Of a stretch of 64,000 nt of DNA, positions 1 through 64,000 are shown one piece after another. The notes under the pieces were generated by a model. That model ran no database searches. It was not told the origin of the DNA and saw only the letters and a list, made by a program, of their open reading frames with translations. A program made the translations under genes and the position numbers. The DNA lies in assembly GCA_003149065.1 (NCBI GenBank), contig QGFZ01000001.1, positions 682,001 to 746,000 of the forward strand, written 5' to 3'. Every line of letters begins with the position of its first letter. The stretch's first letter is position 1. Origin of the DNA: Ruminococcaceae bacterium R-25 (GTDB lineage Bacteria; Bacillota; Clostridia; Saccharofermentanales; Saccharofermentanaceae).

Positions 1-1
1 C

Positions 2-142
2 GGTGATTTCTCATTTTTCCTGGCAAAGTTCGAAAAATATATCGGCATAGCAGTAGTTGCGGCCATTTTCCTGATGGGATTTGGCGGACTTATTACCTGT
101 GCCAGGTTAAAAGCAAAAGAAAAGAAAGAAGGAAAAGTTTAA
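2..142 (+). CDS. C-terminal end of a membrane protein (partial)
   Basis: This is an open frame from the window edge to TAA at 140-142, giving the last 46 residues of a protein. It shows one hydrophobic segment (IGIAVVAAIFLMGFGGLI) followed by a short Lys/Glu-rich tail (ARLKAKEKKEGKV), as in an inner-membrane protein whose last helix ends in the cytoplasm. The stop directly abuts the ATG of the GH13 gene, so the two are probably co-transcribed. The family cannot be told from this fragment; a transporter or other polytopic protein is likely. Confidence 0.6.
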   Translation, partial: GDFSFFLAKFEKYIGIAVVAAIFLMGFGGLITCARLKAKEKKEGKV

Positions 143-1453
143 ATGTGGTACGAAGAATCAGTGTTCTATCAGATCTATCCTCTGGGTTTCTGCGGAGCGC
201 CTTTCGAAAATGACGGTATATTGGAAAACAGGATCCTTAAAGTTATCGACTGGATCCCTCATATGAAAAAGCTCGGCATCAATGCCATCTATTTTTCGCC
301 CGTATTCGAATCCGATACTCACGGTTATAACACCAGAGATTACGGCCTGATCGACAAAAGACTCGGTACCAACGACGATTTTAAAAAGGTGGTTGATGCT
401 CTTCATAAAGAAGGGATCAGGGTTGTTTTAGACGGCGTCTTTAACCATGTAGGCAGAGGCTTCTGGGCTTTTAAAGATGTCCAGGAAAAGCGCTGGGATT
501 CACCTTTCAAAGACTGGTTTCATATCTCATTTGAAGGCAATTCCAATTATAATGACGGATTCTGGTATGAAGGCTGGGAAGGTAATTATGACCTCGTAAA
601 GCTTAACCTCAGAAACCCTGCTGTAATCGACCATATCCTTGATAAGGTAAACTACTGGATCGACTTTTTCGACATTGACGGATTAAGACTTGATGTCGCA
701 TATTGCTTAGATCACGAGTTCTTAAGAAGACTTCGTGAATTCACAGATTCCAAGAAGAACGATTTCTTCCTTTTGGGAGAAGTCCTTCACGGCGAATACG
801 GCAGGATGCTTAACGACATGCATCTTCATTCTCTTACAAACTATCAGTGCTATAAGGGAATCTATTCATCTTTCAATTCAGCCAACATGTTCGAGATAAT
901 GCATTCTCTCATGAGGCTATTCGGACCTGAGGACTGGACAGTCTGCAGGGGAGCGCATTTGTTATCTTTTGCAGATAATCACGATGTAACAAGAATTGCT
1001 TCGATCTTAAGCGATGAGAGAAATCTCCCGCTTGTATATACACTTGTATACACAATGCCCGGAATACCTTGTGTTTACTATGGTTCAGAGTGGGGAACAA
1101 AGGCCAGGAAAGAAGAGGGCGATCCAGCGCTCAGAGCTTGTTTTGAAAAGCCTGAATGGAATTCTCTTACGGATCACATAGCTAAACTTTCCGAGATCAA
1201 GAAAGACTCCAGAGCCTTAAATTACGGTGGCCTCCGCATTGTTGTGCTCACAAATAAGCAGTGCATTTTCGAGAGGAACTCCGGTGACCAGAGAGTTATG
1301 GTTGCGATCAATATGGACGATAACCCGTATACAGCTCATTTCGATGCAGGCTGCGGCCAGGCAAAAGAACTGATCTCAGGCACGATCCACGATTTCGGCG
1401 GCGGCTCTACATTGCAGCCTAAATCATCCGAGATCTGGCTCATGGAAAGATAA
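143..1453 (+). CDS. GH13 alpha-amylase-family glycosidase
   Basis: This is a 436-residue enzyme of the GH13 (alpha/beta)8-barrel family, which cleaves or transfers alpha-glucosidic bonds in maltodextrin-like sugars. All four family regions are visible: DGVFNH (97-102), GLRLDVAY with nucleophile Asp184, LLGEVLHG with acid/base Glu213, and ADNHD with Asp281. A short beta-sandwich-like C domain follows. It has no signal peptide and is short for the family, so I infer a cytoplasmic enzyme for imported oligosaccharides, as in cyclomaltodextrinase or maltodextrin glucosidase relatives. The start directly follows the stop of the upstream membrane protein. Exact substrate is unknown. Confidence 0.88.
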   Translation: MWYEESVFYQIYPLGFCGAPFENDGILENRILKVIDWIPHMKKLGINAIYFSPVFESDTHGYNTRDYGLIDKRLGTNDDFKKVVDALHKEGIRVVLDGVFNHVGRGFWAFKDVQEKRWDSPFKDWFHISFEGNSNYNDGFWYEGWEGNYDLVKLNLRNPAVIDHILDKVNYWIDFFDIDGLRLDVAYCLDHEFLRRLREFTDSKKNDFFLLGEVLHGEYGRMLNDMHLHSLTNYQCYKGIYSSFNSANMFEIMHSLMRLFGPEDWTVCRGAHLLSFADNHDVTRIASILSDERNLPLVYTLVYTMPGIPCVYYGSEWGTKARKEEGDPALRACFEKPEWNSLTDHIAKLSEIKKDSRALNYGGLRIVVLTNKQCIFERNSGDQRVMVAINMDDNPYTAHFDAGCGQAKELISGTIHDFGGGSTLQPKSSEIWLMER

Positions 1454-1535
1454 GTTCACTGCAACATTTTTGGTTTATTAACTGTATTTAAGGCAAATGC
1501 TAAGGATAACTATGTCCTTTTACGGAGGTCATTTC

Positions 1536-3086
1536 ATGAAAAAGACAGTTTTGTTATTGACTGCGGCTATTGTTATCGGAGCTTTGCTTTCATCCTGCAG
1601 TATCTTTCCGCCTGATGAGACCACGGGTGCGTCACCATATAACGATTCTGTTGCATCTGAGATATCTCGTGTATTGGCTTCATCTGACGGTCCTTCTTAT
1701 ACGGCGATGCCGATAGATTTCAATCCCAAGGATTACGGCCGCATCATTCCCAATATGGTTTCATACAAAGAAGATATGTGGGAAAAAGAAAAGGACTCAT
1801 TCCTTTATTCGTTTACAACGCTTGACGGCGAGATCATCTGCGGACCTCTTTTTGATTATGTTTCATACAGCGAAAATGCAGGCGCTTATATTGTCAGAAG
1901 AACCGAAAACGGTGTAAGCAAATATGGTTTCTTATCTAATAACGGTGCTGTTTTCACAGGTCTTATTTTTGACGGCGCAGCCGAAGCGCAGAATATTGAT
2001 GACGACGAACTTTGTTTCTTCGGAACCAATTACGAAAACGGAAAACTCTATGTTTCACCTGTTGATATCGATCTTGAAGTTCTTCAGGCAATACCTGTAA
2101 CCATTGATGAAAATGAGCTTTCATTAAACGCTGCCTATGCCCAGTTATCAGTTCTTTATATGAACGATAAGAGCGTCATGATGATCAACCGCAGTGAATT
2201 CTATTACAAAACTTTCTTAGTTGATATCAGCAGCGGTAAGCTTCTTTATGCGAACAAGAACATGGGGTTGAAAACATGCAAGATATTCGGAAATGTTGTT
2301 GTTGAACAGGATATTCACGGCAAGGGAATAACTGTATATGGTATGGACGGCAGTGTTCTTGTTGATGATCCCGATGCTTATTCGGGAAGATTAAGCAATG
2401 AAACTTATATGGTCAGCAGGGAAGGGACCCTTAATATCTACGACTATGATTGGAACATCGTAAATTCAATGCCAGTAACTACTGACATGGAAGTAATGAC
2501 TTCGTTTGGCACTATTGCAGTTGTCAGCAGTAACGATACAAAGGTCTACGATAAAGAATTAAATCTCATTAATACACTTGATTATCCTGTTACCGGCGGC
2601 ACTTACTTAAGAGACTGGTATGGTTTCGGAAAAGGCGATTTCCTCTATGATTCTATCTCAGATACAAGGGAGATAATAAACCTTACTACAGGTGCAAAGC
2701 TCCCCAAAGAAGACGGTTTCTACTACGAGTTTAAACACGGTTATATCATTGCCGACAACGAGAGCAATGGCAATGATCCTATTAAGAAATACAGGATCTA
2801 CGACAACGAATTCAAAGAGATAATGTCAGGCGAGGGTACTGCCGATATACTTGCTGATGAGATAACAGGCGATCTCTATCTAATTACCAATAAAGACGGT
2901 GTTTTCACTGTCTATTCGCTGCCTTCATTAGAAAAGAAGTTCAGTCTTAGAGCAGACTGCTATAACTTAAATCCTGTTAGCGGCAGGTTCTATGGCTATA
3001 GCAAACAGCACTTTTCATTCGTTGATGGCAACGGAAAAGACATCCTTTGCTATGAGATCGATTATACAAAGGTAAATGAAGTCTGA
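1536..3086 (+). CDS. lipoprotein with WG-repeat-like beta-propeller
   Basis: This is a 516-residue secreted lipoprotein of unknown function. I chose ATG 1536 because GGAGG sits at 1524-1528 and a clean lipoprotein signal follows (MKKTVLLLTAAIVIGALLSSC, lipid Cys21); an in-frame start at 1497 would add 13 residues ahead of the signal. The mature part is made of short repeating beta-rich units (for example GEIICGPLFDYVSY, GVSKYGFLSNNGAVFTGLIF) that resemble WG repeats, which fold as beta-propellers. It lies between the glycosidase and the solute-binding lipoprotein, all on the + strand, and may be part of a surface sugar-uptake set. That role is an inference from neighbours only. Confidence 0.65.
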   Translation: MKKTVLLLTAAIVIGALLSSCSIFPPDETTGASPYNDSVASEISRVLASSDGPSYTAMPIDFNPKDYGRIIPNMVSYKEDMWEKEKDSFLYSFTTLDGEIICGPLFDYVSYSENAGAYIVRRTENGVSKYGFLSNNGAVFTGLIFDGAAEAQNIDDDELCFFGTNYENGKLYVSPVDIDLEVLQAIPVTIDENELSLNAAYAQLSVLYMNDKSVMMINRSEFYYKTFLVDISSGKLLYANKNMGLKTCKIFGNVVVEQDIHGKGITVYGMDGSVLVDDPDAYSGRLSNETYMVSREGTLNIYDYDWNIVNSMPVTTDMEVMTSFGTIAVVSSNDTKVYDKELNLINTLDYPVTGGTYLRDWYGFGKGDFLYDSISDTREIINLTTGAKLPKEDGFYYEFKHGYIIADNESNGNDPIKKYRIYDNEFKEIMSGEGTADILADEITGDLYLITNKDGVFTVYSLPSLEKKFSLRADCYNLNPVSGRFYGYSKQHFSFVDGNGKDILCYEIDYTKVNEV

Positions 3087-3087
3087 A

Positions 3088-3108
3088 GAATACCGGTTTT
3101 CGGTATTC
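3088..3108 (+). terminator. hairpin after the WG-like lipoprotein
   Basis: A perfect 8-bp stem, GAATACCG/CGGTATTC with a GTTTT loop, starts two bases after the stop. There is no good T-run after it, so it may be a weak terminator or an mRNA-stabilising hairpin. Confidence 0.4.
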
Positions 3109-3220
3109 GAAGTATCGGAATTGACTATATTTTATCCTGCATTTTTTATGAGTTTACCCGATTAATGATTTTTGATTGTCGGCTATAATCAAAATATATT
3201 TATAGTGAGGGATAGAAGCT

Positions 3221-5029
3221 ATGAGAAATTTCAAAAAAATTTTGGCCGGTTTAATGGTTTTCGCATTTGTTCTCTCGGCATGTTCCTGTGCTTCGGGAAG
3301 ACGCAAGGGCGTTGAGCGCGGCCAGAGCCCTGAATCGTCTAAACCAGAGACAGAGGTTGAGACTGAGCCTTTGGTCACTGATATGACCGAGTCTGAGCCT
3401 TCAAAAGAACCTGATCCGACAACCTCAACTCCTGTTACGCCGGGTGAGCCCATCGATTTTACGATGTTTATCGAAATGACCGGCCAGGAGATCGATAACG
3501 ATAATGAAATCCAGAAATTGATCAAGGAGAAGACAGGCGTTACCGTAAAAGAATCATATCTTTTAGGCCAGACGGGTGAAGAAGCGATCAAAGCTATTAT
3601 CGCTTCAGGCAATTACCCTGATTACATCTATGGTTATGATCTCGGCCTTCTTTACGATAACAATAGTCTGGTTGCCTGGGATGATTATATCGAGAAGTAT
3701 CCTAATATTAAGGAAATGTACACCGAAAAAGAATGGGATATGTTCAGGCAGAACGATGGTCACATATACTGGGCTGACTTCTTCGGTAATTTCTATCAGA
3801 AGGATACTTCAACGACAACTACCGGCCAGGCTTTCTGGATCCAGGCAAGGGTTTTGGAAGCTTACGGTTATCCGAAAATCGAGACTTTGGACGAGTATTT
3901 CGACATTTTGGAAAAATATGCAAAGGAACATCCCGAACTTCCGAACGGCACCAAGGTTATCCCTTATACGATAATCTGTGATGACTGGCGCATTTTCGGC
4001 CTTGATCAGGCACCTATGTTTCTTGACGGTTATCCCAACAACGGATGTGTAGGCGTTAATACCGACGATCCGAAGAATCCTAAGGTTGTCGATTTCAACA
4101 TGTCCGAAACCGCTAAAGCTTATTTCAAGAAGCTTAACGAGGAATACAACAAGGGCATTATCGATCCGGCTTTCGATAAGATGAGTTATGACAAATATAT
4201 CGAAAAGCTTTCTACAGGCGCCGTTTTGGGCATGTGCGACCAGTATTGGGATTTTGCATACAGCGTTATGGGACCTTTCAGCACCGCTCAAAAAGGACCT
4301 AACGGAAAAACAGTAGTTCCGAGCGAAATCGGCTGCGATTATATTCCTCTTGCACTTGTAGCGAAAAAAGGAATGAAGCAGCAGTATTATTCTCCTGAAA
4401 AGTCTATAAACACGCAATCAGGTATTGCAGTAACAACAGGTTGCTTGGATCCTGACAGAGCATTTAAGTTCTTAAACGATATGCTTTCACAGGAAATCCA
4501 TGATCTCCGTTTCTGGGGTATCAAAGGTGAAGATTATCTTATTGATGACAACGGACTCTTTTACAGAACACCCGAGATGAGAATGAATTGGGCTGACAAC
4601 AGTTATATTGCTAAACATGTCTGCCAGTATATGTATATGCCGCAGTGGAAAGGTATGAGCAGAGATGGCAAAAACCGTATGATGCCTTCACAGCAGCCTT
4701 CAGAATATCTGGCTACTCTGCCCGAACCTGTCGTTAACTGCTTCAAGGCATATGGCGTAGGAAACTACGTTGAAATGATAGGTTCTGAGCAAAAAGATAT
4801 GGGCGCATGGTATCCGCTCTGGACATGGTCCAATGCTATTGTCGGAGACCAGCCGTATGCAAAAGCTTGGACCGATATTACCAGGTGCAAGAGAGACATG
4901 CTCCCTGAAGTTGTTATGGCCAAGAATTTTGAAGACGCTTGGGGAAATTATGAAAAAGCTTACAAAGACTGTAACCCTGACGCTTTCCTTAAAGAAGCCC
5001 AGGCAGAAATAAACAGAAGAATGAAGTAA
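3221..5029 (+). CDS. extracellular solute-binding lipoprotein (ABC sugar-type)
   Basis: This is a 602-residue substrate-binding protein of the extracellular solute-binding family 1 type. The N-terminus is a lipoprotein signal (MRNFKKILAGLMVFAFVLSAC, lipid Cys21), then a Ser/Thr/Glu/Pro-rich linker to about residue 70, then a two-lobed binding domain opening with FTMFIEMTGQEI and containing TGVTVKESYL and aromatic-rich segments typical of oligosaccharide binders (LipO-like). It captures a ligand outside the cell for an ABC importer. No permease or ATPase gene lies beside it, so its transporter is encoded elsewhere. The ligand is unknown; the GH13 enzyme upstream suggests a sugar. Confidence 0.85.
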   Translation: MRNFKKILAGLMVFAFVLSACSCASGRRKGVERGQSPESSKPETEVETEPLVTDMTESEPSKEPDPTTSTPVTPGEPIDFTMFIEMTGQEIDNDNEIQKLIKEKTGVTVKESYLLGQTGEEAIKAIIASGNYPDYIYGYDLGLLYDNNSLVAWDDYIEKYPNIKEMYTEKEWDMFRQNDGHIYWADFFGNFYQKDTSTTTTGQAFWIQARVLEAYGYPKIETLDEYFDILEKYAKEHPELPNGTKVIPYTIICDDWRIFGLDQAPMFLDGYPNNGCVGVNTDDPKNPKVVDFNMSETAKAYFKKLNEEYNKGIIDPAFDKMSYDKYIEKLSTGAVLGMCDQYWDFAYSVMGPFSTAQKGPNGKTVVPSEIGCDYIPLALVAKKGMKQQYYSPEKSINTQSGIAVTTGCLDPDRAFKFLNDMLSQEIHDLRFWGIKGEDYLIDDNGLFYRTPEMRMNWADNSYIAKHVCQYMYMPQWKGMSRDGKNRMMPSQQPSEYLATLPEPVVNCFKAYGVGNYVEMIGSEQKDMGAWYPLWTWSNAIVGDQPYAKAWTDITRCKRDMLPEVVMAKNFEDAWGNYEKAYKDCNPDAFLKEAQAEINRRMK

Positions 5030-5040
5030 GGAGATCTGTT

Positions 5041-5634
5041 ATGAAGTACTTAAAGAATGCATTATGCGCGGCAATGGTTTTCGTCATGCTCTTATGCCTC
5101 ACAAGCTGTGGAACATCCAGGCTCGATCACAAAAAGCTTGCCCAGTTCCTCGATAAGCAGGACATTGATGAGTGTGAAGACATTGATGATTACACAAAGA
5201 TCTACGGCAAGATGAAAAAGGGCAGCGAAGGCTTTATCTCTGTAGAAGGCAAAGAAGCCCAGAAGGTTTACAATAAGATATTTAACCGCTTAAACCAGTA
5301 TTCCAAATATGATATATCCTACGCTACAGCCGCTTATATCTACGATTCAGACGGATTAAATTATCTGTTCATGTTTACTTTCGAGGACGAAAAAGATGCT
5401 GAAAAGTTCTATAAGAAGCTCAATAAGCAGATCGACGATCCCGATGAAGAAGGCGAGGAAAAGGGCTTAAGCTTCACTTTGGCAAATCAGAAGAAGAGTA
5501 CCAAGAAGAGCTATATCACAGGCATCTATCTTGAAAAGAATACAGTATTGTTCTTAAAGGGCACCACATCTGACGAAGACTTCGCAGACGATCTTTGCGC
5601 AGAGTTCAAGATCCCGTCACCGTTCGACGCATAA
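5041..5634 (+). CDS. small hypothetical lipoprotein
   Basis: This is a 197-residue protein I do not recognise. A lipoprotein signal is clear (lipobox LTSC, lipid Cys23). The mature domain is highly charged, with an acidic start (DIDECEDIDDY), an alternating alpha/beta pattern and a conserved-looking LFMFTFEDEKDAEKFYKKL helix. It begins 11 bp after the solute-binding protein, with AAGGAG before the ATG, so the two share a transcript. It ends before a strong bidirectional terminator. It may be an accessory of the binding protein, but nothing shows this directly. Confidence 0.65.
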   Translation: MKYLKNALCAAMVFVMLLCLTSCGTSRLDHKKLAQFLDKQDIDECEDIDDYTKIYGKMKKGSEGFISVEGKEAQKVYNKIFNRLNQYSKYDISYATAAYIYDSDGLNYLFMFTFEDEKDAEKFYKKLNKQIDDPDEEGEEKGLSFTLANQKKSTKKSYITGIYLEKNTVLFLKGTTSDEDFADDLCAEFKIPSPFDA

Positions 5635-5686
5635 ACTGTGTTTCGTTTTTCGTGAAACAAAAAGTGAAACAAGATAATTCAACAAA

Positions 5687-5716
5687 AAAGGGCTTTCATT
5701 AATCTGAAAGCCCTTT
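5687..5716. terminator. bidirectional intrinsic terminator
   Basis: A perfect 12-bp stem, AAAGGGCTTTCA/TGAAAGCCCTTT, has a 6-nt loop. T-rich tracts follow on both strands (TTATTATTT on +, TTTTTTG on -). It separates the convergent lipoprotein (+) and argH (-). Confidence 0.9.
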
Positions 5717-5724
5717 ATTATTTC

Positions 5725-7086
5725 TTACTGTTCGTCTAAGTATTTCTTGACCGTATCCGGTGCAGGACCGCCTATCAGTTTTCTGCCTTCGACACAGGTC
5801 TTAAGTGATATCGCATCATAAACATCTTCTTCGAAAGCTGGGGAGAATTCTTTGAGCTTATCGAGAGATACATCGAGGAGCGAAATTCCGTTTTCGATGC
5901 AGTAATGAACGAGCTTACCTGAGATCGCATGTGTCTCGCGGAAAGGAAGTCCCTTTTTAACGAGATAGTCAGCAAGGTCCGTAGCATTTGTAAAGCCACC
6001 TAATGCAGCTGCTTCCATGTTGTCCTTGCGGATCGTCATTGTCTTGATCATGCCGGTGAAGGGAGGAAGTACTGCCTTGATAGTCTCAATGCAGTCAAAC
6101 ATTGCTTCCTGAACTTCCTGCATATCCTTGTTATATGTAAGAGGCAGGCCCTTCATGATTACGAGCAAGGAAATAAGGTCGCCGTAAACACGGCCGGTCT
6201 TACCTCGTGTAAGCTCGGCTACGTCAGGATTCTTTTTCTGAGGCATCATGGATGAGCCTGTAGAATAAGCATCGTCTAATTCATAGAATTTGAATTCCTG
6301 TGATGCATAGAGGATTATCTCTTCGCTCATACGTGAGAGGTGCATCATGAGAATTGAGCATGCAGAAGCAAATTCGATTGCAAAGTCTCTGTCAGCAACA
6401 CCATCAAGAGAGCAGAGCGTAACGCCATTCATTCCGAGCTGTTCAGCTACGAACTCACGGTCAAGAGGATATGTTGTTCCTGCAAGAGCGCCTGAACCCA
6501 AAGGAGAAACGTTTGCACGGTCCTTTGCGGCATTCAGACGGTCGATATCACGCTTAAACATTTCGATATAAGCTGAAAGATAATGAGCATATGTGATAGG
6601 CTGCGCTCTCTGAAGATGAGTATAGCCGGGCATATATGTCTCAGTATTTGCTTTCGCGATATCAACGAGAACAGTGATAAGTTCATCCATAAGCTCTATG
6701 ATCTCGCCGGCTTCATCTACCATATAAAGACGCTGGTCCAAAGCGACCTGGTCATTTCTGGAGCGTCCCGTATGAAGGCGCTTACCGGCATCGCCGATGC
6801 GGTTTGTGAGCTCTTCTTCGATAAACATGTGGATATCTTCGGCATCGGAATCGAAAGTAAGCTTGCCTGATTCGATATCTTCCTTGATCGAGAGAAGTCC
6901 GCTCTTTATGTCTTCAGCATCTTTTTCAGAAATGACGCCCTGCTTTGCGAGCATCTGTGAATGAGCTATTGAACCTTCGATATCCTGACTGTACATCTTG
7001 CAGTCAAAAGGAAGGGAAGAGTTATAGTCGTTAACTTCTTTGTCAGTAGCCTTTTCGAAGCGTCCTGCCCACATTTTCTTTGCCAT
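5725..7086 (-). CDS. argH: argininosuccinate lyase
   Basis: This is a 453-residue enzyme that splits argininosuccinate into arginine and fumarate, the last step of arginine synthesis, in the cytoplasm as a homotetramer. Family marks are complete: TGRSRNDQV (107-115), YTHLQRAQP with the conserved His157, and the fumarase/lyase signature GSSMMPQKKNPD (277-288). Length is normal. The start ATG at 7086 lies 3 bp after the stop of the GNAT gene, so the two are translated from one message. No ArgR-type box was seen ahead of this pair, unlike argG. Confidence 0.97.
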   Translation of the reverse strand: MAKKMWAGRFEKATDKEVNDYNSSLPFDCKMYSQDIEGSIAHSQMLAKQGVISEKDAEDIKSGLLSIKEDIESGKLTFDSDAEDIHMFIEEELTNRIGDAGKRLHTGRSRNDQVALDQRLYMVDEAGEIIELMDELITVLVDIAKANTETYMPGYTHLQRAQPITYAHYLSAYIEMFKRDIDRLNAAKDRANVSPLGSGALAGTTYPLDREFVAEQLGMNGVTLCSLDGVADRDFAIEFASACSILMMHLSRMSEEIILYASQEFKFYELDDAYSTGSSMMPQKKNPDVAELTRGKTGRVYGDLISLLVIMKGLPLTYNKDMQEVQEAMFDCIETIKAVLPPFTGMIKTMTIRKDNMEAAALGGFTNATDLADYLVKKGLPFRETHAISGKLVHYCIENGISLLDVSLDKLKEFSPAFEEDVYDAISLKTCVEGRKLIGGPAPDTVKKYLDEQ

Positions 7087-7089
7087 AAG

Positions 7090-7548
7090 TTACTCCTTTA
7101 CATAATCAGGATCTATTCTGATGAGATCAGTCAGAGCCTTGTTCCTGTAGTTCAGATCTTCACGAAGAGTAAAGCCCTGTGATTCCCAGAAAGCGTTGCC
7201 GCCTTCATTCTTTTTAAATGCGACAAGAAGGACCTTGGTAATGCCTTCTTCTTTCAGAGCATTAAGCGAGAGTTCAACGAGCTTTTGTCCGATGCCTTCA
7301 CGCCTGTGATCAGGTGAAACGCATGCATGCTGTATGATTCCGCGCCTGCCGTCGTGTCCACATAATATTACACCAACAACCTTTTGCTCACAAACGGCAA
7401 CAAAGGAGGTAGTGGGATTTCGCTTTAAGTACTTTTCGATTCCTTCTTTTGAATCGTCCTTGTTATTCAATCCGTTGCCGCATTCGATCCAGAGATCGTA
7501 AGCCTGCCGGTAATCATCGATCGTCATGAGCCTGTAAGTGATCTGCAT
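7090..7548 (-). CDS. GNAT-family N-acetyltransferase
   Basis: This is a 152-residue acetyl-CoA-dependent N-acetyltransferase. The acetyl-CoA loop is visible as VSPDHRREGIGQKLV, preceded by HDGRRGIIQHACV. The start at 7548 is set by AAAGGAGG just upstream; a longer frame to 7620 would run past this site into the repeat element. It sits 3 bp ahead of argH in the same transcript. Since some bacteria fuse a GNAT-type N-acetylglutamate synthase to ArgH, a role in arginine synthesis is possible, but the substrate cannot be read from sequence and a RimI/YpeA-like acetyltransferase is equally likely. Confidence 0.85.
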   Translation of the reverse strand: MQITYRLMTIDDYRQAYDLWIECGNGLNNKDDSKEGIEKYLKRNPTTSFVAVCEQKVVGVILCGHDGRRGIIQHACVSPDHRREGIGQKLVELSLNALKEEGITKVLLVAFKKNEGGNAFWESQGFTLREDLNYRNKALTDLIRIDPDYVKE

Positions 7549-7606
7549 TGTTAAACCTCCTTTTATGGTGTGTAGAACTCTTTTAGATATAGAACCCTTC
7601 TCGTGA

Positions 7607-7802
7607 TGTATCGAATACAATTGAAATTGAGGTCATTTCGATACACTAGTCAATTTGATTGTATCGAAAACTCAAAAGTAAGAGCTGTTTTCGATACATT
7701 TTCGCGAATTTGTATCGAAAACATGTATATTTGCCCCCATTTCGATACACTCTAATCTCGTACTGTATCGAAAACGAGGAAAAACACTTCAATTTCGATA
7801 CA
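7607..7802. repeat. 196-bp element of eight alternating inverted 12-mers (copy 1)
   Basis: Eight 12-mers alternate in orientation: + at 7607 (degenerate, TGTATCGAATAC), 7660, 7711 and 7764; - at 7634, 7687, 7738 and 7791. The core is TGTATCGAAAAC, complement GTTTTCGATACA, with TTTCGATACA as the shorter form. Gaps between them are 15, 14, 15, 12, 15, 14 and 15 nt. The spacers differ from one another. The element lies between the argG terminator and the start of the GNAT-argH pair. It has no recognised function. Short open frames through it lack ribosome binding sites. Confidence 0.9.
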
Positions 7803-7809
7803 AATAAAA

Positions 7810-7835
7810 GAGGGGATCGGCTGACCGACCCCCTC
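7810..7835 (-). terminator. argG terminator
   Basis: On the - strand the stem GAGGGGGTCGG/CCGATCCCCTC (one unpaired base, 4-nt loop) is followed by TTTTATTTG, 21 bp after the argG stop. Confidence 0.88.
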
Positions 7836-7856
7836 AAGATTATTAATCCAAATTTA

Positions 7857-9071
7857 TCAGAGAAGTCCGTTCTTCTGCTTCATCTTAGCATTAACTTTCA
7901 TAGGGAGACCAAAGCAGTTGATGAATCCGCCTGCATCAGCCTGGTTGTAAACGTCATCAGCCTCGAAAGTAGCGATCTCAGGATCGTAGAGGGAGAAGGG
8001 TGATGTTGTGCCTGCAGGAGTGCAGTTGCCCTTGTAGAGCTTCATCTTAACTTCACCTGTAACAACTTCCTGTGTCTTATCAACGAAAGCTGAAAGAGCC
8101 TCTCTAAGAGGGTGGAACCACTGACCATAGTAAACGAGTTCAGAGAACTTCTGTGCAACGAGATCCTTATAGTGGATAGTGTCACGCTCAACTGTTAAGA
8201 GCTCGAGTTCACGGTGTGCAGCGAAGAGTAATGTTCCGCCGGGAGTCTCATAAACGCCACGGCTCTTCATGCCTACGAGACGGTTCTCAACGATGTCTGC
8301 GATACCTACGCCGTTAGCTGCAGCAACCTTGTTGCAGTATCTGAGAAGGTCAGCAGGAGAGAGCTTCTGTCCGTCAACTTCTACAGGGATACCCTTTTCG
8401 AACTTGATAGTTACATATGTAGGAGTATCGGGTGCCTTTTCAGGGGAAACCATGAGCTCCAAGATCTTGTCGAGGTTAGGCTCATTAGCAGGATCCTCAA
8501 GATCCATACCTTCGTGAGAGAGGTGCCAGAGGTTCTCGTCCTTGGAATAGTTGTTTTCCTTTGTAACAGGAACGTCGATTCCACGAGCCTGAGCGTAGTC
8601 GATCTCTTCGTCACGGGACTTGATATCCCAGATTCTCCAAGGAGCGAGGATCTTCATGTCAGGATCGAGAGCCTTGATGGAGAGCTCAAATCTTACCTGG
8701 TCGTTGCCCTTACCGGTGCAGCCGTGAACGATCGTTGTGCATCCGTTTGCGTGAGCTGCTTCAACGAAGTGCTTAGCGATAACAGGACGAGCCATGGATG
8801 TACCGAGAAGGTACTTGCCTTCATAAACTGCATTAGCCTTAAGAGTAGGGTATACGAAGTCAGAAACGAATTCGTCTGTGATGTCTTCGATAATGCACTT
8901 GATAGCGCCGCACTTAAGAGCTTTCTTTTCGAGATAGTCGTGATCAACACCTACGCCTACTTCGCCGCAATAAGCAACTACTTCGCAGTCATAGTGCTCA
9001 AGGAGCCACGGAATGATGATAGAAGTATCAAGTCCGCCGGAATAAGCCAGTAAGAATTTTTCTTTTGCCAT
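7857..9071 (-). CDS. argG: argininosuccinate synthase
   Basis: This is a 404-residue enzyme that joins citrulline and aspartate with ATP to form argininosuccinate, feeding ArgH. The N-terminus holds the ATP-pyrophosphatase loop AYSGGLDTS (9-17); [14 protein letters not shown] and [14 protein letters not shown] are typical of the family. Length is normal. The start at 9071 has GGAGGTG upstream. It has its own consensus promoter and an ArgR-type operator in the leader, and its own terminator, so it is a separate unit from the GNAT-argH pair that lies further along the same strand. Confidence 0.97.
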
Positions 9072-9086
9072 AAGGCACCTCCGATT

Positions 9087-9104
9087 TATGAATATTTATG
9101 CATA
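9087..9104 (-). promoter_or_regulatory. ARG box (ArgR/AhrC operator) of argG
   Basis: The 18-bp near-palindrome TATGAATATTTATGCATA fits the ArgR operator pattern (TGAAT, four A/T, then AT-CA). It lies just downstream of the predicted argG transcription start and upstream of its ribosome binding site, as expected for arginine-dependent repression. Confidence 0.75.
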
Positions 9105-9124
9105 ACTTTGTATAAACTTCGCAT

Positions 9125-9153
9125 ATCATACACTTGCTTACTAAACAAGTCAA
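9125..9153 (-). promoter_or_regulatory. sigma-A-type promoter of argG
   Basis: On the - strand TTGACT (-35) and TATGAT (-10) are separated by exactly 17 bp. The transcript would start near 9118 and carry the ARG box in its leader. Confidence 0.8.
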
Positions 9154-9236
9154 CACACAAATTTTAATCTCGGCTCTTTATAAAAGCAAATAAGAATAAA
9201 GATTTATTTTTTGTGCATGTTTTCATTATTACCGTT

Positions 9237-9265
9237 TTGTAAAAAAGCCTGATTATGTATACAAT
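9237..9265 (+). promoter_or_regulatory. candidate promoter for the class IV aminotransferase run
   Basis: TTGTAA and TACAAT are separated by 17 bp, about 50 bp ahead of the start at 9319. The -35 match is only partial. Confidence 0.45.
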
Positions 9266-9318
9266 CTTATGTGGCATAATATGCAATTAAATATTTCTCA
9301 AGGGGATCTAAGACTCTA

Positions 9319-10182
9319 ATGGCTTATCCGTTAATGGAACATCTTATCGGCAAAGGCTTTCTTTATTGCGGCAAATATTACAGAGTCAGTTCCGAATTGA
9401 CCGAATCTCTCCAGAAACCCGTAGATATCAGAATATATTATGAAACCATAAGAGTAAAAGACGGGGTTCTTTTATTCGTTGAAGACCATCTTCAAAGGCT
9501 CGTAAATTCTGTTAAGGGTCTGGAAAACTTCCCGGTCAACACGTCAAAGATCTTATCTGAAGCATACAGCTTCATTGATATGGACGGCATAAGGGACGGC
9601 TCAATAAGAATAGTTCTTACAAAAGAAGCATTACTTATACATCAGGCTGATATCACTCTGCCTTCAGCTGAGCATTTCGAAAAAGGCATCAACACAAGCA
9701 TTCTTAACTGGGAGAGAAAAACTCCCAACTTAAAGATATTCAGGGGCGATTACAAGACCACTGTTAATGAGAAGTTTAAAGAAGAAAATGAACACGGTCT
9801 GCCTTTCGAGCTCGTATTAACGGATAACGAAGGCAAACTCTACGAAGGCTCAATGTCCAATCTCTTTGTTATCAGAGACGGTAAAGTCTATTCGGCACCT
9901 GATTCAAAGATCCTTATAGGTATTACCAGAAAGAGGGTAATGACTGCATTGGAGCGCTCTGGCTTAGAACTTCAGATCGGAACATTTAAGCCTGAAGAAT
10001 TAGATCCTGCAAAAGACGCTGTATTTGTATCCAGCACGCCTTTTGACATCCTGCCTGTAAGGTATATGGACGGATATGAATTCAAATCATCCGATAACGA
10101 AGTTTTGAAGATGATCTCTAAGATGTATCAGGAATATACATCTGAATATATAGACGCTGCAAAGCGCGCTTTGAACGGATAA
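9319..10182 (+). CDS. class IV aminotransferase (PLP-dependent)
   Basis: This is a 287-residue fold-type IV PLP enzyme, the group that includes branched-chain and D-amino acid aminotransferases and aminodeoxychorismate lyase. The opening YYETIRVKDGVLLFVEDHLQRL is characteristic, Lys146 in FRGDYKTTVN is the likely PLP lysine, and LYEGSMSNLFVIRDGKVYSAP is the conserved cofactor-binding stretch. The substrate class cannot be decided. It is followed by htpG after 19 bp. Confidence 0.82.
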   Translation: MAYPLMEHLIGKGFLYCGKYYRVSSELTESLQKPVDIRIYYETIRVKDGVLLFVEDHLQRLVNSVKGLENFPVNTSKILSEAYSFIDMDGIRDGSIRIVLTKEALLIHQADITLPSAEHFEKGINTSILNWERKTPNLKIFRGDYKTTVNEKFKEENEHGLPFELVLTDNEGKLYEGSMSNLFVIRDGKVYSAPDSKILIGITRKRVMTALERSGLELQIGTFKPEELDPAKDAVFVSSTPFDILPVRYMDGYEFKSSDNEVLKMISKMYQEYTSEYIDAAKRALNG

Positions 10183-10201
10183 CTATTTGGAGGTGGTATA
10201 A

Positions 10202-12130
10202 ATGGAAGCTAAACAGGGAAAGATTTCGGTAACTACCGAGAATATTTTTCCGGTTATCAGACAATGGCTCTATGAAGATAAGGATATCTTCGTAAGAGAA
10301 TTAGTATCAAACTGTGCGGATGCAATCGCTAAGCACAGAAGGCTCGTCGAGCTCGGCAAGGCTGAGAAGGATCCCGACAACAAAGATTACAAGATCACTG
10401 TTACTTACGATGATGATAACAAGACGATCTCATTTGAAGATAACGGTATCGGCATGACCGAAAATGAGGTCGAAAAGTACATCAACCAGATCGCATTTTC
10501 TGGCGCGCTGGATTTCGTTACCAAGTACCAGCAGGAATCAACAGATAAGACCGGCATAATCGGTCACTTCGGTCTTGGTTTCTATTCTGCATTTATGGTA
10601 GCTGACGAAGTTACTATCAATACAAAGAGTTTCATCGAAGATTCCGAGCCTGTCATCTGGAAGTCCAATGACGGTATGGATTATGAGATCCTGCCTTCAG
10701 ATAAGAAGGAGAGAGGCACCATCATCACATTAAAGCTCTCTGAAGATGCAATCAAGATCTTTGATTCTGCTACTCTCAGAATGACGATCAGAAAGTACTG
10801 CTATTTCGCACCGGCAGATATCTTCTTCGTTGATACCAAGTCTGACAGACTCCACGAAGAGGCTGAAGAAAAGAGAAAGAAGGAGGCAGAAGAGAAGGGC
10901 GAGACATTTACACCTACACCGGTATCTTATGTTCCTGTAAACAACAAGTCACCTCTCTGGACAAAGAAGCCCTCTGAGTGCACAGAGTCTGAATATAAGC
11001 AGTTCTATCATTCAGTATTTAATGACGGCCGTGATCCTTTGTTCTGGATCCACCTTAATATGGATTATCCTTTCACACTGCAGGGTATCCTTTATTTCCC
11101 TAAGACAGACAATATCTATCAGTCACTTGAGGGAAGAATCAAGATCTATAACCACCAGATCTTCGTTGCAGATAATATCGAAGAGATCATTCCTGATTTC
11201 TTGTTCTTACTGCAGGGCTGCCTTGATTGTTCAGACCTCCCGCTCAACGTTTCACGTTCGGCGCTCCAGCAGGATGAATACGTAAAGAAGCTTTCCGGAC
11301 ACATCATTAAGAAAGTTTCCGATAAGCTCAATGATCTTTTCAAGAAGCAGAGAGAAGATTTCGAAAAGTATTGGTCTGACATCTCCGTATTTGTTAAGTA
11401 CGGCATGATGAAGGAAGAAAAATTCTACGAGAAGGTTGAATCTATCTGCCTTTTTAAGACTGTTGACGGCACTTTCAAGACAATGGAAGAACTTACTTCC
11501 GAAGATAAAAAGACAATCAGATATACTACTGATCCCAAGGCTCAGGCCGCTTATGTCGAGATGAGCAAGAATGACGGCTTCGAAGTAGTCGTAATGGATC
11601 ATGAGATCGACAATAACTTCATGTCTTATATGGAGATGAAGAAGCCTGACTACAAGTTCAAGCGTGTTGACTCTGAGCTTTCCGGCAAGGAATCTGATGA
11701 AGAGACCAAGAACAAGTTAAAGGACTTCTTCAGAAGCGCAGTAGGTAATGAGAAGCTCACAGTTTTCGCGCAGGAGATGGGAAAAGACAATCTCCCGGCT
11801 CTCATTAGAGAAGCTGAACATAACAGAAGAATGAAGGAAATGCGCGCACAATATGAGAGAATGATGTCAGCAATGGGCAACATGACTGAAGAAGAACTGG
11901 CAGACATGTTCCCTGAGACTGAAGAGCTCGTCGTTAATACCGACAGCCCTCTCATCACAAAACTTGAAGCCCTTGAATCTATGGGCACAAAGAAGGAAGA
12001 AGCAGACCGCTTGGCTCAGCACATCTACGATCAGGCTAAGCTCGCACACGGATCTCTTGATTCAGCAGGACTTGAGAGATTCTTAAAGTACAACACCGAA
12101 TTGCTCTCCAAGAGCGCCGATAATCTGTAA
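10202..12130 (+). CDS. htpG: Hsp90-family chaperone HtpG
   Basis: This is a 642-residue cytoplasmic ATP-dependent chaperone. The GHKL ATPase domain shows ELVSNCADA (Mg/ATP-binding Asn), EDNGIGM and GHFGLGFYSAFMVAD; the middle domain includes LPLNVSRSALQQD with the conserved Arg. Length matches bacterial Hsp90. The start at 10202 follows GGAGGTGGTATAA. A charged stretch near residues 218-235 (HEEAEEKRKKEAEEKGE) forms the linker between ATPase and middle domains and is more charged than in many bacterial homologues. No CtsR or CIRCE-type heat-shock site was seen ahead of it. Confidence 0.96.
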   Translation: MEAKQGKISVTTENIFPVIRQWLYEDKDIFVRELVSNCADAIAKHRRLVELGKAEKDPDNKDYKITVTYDDDNKTISFEDNGIGMTENEVEKYINQIAFSGALDFVTKYQQESTDKTGIIGHFGLGFYSAFMVADEVTINTKSFIEDSEPVIWKSNDGMDYEILPSDKKERGTIITLKLSEDAIKIFDSATLRMTIRKYCYFAPADIFFVDTKSDRLHEEAEEKRKKEAEEKGETFTPTPVSYVPVNNKSPLWTKKPSECTESEYKQFYHSVFNDGRDPLFWIHLNMDYPFTLQGILYFPKTDNIYQSLEGRIKIYNHQIFVADNIEEIIPDFLFLLQGCLDCSDLPLNVSRSALQQDEYVKKLSGHIIKKVSDKLNDLFKKQREDFEKYWSDISVFVKYGMMKEEKFYEKVESICLFKTVDGTFKTMEELTSEDKKTIRYTTDPKAQAAYVEMSKNDGFEVVVMDHEIDNNFMSYMEMKKPDYKFKRVDSELSGKESDEETKNKLKDFFRSAVGNEKLTVFAQEMGKDNLPALIREAEHNRRMKEMRAQYERMMSAMGNMTEEELADMFPETEELVVNTDSPLITKLEALESMGTKKEEADRLAQHIYDQAKLAHGSLDSAGLERFLKYNTELLSKSADNL

Positions 12131-12154
12131 TTAATTTTCACAAGGAGAAACCTT

Positions 12155-15100
12155 ATGAACGAGAATGATGTAAGACGAGTACTGTCAGAGAAAAAAGAAG
12201 GCTTTAACGTTGAAGCTGGCGGAATCCTTCACGATGTTAAATACGATCTTAATGTCGCAGGCATCGAAAAAGTCCGTGTTATCAACCGCTACGACGTTTC
12301 GGGCGTTACGGACGAAGAGTTCGCTAATGCCAAGCCCGTTGTATTCAGCGAGCCCCCGGTAGATATCCTCTACGATGAGACTGTTGATCTTTCAGATGCA
12401 GCATATGTTCTCATCATTGAGTCACTCCCCGGCCAGTACGACCAGAGAGCAGATTCTGCAGCACAGTGTATCCAGTTCATGACCGCGAAAGAAAGACCTA
12501 TCGTAAAGTGCGCTAAGATCGTTGCTTTCTACGGCTCAGTTTCCGATGAGGAAAAGGATAAGATCAAGGGCTACCTCATCAATCCCGTTGAGGCTAGAGA
12601 AGCATCCGCAGAAAAGCCTGCAACACTTATTGATAAGTACGACATTCCTACTACAGTTCCCAATGTTGACGGCTTCCTTGATATGTCCGATGAGGATCTT
12701 GAAGCTTTAAGAAAGTCCATGGGACTTGCAATGAGTTTTAGCGATATCAAGTTCGTTCAGGATTTCTTTAAGGAGCAGGGAAGAGTACCTACAGTTACTG
12801 AGATCCGTGTTCTTGATACATACTGGTCTGACCACTGCCGTCACACAACATTCCTTACAAACCTTACAGACATTAAGTTTGAAGGCGACGACGAGCTCAC
12901 AGCAGAGATCAAGGAAACATACAAGGATTACCTCGCAACAAGAGAAGATGTTTACGGCGAGAGGATTTCCAAGAAGCCTATCTGCCTCATGGACATCGGT
13001 ACTATCGCAGGCAAGAAGCTCAAGAAAGACGGCAAGCTCGCTGACCTGGACGAATCTGAAGAGATCAATGCATGCTCCATTAAGGTAAGAATTGAAGTCG
13101 ACGGTAAGCCTGAAGATTATATCTTCATGTTCAAGAATGAGACACATAACCATCCTACTGAGATCGAACCTTTCGGTGGTGCTGCAACATGTCTGGGCGG
13201 CGCTATCAGAGACCCGCTCTCAGGAAGATCTTATGTATATCAGGCAATGAGAGTAACAGGTGCGGGCGATCCTACTGTACCTGTTGAACTTACACTTAAG
13301 GGTAAGCTCTCCCAGAAGAAGCTCTGCAGAACAGCTGCAGCAGGTTATTCTTCATACGGTAACCAGATCGGTCTTGCTACAGGCCTCGTTGATGAAGTTT
13401 ACCATCCCGGTTATATCGCAAAGAGAATGGAGATCGGTGCCGTTGTAGGTGCTGCTCCTGCTTCTAATATCGTAAGAGAAAGACCTCAGGCAGGCGATAT
13501 CGTTGTTCTCCTGGGCGGCAGAACAGGACGTGACGGAATCGGCGGCGCTACAGGTTCATCCAAGGCTCACGACACACAGTCCGTTGTAACATGCGGCTCA
13601 GAAGTACAGAAGGGTAATCCTCCGACAGAAAGAAAGCTCCAGAGACTTTTCAGAGATCCTGAAGTTACAAGACTCATCATCAGATGTAATGACTTCGGTG
13701 CAGGCGGCGTATCAGTTGCAATCGGCGAGCTTGCTGAAGGCCTTTCGATCAATCTTGATGCAGTTCCGAAGAAGTATGATGGTCTTGACGGTACTGAGAT
13801 CGCTATCTCAGAGTCACAGGAGAGAATGGCTGTTGTAGTTCATCCCGCTGACCTTGATAAGTTCATGGCAGCAGCAGCTAAGGAAAACCTCGAAGCTACA
13901 GTTGTTGCTGAGGTTACTGCAGAGCCTGTCATGAAGATGGTATGGAACGGCAATACGATCGTTGATCTCCCCAGAAGCTTCATCGATACAAACGGCGCTA
14001 CTCAGTATGCTGAAGCTGATGTTGTACCGCAGGGCACAGGCGAGTTCCTTGATACACCTGCAAACGGCTTTGTTGCAGGCAACTTCGCTGAAAGCCTTAA
14101 GGGAACACTCAATTCACTTGAAGGCGCTTCAAGAAAGGGCCTTATCCAGAGATTCGACTCTTCGATCGGCGCTGCTACAGTCGTATGGCCTTACGGCGGT
14201 AAGATGCAGAATTCACCTGAGGAAGGTATGGCTGCAAAGATCCCGTTAGATCACGGCACTACACATGACTGTTCAGTAATGACATATGGTTTCGATCCTT
14301 ACTACATGGAATGGAATCCTTATGCAGGCGCTTACCATTCAGTAGTTGAGTCACTTTTGAAGCTCCTCGCTATGGGCGTTGATCCTCTGAAGGCAAGACT
14401 CACATTCCAGGAATATTTCGAGAGAATGGGCAGCAACGAATCATGGGGCAAGCCTCTTTCAGCACTCTTAGGCGCTTACAAGGCTCAGCTCGATTTCGGC
14501 ACAGCTGCAATCGGCGGTAAGGACTCAATGTCCGGTACATTTAACGATATCCACGTACCTCCGACGCTCGTATCTTTTGCTGTAGGAATGTCCACAACAG
14601 ATAAGGTCATCACAGCTACACTTACAGGCAAGGGCCAGAAACTCTACCTCATCAAGTGCGCAAGAGACGGCAAGGGTTCTTACAAGAAGGACCACGTCTT
14701 AAGAGTTATCAAGGCAGTTAAGGAGCTCTTAGACAGAGGCGAGATCAAGAACGCAGCAGTAGTAAAGAGCGCAGGTGTTGCAGCAAGAGTTGCACAGATG
14801 TGCTTCGGTAACAAGCTCGGTTTCGATTTCTCTGACAAGCTTACAGAAGCTGATCTCTTCTCCAAGACATTAGGTTCTATCATCGTAGCTATCCCTGCAG
14901 ACGGCAATGCTGTTGATAAGGTTGAGATGGCCGGCGGTAAGTTCCTTGGTACAACAAACGATACAGGCGACTTCACGTTTGCAGGCGCTTCCGTATCCGG
15001 CAAGGATGCTGTAGAAGCTTATGAAGGCAAGCTCGAAAGGATCTTCCCTACAGTTGCTAAATCTGCTGAGATGCCTTTTGCAATCGATGTTTATACAGCA

Positions 15101-15940
15101 GACGAACCCAAGAAGGCTGCTCCCGGCGTTCTCAAGGGTGCTAAGCCGAAGGTAATCATTCCTGTTTTCCCGGGCAACAACTGCGAGATCGACTCTGCAA
15201 GAGCTTTCGAGAGAGCAGGCGCTGATGCTGAAGTATTCGTAATCAGAAACAGAAACCAGAATGATATCAACGAGTCATTCGCAGAACTTGCTGCAAAGAT
15301 CCGTGAAGCAAACATCATGATGATCCCCGGTGGCTTTTCTGCAGGTGACGAACCTGAGGGTTCCGGTAAGTTCATTACAGCTTCTCTCAGAAACAGCGGT
15401 ATCGCAGATGCTATTTCTGATCTCCTCGATAACAGAGACGGTCTTGCTCTCGGTATCTGCAACGGCTTCCAGGCTCTTATCAAGTTAGGTCTTGTACCTT
15501 TCGGCAAGATCTGCGACATGACACCTGACAGCCCTACGCTTACATTCAATAACATCGGCAGACATCAGAATGTATATGCAAGAACAAAGATCATGACTAA
15601 CAAGAGCCCCTGGCTCTCACTCTGTGAACCCGGCGAGATCTATGATATCCCGCTCTCACACGGTGAAGGTAAGTTCGTAGCATCTGAAGACATAGTAAGA
15701 AAGCTTGCTGCAAACGGCCAGATCGCAACCTGCTACGTTGATCTTGACGGCAACTATGCTTCCGACACACAGTTCAACCCCAATGGTTCAATCTGTGCTA
15801 TCGAAGGTATCACATCCCCCGACGGACGCGTTCTCGGTAAGATGGGTCATACAGAAAGATATGAATCTGATCTTACAAAGAACATTCCTGGCAATAAGTA
15901 CCAGAAGATCTTTGAGTCCGGCGTAGCTTACTTCCTGTAA
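12155..15940 (+). CDS. purL: phosphoribosylformylglycinamidine synthase (long, one-piece PurL)
   Basis: This is a 1261-residue enzyme of the fourth step of purine synthesis, converting FGAR, glutamine and ATP to FGAM. It is the fused form: an N-terminal PurS-like part, the synthetase domains with NETHNHPTEIEPFGGAA (about 326-342), and a C-terminal class I glutamine amidotransferase with Cys1102 (GICNGFQ), His1169 and Glu1171 (SHGEGKF). Separate PurS, PurQ and small PurL are therefore not needed. The start follows AAGGAGAAACCTT, 24 bp after htpG. No purine riboswitch or other pur genes are next to it. Confidence 0.97.
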   Translation: MNENDVRRVLSEKKEGFNVEAGGILHDVKYDLNVAGIEKVRVINRYDVSGVTDEEFANAKPVVFSEPPVDILYDETVDLSDAAYVLIIESLPGQYDQRADSAAQCIQFMTAKERPIVKCAKIVAFYGSVSDEEKDKIKGYLINPVEAREASAEKPATLIDKYDIPTTVPNVDGFLDMSDEDLEALRKSMGLAMSFSDIKFVQDFFKEQGRVPTVTEIRVLDTYWSDHCRHTTFLTNLTDIKFEGDDELTAEIKETYKDYLATREDVYGERISKKPICLMDIGTIAGKKLKKDGKLADLDESEEINACSIKVRIEVDGKPEDYIFMFKNETHNHPTEIEPFGGAATCLGGAIRDPLSGRSYVYQAMRVTGAGDPTVPVELTLKGKLSQKKLCRTAAAGYSSYGNQIGLATGLVDEVYHPGYIAKRMEIGAVVGAAPASNIVRERPQAGDIVVLLGGRTGRDGIGGATGSSKAHDTQSVVTCGSEVQKGNPPTERKLQRLFRDPEVTRLIIRCNDFGAGGVSVAIGELAEGLSINLDAVPKKYDGLDGTEIAISESQERMAVVVHPADLDKFMAAAAKENLEATVVAEVTAEPVMKMVWNGNTIVDLPRSFIDTNGATQYAEADVVPQGTGEFLDTPANGFVAGNFAESLKGTLNSLEGASRKGLIQRFDSSIGAATVVWPYGGKMQNSPEEGMAAKIPLDHGTTHDCSVMTYGFDPYYMEWNPYAGAYHSVVESLLKLLAMGVDPLKARLTFQEYFERMGSNESWGKPLSALLGAYKAQLDFGTAAIGGKDSMSGTFNDIHVPPTLVSFAVGMSTTDKVITATLTGKGQKLYLIKCARDGKGSYKKDHVLRVIKAVKELLDRGEIKNAAVVKSAGVAARVAQMCFGNKLGFDFSDKLTEADLFSKTLGSIIVAIPADGNAVDKVEMAGGKFLGTTNDTGDFTFAGASVSGKDAVEAYEGKLERIFPTVAKSAEMPFAIDVYTADEPKKAAPGVLKGAKPKVIIPVFPGNNCEIDSARAFERAGADAEVFVIRNRNQNDINESFAELAAKIREANIMMIPGGFSAGDEPEGSGKFITASLRNSGIADAISDLLDNRDGLALGICNGFQALIKLGLVPFGKICDMTPDSPTLTFNNIGRHQNVYARTKIMTNKSPWLSLCEPGEIYDIPLSHGEGKFVASEDIVRKLAANGQIATCYVDLDGNYASDTQFNPNGSICAIEGITSPDGRVLGKMGHTERYESDLTKNIPGNKYQKIFESGVAYFL

Positions 15941-15971
15941 TTCTCAAAAGTTCGAAAACACTCTTGCTTAG

Positions 15972-16763
15972 ATGAACAGAGAGAACATTAAACAAATAAT
16001 GCAGTCAGAAGGAATTCTGCCCCAATCTAAATTCGGGCAGAATTTCCTTTGTGATGAAGAAATAATCAGCCGCATAGTAGACCTTTGTGAGATAAAAAGG
16101 GAAGATACAGTAGTTGAGATCGGCCCCGGCTTAGGTAGCATCACATATCCTATGTCTGAGCTTACTGATTACTTATCCTGCATCGAGATAGACAGAGGAC
16201 TTGCTGTATATTTACAAGCAAATCTGCCGGGCATAAACGTGATAAACAAGGACTTCCTTAAGGTCGACAGCAAAGTCATGAAACAAGCCGACGTAGTCGT
16301 AAGTAATATTCCGTATTACGTTATGACTGATATCATGAAAAAGCTCTTTTCGGAGTTTTCCACGGCGCGCAAGATGGTCTTCATGGTAGAAGATGAAGCG
16401 ATAGCCAGGATTGATTGTGAGCCCAGATCAAAGCAGTACGGACCTTTATCGATATTAGGAAGCCTTTATGGCGGTTACTGCTTTGAGTTCAAAGTTCCTC
16501 ATACGGCATTTGTTCCTCAGCCTCACACGACATCTGCAGTTATCAGCTTTACGAGAAAAGAGTCAGCAGATATCTTATGTCCGGAATTCGTAAAGTTCTT
16601 AAACACTGCATTTTCGCAGAGAAGAAAGCTTTTAAAGAAGAACCTGTCTTCATATAACGGGCTTGATAAGGCTTTTATTGAACTGGGAATCAGTGAATCT
16701 TCCAGGGCAGAAGAGCTCTCGCCTAATGAGTTTGCTTTATTATTTAAAGCCCTTAAACAATAA
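15972..16763 (+). CDS. rsmA: 16S rRNA dimethyladenosine transferase
   Basis: This is a 263-residue SAM-dependent enzyme (KsgA) that dimethylates two adjacent adenosines near the 3' end of 16S rRNA during 30S maturation. The opening PQSKFGQNFLCDEEI, the SAM loop VVEIGPGLGSIT (47-58) and the catalytic NIPYY (112-116) are visible; FSQRRKLLKKNL near the C-terminus is typical. Length is normal. It starts 31 bp after purL, without a strong ribosome binding site. The following zapA gene is 42 bp away. Confidence 0.95.
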   Translation: MNRENIKQIMQSEGILPQSKFGQNFLCDEEIISRIVDLCEIKREDTVVEIGPGLGSITYPMSELTDYLSCIEIDRGLAVYLQANLPGINVINKDFLKVDSKVMKQADVVVSNIPYYVMTDIMKKLFSEFSTARKMVFMVEDEAIARIDCEPRSKQYGPLSILGSLYGGYCFEFKVPHTAFVPQPHTTSAVISFTRKESADILCPEFVKFLNTAFSQRRKLLKKNLSSYNGLDKAFIELGISESSRAEELSPNEFALLFKALKQ

Positions 16764-16805
16764 AGTGTTATAATATATCAACTTCTAATATTGCGGAGGT
16801 CCACA

Positions 16806-17381
16806 ATGAGGAAATCTAATTCCAGCTTACTTGGCAAATATTCAGACGGCTCTTACAAGCGTAAGGGTAAGAAGGATCAGCCCGCAATCGTAGAATATAA
16901 GCAGCTTTACAAAGGTGAGATCAAGGCCAAGACCGTTACCGAGAAGAAATATATTACTCTCGATGAGAAGATCAAGGCGAGAACCAAGCCTGCTAATGAA
17001 GATGACAATTCCAAGGAAGAGAGCGCACAGATCACGATCGGCGGCGTTCAGTATCTCGTAAGAAGCGGCGATGCAGGATATGACCACATGATGAAGGTCG
17101 GAAAGCTCGCTGATGAGATCTATGTAGAAACCAAGAAGAACAACCCGTATATCGCTACGAATAAGACCGCAATAATGTCTCTTTTTGAAGCCTGCGACCA
17201 GCTGATCGCATTAAGAGCAGAGAATAATGCCCTTAAGACAGAGCTTACATATTACAAAGTCAAAGCCAATGAATATGCAAAAGAGAGAAGACCTGACATC
17301 AAGCCCACTCCGATGGAAGAACTGGCTGATAAGGTCAACGAAGGATTATTCGAGCATTTGAAGAAGAAAGATGACAAATAA
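16806..17381 (+). CDS. zapA: cell division protein ZapA-like
   Basis: This is a 191-residue protein with a basic, low-complexity N-terminal half and a C-terminal ZapA domain (about 85-170). The domain starts ITIGGVQYLVRSGDAGYDHMM and continues into an alpha-helical coiled coil (ACDQLIALRAENNALKTELTYY). ZapA binds FtsZ and bundles its filaments at the division ring. ATG 16806 is chosen because GGAGG ends 6 bp upstream; a TTG at 16791 would precede that site. The end overlaps the U32 gene by 11 bp, a pairing common in Bacillota. The N-terminal extension is longer than in the usual short ZapA. Confidence 0.85.
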   Translation: MRKSNSSLLGKYSDGSYKRKGKKDQPAIVEYKQLYKGEIKAKTVTEKKYITLDEKIKARTKPANEDDNSKEESAQITIGGVQYLVRSGDAGYDHMMKVGKLADEIYVETKKNNPYIATNKTAIMSLFEACDQLIALRAENNALKTELTYYKVKANEYAKERRPDIKPTPMEELADKVNEGLFEHLKKKDDK

Positions 17382-19749
17382 TCGTATTGAACTTTTAGCT
17401 CCTGCAGGCAACCTTGAAATACTCAAAGTTGCAATTGATTCCGGAGCCGATTCCGTATATCTCGGACTTAAAGAATATTCCGCAAGAGCGGGAGCAGATA
17501 ACTTTACTCTCGATGAGCTTGAAGAAGGCGTGGATTATGCCCATTTGAGGTCTTCGAAAGTATTCCTTGCAGTAAATACTCTGATGACAGATTCAGAGTT
17601 TGAACTGTTTTATCCGACAATAGCAGAAGCTGTAAACATCGGTGTTGACGGACTTATCGTTCAGGATCTGGCTGTTATTACCAAACTCGCACAGGATTTC
17701 CCTAATGTAACGATCAACGCGAGCACGCAGATGAATATCTATTCTGCGGATGAATTCAAAAAGCTCTCAGAGCTTGGCGTTAACAGGGTTGTTCTCCCGA
17801 GAGAATTATCCTGCGATGAGATCGAGACAAGGACCAAGATCGCAAAAGGCTATAACCTTGAGACTGAAGTATTTGCTCACGGAGCTGTCTGTGTATGCGC
17901 TTCAGGTCTCTGCCTTTTCTCTGCAATGAACAGGAGCGGCACGAGGTCCGGCAACAGAGGTTCCTGCGCCCAGCCCTGCAGGGAGGAATATAACCTTTCA
18001 AATAACGGCTTAAGACTTAAGGACGGACATCTCTTATCTCCTAAGGACAGAGATGTTTCCGAATATCTCGAAAGGCTTATAAAGAGCGGCGTTAAGAGCC
18101 TTAAGATCGAAGGCAGAATGAGAGATGCCAACTATGTTAGATCAGCAGTTTATTGCTACAGACGCATGATCGACGCATACTACGAAGGTGCTCTTGATAA
18201 GGAACTTATTAAGGAGATCCGTTACGATCTTCTCATTAACTTCAACAGGGGAGGAGCATTTACTTCCCAGTATTTGAGCGGAAGTAAGGACGATCACCTG
18301 TTATCGGGAGAATATCCCGGCAAATACGGCGTAAGAATAGGCCGAATAAGCAGACTTGATGCAGGTTCAGGTCAGGTTACTGTCGGTATAAAGAACGGTG
18401 CTTTAGAGCCCCAGAAGGGCGATTTCATATCGATAAGGGAAAATGCCAGAGAGATCTGCTCTTTCCCTGTAGGCAAGACCAATACAGTCCTTAACGGACT
18501 TGCAATTAAAGGCCTTCATCCTGACATGATCAAGAAGCTTAAGCCCGGCATGGAAGTTTTCCTTATGAACCACGAGATCTTCATCTCTAAGCAGGACTTA
18601 AGAAGAACTCCGGTTGCCGTAACTATCTCAGGTTCTGACACTGAGATCACTGCAACTGCAAAGATCACAGACGGTATCGCAAAAGGTATTACTGCTGAAT
18701 CAAAGGTAGTGATTCCTGACGATTTTGATGGCAGGCCTTTGGAAAAAGACAGGATAACAGAGCAGTTTTCCAAAACTCTTGATACACCGTTTACTGTTAC
18801 TGAAGTAAGTTTTGAGACGATCGATAAGTTCTATTGCCCTGTAAGCGTTATCAATTATTTAAGGCGCGACCTTCTTACTGTTTTAGAAGTAAATACAGTC
18901 AATTCATTTAAGAAGACTTACGGCACTGATTATGTCGAAGATTCCGAATATTTCGGCGAACAGGAGACTGAACCAGGTTCTGTTAAGAACATGTACACAT
19001 ATCCTGTCTTGAGGCTCAACGAAGATATTTTGGAAGAAGGCGCAGATATCTATGCATTCAGCATTTACGATCTGTCTGACCCTGATATCTACAGCAACGC
19101 AATCGATTTCGTTAAAGACCAGGGCGCTGAACTTGTTTTGCTGATCCCTGATTTCCATCACGACAAGATCAATAAGATAATCGATTATGTTATCTCGCTC
19201 CTTAAGGTAGATATGGGAGATGCATTTATCGCGGTAATGGCATCCAAGATTTTTACTGACAGGAAGTTCTTAAAAGACGGCATAAAATTCTATGCTTCTG
19301 CAGGAACAAATATCTACAGTTCGAAATCTTTATCGCACGCTTTAAAATATGCTGATGCTGTAATGCCTTCTTATGAAGTATCTGCAGATGACCTGATCCT
19401 TAACTTAAAACATCTTACGGAATCTTACGATCTTGAAGGCAAACATCCTACGATAATCGTTCATTCGGATGGCCTTATTCCTTGGATGCAGTCAGATTTC
19501 TGCGCGGCAGGAAGGAACCAGAGACCCTGCGGTTTCTGCAGAGGAAATGCTTATTATGACTTAAAGCCTAAAAGAGATAATGAAGGAACAGACCTTAAGG
19601 TAATTCCTCATCCTTTGGATTGTTCCTGTTCCATTTACGGCAGAGCGAAAAATCCCATCGGCCAGGAATATGCTGACGCGATAGCAGATATGGGATTTGA
19701 CGTTATCTGCAATTACACGATATTACCCGGAGGTAAGATCAATGACTGA
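17371..19749 (+). CDS. U32-family peptidase / RlhA-type protein
   Basis: This is a 792-residue U32 protein. Hallmarks are the barrel start LLAPAGNLEILKVAIDSGAD, NASTQMNIYSADEFKKL, and the Cys-rich signature HGAVCVCASGLCLFSAM followed by NRGSCAQPC. KSLKIEGRMRDANYVRSAV follows, then a C-terminal DUF3656-like part with a second Cys cluster (RPCGFCRGN). Relatives act on tRNA or 23S rRNA (RlhA, TrhP) and probably use an iron-sulfur cluster; older annotations call them collagenase-like peptidases. I favour an RNA-modification role. It overlaps zapA (11 bp) and dut (8 bp), so all three are translationally coupled. Confidence 0.87.
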   Translation: MTNNRIELLAPAGNLEILKVAIDSGADSVYLGLKEYSARAGADNFTLDELEEGVDYAHLRSSKVFLAVNTLMTDSEFELFYPTIAEAVNIGVDGLIVQDLAVITKLAQDFPNVTINASTQMNIYSADEFKKLSELGVNRVVLPRELSCDEIETRTKIAKGYNLETEVFAHGAVCVCASGLCLFSAMNRSGTRSGNRGSCAQPCREEYNLSNNGLRLKDGHLLSPKDRDVSEYLERLIKSGVKSLKIEGRMRDANYVRSAVYCYRRMIDAYYEGALDKELIKEIRYDLLINFNRGGAFTSQYLSGSKDDHLLSGEYPGKYGVRIGRISRLDAGSGQVTVGIKNGALEPQKGDFISIRENAREICSFPVGKTNTVLNGLAIKGLHPDMIKKLKPGMEVFLMNHEIFISKQDLRRTPVAVTISGSDTEITATAKITDGIAKGITAESKVVIPDDFDGRPLEKDRITEQFSKTLDTPFTVTEVSFETIDKFYCPVSVINYLRRDLLTVLEVNTVNSFKKTYGTDYVEDSEYFGEQETEPGSVKNMYTYPVLRLNEDILEEGADIYAFSIYDLSDPDIYSNAIDFVKDQGAELVLLIPDFHHDKINKIIDYVISLLKVDMGDAFIAVMASKIFTDRKFLKDGIKFYASAGTNIYSSKSLSHALKYADAVMPSYEVSADDLILNLKHLTESYDLEGKHPTIIVHSDGLIPWMQSDFCAAGRNQRPCGFCRGNAYYDLKPKRDNEGTDLKVIPHPLDCSCSIYGRAKNPIGQEYADAIADMGFDVICNYTILPGGKIND

Positions 19750-20236
19750 GATCTATATTGAGAAGTGCAGAGAAGATGCCAAGCTCCCGTCTTATGCTCA
19801 TGACGGCGATGCCGGAATGGATCTTTATGCAGCAGAAGACGTGATTATCGAACCAGGAAAGTCAGCACTGGTACCTGTAGGTATCAAGATGGCAATTCCT
19901 TACGGTTATGAAGTACAGATAAGACCCAGGAGCGGAGTTTCTTTAAAGACACCTTTGAGGATTCCCAATGCACCCGGAACGATTGACTGCGGCTACAGGG
20001 ATGAAGTAAACGTAATCGTATATAACGATTCATTCTTCCAGGATGAAGGCCTGGAAGAGCCCCTTACGATCGATAACAAGGGCTGCATCCACGGAACTTA
20101 TAAGATCAGAAAGGGCGACAGGATCGCTCAGATGGTCGTTGCCAAAGTAGAATATGCAACATTTGTAGAGACCGATAACGTAAAGGCAATAGGCGAAGAC
20201 AGGGGCGGCGGATTCGGTTCATCGGGAGTTAACTGA
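19742..20236 (+). CDS. dut: dUTP diphosphatase
   Basis: This is a 164-residue trimeric dUTPase that hydrolyses dUTP to dUMP, keeping uracil out of DNA. All five motifs are seen: DAGMDLYA, PRSGVSLKTPL, GTIDCGYRDEV, RKGDRIAQMVV and DRGGGFGSSG. ATG 19742 follows GGAGGTAAGATCA inside the end of the U32 gene; the frame could extend to 19697 but without a binding site. The stop overlaps the next start by one base (TGATG). Confidence 0.95.
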   Translation: MTEIYIEKCREDAKLPSYAHDGDAGMDLYAAEDVIIEPGKSALVPVGIKMAIPYGYEVQIRPRSGVSLKTPLRIPNAPGTIDCGYRDEVNVIVYNDSFFQDEGLEEPLTIDNKGCIHGTYKIRKGDRIAQMVVAKVEYATFVETDNVKAIGEDRGGGFGSSGVN

Positions 20237-21279
20237 TGGCAAGAGTATCAAGCGGATTTGTAAGCTTCTCCGGAACTTCAACGAGAAGACGAAGCCCATT
20301 TATTACGAGGATCGCGCTAGTCTTGAGCTTTGTTGCTGTATTGCTCATCGCATTTATCGCGCTTACGGTATTTTCATCGAACAGACTTATGAACGTCAAA
20401 GGTAACGTCGTATCGAATGTGCCTTCAAATATCCTGCCTTCATACAGCACCTGCAGCTTTGAATCAGCTGACGGCCAGACATCTTTGCAGGGATGGTTTT
20501 TTAAGACCAAGAATCCGATATCGACTATTATCGTTGTTCACGATTCAGGTTCCAACAGACTTCCGTTCGGCGTTGAAATGATCGATATGCTGGAATCCTG
20601 GCTCGAAAACGGTTACAACGTGTTCCTTTTCGACCAGAGAAACTGCGGTACTTCAGGTGGTGACTGCTGCACATACGGATACCTTGAGTGGCAGGACGTG
20701 CTTGGAGCGATTGCTATCGTTAAGCAGATATCGGTTACGACAGACGTTATCCTTTTCGGAATCGGCACAGGATGCACATCTTCACTCCTTGCATATTCAA
20801 ATCTCCCGCCGCCGGGATTAAGCGAGCAGGACCTCTCTAAATACGATAAGAACGTAAGAAACCTTGAGTTCGATAACACATATATCGCCGGCATGATCCT
20901 TGATTCTCCTGCAAAAGAAACTGACGACTATATTAAGCCTGTCGTTGTAAGATCAGAGCCTTTGGGATTCTTGACACAGTTTTCGATCCCTTATGCGATC
21001 AGAGTATCTTCAGGCGGTACTAATATCAGCCTTGCTGCTGAGATCGCAAGACTTCCTATTCCGGTGCTTATCATCTACGGCGGTCACGACACTTATATCG
21101 GTGCCGATAAGATCGACCAGATTATAACGGAAAGAAGCAGACTTAACGGAAGTATCACCAGGAGCGTAATGGTATCCGGTGCAGGTTATCTGGAAGAATA
21201 CGGCATAAACAAAAACCTTTATATCAAGACAGTAAACGACTTCTTGAATGAATTCTATTTGGTGGAAGAGCAGACATAA
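20236..21279 (+). CDS. membrane-anchored alpha/beta-hydrolase-fold protein lacking catalytic Ser and His
   Basis: This is a 347-residue protein with one N-terminal membrane helix (about 25-47) and an alpha/beta-hydrolase domain outside the membrane. The fold is clear: IIVVHDSGSNR at strand 3, VFLFDQRNCGTSGGD, and VLIIYGGHDTYIGADKI with the acid Asp285. However, the nucleophile elbow reads FGIGTGC, so the usual Ser (G-x-S-x-G) is Gly177. The usual final His is Tyr318 (SGAGYLEEYG). It is therefore probably not a classical hydrolase; a binding or scaffold role is possible. It is coupled to dut and tsaD by one-base overlaps. Relatives with an intact triad resemble YqkD-type hydrolases. Confidence 0.8.
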   Translation: MARVSSGFVSFSGTSTRRRSPFITRIALVLSFVAVLLIAFIALTVFSSNRLMNVKGNVVSNVPSNILPSYSTCSFESADGQTSLQGWFFKTKNPISTIIVVHDSGSNRLPFGVEMIDMLESWLENGYNVFLFDQRNCGTSGGDCCTYGYLEWQDVLGAIAIVKQISVTTDVILFGIGTGCTSSLLAYSNLPPPGLSEQDLSKYDKNVRNLEFDNTYIAGMILDSPAKETDDYIKPVVVRSEPLGFLTQFSIPYAIRVSSGGTNISLAAEIARLPIPVLIIYGGHDTYIGADKIDQIITERSRLNGSITRSVMVSGAGYLEEYGINKNLYIKTVNDFLNEFYLVEEQT

Positions 21280-22295
21280 TGGCAGAAAAAGACGTGCTTA
21301 TCTTAGGAATCGAGAGCTCATGCGATGAGACAGCTGCATCCGTTGTAAAGAACGGACGCATTATTTTGAGCAACTGCATTGCATCGCAGGCTGATTTCCA
21401 CGAAGAATATGGTGGAGTCGTACCTGAACTCGCTTCAAGAATGCATGTTGATGCAGTATATCCTACTGTACAAAAAGCCTTGTCTGATGCAGGTGTTACA
21501 CTTAATGATGTAGATGCTATTGCTGTAACATATGGTCCGGGATTGGTCGGTGCTCTTTTGGTAGGATTATCCTGTGCAAAAGGTCTTTGTGAAGTATCCG
21601 GCAAGCCCCTTGTAGGCGTTAACCACTTGAAAGGCCATATCGCAGCAAATTATCTCTGCTTTGAAGAATTAGAACCGCCGTTCCTCTGCCTCTGCGTATC
21701 GGGCGGCAACTCCATGATAGTTAAGGTTAAAGACTATACCGACATGGAAGTGCTCGGCCGCACAAGAGACGATGCAGCAGGTGAAGCAATCGATAAGATC
21801 GCACGTGTAGTAGGTTTGGGATACCCGGGCGGACCTAAGATGGACAAAGCAGGGCAGGGCGGCGATACTACCAAATACGTATTCTCCAAAACACATATGG
21901 GAGACACTCTTGATTTCTCATTCTCCGGCCTAAAGACTTCCGCTTTAAATCTCATAAACGGATTGAGGCAGAAGGGCGAAGAAATCGATCTTAAAGACTT
22001 TACTGCATCTTACCAGCAGGCAATTGCCGATGCGCTTTTAAAAAATACGCTTATCGCTGTTGAGCAGACAGGAATAAAGAAACTGTGCCTTGCAGGCGGC
22101 GTTTCAGCAAACTCATTCCTGAGAAACACTTTCGATAAGGCAGCAAAGAAGAAGGGTATCAAGCTTTACTATCCTGAGCTTAAGTATTGTACAGATAATG
22201 CCGCCATGATCGCTTCATGCGGCTACTTTGAATACATGAACGGCAGGAGGGACACCCTTGACCTTAATGCTTATCCGTCCCTGCAAATGCAGTAA
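21279..22295 (+). CDS. tsaD: tRNA threonylcarbamoyladenosine synthase subunit TsaD
   Basis: This is a 338-residue ASKHA-fold protein that transfers the threonylcarbamoyl group to A37 of ANN-decoding tRNAs, with TsaB and TsaE (not in this window). Marks are LGIESSCDETAAS at the start, VTYGPGLVGALLVG, the metal-binding HLKGH (His116, His120), CVSGGNSMIV, and CTDNAAMIA near the end. Length is normal. The ATG overlaps the stop of the hydrolase-fold gene (TAATG). Confidence 0.96.
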   Translation: MAEKDVLILGIESSCDETAASVVKNGRIILSNCIASQADFHEEYGGVVPELASRMHVDAVYPTVQKALSDAGVTLNDVDAIAVTYGPGLVGALLVGLSCAKGLCEVSGKPLVGVNHLKGHIAANYLCFEELEPPFLCLCVSGGNSMIVKVKDYTDMEVLGRTRDDAAGEAIDKIARVVGLGYPGGPKMDKAGQGGDTTKYVFSKTHMGDTLDFSFSGLKTSALNLINGLRQKGEEIDLKDFTASYQQAIADALLKNTLIAVEQTGIKKLCLAGGVSANSFLRNTFDKAAKKKGIKLYYPELKYCTDNAAMIASCGYFEYMNGRRDTLDLNAYPSLQMQ

Positions 22296-22356
22296 AATAA
22301 GGCTTGTTTAGCCCCAAAAGTTGAAATATTAACTTTTCTATATAAAATATACGATT

Positions 22357-22833
22357 ATGGCTATCAAAAAAGGAATAAAAATAATAGCAGAGAACAGAAA
22401 GGCTTTTCACGATTACTATATCGAAGAAAAGTATGAGGCAGGTGTGGCCTTATCCGGTACTGAGGTAAAGAGCCTCAGGGCAGGGAAGGTCAACCTTAAG
22501 GACTCTTATGTTCAGGTAAAAGACGGTGAGATGTGGCTTATAGGTGTTCATATAAGTCCTTATGAGCAGGGAAACAGGTTTAATCTTGATCCTGAAAGAT
22601 CCAGAAAACTCCTGATGCATAAAAAGGAGATCATCCGCCTTTATTCGACAGTAAAGCAGGAAGGCTTAACACTTGTTCCCACAAAGTGCTATTTCAAAGA
22701 CAGTAAAGTTAAGTTTGAGATAGGGCTTGCAAGAGGTAAGAAAGACTACGATAAGCGTGAAGTCCTTGCCAAGAAGCAGGCAAACAGAGATATCGACCGC
22801 GCCATGAAGAGTGCAAAAAAGTACAGTAATTGA
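22357..22833 (+). CDS. smpB: SsrA-binding protein SmpB
   Basis: This is a 158-residue protein that binds tmRNA and guides it to stalled ribosomes for trans-translation. NRKAFHDYYIEEKYEAGVAL, SGTEVKSLRAGKVNLKDSYV and the basic C-terminal tail (GKKDYDKREVLAKKQANRDI) are diagnostic. No tmRNA gene was recognised next to it. A weak stem (AAAAGTT/AACTTTT, 22316-22337) lies between tsaD and this gene, and the ribosome binding site is poor. Confidence 0.96.
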   Translation: MAIKKGIKIIAENRKAFHDYYIEEKYEAGVALSGTEVKSLRAGKVNLKDSYVQVKDGEMWLIGVHISPYEQGNRFNLDPERSRKLLMHKKEIIRLYSTVKQEGLTLVPTKCYFKDSKVKFEIGLARGKKDYDKREVLAKKQANRDIDRAMKSAKKYSN

Positions 22834-22869
22834 TATATAATTAAGGAAACTAAAAAAAAGGGAAGACCT

Positions 22870-23427
22870 ATGTCGACTGAAAACGAAAAGCCAGCACTTC
22901 ACGATAAGGAAATATCGATCAGATATTCCATTATTGCTGCGATCTTTTGGGTTGCTACGATTGCGTGGATCGTTATGATCTTCCATTTTTCAAGCCAAAA
23001 TGACGTCCAGTCAACAAATACGTCTAACATTATTGTCAATCTCTTTAATGAGCTCTTCGGTGCTGACATTACTGATGGAACGGTTATCCGGAAAGTCGCT
23101 CATGCGACAGAATTCGCGATCCTGACTTTATTATCTTATATTGCTCTGTCATCCACGAACAAGATTTCAAATAAGACTTCTTATGCTGAGAGCCCTGTAA
23201 AGCTCATGAGATCAGACAACGAGATGAATATCGTGTTTACATTATGGTTTGCGATTCTTAATGCGATCTTTGATGAATATCATCAGCTCTTTGTCAGCGG
23301 ACGTGACGGCACGATCAAGGATGTCTTGATCGATCTGTCAGGAATTGTAATCATTTTGATCATCATCCGTATCGTATTTACTATCTATCTGAAAACGAAG
23401 GGCAGATCGGAAGTCGTATACACCTGA
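22870..23427 (+). CDS. VanZ-like membrane protein (first)
   Basis: This is a 185-residue VanZ-like protein with three or four membrane helices. The signature is seen as FHFSSQNDVQST, then RKVAHATEFAILTLLSYIAL and the acidic FDEYHQLFVSGRDGTIKDVLID. VanZ gives low teicoplanin resistance in some strains, but most family members are of unknown function in the envelope. The start has GGGAAGA upstream. A second, differently built VanZ-like gene is at 38192. Confidence 0.8.
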   Translation: MSTENEKPALHDKEISIRYSIIAAIFWVATIAWIVMIFHFSSQNDVQSTNTSNIIVNLFNELFGADITDGTVIRKVAHATEFAILTLLSYIALSSTNKISNKTSYAESPVKLMRSDNEMNIVFTLWFAILNAIFDEYHQLFVSGRDGTIKDVLIDLSGIVIILIIIRIVFTIYLKTKGRSEVVYT

Positions 23428-23482
23428 ATCATTAACAGAAGTACTCTGGATCTTTTTGATTTGGGGTAGTGGGGAGGAATGA

Positions 23483-24199
23483 ATGAAAAACATAGCAATG
23501 ATCATAGCTGGCGGTGTTGGTGCCAGAATGAATCAGGATATCCCGAAGCAGTTTATAAACGTCTACGATAAACCTGTCATTGTATATACGATGGAAGCAT
23601 TCCAGAACCATCCTGATATTGATGCGATCGAGATCGTCTGCCTTGACGGCTGGCACGATGTAGTAAAAGCTTACGCAAAGCAGTTCGGCATAGCTAAACT
23701 CGAGAGCGTCGTAAGCGGCGGCGTAAACGGCCAGGATTCTATCAGAAACGGCTTATACGATATTGCAACAAGACATAACGATAAAGACGATATCGTATTG
23801 ATCCACGACGCTATAAGACCGATGGTAAGTAAAGAAGTAATCTCAGATAACATCAGAGTCTGCAGGGAATACGGCAATGCAATCACAGTCGTACCTTGTA
23901 CAGCTGCAATGCTCAAGACCTACGATGCTGTATCAACAACGGAACAGGTTCCGAGAGATAACTTAAAGATCACACAGACACCTCAGGCATTCTTTGTAAA
24001 TGAGATCATCGAAGCTCACAAGGAAGCATTAAGCAAGGGAATCACCAATTCTGTCGCTTCATGCACTATGTATATTGAACTTGGCAGAAAGCTCTATATG
24101 TCAGCAGGTTCTGAAAAGAACTTAAAGCTCACCACAACAGAAGATATCGAGATCTTCAAGGCTTTGCTCAAAGCTAAGAAAGATGAGTGGATGCACTGA
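23483..24199 (+). CDS. IspD/TarI-family cytidylyltransferase
   Basis: This is a 238-residue nucleotidyltransferase that makes a CDP-linked product from CTP and a polyol phosphate. The CTP site is AGGVGARMNQDIPKQF (Arg15, Lys22); GGVNGQDSIRNGLYD and LIHDAIRPMVS are family marks. It could be IspD (methylerythritol phosphate, isoprenoids) or TarI (ribitol-5-phosphate, wall polymers). I favour the TarI-type reading because it is coupled by TGATG to a sugar-nucleotide epimerase and two LicD transferases lie downstream in the window, but this is not proven. GGGGAGG precedes the start. Confidence 0.82.
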   Translation: MKNIAMIIAGGVGARMNQDIPKQFINVYDKPVIVYTMEAFQNHPDIDAIEIVCLDGWHDVVKAYAKQFGIAKLESVVSGGVNGQDSIRNGLYDIATRHNDKDDIVLIHDAIRPMVSKEVISDNIRVCREYGNAITVVPCTAAMLKTYDAVSTTEQVPRDNLKITQTPQAFFVNEIIEAHKEALSKGITNSVASCTMYIELGRKLYMSAGSEKNLKLTTTEDIEIFKALLKAKKDEWMH

Positions 24200-25221
24200 T
24201 GTTTAACAGCAGTACAACATATAAAGAATCAGTTTCACGTATAGCTTCAGAAATACCGGTATCAGATAAAAATATCCTGATAACCGGTGCAACGGGCCTT
24301 ATCGGCTCATTTATGGTTGACGCCTTAACAGCAGCTAATGACTTATATTCTAAGAATATAAGTATATATGCTATGGGAAGAAGCATTGATAAGCTCGAAA
24401 AGCGCTTCGGAAATAATGAAAACGTTCATCTTGTTGCCCAAAATGTCATGGATCCTATCACTATTGATGGACTTGATTATATCGTTCACGCTGCAAGCAA
24501 CGCTGATCCCAGAAGTTATGCGCTTTATCCTTATGAAACGATCCTGACGAATGTCATAGGCGCTAAAAATGTCCTGGAATACTGTAAAGGGAAGACCACA
24601 AGAGCGCTTTTAACTTCGACATTTGAAGTAAACGGAAAACTGGATCAAGATGTATATTCCGAAAACGAATACGGAACAGTTGACCTTAACCTTATAAGAT
24701 CTTCATATACTGAGAGCAAGAGAGATTCTGAGATGCTTTTTAAGGCAGCTCATGACGAATACGGCGTAGATTGTCTGATTGCAAGGCTTTCAAGCATTTA
24801 CGGACCCACAATGCTTGATAATGACAGCAAAGCACATGCCCAGTTCATCGGAAACGCTTTGAAAGGCGAAGCAATTGTCTTAAAGAGCAAAGGAACACAG
24901 AAAAGAACTTATTGCTACGTATCAGATGCAGTCAGCGGATTATTAAAGGTTCTTTTTGATGGAGCTTCGGGAGAGATCTACAATGTTGCCAATGATCAGT
25001 CAATCGCAACAATCGCTGAAGTTGCAAATACATTAGCTGAATTAACTGATACTAAAGTTGTTTTTGATCTTCCGGATGCGATCGAATCAAAAGGTTTTTC
25101 AAAACCACAGAATTGTATCTTGAATATTGATAAGCTAAAAGCCTTAGGGTGGTCCGGGAAATACGACTTGAAGACAGGCCTTGAAGAGACGTTAACGGTT
25201 TTACGTGAGATGGGGAAATAA
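24199..25221 (+). CDS. NAD-dependent epimerase/dehydratase (extended SDR)
   Basis: This is a 340-residue extended short-chain dehydrogenase. The Rossmann loop is ILITGATGLIGSF, VHAASNADPRSY follows, and the catalytic YTESK motif is in RSSYTESKRDSEML. RLSSIYGPTM and QKRTYCYVSDAVSGLLKVL match sugar-nucleotide epimerases/dehydratases. ATG 24199 overlaps the preceding stop; a GTG at 24187 is less likely. The product is probably a modified NDP-sugar, or here possibly a CDP-linked compound, for surface polymers. The stop lies inside the stem of a strong terminator. Confidence 0.85.
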   Translation: MFNSSTTYKESVSRIASEIPVSDKNILITGATGLIGSFMVDALTAANDLYSKNISIYAMGRSIDKLEKRFGNNENVHLVAQNVMDPITIDGLDYIVHAASNADPRSYALYPYETILTNVIGAKNVLEYCKGKTTRALLTSTFEVNGKLDQDVYSENEYGTVDLNLIRSSYTESKRDSEMLFKAAHDEYGVDCLIARLSSIYGPTMLDNDSKAHAQFIGNALKGEAIVLKSKGTQKRTYCYVSDAVSGLLKVLFDGASGEIYNVANDQSIATIAEVANTLAELTDTKVVFDLPDAIESKGFSKPQNCILNIDKLKALGWSGKYDLKTGLEETLTVLREMGK

Positions 25222-25238
25222 TTGATTTCCCCTTTTTT
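25212..25238 (+). terminator. terminator of the 9.3-25.2 kb run
   Basis: The stem GGGGAAAT/ATTTCCCC (5-nt loop) is followed directly by TTTTTT. The stop codon of the epimerase is in the loop region of this hairpin. Confidence 0.9.
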
Positions 25239-25697
25239 AATACATACCTAATTCGGTATAATTACAATTTTGGTGAATTGAGAAGAGGTTTAAATAGGGA
25301 AACCGTATAATCGATCGTTAATAAGATTATTATCAGACCGGTTTTCCGGCATGTGTATGATACTGGCTGATATGTATTAATCTGCATTGTTTTTATCTGC
25401 TTCTATTCGTATTTGTATCACTTATTATGATTCTTATAATCTGTTCCAGCGTTTTATAATCTTTGAATCGATCATCAGTTCATTTTAGATTTTATTATTT
25501 GATCGTACGTGTGATTTTGATTCTGATTGATTCGTTGTCGTTGTGATTATCTTATCGTATGATAATTCATCTTATGATTGATCTTAGTTCTGTCTGATCA
25601 ATTCTGTTAGTTCATTTAACCGGAATCATATCAGGACGTTTATATTGAGTTTTTCGAATACTCCTTCAAATTGGCATTTAGGACATATTTTCAAAAA
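25239..25697. other. non-coding gap with T-rich, TGAT-dense sequence
   Basis: No reading frame with a start and ribosome binding site was found on either strand. From about 25390 to 25620 the + strand is strikingly rich in T and in TGATT, GATC and TTAT words, unlike neighbouring intergenic DNA. A short CCGGTTTTCCGG stem is near 25339. I assign no function. Confidence 0.5.
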
Positions 25698-25711
25698 CGA
25701 ACAGTTGTTCG
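25698..25711. promoter_or_regulatory. LexA-like palindrome
   Basis: CGAACAGTTGTTCG is a perfect dyad of the form CGAAC-N4-GTTCG, as in Gram-positive SOS boxes. No gene start lies close on either strand, so it may be a chance match or may control an unrecognised small RNA. Confidence 0.35.
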
Positions 25712-25739
25712 ATTAGGGCAGAACACAAAATAGGGGACA

Positions 25740-25851
25740 GTGATGTTATTTTTGTAGACGCTTTTTCGAAAATCGTCTTCAAAAAGTGCAAAAATGCTTG
25801 AAAATACTCGTTTTGTAGACGTTTTTTCGATTTTCGTCTACAAAACATCAC
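25740..25851. repeat. two-hairpin intergenic repeat element
   Basis: Two 37-bp inverted units lie 61 bp apart: 25749-25785 (TTTTTGTAGACG, 13-nt loop, CGTCTTCAAAAA) and 25810-25846 (GTTTTGTAGACG, 13-nt loop, CGTCTACAAAAC). Outer flanks GTGATGTT (25740) and AACATCAC (25844) are also inverted. The geometry of 12-nt arms and a 12-14-nt loop matches the two 196-bp elements, with a different arm sequence. It is just beyond the stop of the flippase and is preceded by GGGGACA. Confidence 0.8.
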
Positions 25852-25881
25852 CAAGCGAGGCTAACCGAGCAAACTCCAAAA

Positions 25882-27249
25882 TTATTCGGTCTTCCCTTCA
25901 GATTTAATGAGTTTATTCAAATATCTGAAGAAGAATATTGGTTCAAGGACTTCGAACGGGATAAGAACGACGATATTGGCCAAAACTACGCCTATCATCC
26001 CTCCTGTAAGCTTTACGAATACCCATGCAAGCGGAATATCCAGTACGGCTGCGAGCGTCATTAAGACGATCTGAGGCTTGAAATACGAGAAACCGTTTCC
26101 GATTGATGTATTAACATTATGTACCAGGAATATGAAGCCTGATAAAGCGAAAATAATGCCGTAAGTCATTGTGACAGTGATAGCGTCGTCTTTGAGCCAG
26201 AAGTTAACGATGGGCTGCAAAATAAGAACTATGCCCAGGAGCACCAAAAGCGCTAAAACGCTGAATCCTAAGAGCAGCATGTATGTTTTCTTGATCCAAG
26301 TATAGCGCTTTTCGACCTTGGCTTTAGTGACAGCTGACCAGATAGGGATCAAAACGAGCGAGCAGATTGCTGCTACAGAGTTAAAGATCTTGAAATATAC
26401 CTGATAATCAACGACCGCTGCAGGACCGCAGAATGCCGTGATCAGGAATTCGTTGGTCGATGATATGATCATGAAAATCAGCTGGAGCCATAAAAGCGTT
26501 ACTCCGATCTTGAGAACAGCCTTTGCAGAATCTTTGGACCAGAACTTGAATGAAGGTCTGATATCTTTGAATTTGCCCATGAAAAGGATCATGCTGACGA
26601 CAAGCAGCGGAAGATTTACTGCCAGAATATTGAAATAAGAGATAGCAATTATATTAGATGAAGTATCCCCTGACGGAAGCAGATTAATTACTATAAAGAT
26701 AATTACATTAGATAAGAATGTCAGGAAATTAACGAGGCCGGACTTCTGGATTGCATAAAGGATCGAAGTTACGAGCTTTAAAACGAACTGTATCAGAACG
26801 CCTATGAACGCAATCTGGATCGCATATCTTAATACCGGCAGAGCAAGCTCAGTTTCATCAATGTTCAGGATAGCATTCCAATTTATAAGATGGATGGCAA
26901 CGCTTCCTATAATGCCGATTATTACTACCAATCCTGCTGATGCGATATAGGTTGAAGAAACGAGTGATCTTCCCTCCTTCATATCATTATCCGCAAGGGC
27001 TTTGGGAAGCTTGTTGCGGAGTCCGTGGCCTATTCCGAGATCGAAAACCAGTACCCAGTTGATTATCGAAAGAATCGTATACCAGATACCAAGAACGTTG
27101 TCATTTCCAAAGAATCTGATATATGCAGGCAGCAAAAACAATGTGAGCAACATCGATCCGCCCTTAACAACGAACGCACCGAGGATGTTAGCCAGTATAT
27201 TTTTGTTGTTTTTCACAGCGCTTTTTACACTGTCTTTACTGAGTTTCAC
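25882..27249 (-). CDS. polysaccharide flippase (MOP/Wzx-like)
   Basis: This is a 455-residue polytopic membrane protein with about 12-14 helices. The N-terminus (AFVVKGGSMLLTLFLLPAYI, then LVFDLGIGHGLRNKLPKAL) is that of MOP-superfamily oligosaccharide flippases, which move lipid-linked saccharides across the membrane. The start is GTG at 27249, after AAAGGG; there is no better ATG. It is transcribed alone from a good promoter. It would serve the surface polymer made by the nearby epimerase, cytidylyltransferase and LicD genes; that link is an inference. Confidence 0.85.
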   Translation of the reverse strand: MKLSKDSVKSAVKNNKNILANILGAFVVKGGSMLLTLFLLPAYIRFFGNDNVLGIWYTILSIINWVLVFDLGIGHGLRNKLPKALADNDMKEGRSLVSSTYIASAGLVVIIGIIGSVAIHLINWNAILNIDETELALPVLRYAIQIAFIGVLIQFVLKLVTSILYAIQKSGLVNFLTFLSNVIIFIVINLLPSGDTSSNIIAISYFNILAVNLPLLVVSMILFMGKFKDIRPSFKFWSKDSAKAVLKIGVTLLWLQLIFMIISSTNEFLITAFCGPAAVVDYQVYFKIFNSVAAICSLVLIPIWSAVTKAKVEKRYTWIKKTYMLLLGFSVLALLVLLGIVLILQPIVNFWLKDDAITVTMTYGIIFALSGFIFLVHNVNTSIGNGFSYFKPQIVLMTLAAVLDIPLAWVFVKLTGGMIGVVLANIVVLIPFEVLEPIFFFRYLNKLIKSEGKTE

Positions 27250-27307
27250 AAAACTGCCCTTTCATAGAAACAGGGGAGCTCCCCTCCCCTATCTTATCAG
27301 AGTTGCT

Positions 27308-27336
27308 ATTATCTAATTTATTATTGCGAAAATCAA
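27308..27336 (-). promoter_or_regulatory. promoter of the flippase
   Basis: On the - strand TTGATT and GATAAT are separated by 17 bp, about 60 bp before the GTG start. A GGGGAGCTCCCC palindrome (27273-27284) lies in the leader. Confidence 0.6.
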
Positions 27337-27376
27337 TATAAGCGCTGTGGTCAAGTTGTAGGATTATTAGCCTGTT

Positions 27377-27404
27377 TTGACTGATTTGTCTTAACGAATA
27401 TAAT
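27377..27404 (+). promoter_or_regulatory. promoter of the 27.4-kb lipoprotein
   Basis: TTGACT and a perfect TATAAT are separated by 16 bp, 35 bp ahead of the ATG at 27440. GGAGG is present at 27430-27434. Confidence 0.8.
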
Positions 27405-27439
27405 ATCTATGGGATGATAGACCCCTTTGGAGGATATTA

Positions 27440-28762
27440 ATGAAAACTATAAATAAGATAATGGCAGCAGTACTTATCTGCTCCCTCCTCTTCTCTCTTG
27501 CTTCTTGCAAGGCAGATCCCGAGGAAGTATCTGCAGCTGCTGATACATATGCTAAATGCGTGCAGTTTCTGGATGCTGACAGGATCTTTGAGAATACCGA
27601 AGCCGTTGAAGATTCCAAAAAAGCTGCATTTAAAGAGAAGCTTACTCTTGCAGACAAAGATTACGACCAGGCTAAGGTTAAAGATGTTATCGCCAAATCA
27701 ATTGCTTATACAGTTAACAGCGATACCATGGTCACATCAAGGACCTCTGCCACAATTAATATCCTTTTTTCAAGAAAGAACTACGATGATATTTTAAGCG
27801 GCGTTAAGGGCAATTCCGATGCTTTCATTGAAGCTCTGAATAACTCAACTTATGGAATCGTTTATACCGTTAATATCAAGTTCAACAAGCAGGAAGACGG
27901 CAGATGGCTTGCTGAGGCTGATACCATCGATAAGTTAAACGATCTCTATTCATTCCTTGATACAAAGTTCGAATTCACGCCTGATATTCCTGATCTTTTC
28001 GACAGCACATCCTGGCTCTTTACCAAGGAAAACAAGTACGAGAATGCCAAGTGCATTGAGCTTGATGTATGGTTCAAAGAAAACCCTAACCAGGAATTCT
28101 ACTATGTAGTATCTAAAGACGGCACTGAGATCTATAAGAGCGAGCCTTCGGTTACAACAGATATCTTCTACAGGGCTAAGTTCGATAAGTCACTGGGCGC
28201 GAAAACAACGAGTGCAGGCTATATAACACAGGGAATCTATAACATTAAGGTTTACAGAACCGCTGACAACTATCTTACTGCTGATGAGACAGCAATCGTA
28301 ATCGTTAACGGAACCAAGGGTGCTCCTGAGATAACCAAAGCTCCGAACGGCGCATCTTATTCCATTAAGGATCCTTCATTTGCAGCTATCAAGAGTCTTG
28401 GCTGGTGGGATTATTCAGCTACTCTTTTATCTGACGGTATCTACTGCATTAATACAAGGACTCTTGCATTTTCTATCGAGCTCTTATCTGATGCTGAACC
28501 GGTTTACTACGCTTACTATTTCGTACCCGGCGAAAAAGCTGACTTAAAGAAGATCGATTATTCAAAGCCCGTATATTCAAATACGATCGAACAGTATATC
28601 TATATAGACGGTTCGGCTTACTTTAACTTCGATTATGAACCGCCGAAAATGGAAGTCGGAACGTATCTTCTCGTTATCGCCAAGGATAAGGACAGCGTTG
28701 ATAAGCCTTATATTACGGCTAAGGTTAAGATCATTCCCCAGTCTTCAGAAGAGTTTATTTAA
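27440..28762 (+). CDS. hypothetical lipoprotein, 440 aa
   Basis: I do not recognise this 440-residue protein. The signal ends in lipobox SLASC (lipid Cys23). The first part of the mature protein (about 30-180) looks like a small alpha+beta domain with an acidic helix-rich start; the rest is beta-rich, with paired units such as ELDVWFKENPNQEFYYVVSK and a later partner IELLSDAEPVYYAYYFVPG. These suggest two Ig-like beta-sandwich domains. It is a one-gene unit with a strong promoter and overlaps the end of the convergent lipoprotein gene by 8 bp. Confidence 0.7.
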   Translation: MKTINKIMAAVLICSLLFSLASCKADPEEVSAAADTYAKCVQFLDADRIFENTEAVEDSKKAAFKEKLTLADKDYDQAKVKDVIAKSIAYTVNSDTMVTSRTSATINILFSRKNYDDILSGVKGNSDAFIEALNNSTYGIVYTVNIKFNKQEDGRWLAEADTIDKLNDLYSFLDTKFEFTPDIPDLFDSTSWLFTKENKYENAKCIELDVWFKENPNQEFYYVVSKDGTEIYKSEPSVTTDIFYRAKFDKSLGAKTTSAGYITQGIYNIKVYRTADNYLTADETAIVIVNGTKGAPEITKAPNGASYSIKDPSFAAIKSLGWWDYSATLLSDGIYCINTRTLAFSIELLSDAEPVYYAYYFVPGEKADLKKIDYSKPVYSNTIEQYIYIDGSAYFNFDYEPPKMEVGTYLLVIAKDKDSVDKPYITAKVKIIPQSSEEFI

Positions 28763-29834
28763 GCTTGGTAAATACATCGTATGCTTTCTGAAGTCTTTCG
28801 ATCCTAAAAGGTGCAGCACTGACCTTATAGTTTTCATTGAAGGCAGTGCCCTTTGCTAAATTCTCACAGCAGCATAGGACATATTGTTTATTTATAGCAG
28901 TTACTGTTAAGTTTGTAGGATACATAGATTGCCAGACTTCTATTTCGTCACCGACTTTAAGCTTCTTATAGTTATCGGAGTTCATATCGTATTCTGCAAT
29001 GACTATGGCAATCTGATAAGAATCGTAGCCTTCGATCTTAACTCCAGTTGCTATTTCACTTAAATAGCGGCAGTCTACTATACCTGCCTTTTTATTCTCG
29101 ATGGCTGAATCATCGCTCGGTGTATGAACACGATCAAGCTTCATATCTGCGGCAGTATAGACTTTGTCAGATACATCGGATATAGTTTTGCCCATGCTGC
29201 CGTCAGAAGTGATATTGATAAATGCTTCATATCCTTCCTGAGCTTTGCCTATTGAAAACGGAACTGTCTCCTCACAATCTTCACTGTTATAACCGCCATC
29301 TGTTCCAAGGCCTGCAGAAATTGATATTACATACTGTTTATTAATTGCTGTAACATTAAGCTTAGTCTTGCTGGCGCCTTCAAAGAACATAAAGTTGGTC
29401 CCTGTTGCAAGCCCCTTATAAAGATCAGAACTCATGTCAAATTCGACAACATAGATCCTGACAAAGTAAGAATCAAAATCCCCAATCTTCTTTTCCAGAT
29501 GGAAATCATCATTACCTATGCACAGATAATTAAGGACACCTATCTTCTTATTCTCATCAGCGTTTACATCGCTCGCGAAAAAATTAATACCATATCCTTC
29601 ACCCATATCAGCCAAAATATAACGGGCTACGTCTGCAATAGTAATAGTAAGCCCATCCGGATTAAGTGGTGCCGGTTTAGTAGTCTCTTGAGAGGTTTCA
29701 GTAGTAACAGTTTCAGTTTCAGCTTCAGATGACGGAGTCTCGTCGATCTCAGTTTCAGGTGCCATTCTTATAACACAGGAAGAAAAACCAAAAAGCATAA
29801 AGAGCGTAAGAGCTGCACAGATAATCTTCTTCAT
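28755..29834 (-). CDS. lipoprotein with two copies of a 33.0-kb-lipoprotein-like module
   Basis: This is a 359-residue lipoprotein (lipobox GFSSC, lipid Cys20) with a Thr/Glu/Ser linker to about residue 55. Two related modules follow. Each has the order GVLNY or GIVDC, a gap, then VEFDMSSDLYKGL or AEYDMNSDNYKKL, and ends in VTAINKQYV. The lipoprotein at 32960-33619 has one such module. Function is unknown. AAGGAG precedes the start 45 bp after the LicD gene, so it is probably co-transcribed with both LicD genes. Confidence 0.7.
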   Translation of the reverse strand: MKKIICAALTLFMLFGFSSCVIRMAPETEIDETPSSEAETETVTTETSQETTKPAPLNPDGLTITIADVARYILADMGEGYGINFFASDVNADENKKIGVLNYLCIGNDDFHLEKKIGDFDSYFVRIYVVEFDMSSDLYKGLATGTNFMFFEGASKTKLNVTAINKQYVISISAGLGTDGGYNSEDCEETVPFSIGKAQEGYEAFINITSDGSMGKTISDVSDKVYTAADMKLDRVHTPSDDSAIENKKAGIVDCRYLSEIATGVKIEGYDSYQIAIVIAEYDMNSDNYKKLKVGDEIEVWQSMYPTNLTVTAINKQYVLCCCENLAKGTAFNENYKVSAAPFRIERLQKAYDVFTKLK

Positions 29835-29879
29835 CGGAGGTATCTCCTTCCGTTATAAATGGTTTGCTAAACGGTTACT

Positions 29880-30734
29880 TTAATCCCTGGTAAGCTTTAA
29901 TCTTAACGGGCGGTGGCCGTTCCTCTGATCTTCCGGAGGAAGCTGCATATAATCGCCGTAGATATTCCTTAAGATATAATCGTAGTCTTTCTGGATGCTG
30001 ACGGTTATGTCTTCAAACTTGATTCGCTGCGTCGGGAAAACCTTATCAACTGAACTGAAAGAGCCTAAAATATCGCTATTGATCCATGCATCAAAGGTAA
30101 TAATCGTATCACAGGGCTCACGGTTTACGGCCTTGAGATACTTCTCGTAGGCTTTCTTATTAGCATTGGGTACTAACCTTGAAAAATCGTAGAACAGGCG
30201 CTTTACGATAGAAAGGACCGATCCTTTTATACCTCTGTCTGTTCTGAATATTTCCTTATATTTTGTATATGTGAAATACCACTTATATTTCTTTGTAAGC
30301 TTCATCTTCTTATCGATCTCTGCTTCGGTGCAGTAATCGAATAAAAAGATATCGATCCAGATGGGCCTAGTGAATCCTTTGATCTCACCATACTGCTCTA
30401 TCCAACTCTCAGGAATGAATTCAGTTCCTGGAAGATAAACTCTCGGGAAAACCTTTTCGTGATAGGGGCAATCGTCATCGGCGCCGACTAAGATCGTTGA
30501 ATCAGCCTTGTCGTTATAGATCTTCTTTAACTTCTCGTATTCAGAACGCATCATACCGATGTCGATATCGTCATCCCACGGGATAAAACCTGAGTGACGG
30601 ACGGCGCCGATGCCTGTACCGTAGAGAACGAAGTAATCGATATTATTCTTTTGGCAGATCTCATCGAACTCTTTTAACATGCCGAGTTCAACGAGCTGTA
30701 AGCTTCTTATTTCCTCATTAGAATAGTTAGACAT
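29880..30734 (-). CDS. LicD-family phosphotransferase (second of two)
   Basis: This is a 284-residue LicD-family protein. The family core is seen as IDYFVLYGTGIGAVRHSGF followed by IPWDDDIDIGM (acidic cluster 54-58). A C-terminal Tyr-rich segment near YGDYMQLPPEDQR matches its neighbour. LicD enzymes transfer phosphocholine or a related phospho-polyol from a CDP-carrier onto surface glycans; eukaryotic fukutin/FKRP belong to the same fold family. It lies 30 bp after the first LicD gene. The two differ enough to act on different sites. Confidence 0.88.
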   Translation of the reverse strand: MSNYSNEEIRSLQLVELGMLKEFDEICQKNNIDYFVLYGTGIGAVRHSGFIPWDDDIDIGMMRSEYEKLKKIYNDKADSTILVGADDDCPYHEKVFPRVYLPGTEFIPESWIEQYGEIKGFTRPIWIDIFLFDYCTEAEIDKKMKLTKKYKWYFTYTKYKEIFRTDRGIKGSVLSIVKRLFYDFSRLVPNANKKAYEKYLKAVNREPCDTIITFDAWINSDILGSFSSVDKVFPTQRIKFEDITVSIQKDYDYILRNIYGDYMQLPPEDQRNGHRPLRLKLTRD

Positions 30735-30764
30735 ATATATTTAGCCCCGATTTATAGTTTTAGT

Positions 30765-31565
30765 TTACTTCCAGAAGATATTATTCTCGTGGTGAGCAAC
30801 GCGCTTTTCTTCAGGAGGCAGCTTCATGTAATCACCGTAAGATGCAGTTAAGATCTGATCGTATCCTACAGGAACAGGAAGCATGTAGCCTTCGAATTCT
30901 TTTAATACAACGCTTTCATAGCATTCTCTGGGAACCCTGTATCCCCTGTTATATCTGTTATAACGGCAGAGATATTTACTCGTATTAAAATCAAATTCCT
31001 GGCAAAGCTTTAGAGCTTTCTCCATCAGCTTATCAGGATTGCCATATCTTAAACGGGCCAGGATGCACTTTATCTTCCACTTATATGAACCGCAAAGACC
31101 AGCCTTCACAAAGCCGGATTTGCTGAACATTGTTCTTACCTTCTCCATTCTGGTAAGAAACTCCTGCTCGTCATCAGGCGCGCCGTCAACTGCAAGGACA
31201 TCGATATCGACACCAAGAATATTACAGTTCTTATAATTAGTGAGATTTTCGATCTTAATGGTCCTGTCGTCATAGACTTTCATGAAGAAATATCTTGAAT
31301 CTCTTTCACAAGGAGCGCAGAGCTTAAGGTGCCCCTGATTTACGAATAAGTCTTTAAGCTTAAGCCAGTCGGGCCTGGGCATTTCTATATCGATGTCATC
31401 ATCCCACGGAATGTAACCTTTATGTCTTATGCAGCCTAATAAAGTACCGTCGGTAAGATAGTAAGTGAGATTGTTATCTTTGCAGAACTTATCGAATTGA
31501 AGCAGTATTTCCAACTGGAGCTTCTTATGCTCTTCAAAAGAAATAGCTTTATCGTTATCACCCAT
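30765..31565 (-). CDS. LicD-family phosphotransferase (first of two)
   Basis: This is a 266-residue LicD-family protein with LTYYLTDGTLLGCIRHKGY and IPWDDDIDIEM (acidic cluster 54-58), and the C-terminal YGDYMKLPPEEKR also found in the neighbour. It is cytoplasmic with no signal peptide. It is the first gene of the LicD-LicD-lipoprotein run, reading away from the divergent ornithine-cyclodeaminase-like gene. The likely donor is a CDP-alcohol; the cytidylyltransferase at 23.5 kb could supply it. Confidence 0.88.
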   Translation of the reverse strand: MGDNDKAISFEEHKKLQLEILLQFDKFCKDNNLTYYLTDGTLLGCIRHKGYIPWDDDIDIEMPRPDWLKLKDLFVNQGHLKLCAPCERDSRYFFMKVYDDRTIKIENLTNYKNCNILGVDIDVLAVDGAPDDEQEFLTRMEKVRTMFSKSGFVKAGLCGSYKWKIKCILARLRYGNPDKLMEKALKLCQEFDFNTSKYLCRYNRYNRGYRVPRECYESVVLKEFEGYMLPVPVGYDQILTASYGDYMKLPPEEKRVAHHENNIFWK

Positions 31566-31692
31566 ATGATTTGGACCACCCTAAATATATTTACACCAAG
31601 CATTTTATCATAAGAAGAAAAAGGTTAATAATATACGCTGATTATTGGTAAAATTAGTATGATGTATTTATTCAATAAGAGAGGATCAGCTA

Positions 31693-32658
31693 ATGAAGAT
31701 CATAACATTCCAGGACATCAATAACCTTGGTATCAAGCCTTCGATGTGCTATGACTGGGCAGAGACCATGATCAGAAATAAGAAAAAGGCAATCCTGCCG
31801 CCTAAGATCAGCCTTAAGCCTTTGGACGGCACATTTTGTAATGTTATGCCCAGCATGATCCCCGGTGTAGGTTCTGTTAACTACGGCGGTGTTAAAGTCG
31901 TTACCAGATACCCCAACCGTACTCCAAGCTTAGAGAGCCGCATCCTTTTAATGGATGCTGATTCCGGCGAATTCTTAGCCCTTATGGACGGCACCTGGAT
32001 CACTACAATGAGGACCGGCGCAGTAGCAGCTCATTCAATAGGTCTCTTTGCAAAGAAAGACTTTAAGACCATCGGCATGATGGGCCTTGGAAACGTTGTC
32101 CGCTCTACCCTATTGATCTTGCTTGATAAGATGCCTGACAGAGAACTTAATATCAAACTTCTTAAATACAAAGGACAAGAGGAAGATCTGGTTAAAAGAT
32201 TCTCAGGTTACGGCAACGTTCACTTCAGTTACGTTGATACGCCTGAAGAAATGGTCAAGGGATCAGATATCGTTATCTCCGGCGCAACTTACCTTCCCAA
32301 CGATGTTTGTGAAGATAAGTATTTTGATGAAGGCGTCCTTGTCCAGCCTATCCATACATTGGGCTTTACCAACTGCGATCTGTTCTTCGACAAAGTCTTT
32401 GCAGATGACGAAGGACATGTCCACCACTTTAAGAACTTCGATAAGTTTAAGAAGTTTTCTGAAGTCTGTGACGTTGTTAACGGTATTAATCCAGGTCGTG
32501 AAAGCGATTCTGAGAGGATCCTTGCGTATAACATCGGTGTTTCTATCCACGATATATACTTTGCAGGTTCCATCTATCAGCTGTTAAAGGAACAGGGATT
32601 ACTTGACTCACTAGCTGATGTTGACTTGCAAGATCCTACTGAAAAGTTCTGGGTATAA
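31693..32658 (+). CDS. ornithine cyclodeaminase / mu-crystallin family protein
   Basis: This is a 321-residue NAD(P)-binding protein of the OCD/mu-crystallin family. Marks are CNVMPSMIPGVGSVNYGGVK, LALMDGTWITTMRTGAVAA and the Rossmann motif IGMMGLGNVVRS. Family members deaminate ornithine to proline or reduce/synthesise imine-type amino acids, so the exact substrate is open (ornithine, alanine or a 2,3-diaminopropionate-type precursor). GAGAGGATC precedes the start. It is a one-gene unit closed by a strong terminator. Confidence 0.85.
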   Translation: MKIITFQDINNLGIKPSMCYDWAETMIRNKKKAILPPKISLKPLDGTFCNVMPSMIPGVGSVNYGGVKVVTRYPNRTPSLESRILLMDADSGEFLALMDGTWITTMRTGAVAAHSIGLFAKKDFKTIGMMGLGNVVRSTLLILLDKMPDRELNIKLLKYKGQEEDLVKRFSGYGNVHFSYVDTPEEMVKGSDIVISGATYLPNDVCEDKYFDEGVLVQPIHTLGFTNCDLFFDKVFADDEGHVHHFKNFDKFKKFSEVCDVVNGINPGRESDSERILAYNIGVSIHDIYFAGSIYQLLKEQGLLDSLADVDLQDPTEKFWV

Positions 32659-32680
32659 ACAAGCGCTATATCTTATTTAT

Positions 32681-32716
32681 AAAAGGAGTTGCCTCGTTCG
32701 GGGCAACTCCTTTTTA
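32681..32716 (+). terminator. terminator of the ornithine-cyclodeaminase-like gene
   Basis: A 12-bp stem, AAAGGAGTTGCC/GGCAACTCCTTT, with an 8-nt loop is followed by TTTTT. The 196-bp repeat element begins 30 bp further on. Confidence 0.9.
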
Positions 32717-32745
32717 GTTTGTGTTCAATTGTAAAATTAGAGAAG

Positions 32746-32941
32746 TGTATCGAAAACCCCTATTTTTATTGTGTTTTCGATACAAGTAAGTGCGATCGCG
32801 TATCGAAAACTTCTGCTTCTTATGTGTTTTCGATACAAAAACTCGATTTTGTATCGAAACGCGGTCGTTTTTCGAGGTTTTCGATACAGTAGAGTGCGGC
32901 CTTGTATCGAAAACTCTTGTTTTTTATGCGTTTTCGATACA
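32746..32941. repeat. 196-bp element of eight alternating inverted 12-mers (copy 2)
   Basis: Eight 12-mers alternate: TGTATCGAAAAC at 32746, 32799 (first base C), 32850 (last bases ACG) and 32903; GTTTTCGATACA at 32773, 32826, 32877 and 32930. Gaps are 15, 14, 15, 12, 15, 14 and 15 nt, identical to the element at 7607-7802, although the spacers are unrelated between the two loci. Like copy 1 it lies directly downstream of an intrinsic terminator, and reads in the same sense from it. The layout is two 92-bp halves around a 12-bp centre. Confidence 0.92.
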
Positions 32942-32959
32942 ATAGTTCGATCTGTATTT

Positions 32960-33619
32960 TTAACTGGTTAATGAGAAGTTCTCAATAGCCTTAGTGATCT
33001 CAACTGAAGTGAATTCAGGTCCATCTTCCAGCAATGTTCTTACGTAGTCTTTGCCTTCTTCGACAGAAATGCATAAGACATATTGGCCTCTTACTGCAAC
33101 AACCGGCAGTTCTTTAACCGCGCCTGTGTTTCTGTCTATAAGAACATTTACCTTGCCGCCTTCAGCTGCGCTCTTATACTGATCAGATTCCATATCCATC
33201 TTGAAAATATAAGCATCAAATTCATACCAAGTTTCGGGTTTGTTATCGAGTCCATTTTTAGTAAGGTTGCTAAAGTAACCTAATGTTATATTACGGTAAT
33301 CCTTGATACCCAATGTCTTATTCGTCTCAGCATCTTCAGGATCCATATTAAGTCTCAGATACTCCTGGCCTTCATGTGTATCGCCAAGACCATTCATGAA
33401 TTTGTCTGTGATCTCATCCAATGAAGATTTGATCATGCCTTCTACGAACTTCTCTTCAGTAGTAGTTTCTTCCGGCTCTGAAGCATCTGTAATGCCCTCA
33501 GTCTCATCCGTAATTACTTCTGAAGAAACTGTAGGATCATCAGATGGAACAGTAATGTTACAGCCTGCAAAGCCCAGCAAAACCGAGCATGCTAATAGTG
33601 TTGATAATACCTTTTTCAT
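32960..33619 (-). CDS. lipoprotein with one repeat module shared with 28.8-kb lipoprotein
   Basis: This is a 219-residue lipoprotein (lipobox GFAGC, lipid Cys20) with a Glu/Thr-rich linker to about residue 60. One module follows: GIKDYRNITLGYF, then IFKMDMESDQYK and VVAVRGQYVLCIS, aligning with both modules of the lipoprotein at 28755-29834. ATG 33619 is chosen over the frame's earlier 33640 start because GGGGAG precedes it and the signal then starts MKK. Function is unknown. The gene ends 18 bp from the repeat element. Confidence 0.7.
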   Translation of the reverse strand: MKKVLSTLLACSVLLGFAGCNITVPSDDPTVSSEVITDETEGITDASEPEETTTEEKFVEGMIKSSLDEITDKFMNGLGDTHEGQEYLRLNMDPEDAETNKTLGIKDYRNITLGYFSNLTKNGLDNKPETWYEFDAYIFKMDMESDQYKSAAEGGKVNVLIDRNTGAVKELPVVAVRGQYVLCISVEEGKDYVRTLLEDGPEFTSVEITKAIENFSLTS

Positions 33620-33648
33620 TCTTATTTCTCCCCAAAACATAAAAATAT

Positions 33649-33665
33649 GTGAACTTATCGTTCAC
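33649..33665. promoter_or_regulatory. inverted repeat at the promoter of the 33.0-kb lipoprotein
   Basis: GTGAACTTATCGTTCAC is a perfect 6-bp dyad with a 5-nt centre. It lies just downstream of a TATAAT on the - strand (33670-33675), near the expected start of transcription, and so may be an operator. Confidence 0.45.
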
Positions 33666-33751
33666 GCGGATTATATCAAACAAAAAAGGGGCAAAATGGT
33701 CAAAAGCTTATGAATAATGAGGAAATTATCATCCGCGCGTCGCGCGTAGCG

Positions 33752-33791
33752 CCACCCGTGACACGAGCGGACGTGACCACCCGTGACACGA
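33752..33791. repeat. GC-rich direct repeat
   Basis: CCACCCGTGACACGA occurs at 33752 and 33777 (25-bp period) in a short GC-rich patch that also has CGCGCGTCGCGCGTAGCG. The composition contrasts sharply with the AT-rich flanks. Confidence 0.7.
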
Positions 33792-33827
33792 ACGGCAAAA
33801 TATCCGGACCGACAGATAAGCAATATA

Positions 33828-33868
33828 AAATCCTTTAAATCGAACTACCAGTACGATTTAAAGGATTT
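33828..33868 (-). terminator. 15-bp perfect stem after the carboxytransferase operon
   Basis: AAATCCTTTAAATCG and CGATTTAAAGGATTT form a perfect 15-bp stem with an 11-nt loop, 26 bp beyond the stop at 33894. The T-run after it is short, so it may also stabilise the mRNA. Confidence 0.6.
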
Positions 33869-33893
33869 CGGAAGAAATAACAATTTTATGAAT

Positions 33894-35288
33894 TTACTTA
33901 ATCCACTCTACAGTGATTTCTTTTGCGTCAAGGCCGTCTCTCTTCTTGATGAATTCAGGAGCTACCTGAGGGAACATAGCGCATGAGAGAACATCCTCTT
34001 CACTCTTGGCGATGTCCTTGTACTGTTCCTTGATCGAATCGAGTTCAGGCTTTAAAAGATCTGCAGGGCGGCATGTTATGACTTCGTCTGAGCCGATTGC
34101 TGCCTTTCTTATATCTTCGTTAACCTTGCCGGGGAGCTGGCCGTATTCTCCACGGAGCAAGCCCTTGGATTCTTTGGTAAATGTCTTATAACGTCCCATG
34201 AGAACGTTGAAAACAGCCTGTGAACCAACGATCTGGCTTGTCGGAGTTACGAGCGGCGGGAAACCGAAGTCTTCCCTAACACGGGGAACTTCCTGCAATA
34301 CCTCTTCCATCCTGTCTTCAGCATTTGCCTGCTTTAACTGGGATAAAAGATTTGAGAGCATTCCGCCGGGTACCTGATAAAGCAAAGTGTTAGGATCTAC
34401 GCGCAAAACCTTGGAACTGATAGTTCCTGCTTTTTCCATCTTTGCTGCAACGCCCTTGAAGTGAACTGCTGCCTGATTGAGCTTAACCAAGTCCAAACCG
34501 GTATCACGGTCAGTGCCCTTAAGAGTTGCTACTAAAGACTCTGTGGCAGGCTGTGATGTACCGTTTGCAAACGGGGACAGGGCGCAGTCTACAATATCGA
34601 CACCTGCCTGAGCTGCCATAAGGTAGACCATAGCGCCTGTTCCCGTCGTGTTGTGAGTATGAAGATGGATTGGAATAGACACCTTCTCCTTTAATTTCTT
34701 GATCAAGCTGTAAGCATCAGCAGGAAGCAAAAGATTAGCCATATCCTTGATACAGATGTTATCTGCGCCCATCTGCTCTAAGATAACTGCCTTTTCTACG
34801 AAGTAATCTTCGTTATGTACAGGGCTTGTCGTATAGCTCATTGCAGCTTCAACGATGCCGCCGTACTTCTTTACTGCCTTTATGGATGCTTCCATATTAC
34901 GGATATCGTTTAACGCATCGAAAATACGGACGATATCGATACCATTCTCAATGGACTTAGCGCAGAATGCTTCTACCATGTCATCTGCATAGTGGCGGTA
35001 ACCCAAAAGGTTCTGGCCACGAAGAAGCATTTGGAGCTTAGTATTTGGAAGAGCCTTGCGGAGTGTACGAAGTCTCTCCCACGGATCTTCATTAAGGAAT
35101 CTCATGCAGGAATCGAAAGTAGCTCCGCCCCAGCACTCGATCGAATAATAACCGATAGAATCAAGGATCTCGCATGCAGGAAGCATGTCTTCAAGCTTCA
35201 TTCTTGTAGCTGCCTGGCTCTGATGCGCGTCTCTTAAGATAGTATCTGTTATGAGAAGTTTCTTATTTGTACTAAAAAGTTCAGACAT
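33894..35288 (-). CDS. 5S-like pyruvate/oxaloacetate carboxyltransferase
   Basis: This is a 464-residue DRE-TIM metallolyase-type subunit that moves CO2 between oxaloacetate/pyruvate and biotin. It has ITDTILRDAHQSQAATRM (metal Asp), the biotin-site Lys in NICIKDMANLL and the metal motif PIHLHTHNTTG. It equals the transcarboxylase 5S subunit, the N-terminal two-thirds of OadA or the CT domain of pyruvate carboxylase, without the biotin domain, which is separate here. ATG 35288 follows GAGGTCATTTG. It is the last gene of the operon, starting 9 bp after the carrier. Confidence 0.93.
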   Translation of the reverse strand: MSELFSTNKKLLITDTILRDAHQSQAATRMKLEDMLPACEILDSIGYYSIECWGGATFDSCMRFLNEDPWERLRTLRKALPNTKLQMLLRGQNLLGYRHYADDMVEAFCAKSIENGIDIVRIFDALNDIRNMEASIKAVKKYGGIVEAAMSYTTSPVHNEDYFVEKAVILEQMGADNICIKDMANLLLPADAYSLIKKLKEKVSIPIHLHTHNTTGTGAMVYLMAAQAGVDIVDCALSPFANGTSQPATESLVATLKGTDRDTGLDLVKLNQAAVHFKGVAAKMEKAGTISSKVLRVDPNTLLYQVPGGMLSNLLSQLKQANAEDRMEEVLQEVPRVREDFGFPPLVTPTSQIVGSQAVFNVLMGRYKTFTKESKGLLRGEYGQLPGKVNEDIRKAAIGSDEVITCRPADLLKPELDSIKEQYKDIAKSEEDVLSCAMFPQVAPEFIKKRDGLDAKEITVEWIK

Positions 35289-35297
35289 CAAATGACC

Positions 35298-35678
35298 TCA
35301 CTTAACTTCGAAGAGCAAGTCGCCGCCTGCAACTGTAGAACCTTCTGTAAGGTTAAGAGAACCAACTGTACCGTCAACGGGTGCTGTGATCTCATTTTCC
35401 ATCTTCATTGCTTCAAGGATGAGGACAACTTCACCGGCCTTAACAGCGTCACCGGTTGCCTTCAAAACCTTAAGAATCGTTCCGGGCATAGGTGCAACTA
35501 CTGAACCTGAACCAACTTCAGCCGGCTTAGCTTGTGCGGGAGCAGGTGCTGCCTTGGGAGCTGTAACTACAGGAGCAGCAGCCTTTGCAACAGGTGCAAC
35601 TACTGCACCGTTTGCTCCAATAAGCTCAACGTCCATCTCATATGTCTTACCTTCAACTGTAATACGATACTTGCTCAT
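35298..35678 (-). CDS. biotin carboxyl carrier protein (1.3S-like)
   Basis: This is a 126-residue carrier. An N-terminal strand ([19 protein letters not shown]) leads to a Pro/Ala-rich flexible linker (about 28-54) and a C-terminal biotinyl domain with EAMKMEN; Lys92 would carry biotin. It shuttles CO2 between the two carboxyltransferases of the operon. The start is 2 bp after the small MmdE-like gene, and the GGAGAA at the end of that gene is its ribosome binding site. Confidence 0.93.
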
Positions 35679-35680
35679 AT

Positions 35681-35851
35681 TTATTCTCCTAATTGATATT
35701 TATGATAAGAAATGCCGTTATCGGCGATAAACTGCTCAAGGCTGGTCTTCTGCACTTCCCTGAAATTTCTGACTACAACATTCTTTGTATCTACGCCGTT
35801 TTCTTCAGCGATGCATGCGACTGCCATTGCAACGATCAAAGATTCATCCAC
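35681..35851 (-). CDS. 56-residue MmdE/OadG-like small subunit
   Basis: This short gene has a GTG start, with GGAGG 9 nt upstream, and a TAA at 35681-35683. The protein opens [20 protein letters not shown] and continues [10 protein letters not shown]. The pattern of a short helix, a turn and a strand is that of the C-terminal part of OadG/MmdD and of the 55-residue epsilon subunit MmdE of methylmalonyl-CoA decarboxylase. It has no membrane segment. It lies between the carboxyltransferase and the biotin carrier, so a structural role in the same complex is likely. Homology is my reading from a short sequence. Confidence 0.7.
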
Positions 35852-35865
35852 AATCAAGTTCCTCC

Positions 35866-37413
35866 TTAAAGCGGGATATTGCCGTGCTTCTTAAGAGGCA
35901 ATGTGCGTTCTTTTGTCTCAAGCATCTTGAATGCTTCAGCGATCTTGGATCTTGTCTCAGAAGGCAGGATTACTTCATCAACATAACCATGCTCAGCTGC
36001 AATATAAGGATTCATGAACTTCTCATTGTATTCAGCAAGGAGCTCTGCCCTCTTAGCAGCCGGATCTTCAGCAGCTTCGATTGCTTTCTTGCCGATGATG
36101 CTGACAGCGCCGGAACCGCCCATAACAGCGATCTCAGCGATAGGCCACGCGTAAACTACATCTGCGCCTGTACCCTTTGAGTTCATTGCGATATAAGCGC
36201 CGCCGTATGCTTTTCGCATGATGAGGCTGACCTTCGGAACTGTAGCTTCGGAATAAGCATAAAGTAATTTAGCGCCGTGACGGATGATGCCGCCGTGCTC
36301 CTGCTGTGAACCGGGCAGGAATGCCGGAACATCAACCAATGTAAGGAGCGGGATATCGAAGCAGTCGCAGAAACGGATAAAGCGTGAAGCCTTGTCAGAG
36401 GCATTGATCTCCAAAGATCCTGCCATATACAAAGCCTGATTTGCGATAACACCGATCGTCTGGCCGTCCAAACGTGCAAAGCCTACAACGATATTTCTTG
36501 CAAATGACTCCTGAACTTCAAAGAAGCTGTTAAGGTCAACGATTGAATTGATTACGTTTCTAACATCATATGCTTTCTTGGAATCAGCAGGAACGATATC
36601 AGCCAAAGAAGCGCTGTTATCAACTGCGGTACCGGGAACGTTAAGGCTTAAGTCTTCATTGCTCTGAGGAAGATATCCCAAGAGCTGTCGTACGCCGTTA
36701 AGGCATGAAAGATCATCAGGATATACAAAATGAGCAACACCTGATGTTGAGCTGTGAACTGAAGCACCGCCCAGATCAGCAGAGCTAATAACCTCACCTG
36801 TTACTGACTTAACTACTGCAGGTCCTGTGATGTACATCTGGGAGTAATCAGTCATGAAGATATAGTCGGTAATTGCGGGAGAATAGCATGCACCGCCTGC
36901 GCAAGGTCCCATGATTACCGAAATCTGAGGTATAACGCCTGATGCAATTGTATTTCTATAGAAGATATCTGCATAACCGGTCAGTGAATCAATTCCTTCT
37001 TCAATTCTTGCTCCGCCGGAATCGTTGATGGAAATAAAAGGTGCTTTCATCTCCATTGCCTTATCCATAGCCTTGCAGATCTTCATTGCCTGGGCTTCAC
37101 CTAAAGATCCGCCGCCAACAGTGAAATCCTGTGAAGAAGCGAAAGCAACACGGCCGTGAATATAACCGTAACCTGTTACAACACCGTCACCGGGCTTTTT
37201 CTTCTTATCCATTCCGAAATCAGAACATCTTGAAGTGATCTGATCATTTAACTCAACAAAAGTACCATCGTCGAAAAGAGCTTCCATTCTCTCACGAGCA
37301 GTGAGCTTTCCTGAAGCATGCTGCTTTGCAATACGCTCAGCACCGCCTGCCGCAAGGACTGCTTCCCTTCTGGATTCAAGACGGTCAATACTGTTCTGCC
37401 ATAATTCATCCAT
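35866..37413 (-). CDS. acyl-CoA carboxyltransferase (12S/MmdA/PccB-like)
   Basis: This is a 515-residue crotonase-fold carboxyltransferase that moves CO2 from biotin to an acyl-CoA such as acetyl-, propionyl- or methylmalonyl-CoA. Family marks are DGTFVELND, ISINDSGGARIEEG, IMGPCAGGACYSPA and LMRKAYGGAYIAMNSKG. ATG 37413 follows GAGG by 8 nt; the frame extends to 37452 without a better start. It is the first gene of the operon. The acyl-CoA substrate is not readable from these motifs; a fatty-acid-type operator suggests acetyl-CoA to malonyl-CoA. Confidence 0.93.
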   Translation of the reverse strand: MDELWQNSIDRLESRREAVLAAGGAERIAKQHASGKLTARERMEALFDDGTFVELNDQITSRCSDFGMDKKKKPGDGVVTGYGYIHGRVAFASSQDFTVGGGSLGEAQAMKICKAMDKAMEMKAPFISINDSGGARIEEGIDSLTGYADIFYRNTIASGVIPQISVIMGPCAGGACYSPAITDYIFMTDYSQMYITGPAVVKSVTGEVISSADLGGASVHSSTSGVAHFVYPDDLSCLNGVRQLLGYLPQSNEDLSLNVPGTAVDNSASLADIVPADSKKAYDVRNVINSIVDLNSFFEVQESFARNIVVGFARLDGQTIGVIANQALYMAGSLEINASDKASRFIRFCDCFDIPLLTLVDVPAFLPGSQQEHGGIIRHGAKLLYAYSEATVPKVSLIMRKAYGGAYIAMNSKGTGADVVYAWPIAEIAVMGGSGAVSIIGKKAIEAAEDPAAKRAELLAEYNEKFMNPYIAAEHGYVDEVILPSETRSKIAEAFKMLETKERTLPLKKHGNIPL

Positions 37414-37456
37414 ATGTATAGCCTCATATAACCATAGTTTTGATTCAATCAAAGGT

Positions 37457-37484
37457 ATTATAACAAAAATAGTTTGATAGTCAA
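37457..37484 (-). promoter_or_regulatory. promoter of the carboxytransferase operon
   Basis: On the - strand TTGACT and TATAAT are separated by 16 bp, 44 bp before the start at 37413. The -35 region lies inside the FabT-like palindrome. Confidence 0.85.
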
Positions 37485-37491
37485 ACTATTT
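37467..37491. promoter_or_regulatory. FabT-like operator over the promoter
   Basis: AAATAGTTTGA-TAG-TCAAACTATTT is a perfect 11-bp inverted repeat with a 3-nt centre that covers the -35 box. The core TTTGA-N3-TCAAA is the motif bound by the MarR-type fatty-acid regulator FabT (published form ANTTTGATTATCAAATT). Confidence 0.7.
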
Positions 37492-37605
37492 AGCCGTTTT
37501 TACTCTAAAAGACGCAAAAAGCACTAAAATTTTATATAAGAATTGAAATATAGTTATTTATGATCAACGTCAAAGACACCGGTTGCTCAGAGTCTATATA
37601 TCCAC

Positions 37606-37634
37606 AAAAAATCAAAAACCACCCAGAAGGGTGG
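37606..37634 (-). terminator. terminator of the 54-residue gene
   Basis: The stem CCACCC/GGGTGG (4-nt loop) on the - strand is followed by TTTTTGATTTTTT. It lies about 170 bp past the stop at 37801; that 170 bp holds no further gene that I can support. The rest of the gap to 37456 also appears empty. Confidence 0.75.
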
Positions 37635-37800
37635 CTTCTTCGTGACCGACGCCATTACATGACGTTTAAACGCTAATTCGGTTACACGAATATACAGCGT
37701 ATTGCTACCTGTCTTTAAATCTTATCTTATATTGCTGAAAATTCAAACAAATATCATATTAAGAACTGAATAAACTATCGAAGACTTTTTTCTGAATAAA

Positions 37801-37965
37801 TCATGTATCACCAAAAACCTTATCTAAAGTCTGTTTGGATGCTTCCTTAACAGGAGGCGTTGTAACTTTGACTTTGACTTCACAGTTCGATTCAATGATA
37901 TCAAGAAGTTTCTCAGACTCTTTTTTGTTTAATTTCATATAACGAGTAAAACTTATTGTAGTCAC
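37801..37965 (-). CDS. 54-residue hypothetical protein
   Basis: This small gene has a GTG start at 37965 with AAGGAGG 8 nt upstream; ATG starts further up would place this site inside the gene. The protein begins VTTISFTRYMKLNKKESEKL and continues as a charged helix, then a Lys/Val-rich strand and a flexible end. It has no membrane segment and no motif I know. It is alone on its transcript, with a TATAAT upstream (- strand, near 37998) and a terminator downstream. It could be an antitoxin or small regulator, but no partner gene is visible. Confidence 0.55.
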   Translation of the reverse strand: MTTISFTRYMKLNKKESEKLLDIIESNCEVKVKVTTPPVKEASKQTLDKVFGDT

Positions 37966-38064
37966 AAACAATTCCTCCTTCATTATATTTTGAATCATTA
38001 TACAACACGTTAGTGATCAAATAATCATTTGTTCGCGATTGTGTTTAAAAGGAACGCGATCATT

Positions 38065-38109
38065 TTTGTCTATTTGTCACAAAAGCCGACAAGAATTTGT
38101 CTATTTGTC
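38065..38109. repeat. pair of 14-bp direct repeats upstream of the second VanZ-like gene
   Basis: TTTGTCTATTTGTC occurs at 38065 and 38096 (31-bp spacing), ahead of a TATACT-like -10 box. This may be a paired binding site. Confidence 0.5.
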
Positions 38110-38191
38110 TATTCGATATGACAACAGATTGCATTATACTAAAGTTAGTCAAATTCCATTGATAAAAATATAAGTATTGGCGGCTCGGGTT

Positions 38192-38743
38192 ATGGATGGT
38201 TATCTCGGACATGCTATATCTATTGTTACTCTTGATGCAGTTATCGTTTGGATGATGCCTGCTTTAATGAGCTTTATTATCGGATTACTTATTTTCCGCA
38301 AAGGGAAAATGAGTTTAAGATCTTGTTTTGCACTTTTCATGCTCATCTTTTACCTTGCATTTGTATTTGCGCTTACTATTTTTGAAAGGAACGTATCTCA
38401 GGAAGCAGCTATGCAGCTTAAGCTGTTCTGGTCTTATGACTATATTTTTAATGGCGACAAAGGCATGTTTTTGGAAGTATTTTGGAATGTGGTCCTGTTT
38501 ATGCCATATGGTTTCTTAGCTTCCTTCATTTCCAAGAGCAAAGGAAAGTGGATCGTATTCTTATCCGGCTTTTTGATGTCTGTCGTAATTGAACTTACCC
38601 AGCTTTTAGCTCACAGAGGTGTTTTCGAATATGACGACATCCTTCATAACACGCTCGGAACAATAATCGGAATTGCATTGTTCTACTTAGCTTTCAAGAT
38701 CCTTTTAAGCTTTGAGAGAAAATATAAGATTCAGCTTATCTGA
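38192..38743 (+). CDS. VanZ-like membrane protein (second)
   Basis: This is a 183-residue membrane protein with about five helices. VanZ signature parts are LALTIFERN-like FALTIFERNVSQ, FWNVVLFMPYGFLASF, and SVVIELTQLLAHRGVFEYDDILHNTLGT read in two pieces. ATG 38192 is the first ATG; a TTG at 38177 in frame is possible, and neither has a strong ribosome binding site. It is a one-gene unit ending in a clear terminator. Its role in the envelope is unknown. Confidence 0.8.
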   Translation: MDGYLGHAISIVTLDAVIVWMMPALMSFIIGLLIFRKGKMSLRSCFALFMLIFYLAFVFALTIFERNVSQEAAMQLKLFWSYDYIFNGDKGMFLEVFWNVVLFMPYGFLASFISKSKGKWIVFLSGFLMSVVIELTQLLAHRGVFEYDDILHNTLGTIIGIALFYLAFKILLSFERKYKIQLI

Positions 38744-38751
38744 TATAAGAA

Positions 38752-38790
38752 AAATGCACCTCTATCAAGCGATAACAGGTGCATTTTTTT
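38752..38790 (+). terminator. terminator of the second VanZ-like gene
   Basis: The stem AAATGCACCT/AGGTGCATTT (15-nt loop) is followed by TTTT and lies 9 bp past the stop. Confidence 0.88.
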
Positions 38791-38815
38791 ACATGTTTAA
38801 TTTTGCTGAAATCTA

Positions 38816-39892
38816 TCAGAATAAGTTCGACAACAAAGTGTTTGACTTATGCTCGATCTCAGGATATACAAAGTCTTCAGTAATTCCGATCTGGGCAAGC
38901 TGCTTATTGATAAGCTCCTTCTTTGTGCCGGGAATCTTGATAGCATTTATCTTCTTACCGTCATCAGTGACGATGCTCGCTGACAATGTGCTTACGGAAC
39001 GGTCGATCTCCTTCTGGATATCTTCCATTGACTTTCCGTTGGTATAGATATACTTAGGGAAAATAAACGCACTCTGCTGCATCTTAACTCTGTCTGAAGC
39101 CTTTGAGGGAATAATGATATGCGCCAGCATCAATTCCTCAAAGATATTGAAAGGATAAAGCAGTTCACCGTTTGTCTTGGCTCTCTGGTTTAAAAGATAC
39201 ATGAACGACTGAATGACCGTGAATTCTTCACCGCTCAAAGACAAAGAGCCGAGATCTCTGAACTTTAACTGGTTAGTACCGGTATCGTCACCATTGATTA
39301 CAAGCGTATTCATGTCCCTGAACCTTAACTGCTTCCAGTCTGTTCTGGATGTTCTGGCATAGATCGATTTACATGTAGTCATGAACTCATTGGTCTTGTC
39401 CTGAGGAATGAGATTCAAAGCTACCTTTGCAGCAACTGTATGACCAACATCAAAGTGTTCAGTATTGATTTCATTACGGTCAACAATATGGTGTGAACCG
39501 AAAACATAAACATAACCGGGTTCAACAGTACCGGAGTTGTACTTCTCCGTAGCAAAATACAAAGCAATAAGCGGATTTGCAGAGACTTCTAAGATCCTGG
39601 TCTTGGCACCTTTATGCTGGAACTCTGAGATAGACCTGAAAAGATCAGAACTTCTGTCATAATCAGGATTTCCGCTCTGGCTTAAGAGCACGCGGTAATA
39701 GTATTCACTGGACTTCTTGGTAAGACCTTCATCAAGATAAAGGCTCGGAACAACATATTTATGATATTTGCTCTCGCCTCTGAAATAAAAGTGCCCTACC
39801 CTCTTGTCAGCCTCAATATTCCTATTTAAGAAAAAATGCAAAAATGATTCAAGTGAATCGCACAAAAAGCAGTTATCCTCATTAACAAGCAT
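38816..39892 (-). CDS. FRG-domain protein
   Basis: This is a 358-residue soluble protein with an N-terminal FRG domain. The name-giving motif is FYFRGESKYHKYVVPSLY (35-52); EFQHKGAKTRILEVSANP and LIALYFATEK (about 90-117) and GYVYVFG follow, as in the family. The C-terminal third is helical, with YPFNIFEELMLAHIIIPSKA, and has no motif I know. FRG proteins are scattered in bacteria and phages and are sometimes linked to defence, but their chemistry is not settled. GGGAG precedes the start. It stands alone, with no toxin, antitoxin or defence partner in view. Confidence 0.8.
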   Translation of the reverse strand: MLVNEDNCFLCDSLESFLHFFLNRNIEADKRVGHFYFRGESKYHKYVVPSLYLDEGLTKKSSEYYYRVLLSQSGNPDYDRSSDLFRSISEFQHKGAKTRILEVSANPLIALYFATEKYNSGTVEPGYVYVFGSHHIVDRNEINTEHFDVGHTVAAKVALNLIPQDKTNEFMTTCKSIYARTSRTDWKQLRFRDMNTLVINGDDTGTNQLKFRDLGSLSLSGEEFTVIQSFMYLLNQRAKTNGELLYPFNIFEELMLAHIIIPSKASDRVKMQQSAFIFPKYIYTNGKSMEDIQKEIDRSVSTLSASIVTDDGKKINAIKIPGTKKELINKQLAQIGITEDFVYPEIEHKSNTLLSNLF

Positions 39893-40094
39893 AACAATCT
39901 CCCAAATATATCAAAACAAACTTTACCCAAATGCCAATTATAATGCACTTTACAATGTAAAATTTTAACAGAAAAGGGCCTAAATGTATAGAATTCAGGT
40001 TAAGGTAAAATAAATTTGATGTTTCGCATTAATTAATTCAACTTTTTACAATCTTGATAATGCAGATATATTGCCAACAAAAATATAAGCGAAT

Positions 40095-40128
40095 AAAAAA
40101 CGGGGCCGGAGATCAACTCCAACCCCGT
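40095..40128 (-). terminator. terminator of surface gene A
   Basis: The stem ACGGGG-GGAG/CTCC-CCCCGT with an internal mismatch is followed on the - strand by TTTTTTATTC. Similar stems end genes B, C and D. Confidence 0.85.
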
Positions 40129-40155
40129 AAAACTTAAGGTTTTAAATCAAAAGAC

Positions 40156-43100
40156 TTATGCCGGTTCTTCTACAGGAGAATCAGCCTGAGCTTCTGCCGG
40201 AGCTTCAACAGGAGCCGGAGCAGGTTCCTCAACAGGTGCCGGTGCAGGCTCATCTGCAGGTGCTTCTGCAGGAGCAGGTGCGTCATTTACGGGTTCAGCT
40301 GCCGGTTCAGTTGCTGTAGCAGGAACTTCTGCATCAGGAGCGGACTCCCCTGACTTTACTGCTTCACTACGGTAAACAACATAATAAACCGTCAATGTAA
40401 CTTCGTTTGTTATTATCTGTTCACCGTTTGCATCAGTGATAACACAGCGATAGACCTTACCGTTCTTCGACAGATCGCACTTTCCGATAGAAAGCCAATT
40501 TGTAGTAGCGCCACCGGAAGTCAGATTTGCCCAACTGCTACCCTTCTTGAGCTGCCACTGGTATGTTAAGCCTTCACCTTCAGCTTCAACCATGAAGCCT
40601 GCAGTACCGCCCTCATATGTCTCAGTATTCTGAGGCTGCTTGGTAATTACGATCGCATTAGAAGGCTGCTTAACTGTAATCGTTACTTCATTAGTTGCAA
40701 GCTGCTCACCTGCCGCATTAGTAATAAGGCAACGATAGATCTTTCCGTTCTTGGAAGCATCAACCTTAATGGACATCGAAGCTGTCTTAGCGCCGCCGGT
40801 TGAAAGGTCAGCCCAGGTCTTGCCCTTCTTAAGCTGCCACTGATATGTGAGGCCCTCGCCTTCTGCAGCAACAGAGAACTTAGCTGTTGATCCCTCGAGT
40901 CCGGTGAAATCAGACGGCTGTGAAGTGATGTTGATGTCTGGATTCTTTACTGTGATCGTAACTTCATCCGTAGCAACCTGTTCACCTGCAGCATTCGTGA
41001 TAAGGCAGCGGTATGTCTTGCCATTCTTGGAATCATCGACCTTGATCGACATTGTCGGAGTTTTAGCTCCACCGGAACTTAAGTCAGCCCAGGTCTTGCC
41101 CTTCTTAAGCTGCCACTGATATGTGAGGCCCTCGCCTTCTGCAGCAACAGAGAACTTAGCTGTTGATCCTACAGGACCTGAATAGTTCTTAGGCTGAGTA
41201 GTGATATCAATTGCAGGCTTTATAACAAAGATAGATACTTCGTTAGAATAGAGTTCATTACCCTTATCATCGGTGATAACACAACGGTAAGTCTTACCGT
41301 TCTTAGAATCATCAACCTTAACGGACAATGTAGATGTATTAGCTCCACCTGCTGAAAGGTTAGCCCATTTACTGCCCTTCTTAAGCTGCCACTGATAGTT
41401 AAGATTCTCACCATAAGCATCAACGGTAAATTGAGCAGTATCGCCTACATATGCGTAGACATCACCAGGCTGACCTGTTATGTAAGGTCCGGGTAAAAAT
41501 GTTATTACACATGGTTCAGTATAAAGAGTATTGCCTTGAGCATCCGTAACAATACATCTGTACTGTGACTCTTCATTTGCTGTAAATAACAAAGTTGACG
41601 TTTGTGCAGATTCGCTGTTCACGTTAACCCAATTTTTGCCTTTAAGTTCCTGCCACTGATATGCAACATCGAAAACGCTTTCGACTTCAACATTAATGTC
41701 TACCTTATCTCCGGGATGGACTTCACAAGCAGAAGTATAACTGTCGAGCCTAAATGAACCAAAAGAGAGCTTAAATACTTCTATATAAACCTCAAATGCA
41801 TTACTGTAGCATCTGGTGCCATTATATGTAGGTACTATGAAACAAGCGACATAAGCTTCATAATAACCATCATTGTACTGTAAAGTAAGAGTTTGAGGGT
41901 TAACAGTAAATGATTTTCCTGTTCCCAAATAATCAATATTATCACCGAGCACATCATAAATATCTGCTGTGGCACCGGTGCCGGACCAAGCAAAACCACC
42001 ATATTCAGGTACAGAGTTTAAGTTATACCATGTATAGCTGTAACCAAAGCCTTTCGGCAGAGGATCCTCAATAAAGCTGCCATCATTCTCAACATCATTT
42101 ACGATCCATTTTGTATCTTTGGGTAAAGTTACTGTTGAAGTATATGATGTTTTAACAAAACAATCAGTATATGTGCTTACGCCAATACAATAATCAAATC
42201 TGAAATGCAATACTTTTTCAACAAAAGCAGAACCCTTTGTAAACTTGACTACACAAGCAAGCTCAGTATAAACCTCAGTATCATCGCCATTAATATCAAA
42301 ATAAGGTTCACCTAAAGCATTTCGGGCGCTTTGGTTATAATTAAAATAATTGTAAGTTTGACCATTCAGTTTAATGAAAAGATCTGATTCCTTTTGATAG
42401 TTGCCTGCTTTCTTTTTGGCAGAATCAATTCTATACCATTGATAACTGGCACTTACGCCTGAAGGCTTGGTTGTTTTTACATTAAAGAACTGATCGTCAT
42501 ATTCATAATGATAAGGAAGACTCCATACATAACTGTCATCTTCCTCATATGCAACACAAGCTGCGGAAAACTCTGTTTTATAACCAAAAATATCAAAAGT
42601 TACCCACCAGCCATATTCGTTGCCGTTATACAATGCGGATACATAGCAAGAAACAAAGCCTCTACCGAAGTCACTATCGTTATCACCATAATCATACGAG
42701 AATATAAAACGCTCGTTATTATCTAAAAGATCACCAAGATTAAGAGTGATTGAAGATGTTGTATATCCGGGATCACCAGGAATATCAGTCCACCAATAAC
42801 TGACAGCCTGATCTAATTTAAGATTTGGAGATAATGTAGGATTTATTGACAGAGTAAACGGCTTCTCCAAAGACGCAGTAATATTACGGTTGCCGACATT
42901 AAGATTTACATATTTATCTGCTCTTCTGAGAACAAATTCACAAACACCGGAGAAATACACAGAGTAAGATTTTCCATACTCCATATAATATACGGATTTA
43001 TATTCATCCCCAAAAGAATCAGCAAGACCAACCGGAATTACGTAAGACAAGTCAAGAATAGTGTCATTACTATTATCTGTGACTTCAACATAACTCCAAT

Positions 43101-43299
43101 CGTGTGTTTCCAATAGATAATAACCTGTCTTATCCGGTCTGAATTCATACGTATAATCTTCTTCCGGAACAGTAATGGTTTGGCCAAGAACGATTCTGGC
43201 CGTAGCTGCCGAAACATCATCCTGCATAAAGTTCAAATAAGAAAAAATGAACGTTAGCGAAAGAACAATGCTCACAATTGTTTTAAATACTCTTCTCAT
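40156..43299 (-). CDS. secreted Ig-like repeat protein A, 1047 aa
   Basis: This is a 1047-residue secreted protein. A signal peptide (about 1-32, ending VSAATA) is followed by degenerate beta-sandwich units with YQWYRID and YTWYNL motifs, then five Ig-like units (about 510-971; the first is divergent). Each unit has the core TYQWQLKKG, WADLSSGGA and YRCLITNA. A Pro/Ala/Glu-rich tail (about 972-1047) ends the protein, with no LPXTG, transmembrane or dockerin anchor. It is a surface or matrix protein, perhaps adhesive. It is the last of six adjacent related genes. GGGAGGAAG precedes the start. Confidence 0.88.
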   Translation of the reverse strand: MRRVFKTIVSIVLSLTFIFSYLNFMQDDVSAATARIVLGQTITVPEEDYTYEFRPDKTGYYLLETHDWSYVEVTDNSNDTILDLSYVIPVGLADSFGDEYKSVYYMEYGKSYSVYFSGVCEFVLRRADKYVNLNVGNRNITASLEKPFTLSINPTLSPNLKLDQAVSYWWTDIPGDPGYTTSSITLNLGDLLDNNERFIFSYDYGDNDSDFGRGFVSCYVSALYNGNEYGWWVTFDIFGYKTEFSAACVAYEEDDSYVWSLPYHYEYDDQFFNVKTTKPSGVSASYQWYRIDSAKKKAGNYQKESDLFIKLNGQTYNYFNYNQSARNALGEPYFDINGDDTEVYTELACVVKFTKGSAFVEKVLHFRFDYCIGVSTYTDCFVKTSYTSTVTLPKDTKWIVNDVENDGSFIEDPLPKGFGYSYTWYNLNSVPEYGGFAWSGTGATADIYDVLGDNIDYLGTGKSFTVNPQTLTLQYNDGYYEAYVACFIVPTYNGTRCYSNAFEVYIEVFKLSFGSFRLDSYTSACEVHPGDKVDINVEVESVFDVAYQWQELKGKNWVNVNSESAQTSTLLFTANEESQYRCIVTDAQGNTLYTEPCVITFLPGPYITGQPGDVYAYVGDTAQFTVDAYGENLNYQWQLKKGSKWANLSAGGANTSTLSVKVDDSKNGKTYRCVITDDKGNELYSNEVSIFVIKPAIDITTQPKNYSGPVGSTAKFSVAAEGEGLTYQWQLKKGKTWADLSSGGAKTPTMSIKVDDSKNGKTYRCLITNAAGEQVATDEVTITVKNPDINITSQPSDFTGLEGSTAKFSVAAEGEGLTYQWQLKKGKTWADLSTGGAKTASMSIKVDASKNGKIYRCLITNAAGEQLATNEVTITVKQPSNAIVITKQPQNTETYEGGTAGFMVEAEGEGLTYQWQLKKGSSWANLTSGGATTNWLSIGKCDLSKNGKVYRCVITDANGEQIITNEVTLTVYYVVYRSEAVKSGESAPDAEVPATATEPAAEPVNDAPAPAEAPADEPAPAPVEEPAPAPVEAPAEAQADSPVEEPA
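40385..41770 (-). repeat. Ig-like repeat block of gene A (5 units)
   Basis: Units recur at about 276-282 bp. The 20-mer CCCTTCTTAAGCTGCCACTG (+ strand), coding QWQLKKG, starts at 40823, 41099 and 41375, with a one-base variant at 40541. A fifth, divergent unit lies near 41640. Confidence 0.9.
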
Positions 43300-43447
43300 T
43301 TTCTTCCTCCCTTATTGAAATTTGTATTTTTGTATCTGGAAAAAAATAACCAGTACAATAAACCAAATTAATTTTACATTATCAGGAGTATCAAAGGAAT
43401 TTACGTAAAGAACTAATAAACACTCATGAATTTATGCATGTAGCAAT

Positions 43448-43480
43448 AAAAAACGGGGCTGGAGATCAACTCCAACCCCG
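43448..43480 (-). terminator. terminator of surface gene B
   Basis: The stem CGGGG-TGGAG/CTCCA-CCCCG is followed on the - strand by TTTTTTATTG. It is nearly the same as the stem after gene A. Confidence 0.85.
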
Positions 43481-43507
43481 CAAAACTATAGGTTTAACTC
43501 AAATGCA

Positions 43508-46500
43508 TTATTCCGTTTCTTCAGCAGGTGCGGGAGCAGGCTCCTCTGCAGGAGATGGTGCAGGTTGTTCAACAGGTGCTGTTACTTCTGCAGGAACTTC
43601 CACCTCAGCGGGCGATTCAGCCTCTGCAGGTTCACTAGCATTATTCGGCTGTACAGGATCAACCGGTGTAATTACAGGTCCTTCTTCTTTGTTAGTGGTT
43701 TCAATCGGCTGCGTAGGATCATCGATAATCGGCGGATTAGTATGATCTGTAAGCTCTTCAATAGTTACTTCATCTGTTACAACCTGTTCACCGGCAGAAT
43801 TTGTGATAACGCATCTGTAGACCTTTCCGAACTTTCCGCTGTCGACCTTGATCGTCATAGTATCAGTTGTAGCACCGCCGGAAGTTAAGTTAGCCCATGT
43901 TTTACCTTTCTTAAGCTGCCACTGATATGTGAGGCCCTCACCTACAGCCTCAACATGGAAACTTACCTTCTTATTCTCAATTGTATATTGATTTATTGGC
44001 TGTTCGGAAATTATGATATCAGGTTCCTTAACCGTGATAGATACTTCGTTGGTAGCGAGCTCCTCACCTGCTGCGTTTTTAATGAGGCAACGGTAAACCT
44101 TACCATTCTTGGATTCATCTACGTTAATTGTCATAGTAGATGTTGTAGCGCCGCCTGATGAGAGGTTCGCCCATGACTTGCCCTTCTTAAGCTGCCACTG
44201 ATATGAAAGGCCCTCACCCTCTGCTACTACCTTGAACGTTGCCGTGCTTCCGGCTGTGCCGGTAAAGCTTGCAGGCTGATTAAGGATATTGATCGAAGGT
44301 GCCTTAATCGTGATGGATACTTCATCTGTAGCGAGTTCTTCGCCGTTGGCGTCTGTGATGAGACAACGGTAAACCTTGCCGTTCTTAGATGAATCAACCT
44401 TGATCGACATTGTGGACGTTGTAGCACCTCCAGCTGAGAGGTTAGCCCATGACTTACCCTTCTTGAGCTGCCACTGATATGTAAGGCCCTCACCTTCTGC
44501 GGCAACCATAAACTTAGCAGTAGAACCTTCAGGTCCGCTGAAACTCTGCGGTTGGGTATTGATCTTGATGGAAGGTTCCTTAATCGTAATTGATACTTCA
44601 TTTGTAGCAAGTTCATTACCATTTACATCTGTAATAAGGCAACGGTAAATCTTACCGTTCTTTGAAGCATCCGCCTTAACAGACATCGTGGAAGTTGTTG
44701 CACCACCTGATGAGAGATTTGACCAACTCTTGCCCTTCTTAAGCTGCCACTGGTATGTAAGACCCTCACCCTCAGCTACAACACTGAATTTAGCCGTCGA
44801 ACCTTCCAATCCGATGTAATCCTCAGGCTGCTGAGTAATCTTGATCGGTTCTGCTACAGATGAATAAGTAATGTTGGTCCATTTAGAGAACGAAATTGCA
44901 TTGTAGGCTTCATCAAAAGCAACAACAATATATGTATATTCAGTTCCTTCATTTACTTCATTATCAATATAGACTGTTTCATCCGTAAGATCATATTCGT
45001 TCGTATAGGTTGATGCACATGGCATCTTGTGGATCGTATAACGTTTTGCACCTGCAACAGCATCCCATTCGAGCTTGATACCATTTTCGACCTGTGTTGC
45101 ATTCACGTCAAATAATAAAACACCGGCATTGCTTGAAGGGCTTGCATTTAGAACTGTTGTAGAATCATCAATCTGAAGACCAGCCTGCAATCGAATTCGA
45201 TTATTAATTGTATATTCCCGAACAGTCAAATATCCATATGCAGTAACTCCTGAAGAAATCCTGTAATACGGAGCACTCTGATAATATCCCTTGAGTTTAG
45301 AATAATTACTGATATCTAATGTGCTGATTCTATTGCCATTCATAATCAGGAGAATAATATTGCCATTGCTCGGAAGGGTTAAACTTGTCATATTGTTATT
45401 ACTGCAATCAATAGAAGAAAGATTAGAATAACCGGATAAGTTAAGTGCCGACAAATTATTGTTTCTACAATACAGCGTGTAAAGGTGAACTGAATCAGGA
45501 ATGATCAGACTTGTAATTTTATTACTGCTGCAGTCAAGGTATTCGAGATTCTCAAAACCGGTAAGATTTAATGTGGTTAAATTGTTTCCATCACAATACA
45601 AATTGAATATATATTTAAAATGTTCTATTCCTGTAAGATCAGATATTCCTAAGTTGGAAATATCTATTGTATAAAGATTATTTAGTTCTGAATCAGATAT
45701 ATATCCAGAATGGTTCTTATCAATATTCTCAGAAACATATTGCCTGAACTTAGCATCAGGGAAATTCTCTGCATTTACAGCAATTCCGTTCGTATCTGGT
45801 GTAACAAGATCCGTATAAGTAATCTTAAAAGGAATATAACCGCAACTAACATTTTTGCAGCGGATAACATTTCCGTTATATACAGGCTCATAAACACAAG
45901 CTACAAAGCTGAATTTATCTTCCAGATGCGGGAACTTCGTCAAATCAGACATGTTAAGAGTAGCACTCTTGCCAGTTCCGATAACTGTATAATCAGAGCT
46001 GATGCGACTCCAAACATTTGTTGTACTGGGATAACTATGATCTTCAAGATCGTATATTTCGAAATCCTCCAGTGTATTAAATCCGATCCACGTATACTTA
46101 TACGATATGACACCCGGACAATTACTATCATTTATGGCAGCATAATCAACGGGCGAATCTTCATATACACCACAGGAATCAGGCATAAGCACTTTATCTG
46201 TGCTCTTTACACTGACTTCACGCATGCCCATGTAATATACATATGAATCAAAATACAACTTAAAAGGAACTACCTTAGTAACCGTCTCATTACCACAGGT
46301 GAAACTAACAACACAGACTATATCCATATAGATTGATGCGATATTATCATCGTCAAACATCAAATATGGATCGCCAAGCTTTTTCATCAGATTACTGTCA
46401 TTATTCCCTGAAAGAACACTCCCGGTCATGCCTTCAATAGGAATATACAATTCTTCCCTATTTGTATAATTACCGGACCTCTCCTTATCAGAGTCAATTT

Positions 46501-48205
46501 TGTACCACTGATAGCTAATATCACAACCATCAAAAGCATCAGCTTCAACATAGAAAATATCACCGAGATGATCATTTATGGATATTGTTCTATTATCACG
46601 ATATAAATAGTTTGCTGATACATAATCCCCCATAGGCAAACTGGTTATATCGATTAACTCAAAAGCGAAATAACCATTATCCATAATACAAGGAAGATTG
46701 TCGTAATAAGGCTGATATGTTATAACCACATAACTAACTCGTTTGCCGTCAACTTCAAACCACGTAAGCTTTGACGTATCGATTGAAGCTGTTTTTCCTG
46801 AGATATTCAGCAGATTATATGTATTGTTATCTTGTACAATGTTATCGAAAATAATATTTTCACTATTTACAAAGCTAACACCGGTATATTTTGGTTCATC
46901 TAAGAAATTCACCCACGAATAACTCATTGAAACGCCTTCCGGCAATTCTGTTTCATAAATCTCGCCTTTTGTAGGCAGGGTTATAGTGTCACCTTTCTTT
47001 ACATATCTAGTTCTGGAACTGTAATCAGAATAGCGGACATCCGGGCTGTAAATAAGATTAAAAGGTACTTCTCTTTGAAAAGATTCATCGGCGCTTGTAA
47101 ATGTAACAACGCAAACGTATTGCTTTCTAATATTAAGACGTCCTTCGTCATCAACAACAAAATATGGATTGTTCATCTGATCCTTAAGCGTAAACACTTT
47201 ACCGGTTTCGCCGTAAACAGGAATATAAAGCTCAGATTTATCAACAACACCTGAAGCTTCTTTATCAAGATCTACTTCATACCAATTATATGTAATAGAA
47301 CAATCCATGCTACTACCGGCATCAACAGCAAATCTAATGTTTTGATAATAATCGTAGTAAGAACTCTGATATGTAAGATCGTATTCTTGTGCACCATGAT
47401 CATCATCGTTAGTAGCCCATGTATTTGCAGCAAGAAGCGACTTATACGGTTTTATTTCAAAATAAACATATTTATAATACGTAGAATCCTCATATTCAAG
47501 GACAACCTGACAATACATAGTATAAGTGAAAGATTCAGCATCATATAAATCGCCAGAGAAATCAAAATAATCATTTGAATTCAAAGTGATCTGTGAAGAA
47601 TTACCATCAACATGTTCACCTAATAAAAACCAATTATATGTTATATCTAAATCGTTATATTGTGCATTTGTAGATATGTCTACAGAACATGTAAAGGTTT
47701 TGTTTTTAATAGCAGCAACATGTTCTTCAGCAGGAGAAGCGCTAAACAAGAAATAATTAGTAATTGTTCTTAAAGAGAATTTACCATAATCCTCAGATTC
47801 GTTGTTTTCATAACTATGTCTTAAATAATATGTTTTACCGGCTTCCAGGTAATAATTCTTTGTGGTAATCGGATATGTTTCAATTACAAAATCCATATCA
47901 ATCGGTGTTGCATCATATCCGTCCGGAGCATAGTCATAACCCCCGTACTCGTTAAGCTCACACAAATAGAAATAAGACATATTACCTTCATACATATAAT
48001 AGCCGGTATTTTCAGGAATAAATTGACGGCTATACCAAAGATTAGAATCTTCCTGAACATAGTCTGCATTGGTAACTGTGTATACTGTGTCAGCCTGAAG
48101 ATTGGAATCTGCGCTAACATCTACAGGTTTTGCGATATAGACAGATAATGCAACAGATAAAGCTATAAGGCCGCTTATTGCCTTTTTTGAGACCCTTTGG
48201 AACAT
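43508..48205 (-). CDS. secreted LRR / FN3-like / Ig-like protein B, 1565 aa
   Basis: This is a 1565-residue secreted protein. ATG 48205 has GGAGGT upstream and starts a signal peptide that ends near VDVSADS. Beta-sandwich units fill about 35-800. A FPDAKFRQYV...DKNHSGYISD entry (an EF-hand-like step) leads into leucine-rich repeats (about 802-1009) such as LEYLDCSSNKITSL. An FN3-like domain (about 1029-1109, GIKLEWDAVAGAKRYTI), four Ig-like units (about 1115-1483) and a Pro/Ala/Glu-rich tail follow. It has no wall anchor that I recognise. It resembles internalin-like surface proteins and may bind host or plant glycans or proteins. Confidence 0.88.
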   Translation of the reverse strand: MFQRVSKKAISGLIALSVALSVYIAKPVDVSADSNLQADTVYTVTNADYVQEDSNLWYSRQFIPENTGYYMYEGNMSYFYLCELNEYGGYDYAPDGYDATPIDMDFVIETYPITTKNYYLEAGKTYYLRHSYENNESEDYGKFSLRTITNYFLFSASPAEEHVAAIKNKTFTCSVDISTNAQYNDLDITYNWFLLGEHVDGNSSQITLNSNDYFDFSGDLYDAESFTYTMYCQVVLEYEDSTYYKYVYFEIKPYKSLLAANTWATNDDDHGAQEYDLTYQSSYYDYYQNIRFAVDAGSSMDCSITYNWYEVDLDKEASGVVDKSELYIPVYGETGKVFTLKDQMNNPYFVVDDEGRLNIRKQYVCVVTFTSADESFQREVPFNLIYSPDVRYSDYSSRTRYVKKGDTITLPTKGEIYETELPEGVSMSYSWVNFLDEPKYTGVSFVNSENIIFDNIVQDNNTYNLLNISGKTASIDTSKLTWFEVDGKRVSYVVITYQPYYDNLPCIMDNGYFAFELIDITSLPMGDYVSANYLYRDNRTISINDHLGDIFYVEADAFDGCDISYQWYKIDSDKERSGNYTNREELYIPIEGMTGSVLSGNNDSNLMKKLGDPYLMFDDDNIASIYMDIVCVVSFTCGNETVTKVVPFKLYFDSYVYYMGMREVSVKSTDKVLMPDSCGVYEDSPVDYAAINDSNCPGVISYKYTWIGFNTLEDFEIYDLEDHSYPSTTNVWSRISSDYTVIGTGKSATLNMSDLTKFPHLEDKFSFVACVYEPVYNGNVIRCKNVSCGYIPFKITYTDLVTPDTNGIAVNAENFPDAKFRQYVSENIDKNHSGYISDSELNNLYTIDISNLGISDLTGIEHFKYIFNLYCDGNNLTTLNLTGFENLEYLDCSSNKITSLIIPDSVHLYTLYCRNNNLSALNLSGYSNLSSIDCSNNNMTSLTLPSNGNIILLIMNGNRISTLDISNYSKLKGYYQSAPYYRISSGVTAYGYLTVREYTINNRIRLQAGLQIDDSTTVLNASPSSNAGVLLFDVNATQVENGIKLEWDAVAGAKRYTIHKMPCASTYTNEYDLTDETVYIDNEVNEGTEYTYIVVAFDEAYNAISFSKWTNITYSSVAEPIKITQQPEDYIGLEGSTAKFSVVAEGEGLTYQWQLKKGKSWSNLSSGGATTSTMSVKADASKNGKIYRCLITDVNGNELATNEVSITIKEPSIKINTQPQSFSGPEGSTAKFMVAAEGEGLTYQWQLKKGKSWANLSAGGATTSTMSIKVDSSKNGKVYRCLITDANGEELATDEVSITIKAPSINILNQPASFTGTAGSTATFKVVAEGEGLSYQWQLKKGKSWANLSSGGATTSTMTINVDESKNGKVYRCLIKNAAGEELATNEVSITVKEPDIIISEQPINQYTIENKKVSFHVEAVGEGLTYQWQLKKGKTWANLTSGGATTDTMTIKVDSGKFGKVYRCVITNSAGEQVVTDEVTIEELTDHTNPPIIDDPTQPIETTNKEEGPVITPVDPVQPNNASEPAEAESPAEVEVPAEVTAPVEQPAPSPAEEPAPAPAEETE
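43757..44860 (-). repeat. Ig-like repeat block of gene B (4 units)
   Basis: Four tandem units of about 90 residues show the same QWQLKKGK core as gene A, at the DNA level too. Confidence 0.9.
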
Positions 48206-48430
48206 AAAAAACCTCCAAATAAAAAACACATGCGAATTTACGCATGTACACACTTTCTCGCTCTAACTTAATTGTAATAAATGGAAAACGGATATCAAAT
48301 GACGTATTAATAAAAATAACAATAAAATTTTAGATATATCAACAAAACACAACAAATCGACTAATGAATGCATAACAATTTCTCAAACTCAAAGCATCAA
48401 TTACTAAATGATTCACTGAGGACATATAAA

Positions 48431-48457
48431 CAGGGCCGGAGATCTACTCCAGCCCTG
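48431..48457 (-). terminator. terminator of surface gene C
   Basis: The stem CAGGG-CGGAG/CTCC-CCCTG is followed on the - strand by TTTATATG. The shape and sequence match those after A and B. Confidence 0.7.
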
Positions 48458-48492
48458 CATAAAGCCAATATTTAATTCAACTTTCTAATGTC

Positions 48493-51400
48493 TTATTCGG
48501 CAGCATCTTCCTGAGCTGCAGGAACTTCAACCGATGCAGGTTCAGCAACTTCAACAGGTGCAGGGGCCTGAACAGGCTCATTAACTTCAGAAGGAGTTTC
48601 TGCCTGAGGCTCACTTACTGCTGCAGACGCTTCTGCAGGCGCTTCATTCTGAGCCGGCTCATCTGCCTTCTCCGGTTCACCCGAAGTTACAGGCTCCTCT
48701 GCCGGACAGCTGCTGTTAGCTGGAGCGCTGGCATTTACAGCGACAACACGAATCGTGATCGATCTTGTAGCAAGCTGCTCACCTGCTGCATTTGTGATAA
48801 GGCAGCGATATACCTTGCCGTCTTTTCCGCTGTCGATCTTGAGAGTCAAAGTATCGGTTTTAGCACCGCCTGATGTAAGATCAGCCCACTTATTGCCCTT
48901 CTTAAGCTGCCACTGATATGTTAGGCCCTCTCCATTAGCTACAACAGAAAGCTCTTTCTTTCCACCCTCCATAGCCAACTGGATTTCTCTGGGCTGAGAA
49001 ATGATCGAAATATCAGGCTCCTTGACCGTGATCGATACTTCGTTTGTAGCGACCTGTGAACCGTCAGCAGCTGTGATAAGGCAGCGGTATATCTTTCCAT
49101 CCTTGCCATAATCCACTTTGATAGTCATGGTATCTGTAGTAGCACCGCCGGATGAGAGATCAGCCCAGCTCTTGCCTTTCTTGAGCTGCCACTGATATGT
49201 AAGACCCTCGCCTTCTGCTTCAACATTAAATGTTGCTGTGCTTCCTTCTGTACCGACATAGCTTGAAGGATATTTAACGATTGTGATTGAGGGCTCCCTA
49301 ACGGTTATGCCTGCTTCTCTTGAGGCAAGTTCTTCACCGTTTGCATCCGTGATGAGACAACGGTAGGTCTTACCATTCTTGGAAGCGTCAACCTTGATCG
49401 TCATTTCAGGTGTTGTAGCACCGCCGCTAGTAAGGTTAGCCCATGTCTTACCCTTCTTAAGCTGCCACTGATATGTAAGGCCTTCACCTTCTGCTTCGAC
49501 ACTGAATTTAACGGTAGAACCTTCATTTACGTAGAAATTCCAAGGCTGCTTGGTTATCTTAATTGCAGGTTCTTTGACAGTGATTGAGACTTCATTTGAG
49601 ATAGTCTCATTTCCATTCGCATCGGTTACAACGCAGCGGTAAACCTTACCGTTCTTAGTTGTATCGACCTTGATGGACATTGTTGATGTAGTCGCACCGC
49701 CGCTTGAGAGGTCAGCCCAACTGCTGCCCTTCTTAAGCTGCCACTGATAAGAAAGGTCATCGCCTTCTGCTTCAATACTGAACTTGGCAGTTGAGCCATC
49801 AAGTCCGATATAATCCACAGGCTGAGTAGTGATCGTAATACCCTTTTCTACTGTGAGCGTTGCATATTCAGAATCGATAACACTAGAGCCATCACTCACT
49901 TTACAGCGGAATTTGCATCCGTCGTCTTTAGCTGAGACATCAAAGGTCAAAGTATCAGTTCTGCCACTGCTTATATTAAGCCATAGATCACTGCCCGGAT
50001 TCTGATACTGCCACTGATATGTAAGGTTTTCGCCTTCAACTTCGATCTCAAATTTGGCAATATCACCTATCTTAGCTTTAATGTCTTCAGGATGCCTGCT
50101 GATCCACATTCCTTCCGGACCTTGGTTAAAAGGTGTTGCATTAACGACCGTTGTTCCGTTGTCCATCTCGATTCCGCAAATAATGTCATAATCTAAAGTG
50201 GACTCCTTGTTGAAAAGACCATAATACTTGTGGCCGTTTCTTTTCATTGTCTGTGGACCATATTCATATGCATGCTTCAGGTATGGACAATTATCGAGAT
50301 TTACAGATGTAAGATTATTATCCTGAATATACAGCGTATAAAGATTACGGCAATTACTAAGATCAATACTTGTCAACTGATTCGAATCGCAGCTTACATG
50401 GAATAAGTTTGCGTTACCCGAAAGGTCTAATGTCTTCAGGTTATTATTGTTGCAATAAAGGATTCCAAGATCAGATAAATAACTGATTCCTGTAAGATCA
50501 CTGATATTCCTGCCGCTGAGATCTAATGCTTTGATCTTTTCAATCTCATAATCATTTAAATAACCGGATTTGTTCTGATCGATATAATCAGATACGTATT
50601 TTCTGAAATTACTGTCAGGGAAATTGGTTGCATTTATAGCGACTCCGCTAGTATCGGGAGTCGTTCTATCCGTATAAAATACGAAGAAGCGGCAATATAA
50701 GTTGCCATGACCTGAATAAGGCCTTCCGTTATAATACGGATAACTTCTGCAATAGAACTCGCTGTAATCACCTTCGCTATTGTGATAAACAGGCAGCATA
50801 GATGTATCAATGGTAACAGTCTTACTGGTGCCCAATTGATATTCATCCCAACCGTTTTCATCTTGGAATTCATAGCACCACTGATACTCATAAGTAAAGC
50901 CTTTTGATTTTAACGGCTCTATAAAGCTGCCGTTTACAGGGACCGTTATTACATCACCATAATTAGCGGTCATTATCGTATTACCGTCAAACAGATTGTC
51001 TATACCGTAGAAAGCTAGAAAATTAACTGTTCTATAAGCGACCTCGTTACCGTTATCAAACTTAACTATGCACTTTACAGTTCTGTCTTTATAATGCCAC
51101 CATACAGCTTCATCTTCGGAATCATCAATAACAGGATCACCCAGATCGTTAAGACTGATCTGATACCCGGTTTTACCCGGAATTAATTGATATGTATCAC
51201 CGGAATCATCTGACTTGTACCATTCATATGTAATCGTACAATGAAGATCCAAAGTTCCTGCACTAACAGTAAAGTAGTAACCTGATCCGTCAAGATTTGA
51301 TACATATTCATCCGCTACGTAAGAAGGTTCTGCCCAGACAGCCGTATCCAAATTGTTTGCATAAGGCGTTATGTAGAAATCATAGAACCAATATGTATAT

Positions 51401-52131
51401 GTCTTGCCGCCATATACTATTTCGACATCGCAATAGATCGGGACTTGCTCAATTCTGTTTTGATAATCTTCATCATTAAAATAATCATCAGAATTGCATG
51501 TGCAAATAGAATTCGAATTATGATCTACCTTAATAAGACCATATTTATAGCTGTACCAATTACAGGTAAAGCTGTCGAAAGGCACTGTAGCTTCCGTCTC
51601 AATGTATCCATTAAAAGTATCGCCTTTCTGGGCAAAAGTATATGCATCACAGGAAACGGAAATATAATCGTTTATCTTTCTTAAGCAGAATTGACCGGTC
51701 TCGAAATCACAAACGTTATACCAGGAGTGACGGAAATAATATTCCTGCCCGCCTTCCAGATAATAGACTTCCTGCATATCAGGATCGAACATGTCGGACA
51801 GATTAAAGTACTCAAATTCTTCCTCGGGTTGAATATATCTGTAACCATAAGGGATCAAATTACGGTTTTCACCCCACTCATCAAAATAACACGGAGACAG
51901 ATCAATGCTTCCGCTAAAAAGATAATATCCGTCAGAATCCGGGACAAACTTATAGGCAGCACAGTAATCTTCAAATTGGTGTATATAGCTTTGCTGAGTA
52001 ACAGAGTATATCCTGCCCAAAACAATACCTGTATCAGCATTAACTTCTTCAGGATTGAAGATCAAACATCCAAAGACAATGGACAATGCAAGTAACAGTC
52101 CTACGTATTTCTTAGTTCGCGAAAACAGCAT
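48493..52131 (-). CDS. secreted LRR / Ig-like protein C, 1212 aa
   Basis: This is a 1212-residue secreted protein built like B. It has a signal peptide (about 1-32), beta-sandwich units up to about residue 480, and a FPDSNFRKYVSDYIDQNKSG entry into leucine-rich repeats (about 490-660, ending NCPYLKHAYEYG). Five Ig-like units (about 672-1130; the first, with YQWQYQNPGSDLW, is divergent) and a Pro/Ala/Glu-rich tail follow. It lacks the FN3-like domain of B. AAGGAGGTACCGG precedes the start. Function is unknown; surface binding is likely. Confidence 0.88.
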   Translation of the reverse strand: MLFSRTKKYVGLLLALSIVFGCLIFNPEEVNADTGIVLGRIYSVTQQSYIHQFEDYCAAYKFVPDSDGYYLFSGSIDLSPCYFDEWGENRNLIPYGYRYIQPEEEFEYFNLSDMFDPDMQEVYYLEGGQEYYFRHSWYNVCDFETGQFCLRKINDYISVSCDAYTFAQKGDTFNGYIETEATVPFDSFTCNWYSYKYGLIKVDHNSNSICTCNSDDYFNDEDYQNRIEQVPIYCDVEIVYGGKTYTYWFYDFYITPYANNLDTAVWAEPSYVADEYVSNLDGSGYYFTVSAGTLDLHCTITYEWYKSDDSGDTYQLIPGKTGYQISLNDLGDPVIDDSEDEAVWWHYKDRTVKCIVKFDNGNEVAYRTVNFLAFYGIDNLFDGNTIMTANYGDVITVPVNGSFIEPLKSKGFTYEYQWCYEFQDENGWDEYQLGTSKTVTIDTSMLPVYHNSEGDYSEFYCRSYPYYNGRPYSGHGNLYCRFFVFYTDRTTPDTSGVAINATNFPDSNFRKYVSDYIDQNKSGYLNDYEIEKIKALDLSGRNISDLTGISYLSDLGILYCNNNNLKTLDLSGNANLFHVSCDSNQLTSIDLSNCRNLYTLYIQDNNLTSVNLDNCPYLKHAYEYGPQTMKRNGHKYYGLFNKESTLDYDIICGIEMDNGTTVVNATPFNQGPEGMWISRHPEDIKAKIGDIAKFEIEVEGENLTYQWQYQNPGSDLWLNISSGRTDTLTFDVSAKDDGCKFRCKVSDGSSVIDSEYATLTVEKGITITTQPVDYIGLDGSTAKFSIEAEGDDLSYQWQLKKGSSWADLSSGGATTSTMSIKVDTTKNGKVYRCVVTDANGNETISNEVSITVKEPAIKITKQPWNFYVNEGSTVKFSVEAEGEGLTYQWQLKKGKTWANLTSGGATTPEMTIKVDASKNGKTYRCLITDANGEELASREAGITVREPSITIVKYPSSYVGTEGSTATFNVEAEGEGLTYQWQLKKGKSWADLSSGGATTDTMTIKVDYGKDGKIYRCLITAADGSQVATNEVSITVKEPDISIISQPREIQLAMEGGKKELSVVANGEGLTYQWQLKKGNKWADLTSGGAKTDTLTLKIDSGKDGKVYRCLITNAAGEQLATRSITIRVVAVNASAPANSSCPAEEPVTSGEPEKADEPAQNEAPAEASAAVSEPQAETPSEVNEPVQAPAPVEVAEPASVEVPAAQEDAAE
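48740..50115 (-). repeat. Ig-like repeat block of gene C (5 units)
   Basis: Five tandem units are present, four of the conserved type and one divergent at the N-terminal end. Confidence 0.9.
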
Positions 52132-52230
52132 CCGGTACCTCCTTGGGAAAAATTAAATGGGTTTATATCAAACAAGATAATTTTACTATTAGCTAACTTT
52201 AAATACAGTATTAACTCGCAATAAATTCAC

Positions 52231-52265
52231 AAAAAAATCAGGGCCGGAGAAATCTCCGGTCCTGA
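52231..52265 (-). terminator. terminator of surface gene D
   Basis: The stem TCAGG-CCGGAGA/TCTCCGG-CCTGA (one mismatch) is followed on the - strand by TTTTTTT. It belongs to the same family of stems as those after A-C. Confidence 0.9.
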
Positions 52266-52290
52266 AAAAAAGACTGATTATATCTTTGTC

Positions 52291-54135
52291 TTATTCGGCA
52301 GAATCTGTCTGAGGAGCAGGTTCTTCTGCAGCAGGTGCAGGTGCGGGCTTTGCAGCAGGTGCAGGAGCAGGTTCAGCCGGTGCTTCTGCAGGAGCTTCAA
52401 CGGGAGACTGTGCAGGTGCCTCTGCTGCGGGTTCTTCTACTGCAAGCTCAGCCGGTGCATCCGGTAGAACCTTTGGAGTTACAGGGACAGGATCATCTAC
52501 ATCATGATGAACAGGCATTGAAGCAAGAAGCTGAGCTTCACTTGTTATGACCTGTCCGCCGTTAGCATCTGTAATAACACATCTGTAGATCTTGCCGCTC
52601 TTGGTGAGGTCAACTTTAATAGTCAATGTATCTGTTTTCGCACCGCCGGAAGAAAGATCAGCCCATGTGCTGCCCTTCTTGAGCTGCCACTGATATGTAA
52701 GGCCTTCGCCCTCAGCTATTACTTTGAAAACTGCGTTCTGACCGACAAAAACATTGGCATTACAAGGCTGATTAATGATATCGATCTCTGTGGAAGGCTC
52801 ATTTACGGTAATACTTACTTCTTCAGATGTCACATATTCATCTGCCGCATTTGTGATGAGGCAGCGGTAAATCTTACCATTCTTGGAATAGTCAACCTTG
52901 ATCGTCATTGTGGATGTTGTAGCACCACCGGATGTAAGGTCAGCCCACTTGTTGCCCTTCTTGAGCTGCCACTGGTATGAGAGACCTTCACCTTCAGCTG
53001 CTACGGAGAACCTTGCTGTATTACCGGATAAACCGTTATAGCTTACAGGCTGCTTTGTTATCGTGATATCAGGCTCTTTAACTGTGATCTTAGCACCATC
53101 GGAATAAATCGTATGACCCCATTTATCTGTGATGGCACAGCGGTAAATCTTACCGTTCTTGGAATCATCAACCTTAATGGACAATGTATCCGTTGTAGCG
53201 CCGCCGGAAGAAAGATCAGCCCATGACTTACCCTTCTTAAGCTGCCACTGATAAGTCAGTTCTTCGCCCCTGGCAGAAACAGAGAACTTGGCAGTCTTTC
53301 CGGCCTGACCGACATAGTCCTTCGGCTGTGTATCAATATTAATATTATATTTAAATGTGCATCTGAATACGGGCCTAGGATCGTTTTCGCTTACATCAGG
53401 CATTCCATGGAACCTGTACTTTCCGTCTTCATCAGGTTTTACTTCAACAACTTTTCCTTGGCCATAACTTAATGTGAGTTTATCAACTACATAACCGTCG
53501 TTAGGATAAATGTCAAATGTGATATCCTGGCCGGCATAGACGCGGGATACACCCCGAAAGGCGCCATTTCCGTCATCCTCATAATCAACGCTATAAAAAA
53601 ATATAAATTTGTTACGATTTATAAATCTGAAAGTAGTGTATCGGTTATAATCATAGGTGGATTTTTCACAAACGATCGTTTCAATTTTATTGTTTGCAGC
53701 AAAATATCCGGATCCTAGAAAATTCGACGTGGACGGGAATACAACTTTCTTAAGATTAGTGCAGCCCGCAAAAACATTATTTCCCATAGTTTGAACCATT
53801 GAAGGTAAAACAATCTCTTCTACGTTACAGAGACCTGCAAAGATATTATCGCCGATAGAAATAAAGTTTCCATTAATGCTTACACTAGTAATATCAGTTT
53901 TATAATCTTCCCAAGGACATGTAGTTTCTTCATCAAAACTTCCCGTACCTCCGGAACCTCTAAGATCGAGCAAGCCATTATCATAAACTGTATATTCGCA
54001 GTTGTGGCCACTGTCGCCAAAATAACCGTGAGCAACAATTCTTGCGAACGCATTTGCAGTTTTTGCCGGGGAAACAGCAAAAACCAGCGTAGCAACAAGC
54101 GCCAGTACCAAGTACCTGCATATTGATTTAGTCAT
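52291..54135 (-). CDS. secreted BspA-like LRR / Ig-like protein D, 614 aa
   Basis: This is a 614-residue secreted protein, the smallest of the six. ATG 54135, after GGGGG, starts a signal peptide ending near TANAFA; the frame extends to 54210 but a signal peptide would then not be at the end. BspA-type leucine-rich repeats follow (about 42-148; VEEIVLPSMVQTMGNNVF), then a linker domain, three Ig-like units (about 263-537) and a strongly Pro/Ala/Glu-rich tail (538-614). BspA repeats are found in adhesins of oral and gut bacteria. Function is unknown. Confidence 0.87.
   Translation of the reverse strand: MTKSICRYLVLALVATLVFAVSPAKTANAFARIVAHGYFGDSGHNCEYTVYDNGLLDLRGSGGTGSFDEETTCPWEDYKTDITSVSINGNFISIGDNIFAGLCNVEEIVLPSMVQTMGNNVFAGCTNLKKVVFPSTSNFLGSGYFAANNKIETIVCEKSTYDYNRYTTFRFINRNKFIFFYSVDYEDDGNGAFRGVSRVYAGQDITFDIYPNDGYVVDKLTLSYGQGKVVEVKPDEDGKYRFHGMPDVSENDPRPVFRCTFKYNINIDTQPKDYVGQAGKTAKFSVSARGEELTYQWQLKKGKSWADLSSGGATTDTLSIKVDDSKNGKIYRCAITDKWGHTIYSDGAKITVKEPDITITKQPVSYNGLSGNTARFSVAAEGEGLSYQWQLKKGNKWADLTSGGATTSTMTIKVDYSKNGKIYRCLITNAADEYVTSEEVSITVNEPSTEIDIINQPCNANVFVGQNAVFKVIAEGEGLTYQWQLKKGSTWADLSSGGAKTDTLTIKVDLTKSGKIYRCVITDANGGQVITSEAQLLASMPVHHDVDDPVPVTPKVLPDAPAELAVEEPAAEAPAQSPVEAPAEAPAEPAPAPAAKPAPAPAAEEPAPQTDSAE
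52525..53345 (-). repeat. Ig-like repeat block of gene D (3 units)
   Basis: Three tandem units have the QWQLKKG core. Confidence 0.9.
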
Positions 54136-54243
54136 ATAGAACCCCCTATCGTAAAGGTGTATATTGAAACATTTATAGTTTACAACAGATTTTGTTTTGT
54201 TAAATAACATTTTTAAACTTACGTGTCTTGATAAAATAAAATA

Positions 54244-54265
54244 ACGGCGCCACTACGGACGCCGT
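54244..54265 (-). terminator. terminator of surface gene E
   Basis: The stem ACGGCG/CGCCGT with a 10-nt loop is followed on the - strand by TATTTTATTTTATC. It is unrelated to the stems of A-D. Confidence 0.75.
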
Positions 54266-54290
54266 CATAAAGAATCATATTACTGACAGA

Positions 54291-57200
54291 TCATGCCGGG
54301 ACAGGAAGTTCCTCTTCTCTGATCGTAATAGTAGCCTCATCGGAGATTATCTGATCACCGTTAGCATCAGTAATGATACAACGATATATCTTGCCGTCAC
54401 GGGAATAATCAGCCTTGATCGACAATGTAGATGTCTTTGCGCCTCCGGATGTGAGATCTGCCCAGGAATTGCCCTTCTTAAGCTGCCACTGATATGTAAG
54501 GCCCTCACCTTCAGCTGCGACCGTAAATCTTGCTGTATTACCTGCAGGACCGTCGTAGGATTCGGGCTGGGAAACGATTACGATCGCATTGGAAGGTTCC
54601 TTAACGGTTATAGTAACTTCCTGGGTCGCGATCATCTCGCCGTTTGCATCAGTGATAACACAACGGTAAACCTTACCATTCTTAGATGCATCTATCTTGA
54701 TGGACAAGGATGATGTCGTAGCGCCGCCTGATGTAAGGTTAGCCCATGAGCTGCCCTTCTTGAGCTGCCACTGATACGTAAGGCCTTCGCCTTCAGCAAC
54801 TACAGTAAACTTAACCATAGTTCCGGCTGCACCTGCAAAATCTGAAGGCTGCGTATTGATCTTAATGGCGTTTGAAGGCTGCTTTACAGTGATAGAGACT
54901 TCATTGGAAGCAAGTTCTTCACCGTTTGCATCTGTAATGAGGCAGCGGTAGACCTTGCCGTTTTTCGATGAATCCACCTTAACAGACAATGTAGCCGATG
55001 TGGCGCCGCCGGACGTAAGGTTAGACCATGACTTACCCTTCTTGAGCTGCCACTGATATGTAAGGCCCTCGCCTGATGCAGCTATTGTAAACTTAGCAGT
55101 AGAACCTTCTGTTCCCGCAAAATTCACAGGCTGAGTCGTAATTGTTATGGCATTTGTAGGTTCCTTAACATGTAACGTAACTTCATTAGTAGTATCAGTA
55201 AGACCGTTGGTACTTGTGATCAGGCAGCGGTAAACCTTGCCGTTCTTTGACTCATCTATCTTAATGGTCATTGTATCAGTTGTTGCTCCGCCTGATGAGA
55301 GGTTAACCCAGTTGCTGCCCTTCTTGAGCTGCCACTGATATGAGAGGGCCTCGCCTGCTGCATTTACTTTAAATGTTGCAGTCTTGCCTACCGCACCTTC
55401 AAAGTCCTCCGGCTGGGAAACGATAATAATAGGCATTTTGAGAGCGGGGATCTCCTGCTGCTCAACGAAAACCTCACCGCATACGGAACAGTGTGATCCT
55501 TCTGTAAGACCGGGCGCATAATATGTAGGATCAACTGCAGGATCGGTAACCGGCGTGTGAACACATACGAATTCCAGATAATTCTGGTCATTGTAGACCG
55601 TGAGATAATTGTTATTTGAATCAACGGCTCTTACCGCGAAATAGTATGTTGTGCCGTCAACCAAGTTGTAATCATACCAAACACTATCCACAACTGCACC
55701 CATATACTGCCAGCCGGTTGTTGCAGTACGTCTGAAGACATCATAATACTGCGCGCCCTGAACCGGATCCCACGTCATATCAAAGCCCTTGCAAGAAGAC
55801 GAGATATTAATAGCCGGTGAGATAGCCAACGAATCATCAGCAAGATCGAGCGCAGAATCACGGTACATCGTGAACATACTATTGTAATAAGTATAATAGC
55901 AAGTAACCGATGAGATCTTATAACTATATGTTGATGTAGACGAGTTAGCCGTATATTTCTTAAGAAACAGCTTATCAGTCTGGCCAATGGCTCCGTCATC
56001 GCAGTTTGTTACATCGACCATATAAGTCATACCATTTCCGAACGAAACGATATTCCACATGTGACCGCCGTTTGTACCGCTTGAGGACTGGAAATTACCC
56101 GAGACCAAAATACAAGTAATGTCTTCATCAAAATCAGTGAGGTCACAAAGATACTTAAAAGCCTTTGAATAACCCTCACAGACGACCTTCGTACTTGTGT
56201 CGCCATCGAAAACATAGATCAGCTGCCAGGGATCACCGAAAGGTGTGTCATCGTTATCAGCTGCCGGGTGATTGTAATCAACCAGAGCACAGATCTCTTC
56301 TTTATACTTAACGAGCTTCTCGTAATCAGAGAGGTTCTTGTACTTGGCAACTATATGCTTAGCATAGTTAGATGCAGCAAGCGCACGGTTGACCTGTGAT
56401 GCACTTACCTCATATGTGCTGCCGGCATAAGCTCCTGCAACAGGGAAAGAATAGGTAAAGCCGGTTGTGGAAAAATACAATTTATATTCACCATCAATGT
56501 ATGTACCGCGTATTCCATATCCTTTTCCTGTTACTTGAGCAGTCTTATCGTACCAGTAACATTCAAACGGACATTCAACCAGAAGTCTGTCACGAATACT
56601 TCCAATGTCAAAATCAACCAGTTCGTCCATCTTCGTTTGTGCTTCTGCAGTTATCGAACCATTGACAACAACAGCATCCAAACCGAGATCAGATGCACTA
56701 TAGTATTTTCCGGCTACCCCAAGTGCCTCGAAAGTAATCTCGAATACAGTGCTTGTACGGCTTCCGTTAGCTACCTGACTGAAATAATTCTTTAAAAGCT
56801 GATATACCTTCGCGTTATTACCGGTAAACTGATAACGGTAAATTCCGGAACCGGCACTGACAAGGCTTTTCGCAGGCTTATAGCTGGGATCGATATCCTT
56901 CCAAACATAAACCTCACCCGGAACATATGCATCAACGTCCGGATTATCTTCCTTCGGCTCATCAGCCACAGTAGCTTCCTCATCGGATACTTCGACTGCA
57001 GCATCTTCTTCAGGAGCAGAAGTTTCTTCAGGAAGAGCTGTATCTTCTACAGTCTTGTCATCAGGAGCTGAAGTTTCATCAGAAGCCTGTTCTGACGGTG
57101 GCAGATCGTCGTCAGGAAGATCTCCCTCCTGTTCATCATTTTGCTTATCATCTGTTTGTTCATCAGACTGTTCCTGTTCAGTCTCTACCGTTGTATCAAC

Positions 57201-57305
57201 CGTCTCTGACTCGGTTTCATCAGCCAAACAAGCAAATCCGATCGAACCGACTACGAGTAAACACGGAACGAGGGCAGCAAATAGTTTAGTAAGGATTCTT
57301 TTCAT
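54291..57305 (-). CDS. secreted transglutaminase-like / Ig-like protein E, 1004 aa
   Basis: This is a 1004-residue secreted protein. ATG 57305 follows AAGGAGGG; the frame runs 6 codons further. After the signal peptide comes an acidic Thr/Glu/Asp linker (about 32-125). A transglutaminase-like domain then carries Cys376 (VVCEGYSKAFKYLC), His415 (NGGHMWNIV) and Asp431 (YMVDVTN), a complete triad. An FN3-like part and a zinc-ribbon-like CSVCGEVFVEQQEIPAL follow, then four Ig-like units to the end, with no Pro-rich tail. It could cleave or cross-link peptides at the surface. Substrate unknown. Confidence 0.88.
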   Translation of the reverse strand: MKRILTKLFAALVPCLLVVGSIGFACLADETESETVDTTVETEQEQSDEQTDDKQNDEQEGDLPDDDLPPSEQASDETSAPDDKTVEDTALPEETSAPEEDAAVEVSDEEATVADEPKEDNPDVDAYVPGEVYVWKDIDPSYKPAKSLVSAGSGIYRYQFTGNNAKVYQLLKNYFSQVANGSRTSTVFEITFEALGVAGKYYSASDLGLDAVVVNGSITAEAQTKMDELVDFDIGSIRDRLLVECPFECYWYDKTAQVTGKGYGIRGTYIDGEYKLYFSTTGFTYSFPVAGAYAGSTYEVSASQVNRALAASNYAKHIVAKYKNLSDYEKLVKYKEEICALVDYNHPAADNDDTPFGDPWQLIYVFDGDTSTKVVCEGYSKAFKYLCDLTDFDEDITCILVSGNFQSSSGTNGGHMWNIVSFGNGMTYMVDVTNCDDGAIGQTDKLFLKKYTANSSTSTYSYKISSVTCYYTYYNSMFTMYRDSALDLADDSLAISPAINISSSCKGFDMTWDPVQGAQYYDVFRRTATTGWQYMGAVVDSVWYDYNLVDGTTYYFAVRAVDSNNNYLTVYNDQNYLEFVCVHTPVTDPAVDPTYYAPGLTEGSHCSVCGEVFVEQQEIPALKMPIIIVSQPEDFEGAVGKTATFKVNAAGEALSYQWQLKKGSNWVNLSSGGATTDTMTIKIDESKNGKVYRCLITSTNGLTDTTNEVTLHVKEPTNAITITTQPVNFAGTEGSTAKFTIAASGEGLTYQWQLKKGKSWSNLTSGGATSATLSVKVDSSKNGKVYRCLITDANGEELASNEVSITVKQPSNAIKINTQPSDFAGAAGTMVKFTVVAEGEGLTYQWQLKKGSSWANLTSGGATTSSLSIKIDASKNGKVYRCVITDANGEMIATQEVTITVKEPSNAIVIVSQPESYDGPAGNTARFTVAAEGEGLTYQWQLKKGNSWADLTSGGAKTSTLSIKADYSRDGKIYRCIITDANGDQIISDEATITIREEELPVPA
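54312..55437 (-). repeat. Ig-like repeat block of gene E (4 units)
   Basis: Four tandem units with the QWQLKKG core are placed at the C-terminus. Confidence 0.9.
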
Positions 57306-57413
57306 ACAAACCCTCCTTAACAAAGTATCAATCTAATTTTACATTTTTGAGACGGCTATTTCTATAAATAAATATAAAAATTTGTTAAGAATAATATTAA
57401 CTACTTAAATAAT

Positions 57414-57443
57414 AGAGGCTGAAGTCTAATGACCTCAGCCTCT
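57414..57443 (-). terminator. terminator of surface gene F
   Basis: The stem AGAGGCTGA-GTC/GAC-TCAGCCTCT (one bulged pair) is followed by TATTATTTAAG on the - strand. Confidence 0.75.
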
Positions 57444-57482
57444 TTGTCAGTTTTTAACCGATACTAATTCTTTAGCAAAGCT

Positions 57483-60400
57483 TTAAGCTTCGTCGTTCGG
57501 TATCCAAACCGCTGTAACTACAGTGTTTCCTGTTACAGTAAAGCTTCTGACGATTTCGCCGTTAACTGCCCAGCCTGCGAATGTGTAGCCGTCTCTTTCG
57601 GGCTTGCCGAGCCAACGGGTAATAACTGTGTCACCTTCGCAGAAGTCCATAATGTTGCCAACGCTGCCGTTTACGAATCTGCCGCCGTTGCAGTCAACAG
57701 TTATCTGATAGCATGCTGTCCACTTAGCTACTAATGTAATATCGTTGTTTGTATTGATCTCACCAACGATATCTGTGCCGTTTAATGTCCAGCCGCTGAA
57801 GATGTAGCCGTCTCTAATAGGAGTAATGCCAATCCAGCTTGCTGAATATTTAGTTCCTGTAATGACGTATTCTGCGTCATATCTGGATTCATCGAAAATC
57901 GGAGCGTCCTGCTCGTCATTTCCTGCGTAATGAGAGAAGTAACCATCACCTGCATCGAGAGAAACGACTGTACGTCTTTCCCAGATTGCATAGAATGTTG
58001 TGTCCTTATCGAGCTTCATTTTCCATGTTTCTGCTGCATCTGCAGTAGTTGCATTAGGATCAAGGCTCCAGCCTACGAAGTCGTAACCTTCTCTTGCGGG
58101 CCACCAGCAGCCGACATCATAATTGTCATCAACATCATGATCCCACCATACGAAGTCATCTTCACCTTCAGGAACACCGAAGGAACCGCCGTTAGGCATA
58201 TAAGTAACTACAACTGTTTCAGGCTCGTCGTCAGGTTCCCACTTGGAGTAAACTGTGAGTTCCAAGCCATCTGTAAGAACGATACAATTATCAGTTAAAT
58301 CTTTACCGTTCTCATCTACCCAGCCCACGAATCTGTAGCCTTCACGCTCAGGCCATTCTTCTCTGATGTAATAGTGATATCCTACGTCATCAGAATGTGT
58401 TCTCTGTGTTTCGCCATTGCAGAATGCACCGCCTTCAGTTACTACATAAGTAACAGTGGGACGCTTCTCAAATACTGCGTAGAGTTCCATATCTTCGTAT
58501 ATGAAGTCAAAGTGCTGACCGGGCTCATATACAACTTCTCCGCCTTCTGTTGTTGCATAACCGATAAATCTGTATGCTTCATCAACGTCTTCAGGCCACC
58601 AGCCGTCGATATCGTAATCGCCGCCATCGTACTGTTCACGTACCATAGTGTTAATGGGGTTATCGTTTTCGTCATGGCCCCAGCCGCCCATGGATGTGTG
58701 GTAAGTGATAACTGCTTTGTCCTGCCAGATGGCATAGAGAGTAATGTCAACCGTAAACTTAGTGCCTTCAGCTACGGGTACGTAGCTATTAGGGCTTGTA
58801 GACCAACCTACGAAGAGCTTATCGTCATGATCAGGTCTCCATCCGTCGATCTCAAAATCGTCACCGACTCTGCCGCTGCGGTAATGAACTTCAAAAGACT
58901 CATTCTCATTATTGCGGTCATAGTCGTCGAAGTGTCCGCCGTTAGCGTTATAGATTACTGTAACTCTCTTGGTCCACTTAGCTGTGAAGTCGAGATCTTC
59001 AGTACCGATTGTGATGACCGGCCATCTTCTGGTCTCTTCGTCTTCGTTGTAAAGATTGCCATCAGAATCGAGCCATCCGTCAAAGTCGTAACCGTCTCTT
59101 TCAGGTCTCCAGCCGTCAACTTCGTACTGTTCACCTTCGACTGCACCGCGATAATGAACGTGCTCTGTCTCATTATCATACTCGCTCCAGTCGTCGAAAG
59201 ATCCTTCGCCAGCATCATAGGAGATCTCTACGCGCTTGAGCCATTTAGCAGTAAAGGTGTAATCCTTATCGCCAATTGTGATCTCAGGCATTTCTCCTGT
59301 CCTCTGATCTTCAGCGTAGAGAACACCGTCATCACCGATCCAGCCGCCGAAATCGTAGCCATCTCTCTCGGGTCTCCAGCCATCGATAATATAGGAATCA
59401 CCCTGTCTCGCATCATGCTGATGAGTCTTATATCCTTCAGGATGTTCCCTGTCATAGAACAGGCCATCGCCTGCGTCGTAGGTAATAGTAGCTTTCTTGA
59501 TCCACCTTGCAGAGATGATGTTGTCCTTAGTATTGTCTGCAATAACCTCAACGTCTCTGATATCATTGCCTTTAGCATCTACCCAGGTATCGAAGTCGTA
59601 ACCGTCACGCCAGGGTTCCTCGTTCCTGATTACGTAATATTCACCGGGACGGGTATACTCTGTTCTGGTCTTATAAGGCTGCTCCTGAGGTTCCTGCAAT
59701 TCAGGATTTTCACCGTTCTCAGGATTGCCTTCGGGCTCCTGACCCTGATTATCATCAGGACGAGGTCCGAAGAAGCCATCACCTGCATCGTAGATATACT
59801 TAGCTTTCTTTACCCAGATAGCGTAGAAAGTAACGTCTTCTGTGAAATTATAAACGTCAGTGTCTAATCCTGTAGTTGCGGTCTTACTGGTATTCCAGCC
59901 TAAGAACTCATAATCATCACCGCGCTCAGGACGTTCATAGCCGTATCTGTGTTCACCGGGTTCATATATTTCTTCTCTAGGATCCTTATCAAAGAAATAT
60001 ACATCTTCTTCAAGCTGATCATCCCAATAAGCGCAGGGCCATCCGCCGCCATTAGGATCAAATGTTACTTTTATATCCTTCTTCCACTGAGCTTCGAAAA
60101 CAGTATCTTCTGTGAGATAGATCATGCCGACCCAAGTGCCGCCTTGTACCTTCCAGCCTTCGAATGAATATCCGTCACGCCACGGGTCTTCCCATGCTAC
60201 GAAATACTTACCCTTAGGAACCATGAAAGATACAGACTGTTCGGTTGTATCGCCGTGTACCCAGGTACCGCCGTTTGAAAGATATGTAACCTTAACGCCT
60301 TCTGTCCACTGTGCTACCAGTGTAACGTCAGAATTAACAAGCACCTTCTTGCCTGCGTTCTGGTTGCCGATCTTCCAGCCTGTAAAGCAATAGCCGTTCT

Positions 60401-61676
60401 TAACAGGGATCAATTCTTCATCTATTGTGTAATAACCGGGATTTGTAACACAGTCAACTGTGCCTTCTCCGTTTTCGAATGTACCGCCGTTTGCATCAAA
60501 CGTAACGAGCCAGATCTTTGAATAATCTGCCGTTAATGTCATGTCGGTGGTTACGTTATAAACGTTGACAGGCTCACCGTTATAGAGCCAGCCTGTGAAA
60601 GCATAGCCGATGATGTCAGGTTCTTCGAAATCATCGAAATTAACCTTACCCTGTTCTACTTCAACAACTTTTGTATTTGTGCCGTTGTCGAACTGTCCGT
60701 TTCCGGCATTAAGTGTGATATTAACAGTTGGAGCCTTTTCAATAATGGTAACTGGGCTTGATACTGTTACTTCGCCGTTCTTGTCAGTAACTACGCACTG
60801 ATAGACCTTGCCGAACTTGCCGCTGTCGATCTTTATGGAAAGTGTATCGGTTGTTGCTCCTCCGGATGAAAGGTTAGCCCATGAACTGCTTCCTTTCTTA
60901 AGCTGCCACTGATATGTGAGGCCGTTACCTTGAGCGCCTACAGTGAACTTTGCGGTATCACCAATATTGCCTTTGAAGTCAACAGGCTGAGATGTAATCT
61001 CAAGAGGTATCACAGGTTCAGTCAAGCTGATAGTAACTTCCTTGGATGTTAAGGTGTTACCCTTCTCATCACCAACGATACAACGGTAGACTTTACCAAC
61101 ACGGGACTCGTCAACAGCGATCGAGAGAGTTGAAGTCTTAGCACCGCCTGATGAGAGATCAGCCCAGGAAGTGCTTCCCTTCTTAAGCTGCCACTGATAT
61201 GTAAGACCGTTACCTTCGGCTTTTATCGTGAACCTTGCAGTATCACCGATATTGCCGACATAATTGGACGGCTCTGATGTAATAGCAAGCTGCTTCTCAG
61301 GTGCCAGTACATGTACCGTTACCTGATTTGATGTAGCAGTATTGCCTTCAGCGTCAGTAATGACACACTGATATACTTTACCGTCCTTTGATTCGTCTAA
61401 CTTAATGGACATTGTCGCTGTCTTAGCGCCGCCGGACGTAAGGTTAGCCCATGAACTGCTGCCTTTCTTCAGCTGCCATTGATAAGACAGTTCATTGCCT
61501 TCTGCCGCCACGGTAAATCTGGCGGTCTCGCCAACCTGACCCGTATAGTCAGAAGGCTGAGAAGTGATGGTAATCGGATCACCCGTATCCGCATTTACTT
61601 TAAATGCCGGGAATGCGGCAAATACAGCAAATGCGACGAAGATCACCATCAAACTAGAGATGATACTTCTCCTCAT
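57483..61676 (-). CDS. secreted Ig-like / InlB B-repeat protein F, 1397 aa
   Basis: This is a 1397-residue secreted protein with a signal peptide (1-30), three Ig-like units (about 31-314) and then 13 InlB B-repeat-type units to the end (for example GYDFDGWLDSDGNLY and, later, VTFDANGG-like starts). An acidic, Pro-rich insert (NQGQEPEGNPENGENPELQE) interrupts the units. Here the Ig block is at the N-terminus, the reverse of genes A-E. InlB repeats act as spacers or weak binders in surface proteins. It has no C-terminal anchor. The start follows TTGGAGGTAGCAGT. It is the first gene of the cluster. Confidence 0.88.
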   Translation of the reverse strand: MRRSIISSLMVIFVAFAVFAAFPAFKVNADTGDPITITSQPSDYTGQVGETARFTVAAEGNELSYQWQLKKGSSSWANLTSGGAKTATMSIKLDESKDGKVYQCVITDAEGNTATSNQVTVHVLAPEKQLAITSEPSNYVGNIGDTARFTIKAEGNGLTYQWQLKKGSTSWADLSSGGAKTSTLSIAVDESRVGKVYRCIVGDEKGNTLTSKEVTISLTEPVIPLEITSQPVDFKGNIGDTAKFTVGAQGNGLTYQWQLKKGSSSWANLSSGGATTDTLSIKIDSGKFGKVYQCVVTDKNGEVTVSSPVTIIEKAPTVNITLNAGNGQFDNGTNTKVVEVEQGKVNFDDFEEPDIIGYAFTGWLYNGEPVNVYNVTTDMTLTADYSKIWLVTFDANGGTFENGEGTVDCVTNPGYYTIDEELIPVKNGYCFTGWKIGNQNAGKKVLVNSDVTLVAQWTEGVKVTYLSNGGTWVHGDTTEQSVSFMVPKGKYFVAWEDPWRDGYSFEGWKVQGGTWVGMIYLTEDTVFEAQWKKDIKVTFDPNGGGWPCAYWDDQLEEDVYFFDKDPREEIYEPGEHRYGYERPERGDDYEFLGWNTSKTATTGLDTDVYNFTEDVTFYAIWVKKAKYIYDAGDGFFGPRPDDNQGQEPEGNPENGENPELQEPQEQPYKTRTEYTRPGEYYVIRNEEPWRDGYDFDTWVDAKGNDIRDVEVIADNTKDNIISARWIKKATITYDAGDGLFYDREHPEGYKTHQHDARQGDSYIIDGWRPERDGYDFGGWIGDDGVLYAEDQRTGEMPEITIGDKDYTFTAKWLKRVEISYDAGEGSFDDWSEYDNETEHVHYRGAVEGEQYEVDGWRPERDGYDFDGWLDSDGNLYNEDEETRRWPVITIGTEDLDFTAKWTKRVTVIYNANGGHFDDYDRNNENESFEVHYRSGRVGDDFEIDGWRPDHDDKLFVGWSTSPNSYVPVAEGTKFTVDITLYAIWQDKAVITYHTSMGGWGHDENDNPINTMVREQYDGGDYDIDGWWPEDVDEAYRFIGYATTEGGEVVYEPGQHFDFIYEDMELYAVFEKRPTVTYVVTEGGAFCNGETQRTHSDDVGYHYYIREEWPEREGYRFVGWVDENGKDLTDNCIVLTDGLELTVYSKWEPDDEPETVVVTYMPNGGSFGVPEGEDDFVWWDHDVDDNYDVGCWWPAREGYDFVGWSLDPNATTADAAETWKMKLDKDTTFYAIWERRTVVSLDAGDGYFSHYAGNDEQDAPIFDESRYDAEYVITGTKYSASWIGITPIRDGYIFSGWTLNGTDIVGEINTNNDITLVAKWTACYQITVDCNGGRFVNGSVGNIMDFCEGDTVITRWLGKPERDGYTFAGWAVNGEIVRSFTVTGNTVVTAVWIPNDEA
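57485..60720 (-). repeat. InlB-type repeat block of gene F (13 units)
   Basis: Thirteen G-Y-x-F-x-G-W units alternate with Y/F-A-x-W strand ends. Sequence identity is highest for units six and seven (RPERDGYDF), which suggests recent duplication. Confidence 0.85.
60735..61585 (-). repeat. Ig-like repeat block of gene F (3 units)
   Basis: Three tandem units with the QWQLKKG core carry one extra Ser or Thr before the Trp (KKGSSSW, KKGSTSW) compared with genes A-E. Confidence 0.9.
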
Positions 61677-61717
61677 ACTGCTACCTCCAATCTAAAAAAC
61701 AAGAAATTGTAAAACAG

Positions 61718-61733
61718 AGTTGACAAATCAACT
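61718..61733. promoter_or_regulatory. palindrome upstream of gene F
   Basis: AGTTGACAAATCAACT is a 6-bp dyad with a 4-nt centre, about 42 bp ahead of the gene F start. It may be an operator; it was not found before genes A-E. Confidence 0.35.
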
Positions 61734-61808
61734 ATAAGACAATCCTACTAAATTGGAGGAAATAAATAAAGTCAGATTTCGTTAAATTTTTAGAACGTTA
61801 ACTTTATG

Positions 61809-62348
61809 TTAATCAAATAACTCGGGTTTGTTTTCTCTTAACCATGCCTGCTTCTTATCCTTTGGCATGTTACAGGTAGGCACGGTAACATCTTTTATCT
61901 TATTGTAATATTCCTCAATAGTCTCTATCTTGTGCGCCGGAACGCCTCCCCAGATCTCTCCTGAAGGAACATCCCTGGTTACAACTGCTCCGGCAGCGAT
62001 CACGCAGTTATCACCGATCGTAACGCACGGCATGATCGTCGCATTCCAGCTGATATTACAGTTATCCCCTATCCTGATCCTTCCGTATTTAACTGCTTCC
62101 TTATCGATTTTTCCCATTTGGCGGAGAGTCCAGAGGCCGCCGTCATGGGTAATAAAACTTACGTGCTTTGTGATACGGACATTGTTACCTATTGAAATGA
62201 GGTACGGTTCACTTCCGAAGTCGGCAAGCTTGGAGATGTCACAGCCGGTGCCGATCGTGGCGCCCTGCTTCCTTAAATATTCAATATAAGCCCCTTTACT
62301 CATTGAATTGATCCTGATCTTAGTCATCAAACGCTTAAATGAACCCAT
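61809..62348 (-). CDS. hexapeptide-repeat acyltransferase
   Basis: This is a 179-residue left-handed beta-helix acyltransferase, probably a sugar O-acetyltransferase. Hexapeptide steps run from IGTGCDISKL through IGNNVRITKHVSF to IRIGDNCNISWNATI and IGDNCVIAAGAVVTRDVPSG, ending in GGVPAHKI. His in FITHDGG could be the active-site base. It is cytoplasmic and trimeric by family. It starts 11 bp after the flippase stop, so it belongs to the same polysaccharide operon. Confidence 0.87.
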   Translation of the reverse strand: MGSFKRLMTKIRINSMSKGAYIEYLRKQGATIGTGCDISKLADFGSEPYLISIGNNVRITKHVSFITHDGGLWTLRQMGKIDKEAVKYGRIRIGDNCNISWNATIMPCVTIGDNCVIAAGAVVTRDVPSGEIWGGVPAHKIETIEEYYNKIKDVTVPTCNMPKDKKQAWLRENKPELFD

Positions 62349-62359
62349 AGAACTCTCCT

Positions 62360-63862
62360 TTACTTGCTGTTCTTCTTAAACAGCATCTTTATTGCGGACG
62401 CGAAAACGGAACGGAAACAGATAAAGTTGATCAATAATACTATCGCACTGACAATGAACGCAACGATGACGGATATAAGGATCCAGCTTCCCCATGAGAC
62501 TTCCGGCGCAGGAATAAACCATGTGGCAAATATTGATAATCCGATACCGGTGATATCCACAATAATATGCTTAATAAAATGGATAAACGGCCTGTTGAGT
62601 ATATGTTTTCGAAGATACCAGGCAAGATATACAGTTCTGTAAGTCATTGCAGCAAGGGTACCGATTGCTACACCGATGAGTCCAAAGCGGTTAACAAGGA
62701 TAATGGAGATGACCACATTCATGGCAGCTTCCAGAATTGAGCTCGCTTGAGTCTCCTTAAAGTGCCCTGCTGCCTGAGTCATCATGTAATAGGGCATTCT
62801 AAGGCAGTAAGAAGCATTGGCCGTTACGATAAGGATCGCAAACACAGGAACGATATATTCGGCATCGGTAACGTTCTTTGTATAGATCTTTACAAAAGGA
62901 ATGATCATTATTCCCGCGATCGTATAAAGAATGGTAACTCCGAGATGCATCAGGAGCTCAAAGGACGCGAATGTCTTTTCGAGCTTATCGGTCTCCTTCT
63001 TAACATACATATTGCCGAGCAAAGACTGCATTCCTGTGGTCATGACTTCGATCATCTGCTGCAATCCGTTAGTTACTAAGTGATATACGTTATAAACAGA
63101 TACTTTATCGAGTGTAGAGAACAGCGTAAGAATAACAACGTCAGCGTGCTTTAATACGTAGATCGCAATATGCTGGGCTAGTCCGTTCCACTTCTGCTTG
63201 ATGGGCTCCCCTTCAAGCTTGAGCTTAAAGTTGACCTTGTAATGGCGGTCAACATAGAGCTTTAGGATAAGCGGTCTTAACAGGAGAACGATCGCAGCAA
63301 CGACCTTTACGACTTCTATTGAAGCGCCCATATATATCAGTACGACTGCGAAGACCGTATTTAGTATAAGTGTCAGAAGAGATGCGCCGATCTGAACATA
63401 GGATTTCTGGTCAGCATTAAGTAATTGCTGATAAACGATACCAAACAGGTAATTTGCCAGAGAACTGAACGCGACCGCTCCGACCAATACGGCTGTTGAT
63501 ATGTAACCGTGTGAATGATCGACAAATATCGGGAAAAAGACCATCAGGATTACTGAATATGCAACAAGCATGAGTCCTATCTTCCTGAAGAATCTCCTGG
63601 ATGATATGAGCACACGGCTTATGCTGTCATGGTCGTTATCAACAAGCGGTTTATAAAGGCTTGCACGGACAACCGAGGATACGCCCATCTCCATCAAAGA
63701 GAAGAACGCAAGAAAATGTGTAATCGATGAGATAAGGCCGTTGGTATTAGAACCGTAGAATGTAATTATGAGCCTTGGAATGATGAGACCGCATACCAAC
63801 GTGGCTATCTGATAGACGACAGCCGTTCCGGTATTTAAAAACAGTTTCTTCTTTCTGTTCAT
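62360..63862 (-). CDS. polysaccharide flippase (MOP/Wzx-like), second
   Basis: This is a 500-residue polytopic protein with about 14 helices. The opening NTGTAVVYQIATLVCGLIIP followed by RLIITFYGSNTNGLISSI, and LMEMGVSSVVRASLYKPL, are typical of oligosaccharide flippases. It would export lipid-linked repeat units of a surface polysaccharide. Its ATG overlaps the stop of the upstream gene by one base (TAATG), so both are coupled. It is only distantly like the flippase at 25.9 kb. Confidence 0.88.
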   Translation of the reverse strand: MNRKKKLFLNTGTAVVYQIATLVCGLIIPRLIITFYGSNTNGLISSITHFLAFFSLMEMGVSSVVRASLYKPLVDNDHDSISRVLISSRRFFRKIGLMLVAYSVILMVFFPIFVDHSHGYISTAVLVGAVAFSSLANYLFGIVYQQLLNADQKSYVQIGASLLTLILNTVFAVVLIYMGASIEVVKVVAAIVLLLRPLILKLYVDRHYKVNFKLKLEGEPIKQKWNGLAQHIAIYVLKHADVVILTLFSTLDKVSVYNVYHLVTNGLQQMIEVMTTGMQSLLGNMYVKKETDKLEKTFASFELLMHLGVTILYTIAGIMIIPFVKIYTKNVTDAEYIVPVFAILIVTANASYCLRMPYYMMTQAAGHFKETQASSILEAAMNVVISIILVNRFGLIGVAIGTLAAMTYRTVYLAWYLRKHILNRPFIHFIKHIIVDITGIGLSIFATWFIPAPEVSWGSWILISVIVAFIVSAIVLLINFICFRSVFASAIKMLFKKNSK

Positions 63863-64000
63863 TAAGGCCTTTTTCTCCTGGTAAACTTTTGCTTAACAGC
63901 ATTAACGATCAATGTAAGTACTACAGCGCCCGCTACCACTACAATATACTCGATGAACCAGATATCTTCGAGAAATTTAAGGCAGCTTATCTTTGCAGCC
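63862..64000 (-). CDS. C-terminal end of a membrane protein (partial)
   Basis: This is an open frame from the window edge to TAA at 63862-63864, giving 45 residues. It has one hydrophobic helix (WFIEYIVVVAGAVVLTLIVN) and a basic tail (KQKFTRRKRP). This layout is common at the end of membrane acyltransferases and polysaccharide polymerases, but the family cannot be told. It is coupled to the flippase by a one-base overlap. Confidence 0.6.
   Translation of the reverse strand, partial: AAKISCLKFLEDIWFIEYIVVVAGAVVLTLIVNAVKQKFTRRKRP

Follow-up and report, generated by a model that had tools for sequence, protein, structure and literature searches.

Whole-turn arrays of inverted arms and a nuclease-like protein family predicted to read them in Clostridia

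The array, its twin and the copies in the genome

The window analysed here is the whole stretch of 64,000 nucleotides and corresponds to C1:682001-746000 of a genome of 3.07 Mb assembled in 7 contigs. It harbours two intergenic arrays built from one arm in alternating orientation. The features at and around them are the following:

31693-32658, plus strand: flanking open reading frame, 321 aa, 3' end towards the array
32681-32714, plus strand: intrinsic-terminator-like hairpin preceding the array
32746-32941, plus strand: four-unit palindromic array with eight 12-bp arms, 196 bp
32746-32784, plus strand: unit 1, arm, 15-nt spacer with T-tract, inverted arm
32785-32798, no strand: linker 1, 14 bp, holding AGTGCG
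32799-32837, plus strand: unit 2, with one mismatch in the first arm
32838-32849, no strand: central linker, 12 bp, family consensus aaaacgcgaatt
32850-32888, plus strand: unit 3
32889-32902, no strand: linker 3, 14 bp, holding AGTGCG
32903-32941, plus strand: unit 4
32942-32958, plus strand: linker-like stretch followed by TGTAT, a possible remnant of a decayed fifth unit, judging from the letters
32960-33640, minus strand: flanking open reading frame, 226 aa, 3' end towards the array
7607-7802, canonical orientation on the minus strand: second array of the window, with the same arms and gap series
7810-7835, minus strand: intrinsic-terminator-like hairpin preceding the second array in its own sense

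The unit of the 32746-32941 array is 39 bp long, TGTATCGAAAAC-15-GTTTTCGATACA, and the units are joined by linkers of 14, 12 and 14 bp. The eight alternating 12-mers separated by gaps of 15-14-15-12-15-14-15 over 196 bp, described in the initial annotation, are present at both loci, as is the AGTGCG shared by two linkers. The same account placed a terminator before both arrays in the same sense, and this is correct for the two window copies, because the array lies downstream of each hairpin (32681-32714 on the plus strand, 7835-7810 on the minus strand). Some 12-mers are imperfect, for example CGTATCGAAAAC at 32799, TGTATCGAAACG at 32850 and TGTATCGAATAC at 7607. When the two arrays are compared, the arm cores are 98% identical and the spacers 30%, in agreement with the earlier statement that the spacers do not match. 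Allowing up to one mismatch, TGTATCGAAA occurs 22 times in the window, against 5.9 expected and a maximum of 12 in 100 shuffles.

Across the genome the exact TGTATCGAAA is found 68 + 72 times (140 in all), against 1 + 1 (2) for the reversed control, and close inverted arm pairs number 52 against 0. In all, 19 loci were found, comprising 15 full four-unit arrays and 4 partial or single-unit copies; a decayed fifth unit is present in 4 of the 15 full copies. All 19 lie outside genes called by a simple caller, which missed the nuclease gene beside the L017 array; this array sits between divergent genes. The idea that copies always follow terminators does not hold: only 9 of the 19 loci have, within 120 bp, a terminator that reads towards the array.

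Across all 105 pairwise comparisons of the 15 full copies, identity in the 10-bp arm cores is 92–100% at any degree of spacer identity, which itself ranges over 25–99%. Ten of the 15 have the exact gap series, and in the remaining five (L004, L005, L006, L007 and L013) gaps are off by 1 base at one or two positions. The most diverged copies, L017, L020 and L023, have unalignable spacers yet retain the exact series, whereas L010 and L011 share flanks and 99% of their spacer sequence and so represent a recent duplication. Recent duplication thus explains part of the family, but in old copies both arms and lengths persist as the spacers diverge. The initial annotation had argued for selection on geometry with free spacer sequence, and had named variable gaps or alignable spacers as signs of simple copying. 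Its first half gains support from the conserved cores, from the exact gaps of the three diverged copies and from the evidence of related genomes considered below; the second half has to be qualified, as several related copies have alignable spacers and shared flanks, and most 15-nt spacers carry a central, phased T-tract, usually on the same strand and also in diverged copies.

This T-tract belongs to a wider periodicity. In the copies of this genome AA/TT steps recur every 10.4–10.6 bp, and the unit steps of 53/51/53 bp equal about five helical turns. The mean AA/TT power over ten copies is 4.67, compared with 1.72 when spacers are shuffled (sd 0.19, maximum of 500 shuffles 2.47); when 11 copies are tested singly, ten are matched by 0–7 of 2000 spacer shuffles and L023 by 35 of 2000.

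Two side observations concern the history of single loci. L021 (C2:380366-380400) is a single unit that retains both outer flanks of the five-unit form and resembles a deletion between repeated units. In the flanks of L002, L003, L009, L010 and L011 there are palindrome remnants whose arms, GTGTAAA..TTTACAC and TTGTGCATTT..AAATGCACAA, are different ones and resemble those of two other paralogs, in our genome, of the gene family described below, as in composite arrays.

The same architecture with other arms in related genomes

At E <= 0.1 a covariance model built from 21 half arrays found matches in 22 of the 117 other genomes searched, of which 21 are in the genus and a few match weakly. Loci of the genus carry other arms, including TGTATCTG, TTCTATCGG, TTATCCCA, TGTATACC, ACTCATCC and more, and an array of genome G174 with arm TTTACCCC displays the alternating gap series of the window array. 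Arrays with different arms share gene neighbourhoods across species, for example beside putative hisS, tig and carB. Among 39 arrays of relatives with both neighbours called, 36 are faced by the 3' end of at least one gene.

A second model, R2, searched against 291 genomes of the class, found matches in 4, all within the genus and including our own; arrays outside the genus emerged only when sought beside homologs of the nuclease-like gene, and were then seen in two families, f29 and f18, with none at the few genes examined in f5 and f73. Phages, plasmids and viral contigs gave no match to the element at the settings used, and searches of open-access literature brought up no paper recognisable as describing such arrays. 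In G079, G075 and G015 several arrays lie at contig ends; draft genomes may therefore under-count them. At two loci of G078, L139 and L140, the arm changes stepwise from unit to unit and in the same order, as if units had been added at one end.

Among 283 distances of 49–55 bp between arms of the same orientation, a set that has a few duplicate loci and includes neighbouring arrays unpicked by the covariance model, 200 are exactly 52 bp, and in 59 of 73 arrays the AA/TT signal has its maximum at the fifth harmonic.

Inverted arms at gene ends could in principle be transcribed as RNA hairpins, in a 3' UTR or as a terminator-linked structure. Between species the arms do covary: 429 cells changed on both sides against 119 in shuffled data, in an alignment fitted to the structure and containing both strands of many loci. 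Within the genome the covariation is absent, with 14 one-sided and 0 compensatory core changes and G-T no commoner than other mismatches, which speaks for a DNA site and against an RNA helix. Several copies also lie beyond a terminator, ten loci searched against Rfam gave five matches at E <= 1, none of which exceeds the gathering score of its family, and an RNA structure leaves the helical periods unexplained. This explanation was dropped, and we regard it as barely credible.

A nuclease-like gene family beside the arrays

Comparison of array neighbours by BLAST revealed a 262-aa protein, matched by no Pfam or NCBIfam entry, that recurs beside arrays of three genomes. Counts of Pfam and PHROGs families over 87 neighbours had shown no family in more than 3 members. 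Searched in 14 genomes, it is matched in all, with a best E of 1e-37 or better in twelve; G001 and G005, where the matches reach only 2e-8 or weaker, are both devoid of covariance-model matches. An inverted pair in a promoter-like region of G001, with no array, was taken as chance. At E <= 1e-20 homologs are present in 14 of 245 genomes of the class, four of them in the genus. In our genome one paralog lies outside the window at C1:928810-929601: the L017 array precedes its likely start by about 35 bp and has the same arms as the window array.

This arrangement is common. Upstream arrays, called in a 420-bp window as at least four alternating arms with a period of 49–55 bp, accompany 25 of 47 family genes of the genus (25 of the 36 closest), the 47 being what remains of 49 matches at E <= 9e-37 once two from G075, one fragmentary and one interrupted by a stop, are set aside. 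Downstream arrays are found at 0 of the 47, and in 0 of 132 random control windows; the random windows are not matched for intergenic position, and the downstream windows are the fairer control. Of ten more distant family genes, seven have arrays of 73–75 bp period.

In a wider set of 83 genes, which includes other families of Clostridia, allows any period of 40–100 bp and excludes L228, L249 and L250 (no readable ORF by motif) and L285–L289, upstream arrays with at least four arms are present at 49 genes and with at least five at 38. The downstream figures are 5 and 3, and the random control gives 0 of 172. No upstream array of at least four arms was seen at 34 of the 83 genes; degenerate arms account for at least two of these, L210 and L230. 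Five homologs from outside the genus, L248 (G202), L268, L269, L271 and L279, have a downstream array, two of them also an upstream one; L248 has 12 arms.

The 38 upstream arrays with at least five arms have periods of 50.8–54.0 bp (21 arrays), 62.1–63.7 (4), 73–75 (12) and 83 (1), that is 5, 6, 7 and 8 turns of 10.4–10.6 bp, with no intermediate values, although 40–100 bp was allowed. For the 16 periods above 56 bp, equal arms merged, the concentration at 10.5 bp is 0.90, a value that 0 of 20000 uniform draws attained; a free fit to all 36 periods prefers 10.95 bp. These counts are not independent, because genes and arrays share ancestry and the near-identical G142 and G295 are both included. 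A four-arm array, L267, has a period of 42.5 bp. A/T phasing at the turn number of the period itself dominates in only 20 of 36 gene-linked arrays; the rule for spacing therefore stands on firmer ground than that for curvature.

A second motif, TTGAGAC/GTCTCAA, occurs upstream of nuclease genes, for instance at L183, L210, L182 and L181, and some of its sites consist of TGAGACTAGTCTCA plus another GTCTCAA. Of 44 family genes, 21 have the hexamer TGAGAC or GTCTCA in the 150 bp before them and 1 has it downstream; the motif may be a common operator.

The array-bearing paralogs of our genome differ in their arms: these are TGTATCGAAAAC at C1:928810, TGTGCAATT at C2:101939, TTTTACACCA at C2:178250 and CAGTCAAGA at C1:317188, with weaker palindromes upstream of the paralogs at C1:15413 and C1:63467. 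The pair TGTGCAATT...AATTGCACA occurs in 4 of 15 genomes (our own, G086, G076 and G073), and each of the first three contains a family gene preceded by the TGTGCAATT arm, together with one or more further pairs elsewhere. Of 39 dispersed arm 8-mers, which are partly redundant, 20 have a family gene in the same genome with at least three such arms; the cross-genome comparison gives 92 of 468. Matching of dispersed arms to family arrays of the same genome thus receives support, but not complete support. A co-variation of arm with protein was sought and dropped, as arm and protein similarity are uncorrelated among the 25 genes with arrays (Spearman -0.10, Mantel p 0.87; 0.08, p 0.16 for the best protein segment, 33–62).

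A platform for a host protein that has a nucleoid or regulatory role and no relation to the nuclease, a curved-DNA site at gene ends, would account for the helical phasing, for the gene 3' ends facing the arrays in relatives and for arrays at shared loci of several species. It leaves the arm differences from gene to gene and the 25 of 47 upstream association unexplained, and we consider it improbable.

The AlphaFold model of the protein (mean pLDDT 92.7, pTM 0.65) comprises a helix at 2–28, three strands within 34–60, a helix at 65–97 and then a PD-(D/E)XK-like domain. The model suggests an N-terminal coiled coil with a beta tip and a C-terminal PD-(D/E)XK nuclease-like fold, and E162, D192 and H208 are among the residues invariant in 44 sequences. 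Superposed on TnsA (1f1z), the nuclease part gives Z 8.6 with an rmsd of 3.1 over 114 residues, slightly above the scores of unrelated models; Z is 8.1 with Bax1 and 6.7 with VRR-NUC, and Foldseek found nothing at E <= 0.001. For the N-terminus modelled by itself (pLDDT 87.1), the matches listed are coiled-coil proteins of a common kind and show no DNA-binding domain; a guess that it might be a three-strand DNA-binding domain of the integrase arm type lost ground accordingly, though an unlisted family may fit. Similar stretches occur in plasmid proteins annotated as AAA ATPases or helicases.

Presence and absence of the arrays can be compared with G019, a close relative in the same genus. For nine of our loci both flanks are located close together in that genome, and six of these regions were aligned. 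The whole G019 genome contains a single exact inverted pair, at the orthologous place of L022 beside a synteny break, and therefore no intact unit is present in the nine orthologous regions. The L062a place is a clean empty site directly after a terminator, and at the L017 place nuclease gene and array are both absent, the outer genes lying about 100 bp apart. In one intergenic region shared by both species, L061/L020 (C1:1133831) here and L084 in G019, a similar AT-rich stretch, cttttcaatagttttttatcgtttttcaatata, is found.

These differences would fit mobile repeats of a REP or MITE kind, with the arms as recombination ends, the nuclease as transposase and the scattered arrays as non-autonomous, functionless copies. 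The empty site, the joint absence of gene and array, the nine regions in a genome with one exact pair, the shared flanks of recent copies, the species-specific repeat families and the nuclease fold are all in keeping with such an origin. Against it, no target duplication is apparent by eye in the inspected flanks, the arrays of the genus set are one-sided (0 of 47 downstream), and old copies have intact arms and spacing beside unalignable spacers, which is unexpected for dead copies; the whole-turn periods are also left to explain. We judge this to be a rather unlikely explanation.

A predicted system of private addresses and its relation to known systems

The reading we prefer, and hold to be probable, is that an uncharacterised PD-(D/E)XK nuclease-like protein has a cognate array of sites, of which the window array is one dispersed copy. 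A dimer would read each inverted arm pair, and successive dimers would align on one face of the often curved DNA and assemble cooperatively. The array upstream of a gene would control that gene's own expression. The scattered arrays, mostly faced by a gene 3' end, would act in trans as additional docking sites, holding or titrating the same paralog; they may have multiplied in a REP-like manner, perhaps through nuclease-promoted breaks and their repair.

More generally, with family arrays seen in three families of Clostridia, a two-part system seems somewhat favoured, in which a paralog owns a whole-turn palindromic array, the arms are its private address and the scattered copies act in trans. 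On such a two-part reading geometry rather than sequence is conserved, and paralogs can therefore switch address with the machine unchanged. If this is true, it describes a class of protein–DNA system with privately addressed arrays and offers dozens of natural protein and site pairs at fixed geometry, and thereby provides its own test of how an assembly can be retained as specificity shifts. A function for the uncharacterised nuclease-like proteins would be suggested as well, and the presence of a species-specific family of repeats at the ends of genes would be accounted for. As a prediction, periods of 5, 6, 7 or 8 whole turns are sharp and cheap to test.

A/T tracts phased at 10–11 bp are characteristic of A-tract clusters and curved-DNA sites. 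The arrays share this phasing and differ in having, in addition, inverted gene-specific arms and exact unit lengths. The TnsA protein of Tn7 may resemble the family in its C-terminal fold; here, however, the N-terminus is a predicted coiled coil with a beta tip, and the proteins are paralogs present in multiple copies, many of which have their own array. No two-ended element of the Tn7 type was seen, in keeping with the one-sided arrays at the 49–55 bp period. PDC-S68, a PADLOC candidate, shares the nuclease domain, which matches the C-terminus of the profile (positions 1091-1218 of 1221, E 7e-27); the profile extends over about 1200 positions, whereas here the domain is part of a 264-aa protein with an array.

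In the passages of PMC12045711 that describe TIGR-Tas, an array adjoins the gene of a nucleic-acid-guided protein, and its repeats are constant within a locus and differ between loci. The same can be said of the present arrays, whose arms might be taken as repeats and whose 12–16-nt spacers, variable like those of TIGR, might be taken as guides of the linked nuclease. This RNA-guided alternative has a slim chance in our estimate. TIGR-Tas has 36-nt units, spacers of 9–12 nt and two distinct repeats of 8–12 nt, whereas the periods here are about 52, 63, 74 and 83 bp, spacers and linkers of the full copies measure 12–16 nt and the repeats are inverted copies of one arm. Quantisation of the periods to helical turns and a T-tract in the middle of most spacers, even in diverged copies, are signals of double-stranded DNA geometry. 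The paralog of our genome matches no Pfam family at E <= 1, Nop included, and Nop is absent from the 25 of 45 Pfam families listed for 44 members.

A close parallel to the preferred reading, a nuclease-like protein with a cognate array, is the REPtron, for which passages of PMC8266576 describe a nuclease-type gene adjoining the palindromes cognate to it; further copies, which vary by species, are dispersed between genes. REP/BIME sequences and RAYT (TnpA_REP) resemble the present case in having cognate repeats beside the enzyme gene as well as scattered copies, although here the repeats are cognate by arm identity only. The protein is nuclease-like, of the PD-(D/E)XK type, and the 39-bp units stand in whole-turn arrays. 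Y1 (HUH) transposases (PF01797) are missing from our genome at E <= 0.001 and present in 2 of 16 genomes; one of these, G006, has seven matches, and the other 14 have none. Among our 69 units with a following linker, the REP tag GTAG lies beside the palindrome in 2 and CGTC in 0. Membership of REP/RAYT was rejected on these two grounds, the transposase and the tag. The transposase and tag tests for the REPtron family failed, as did those for the TIGR-Tas protein and repeats; the arrays and their predicted binding protein would be REPtron-like in their working and built on another protein and another geometry.
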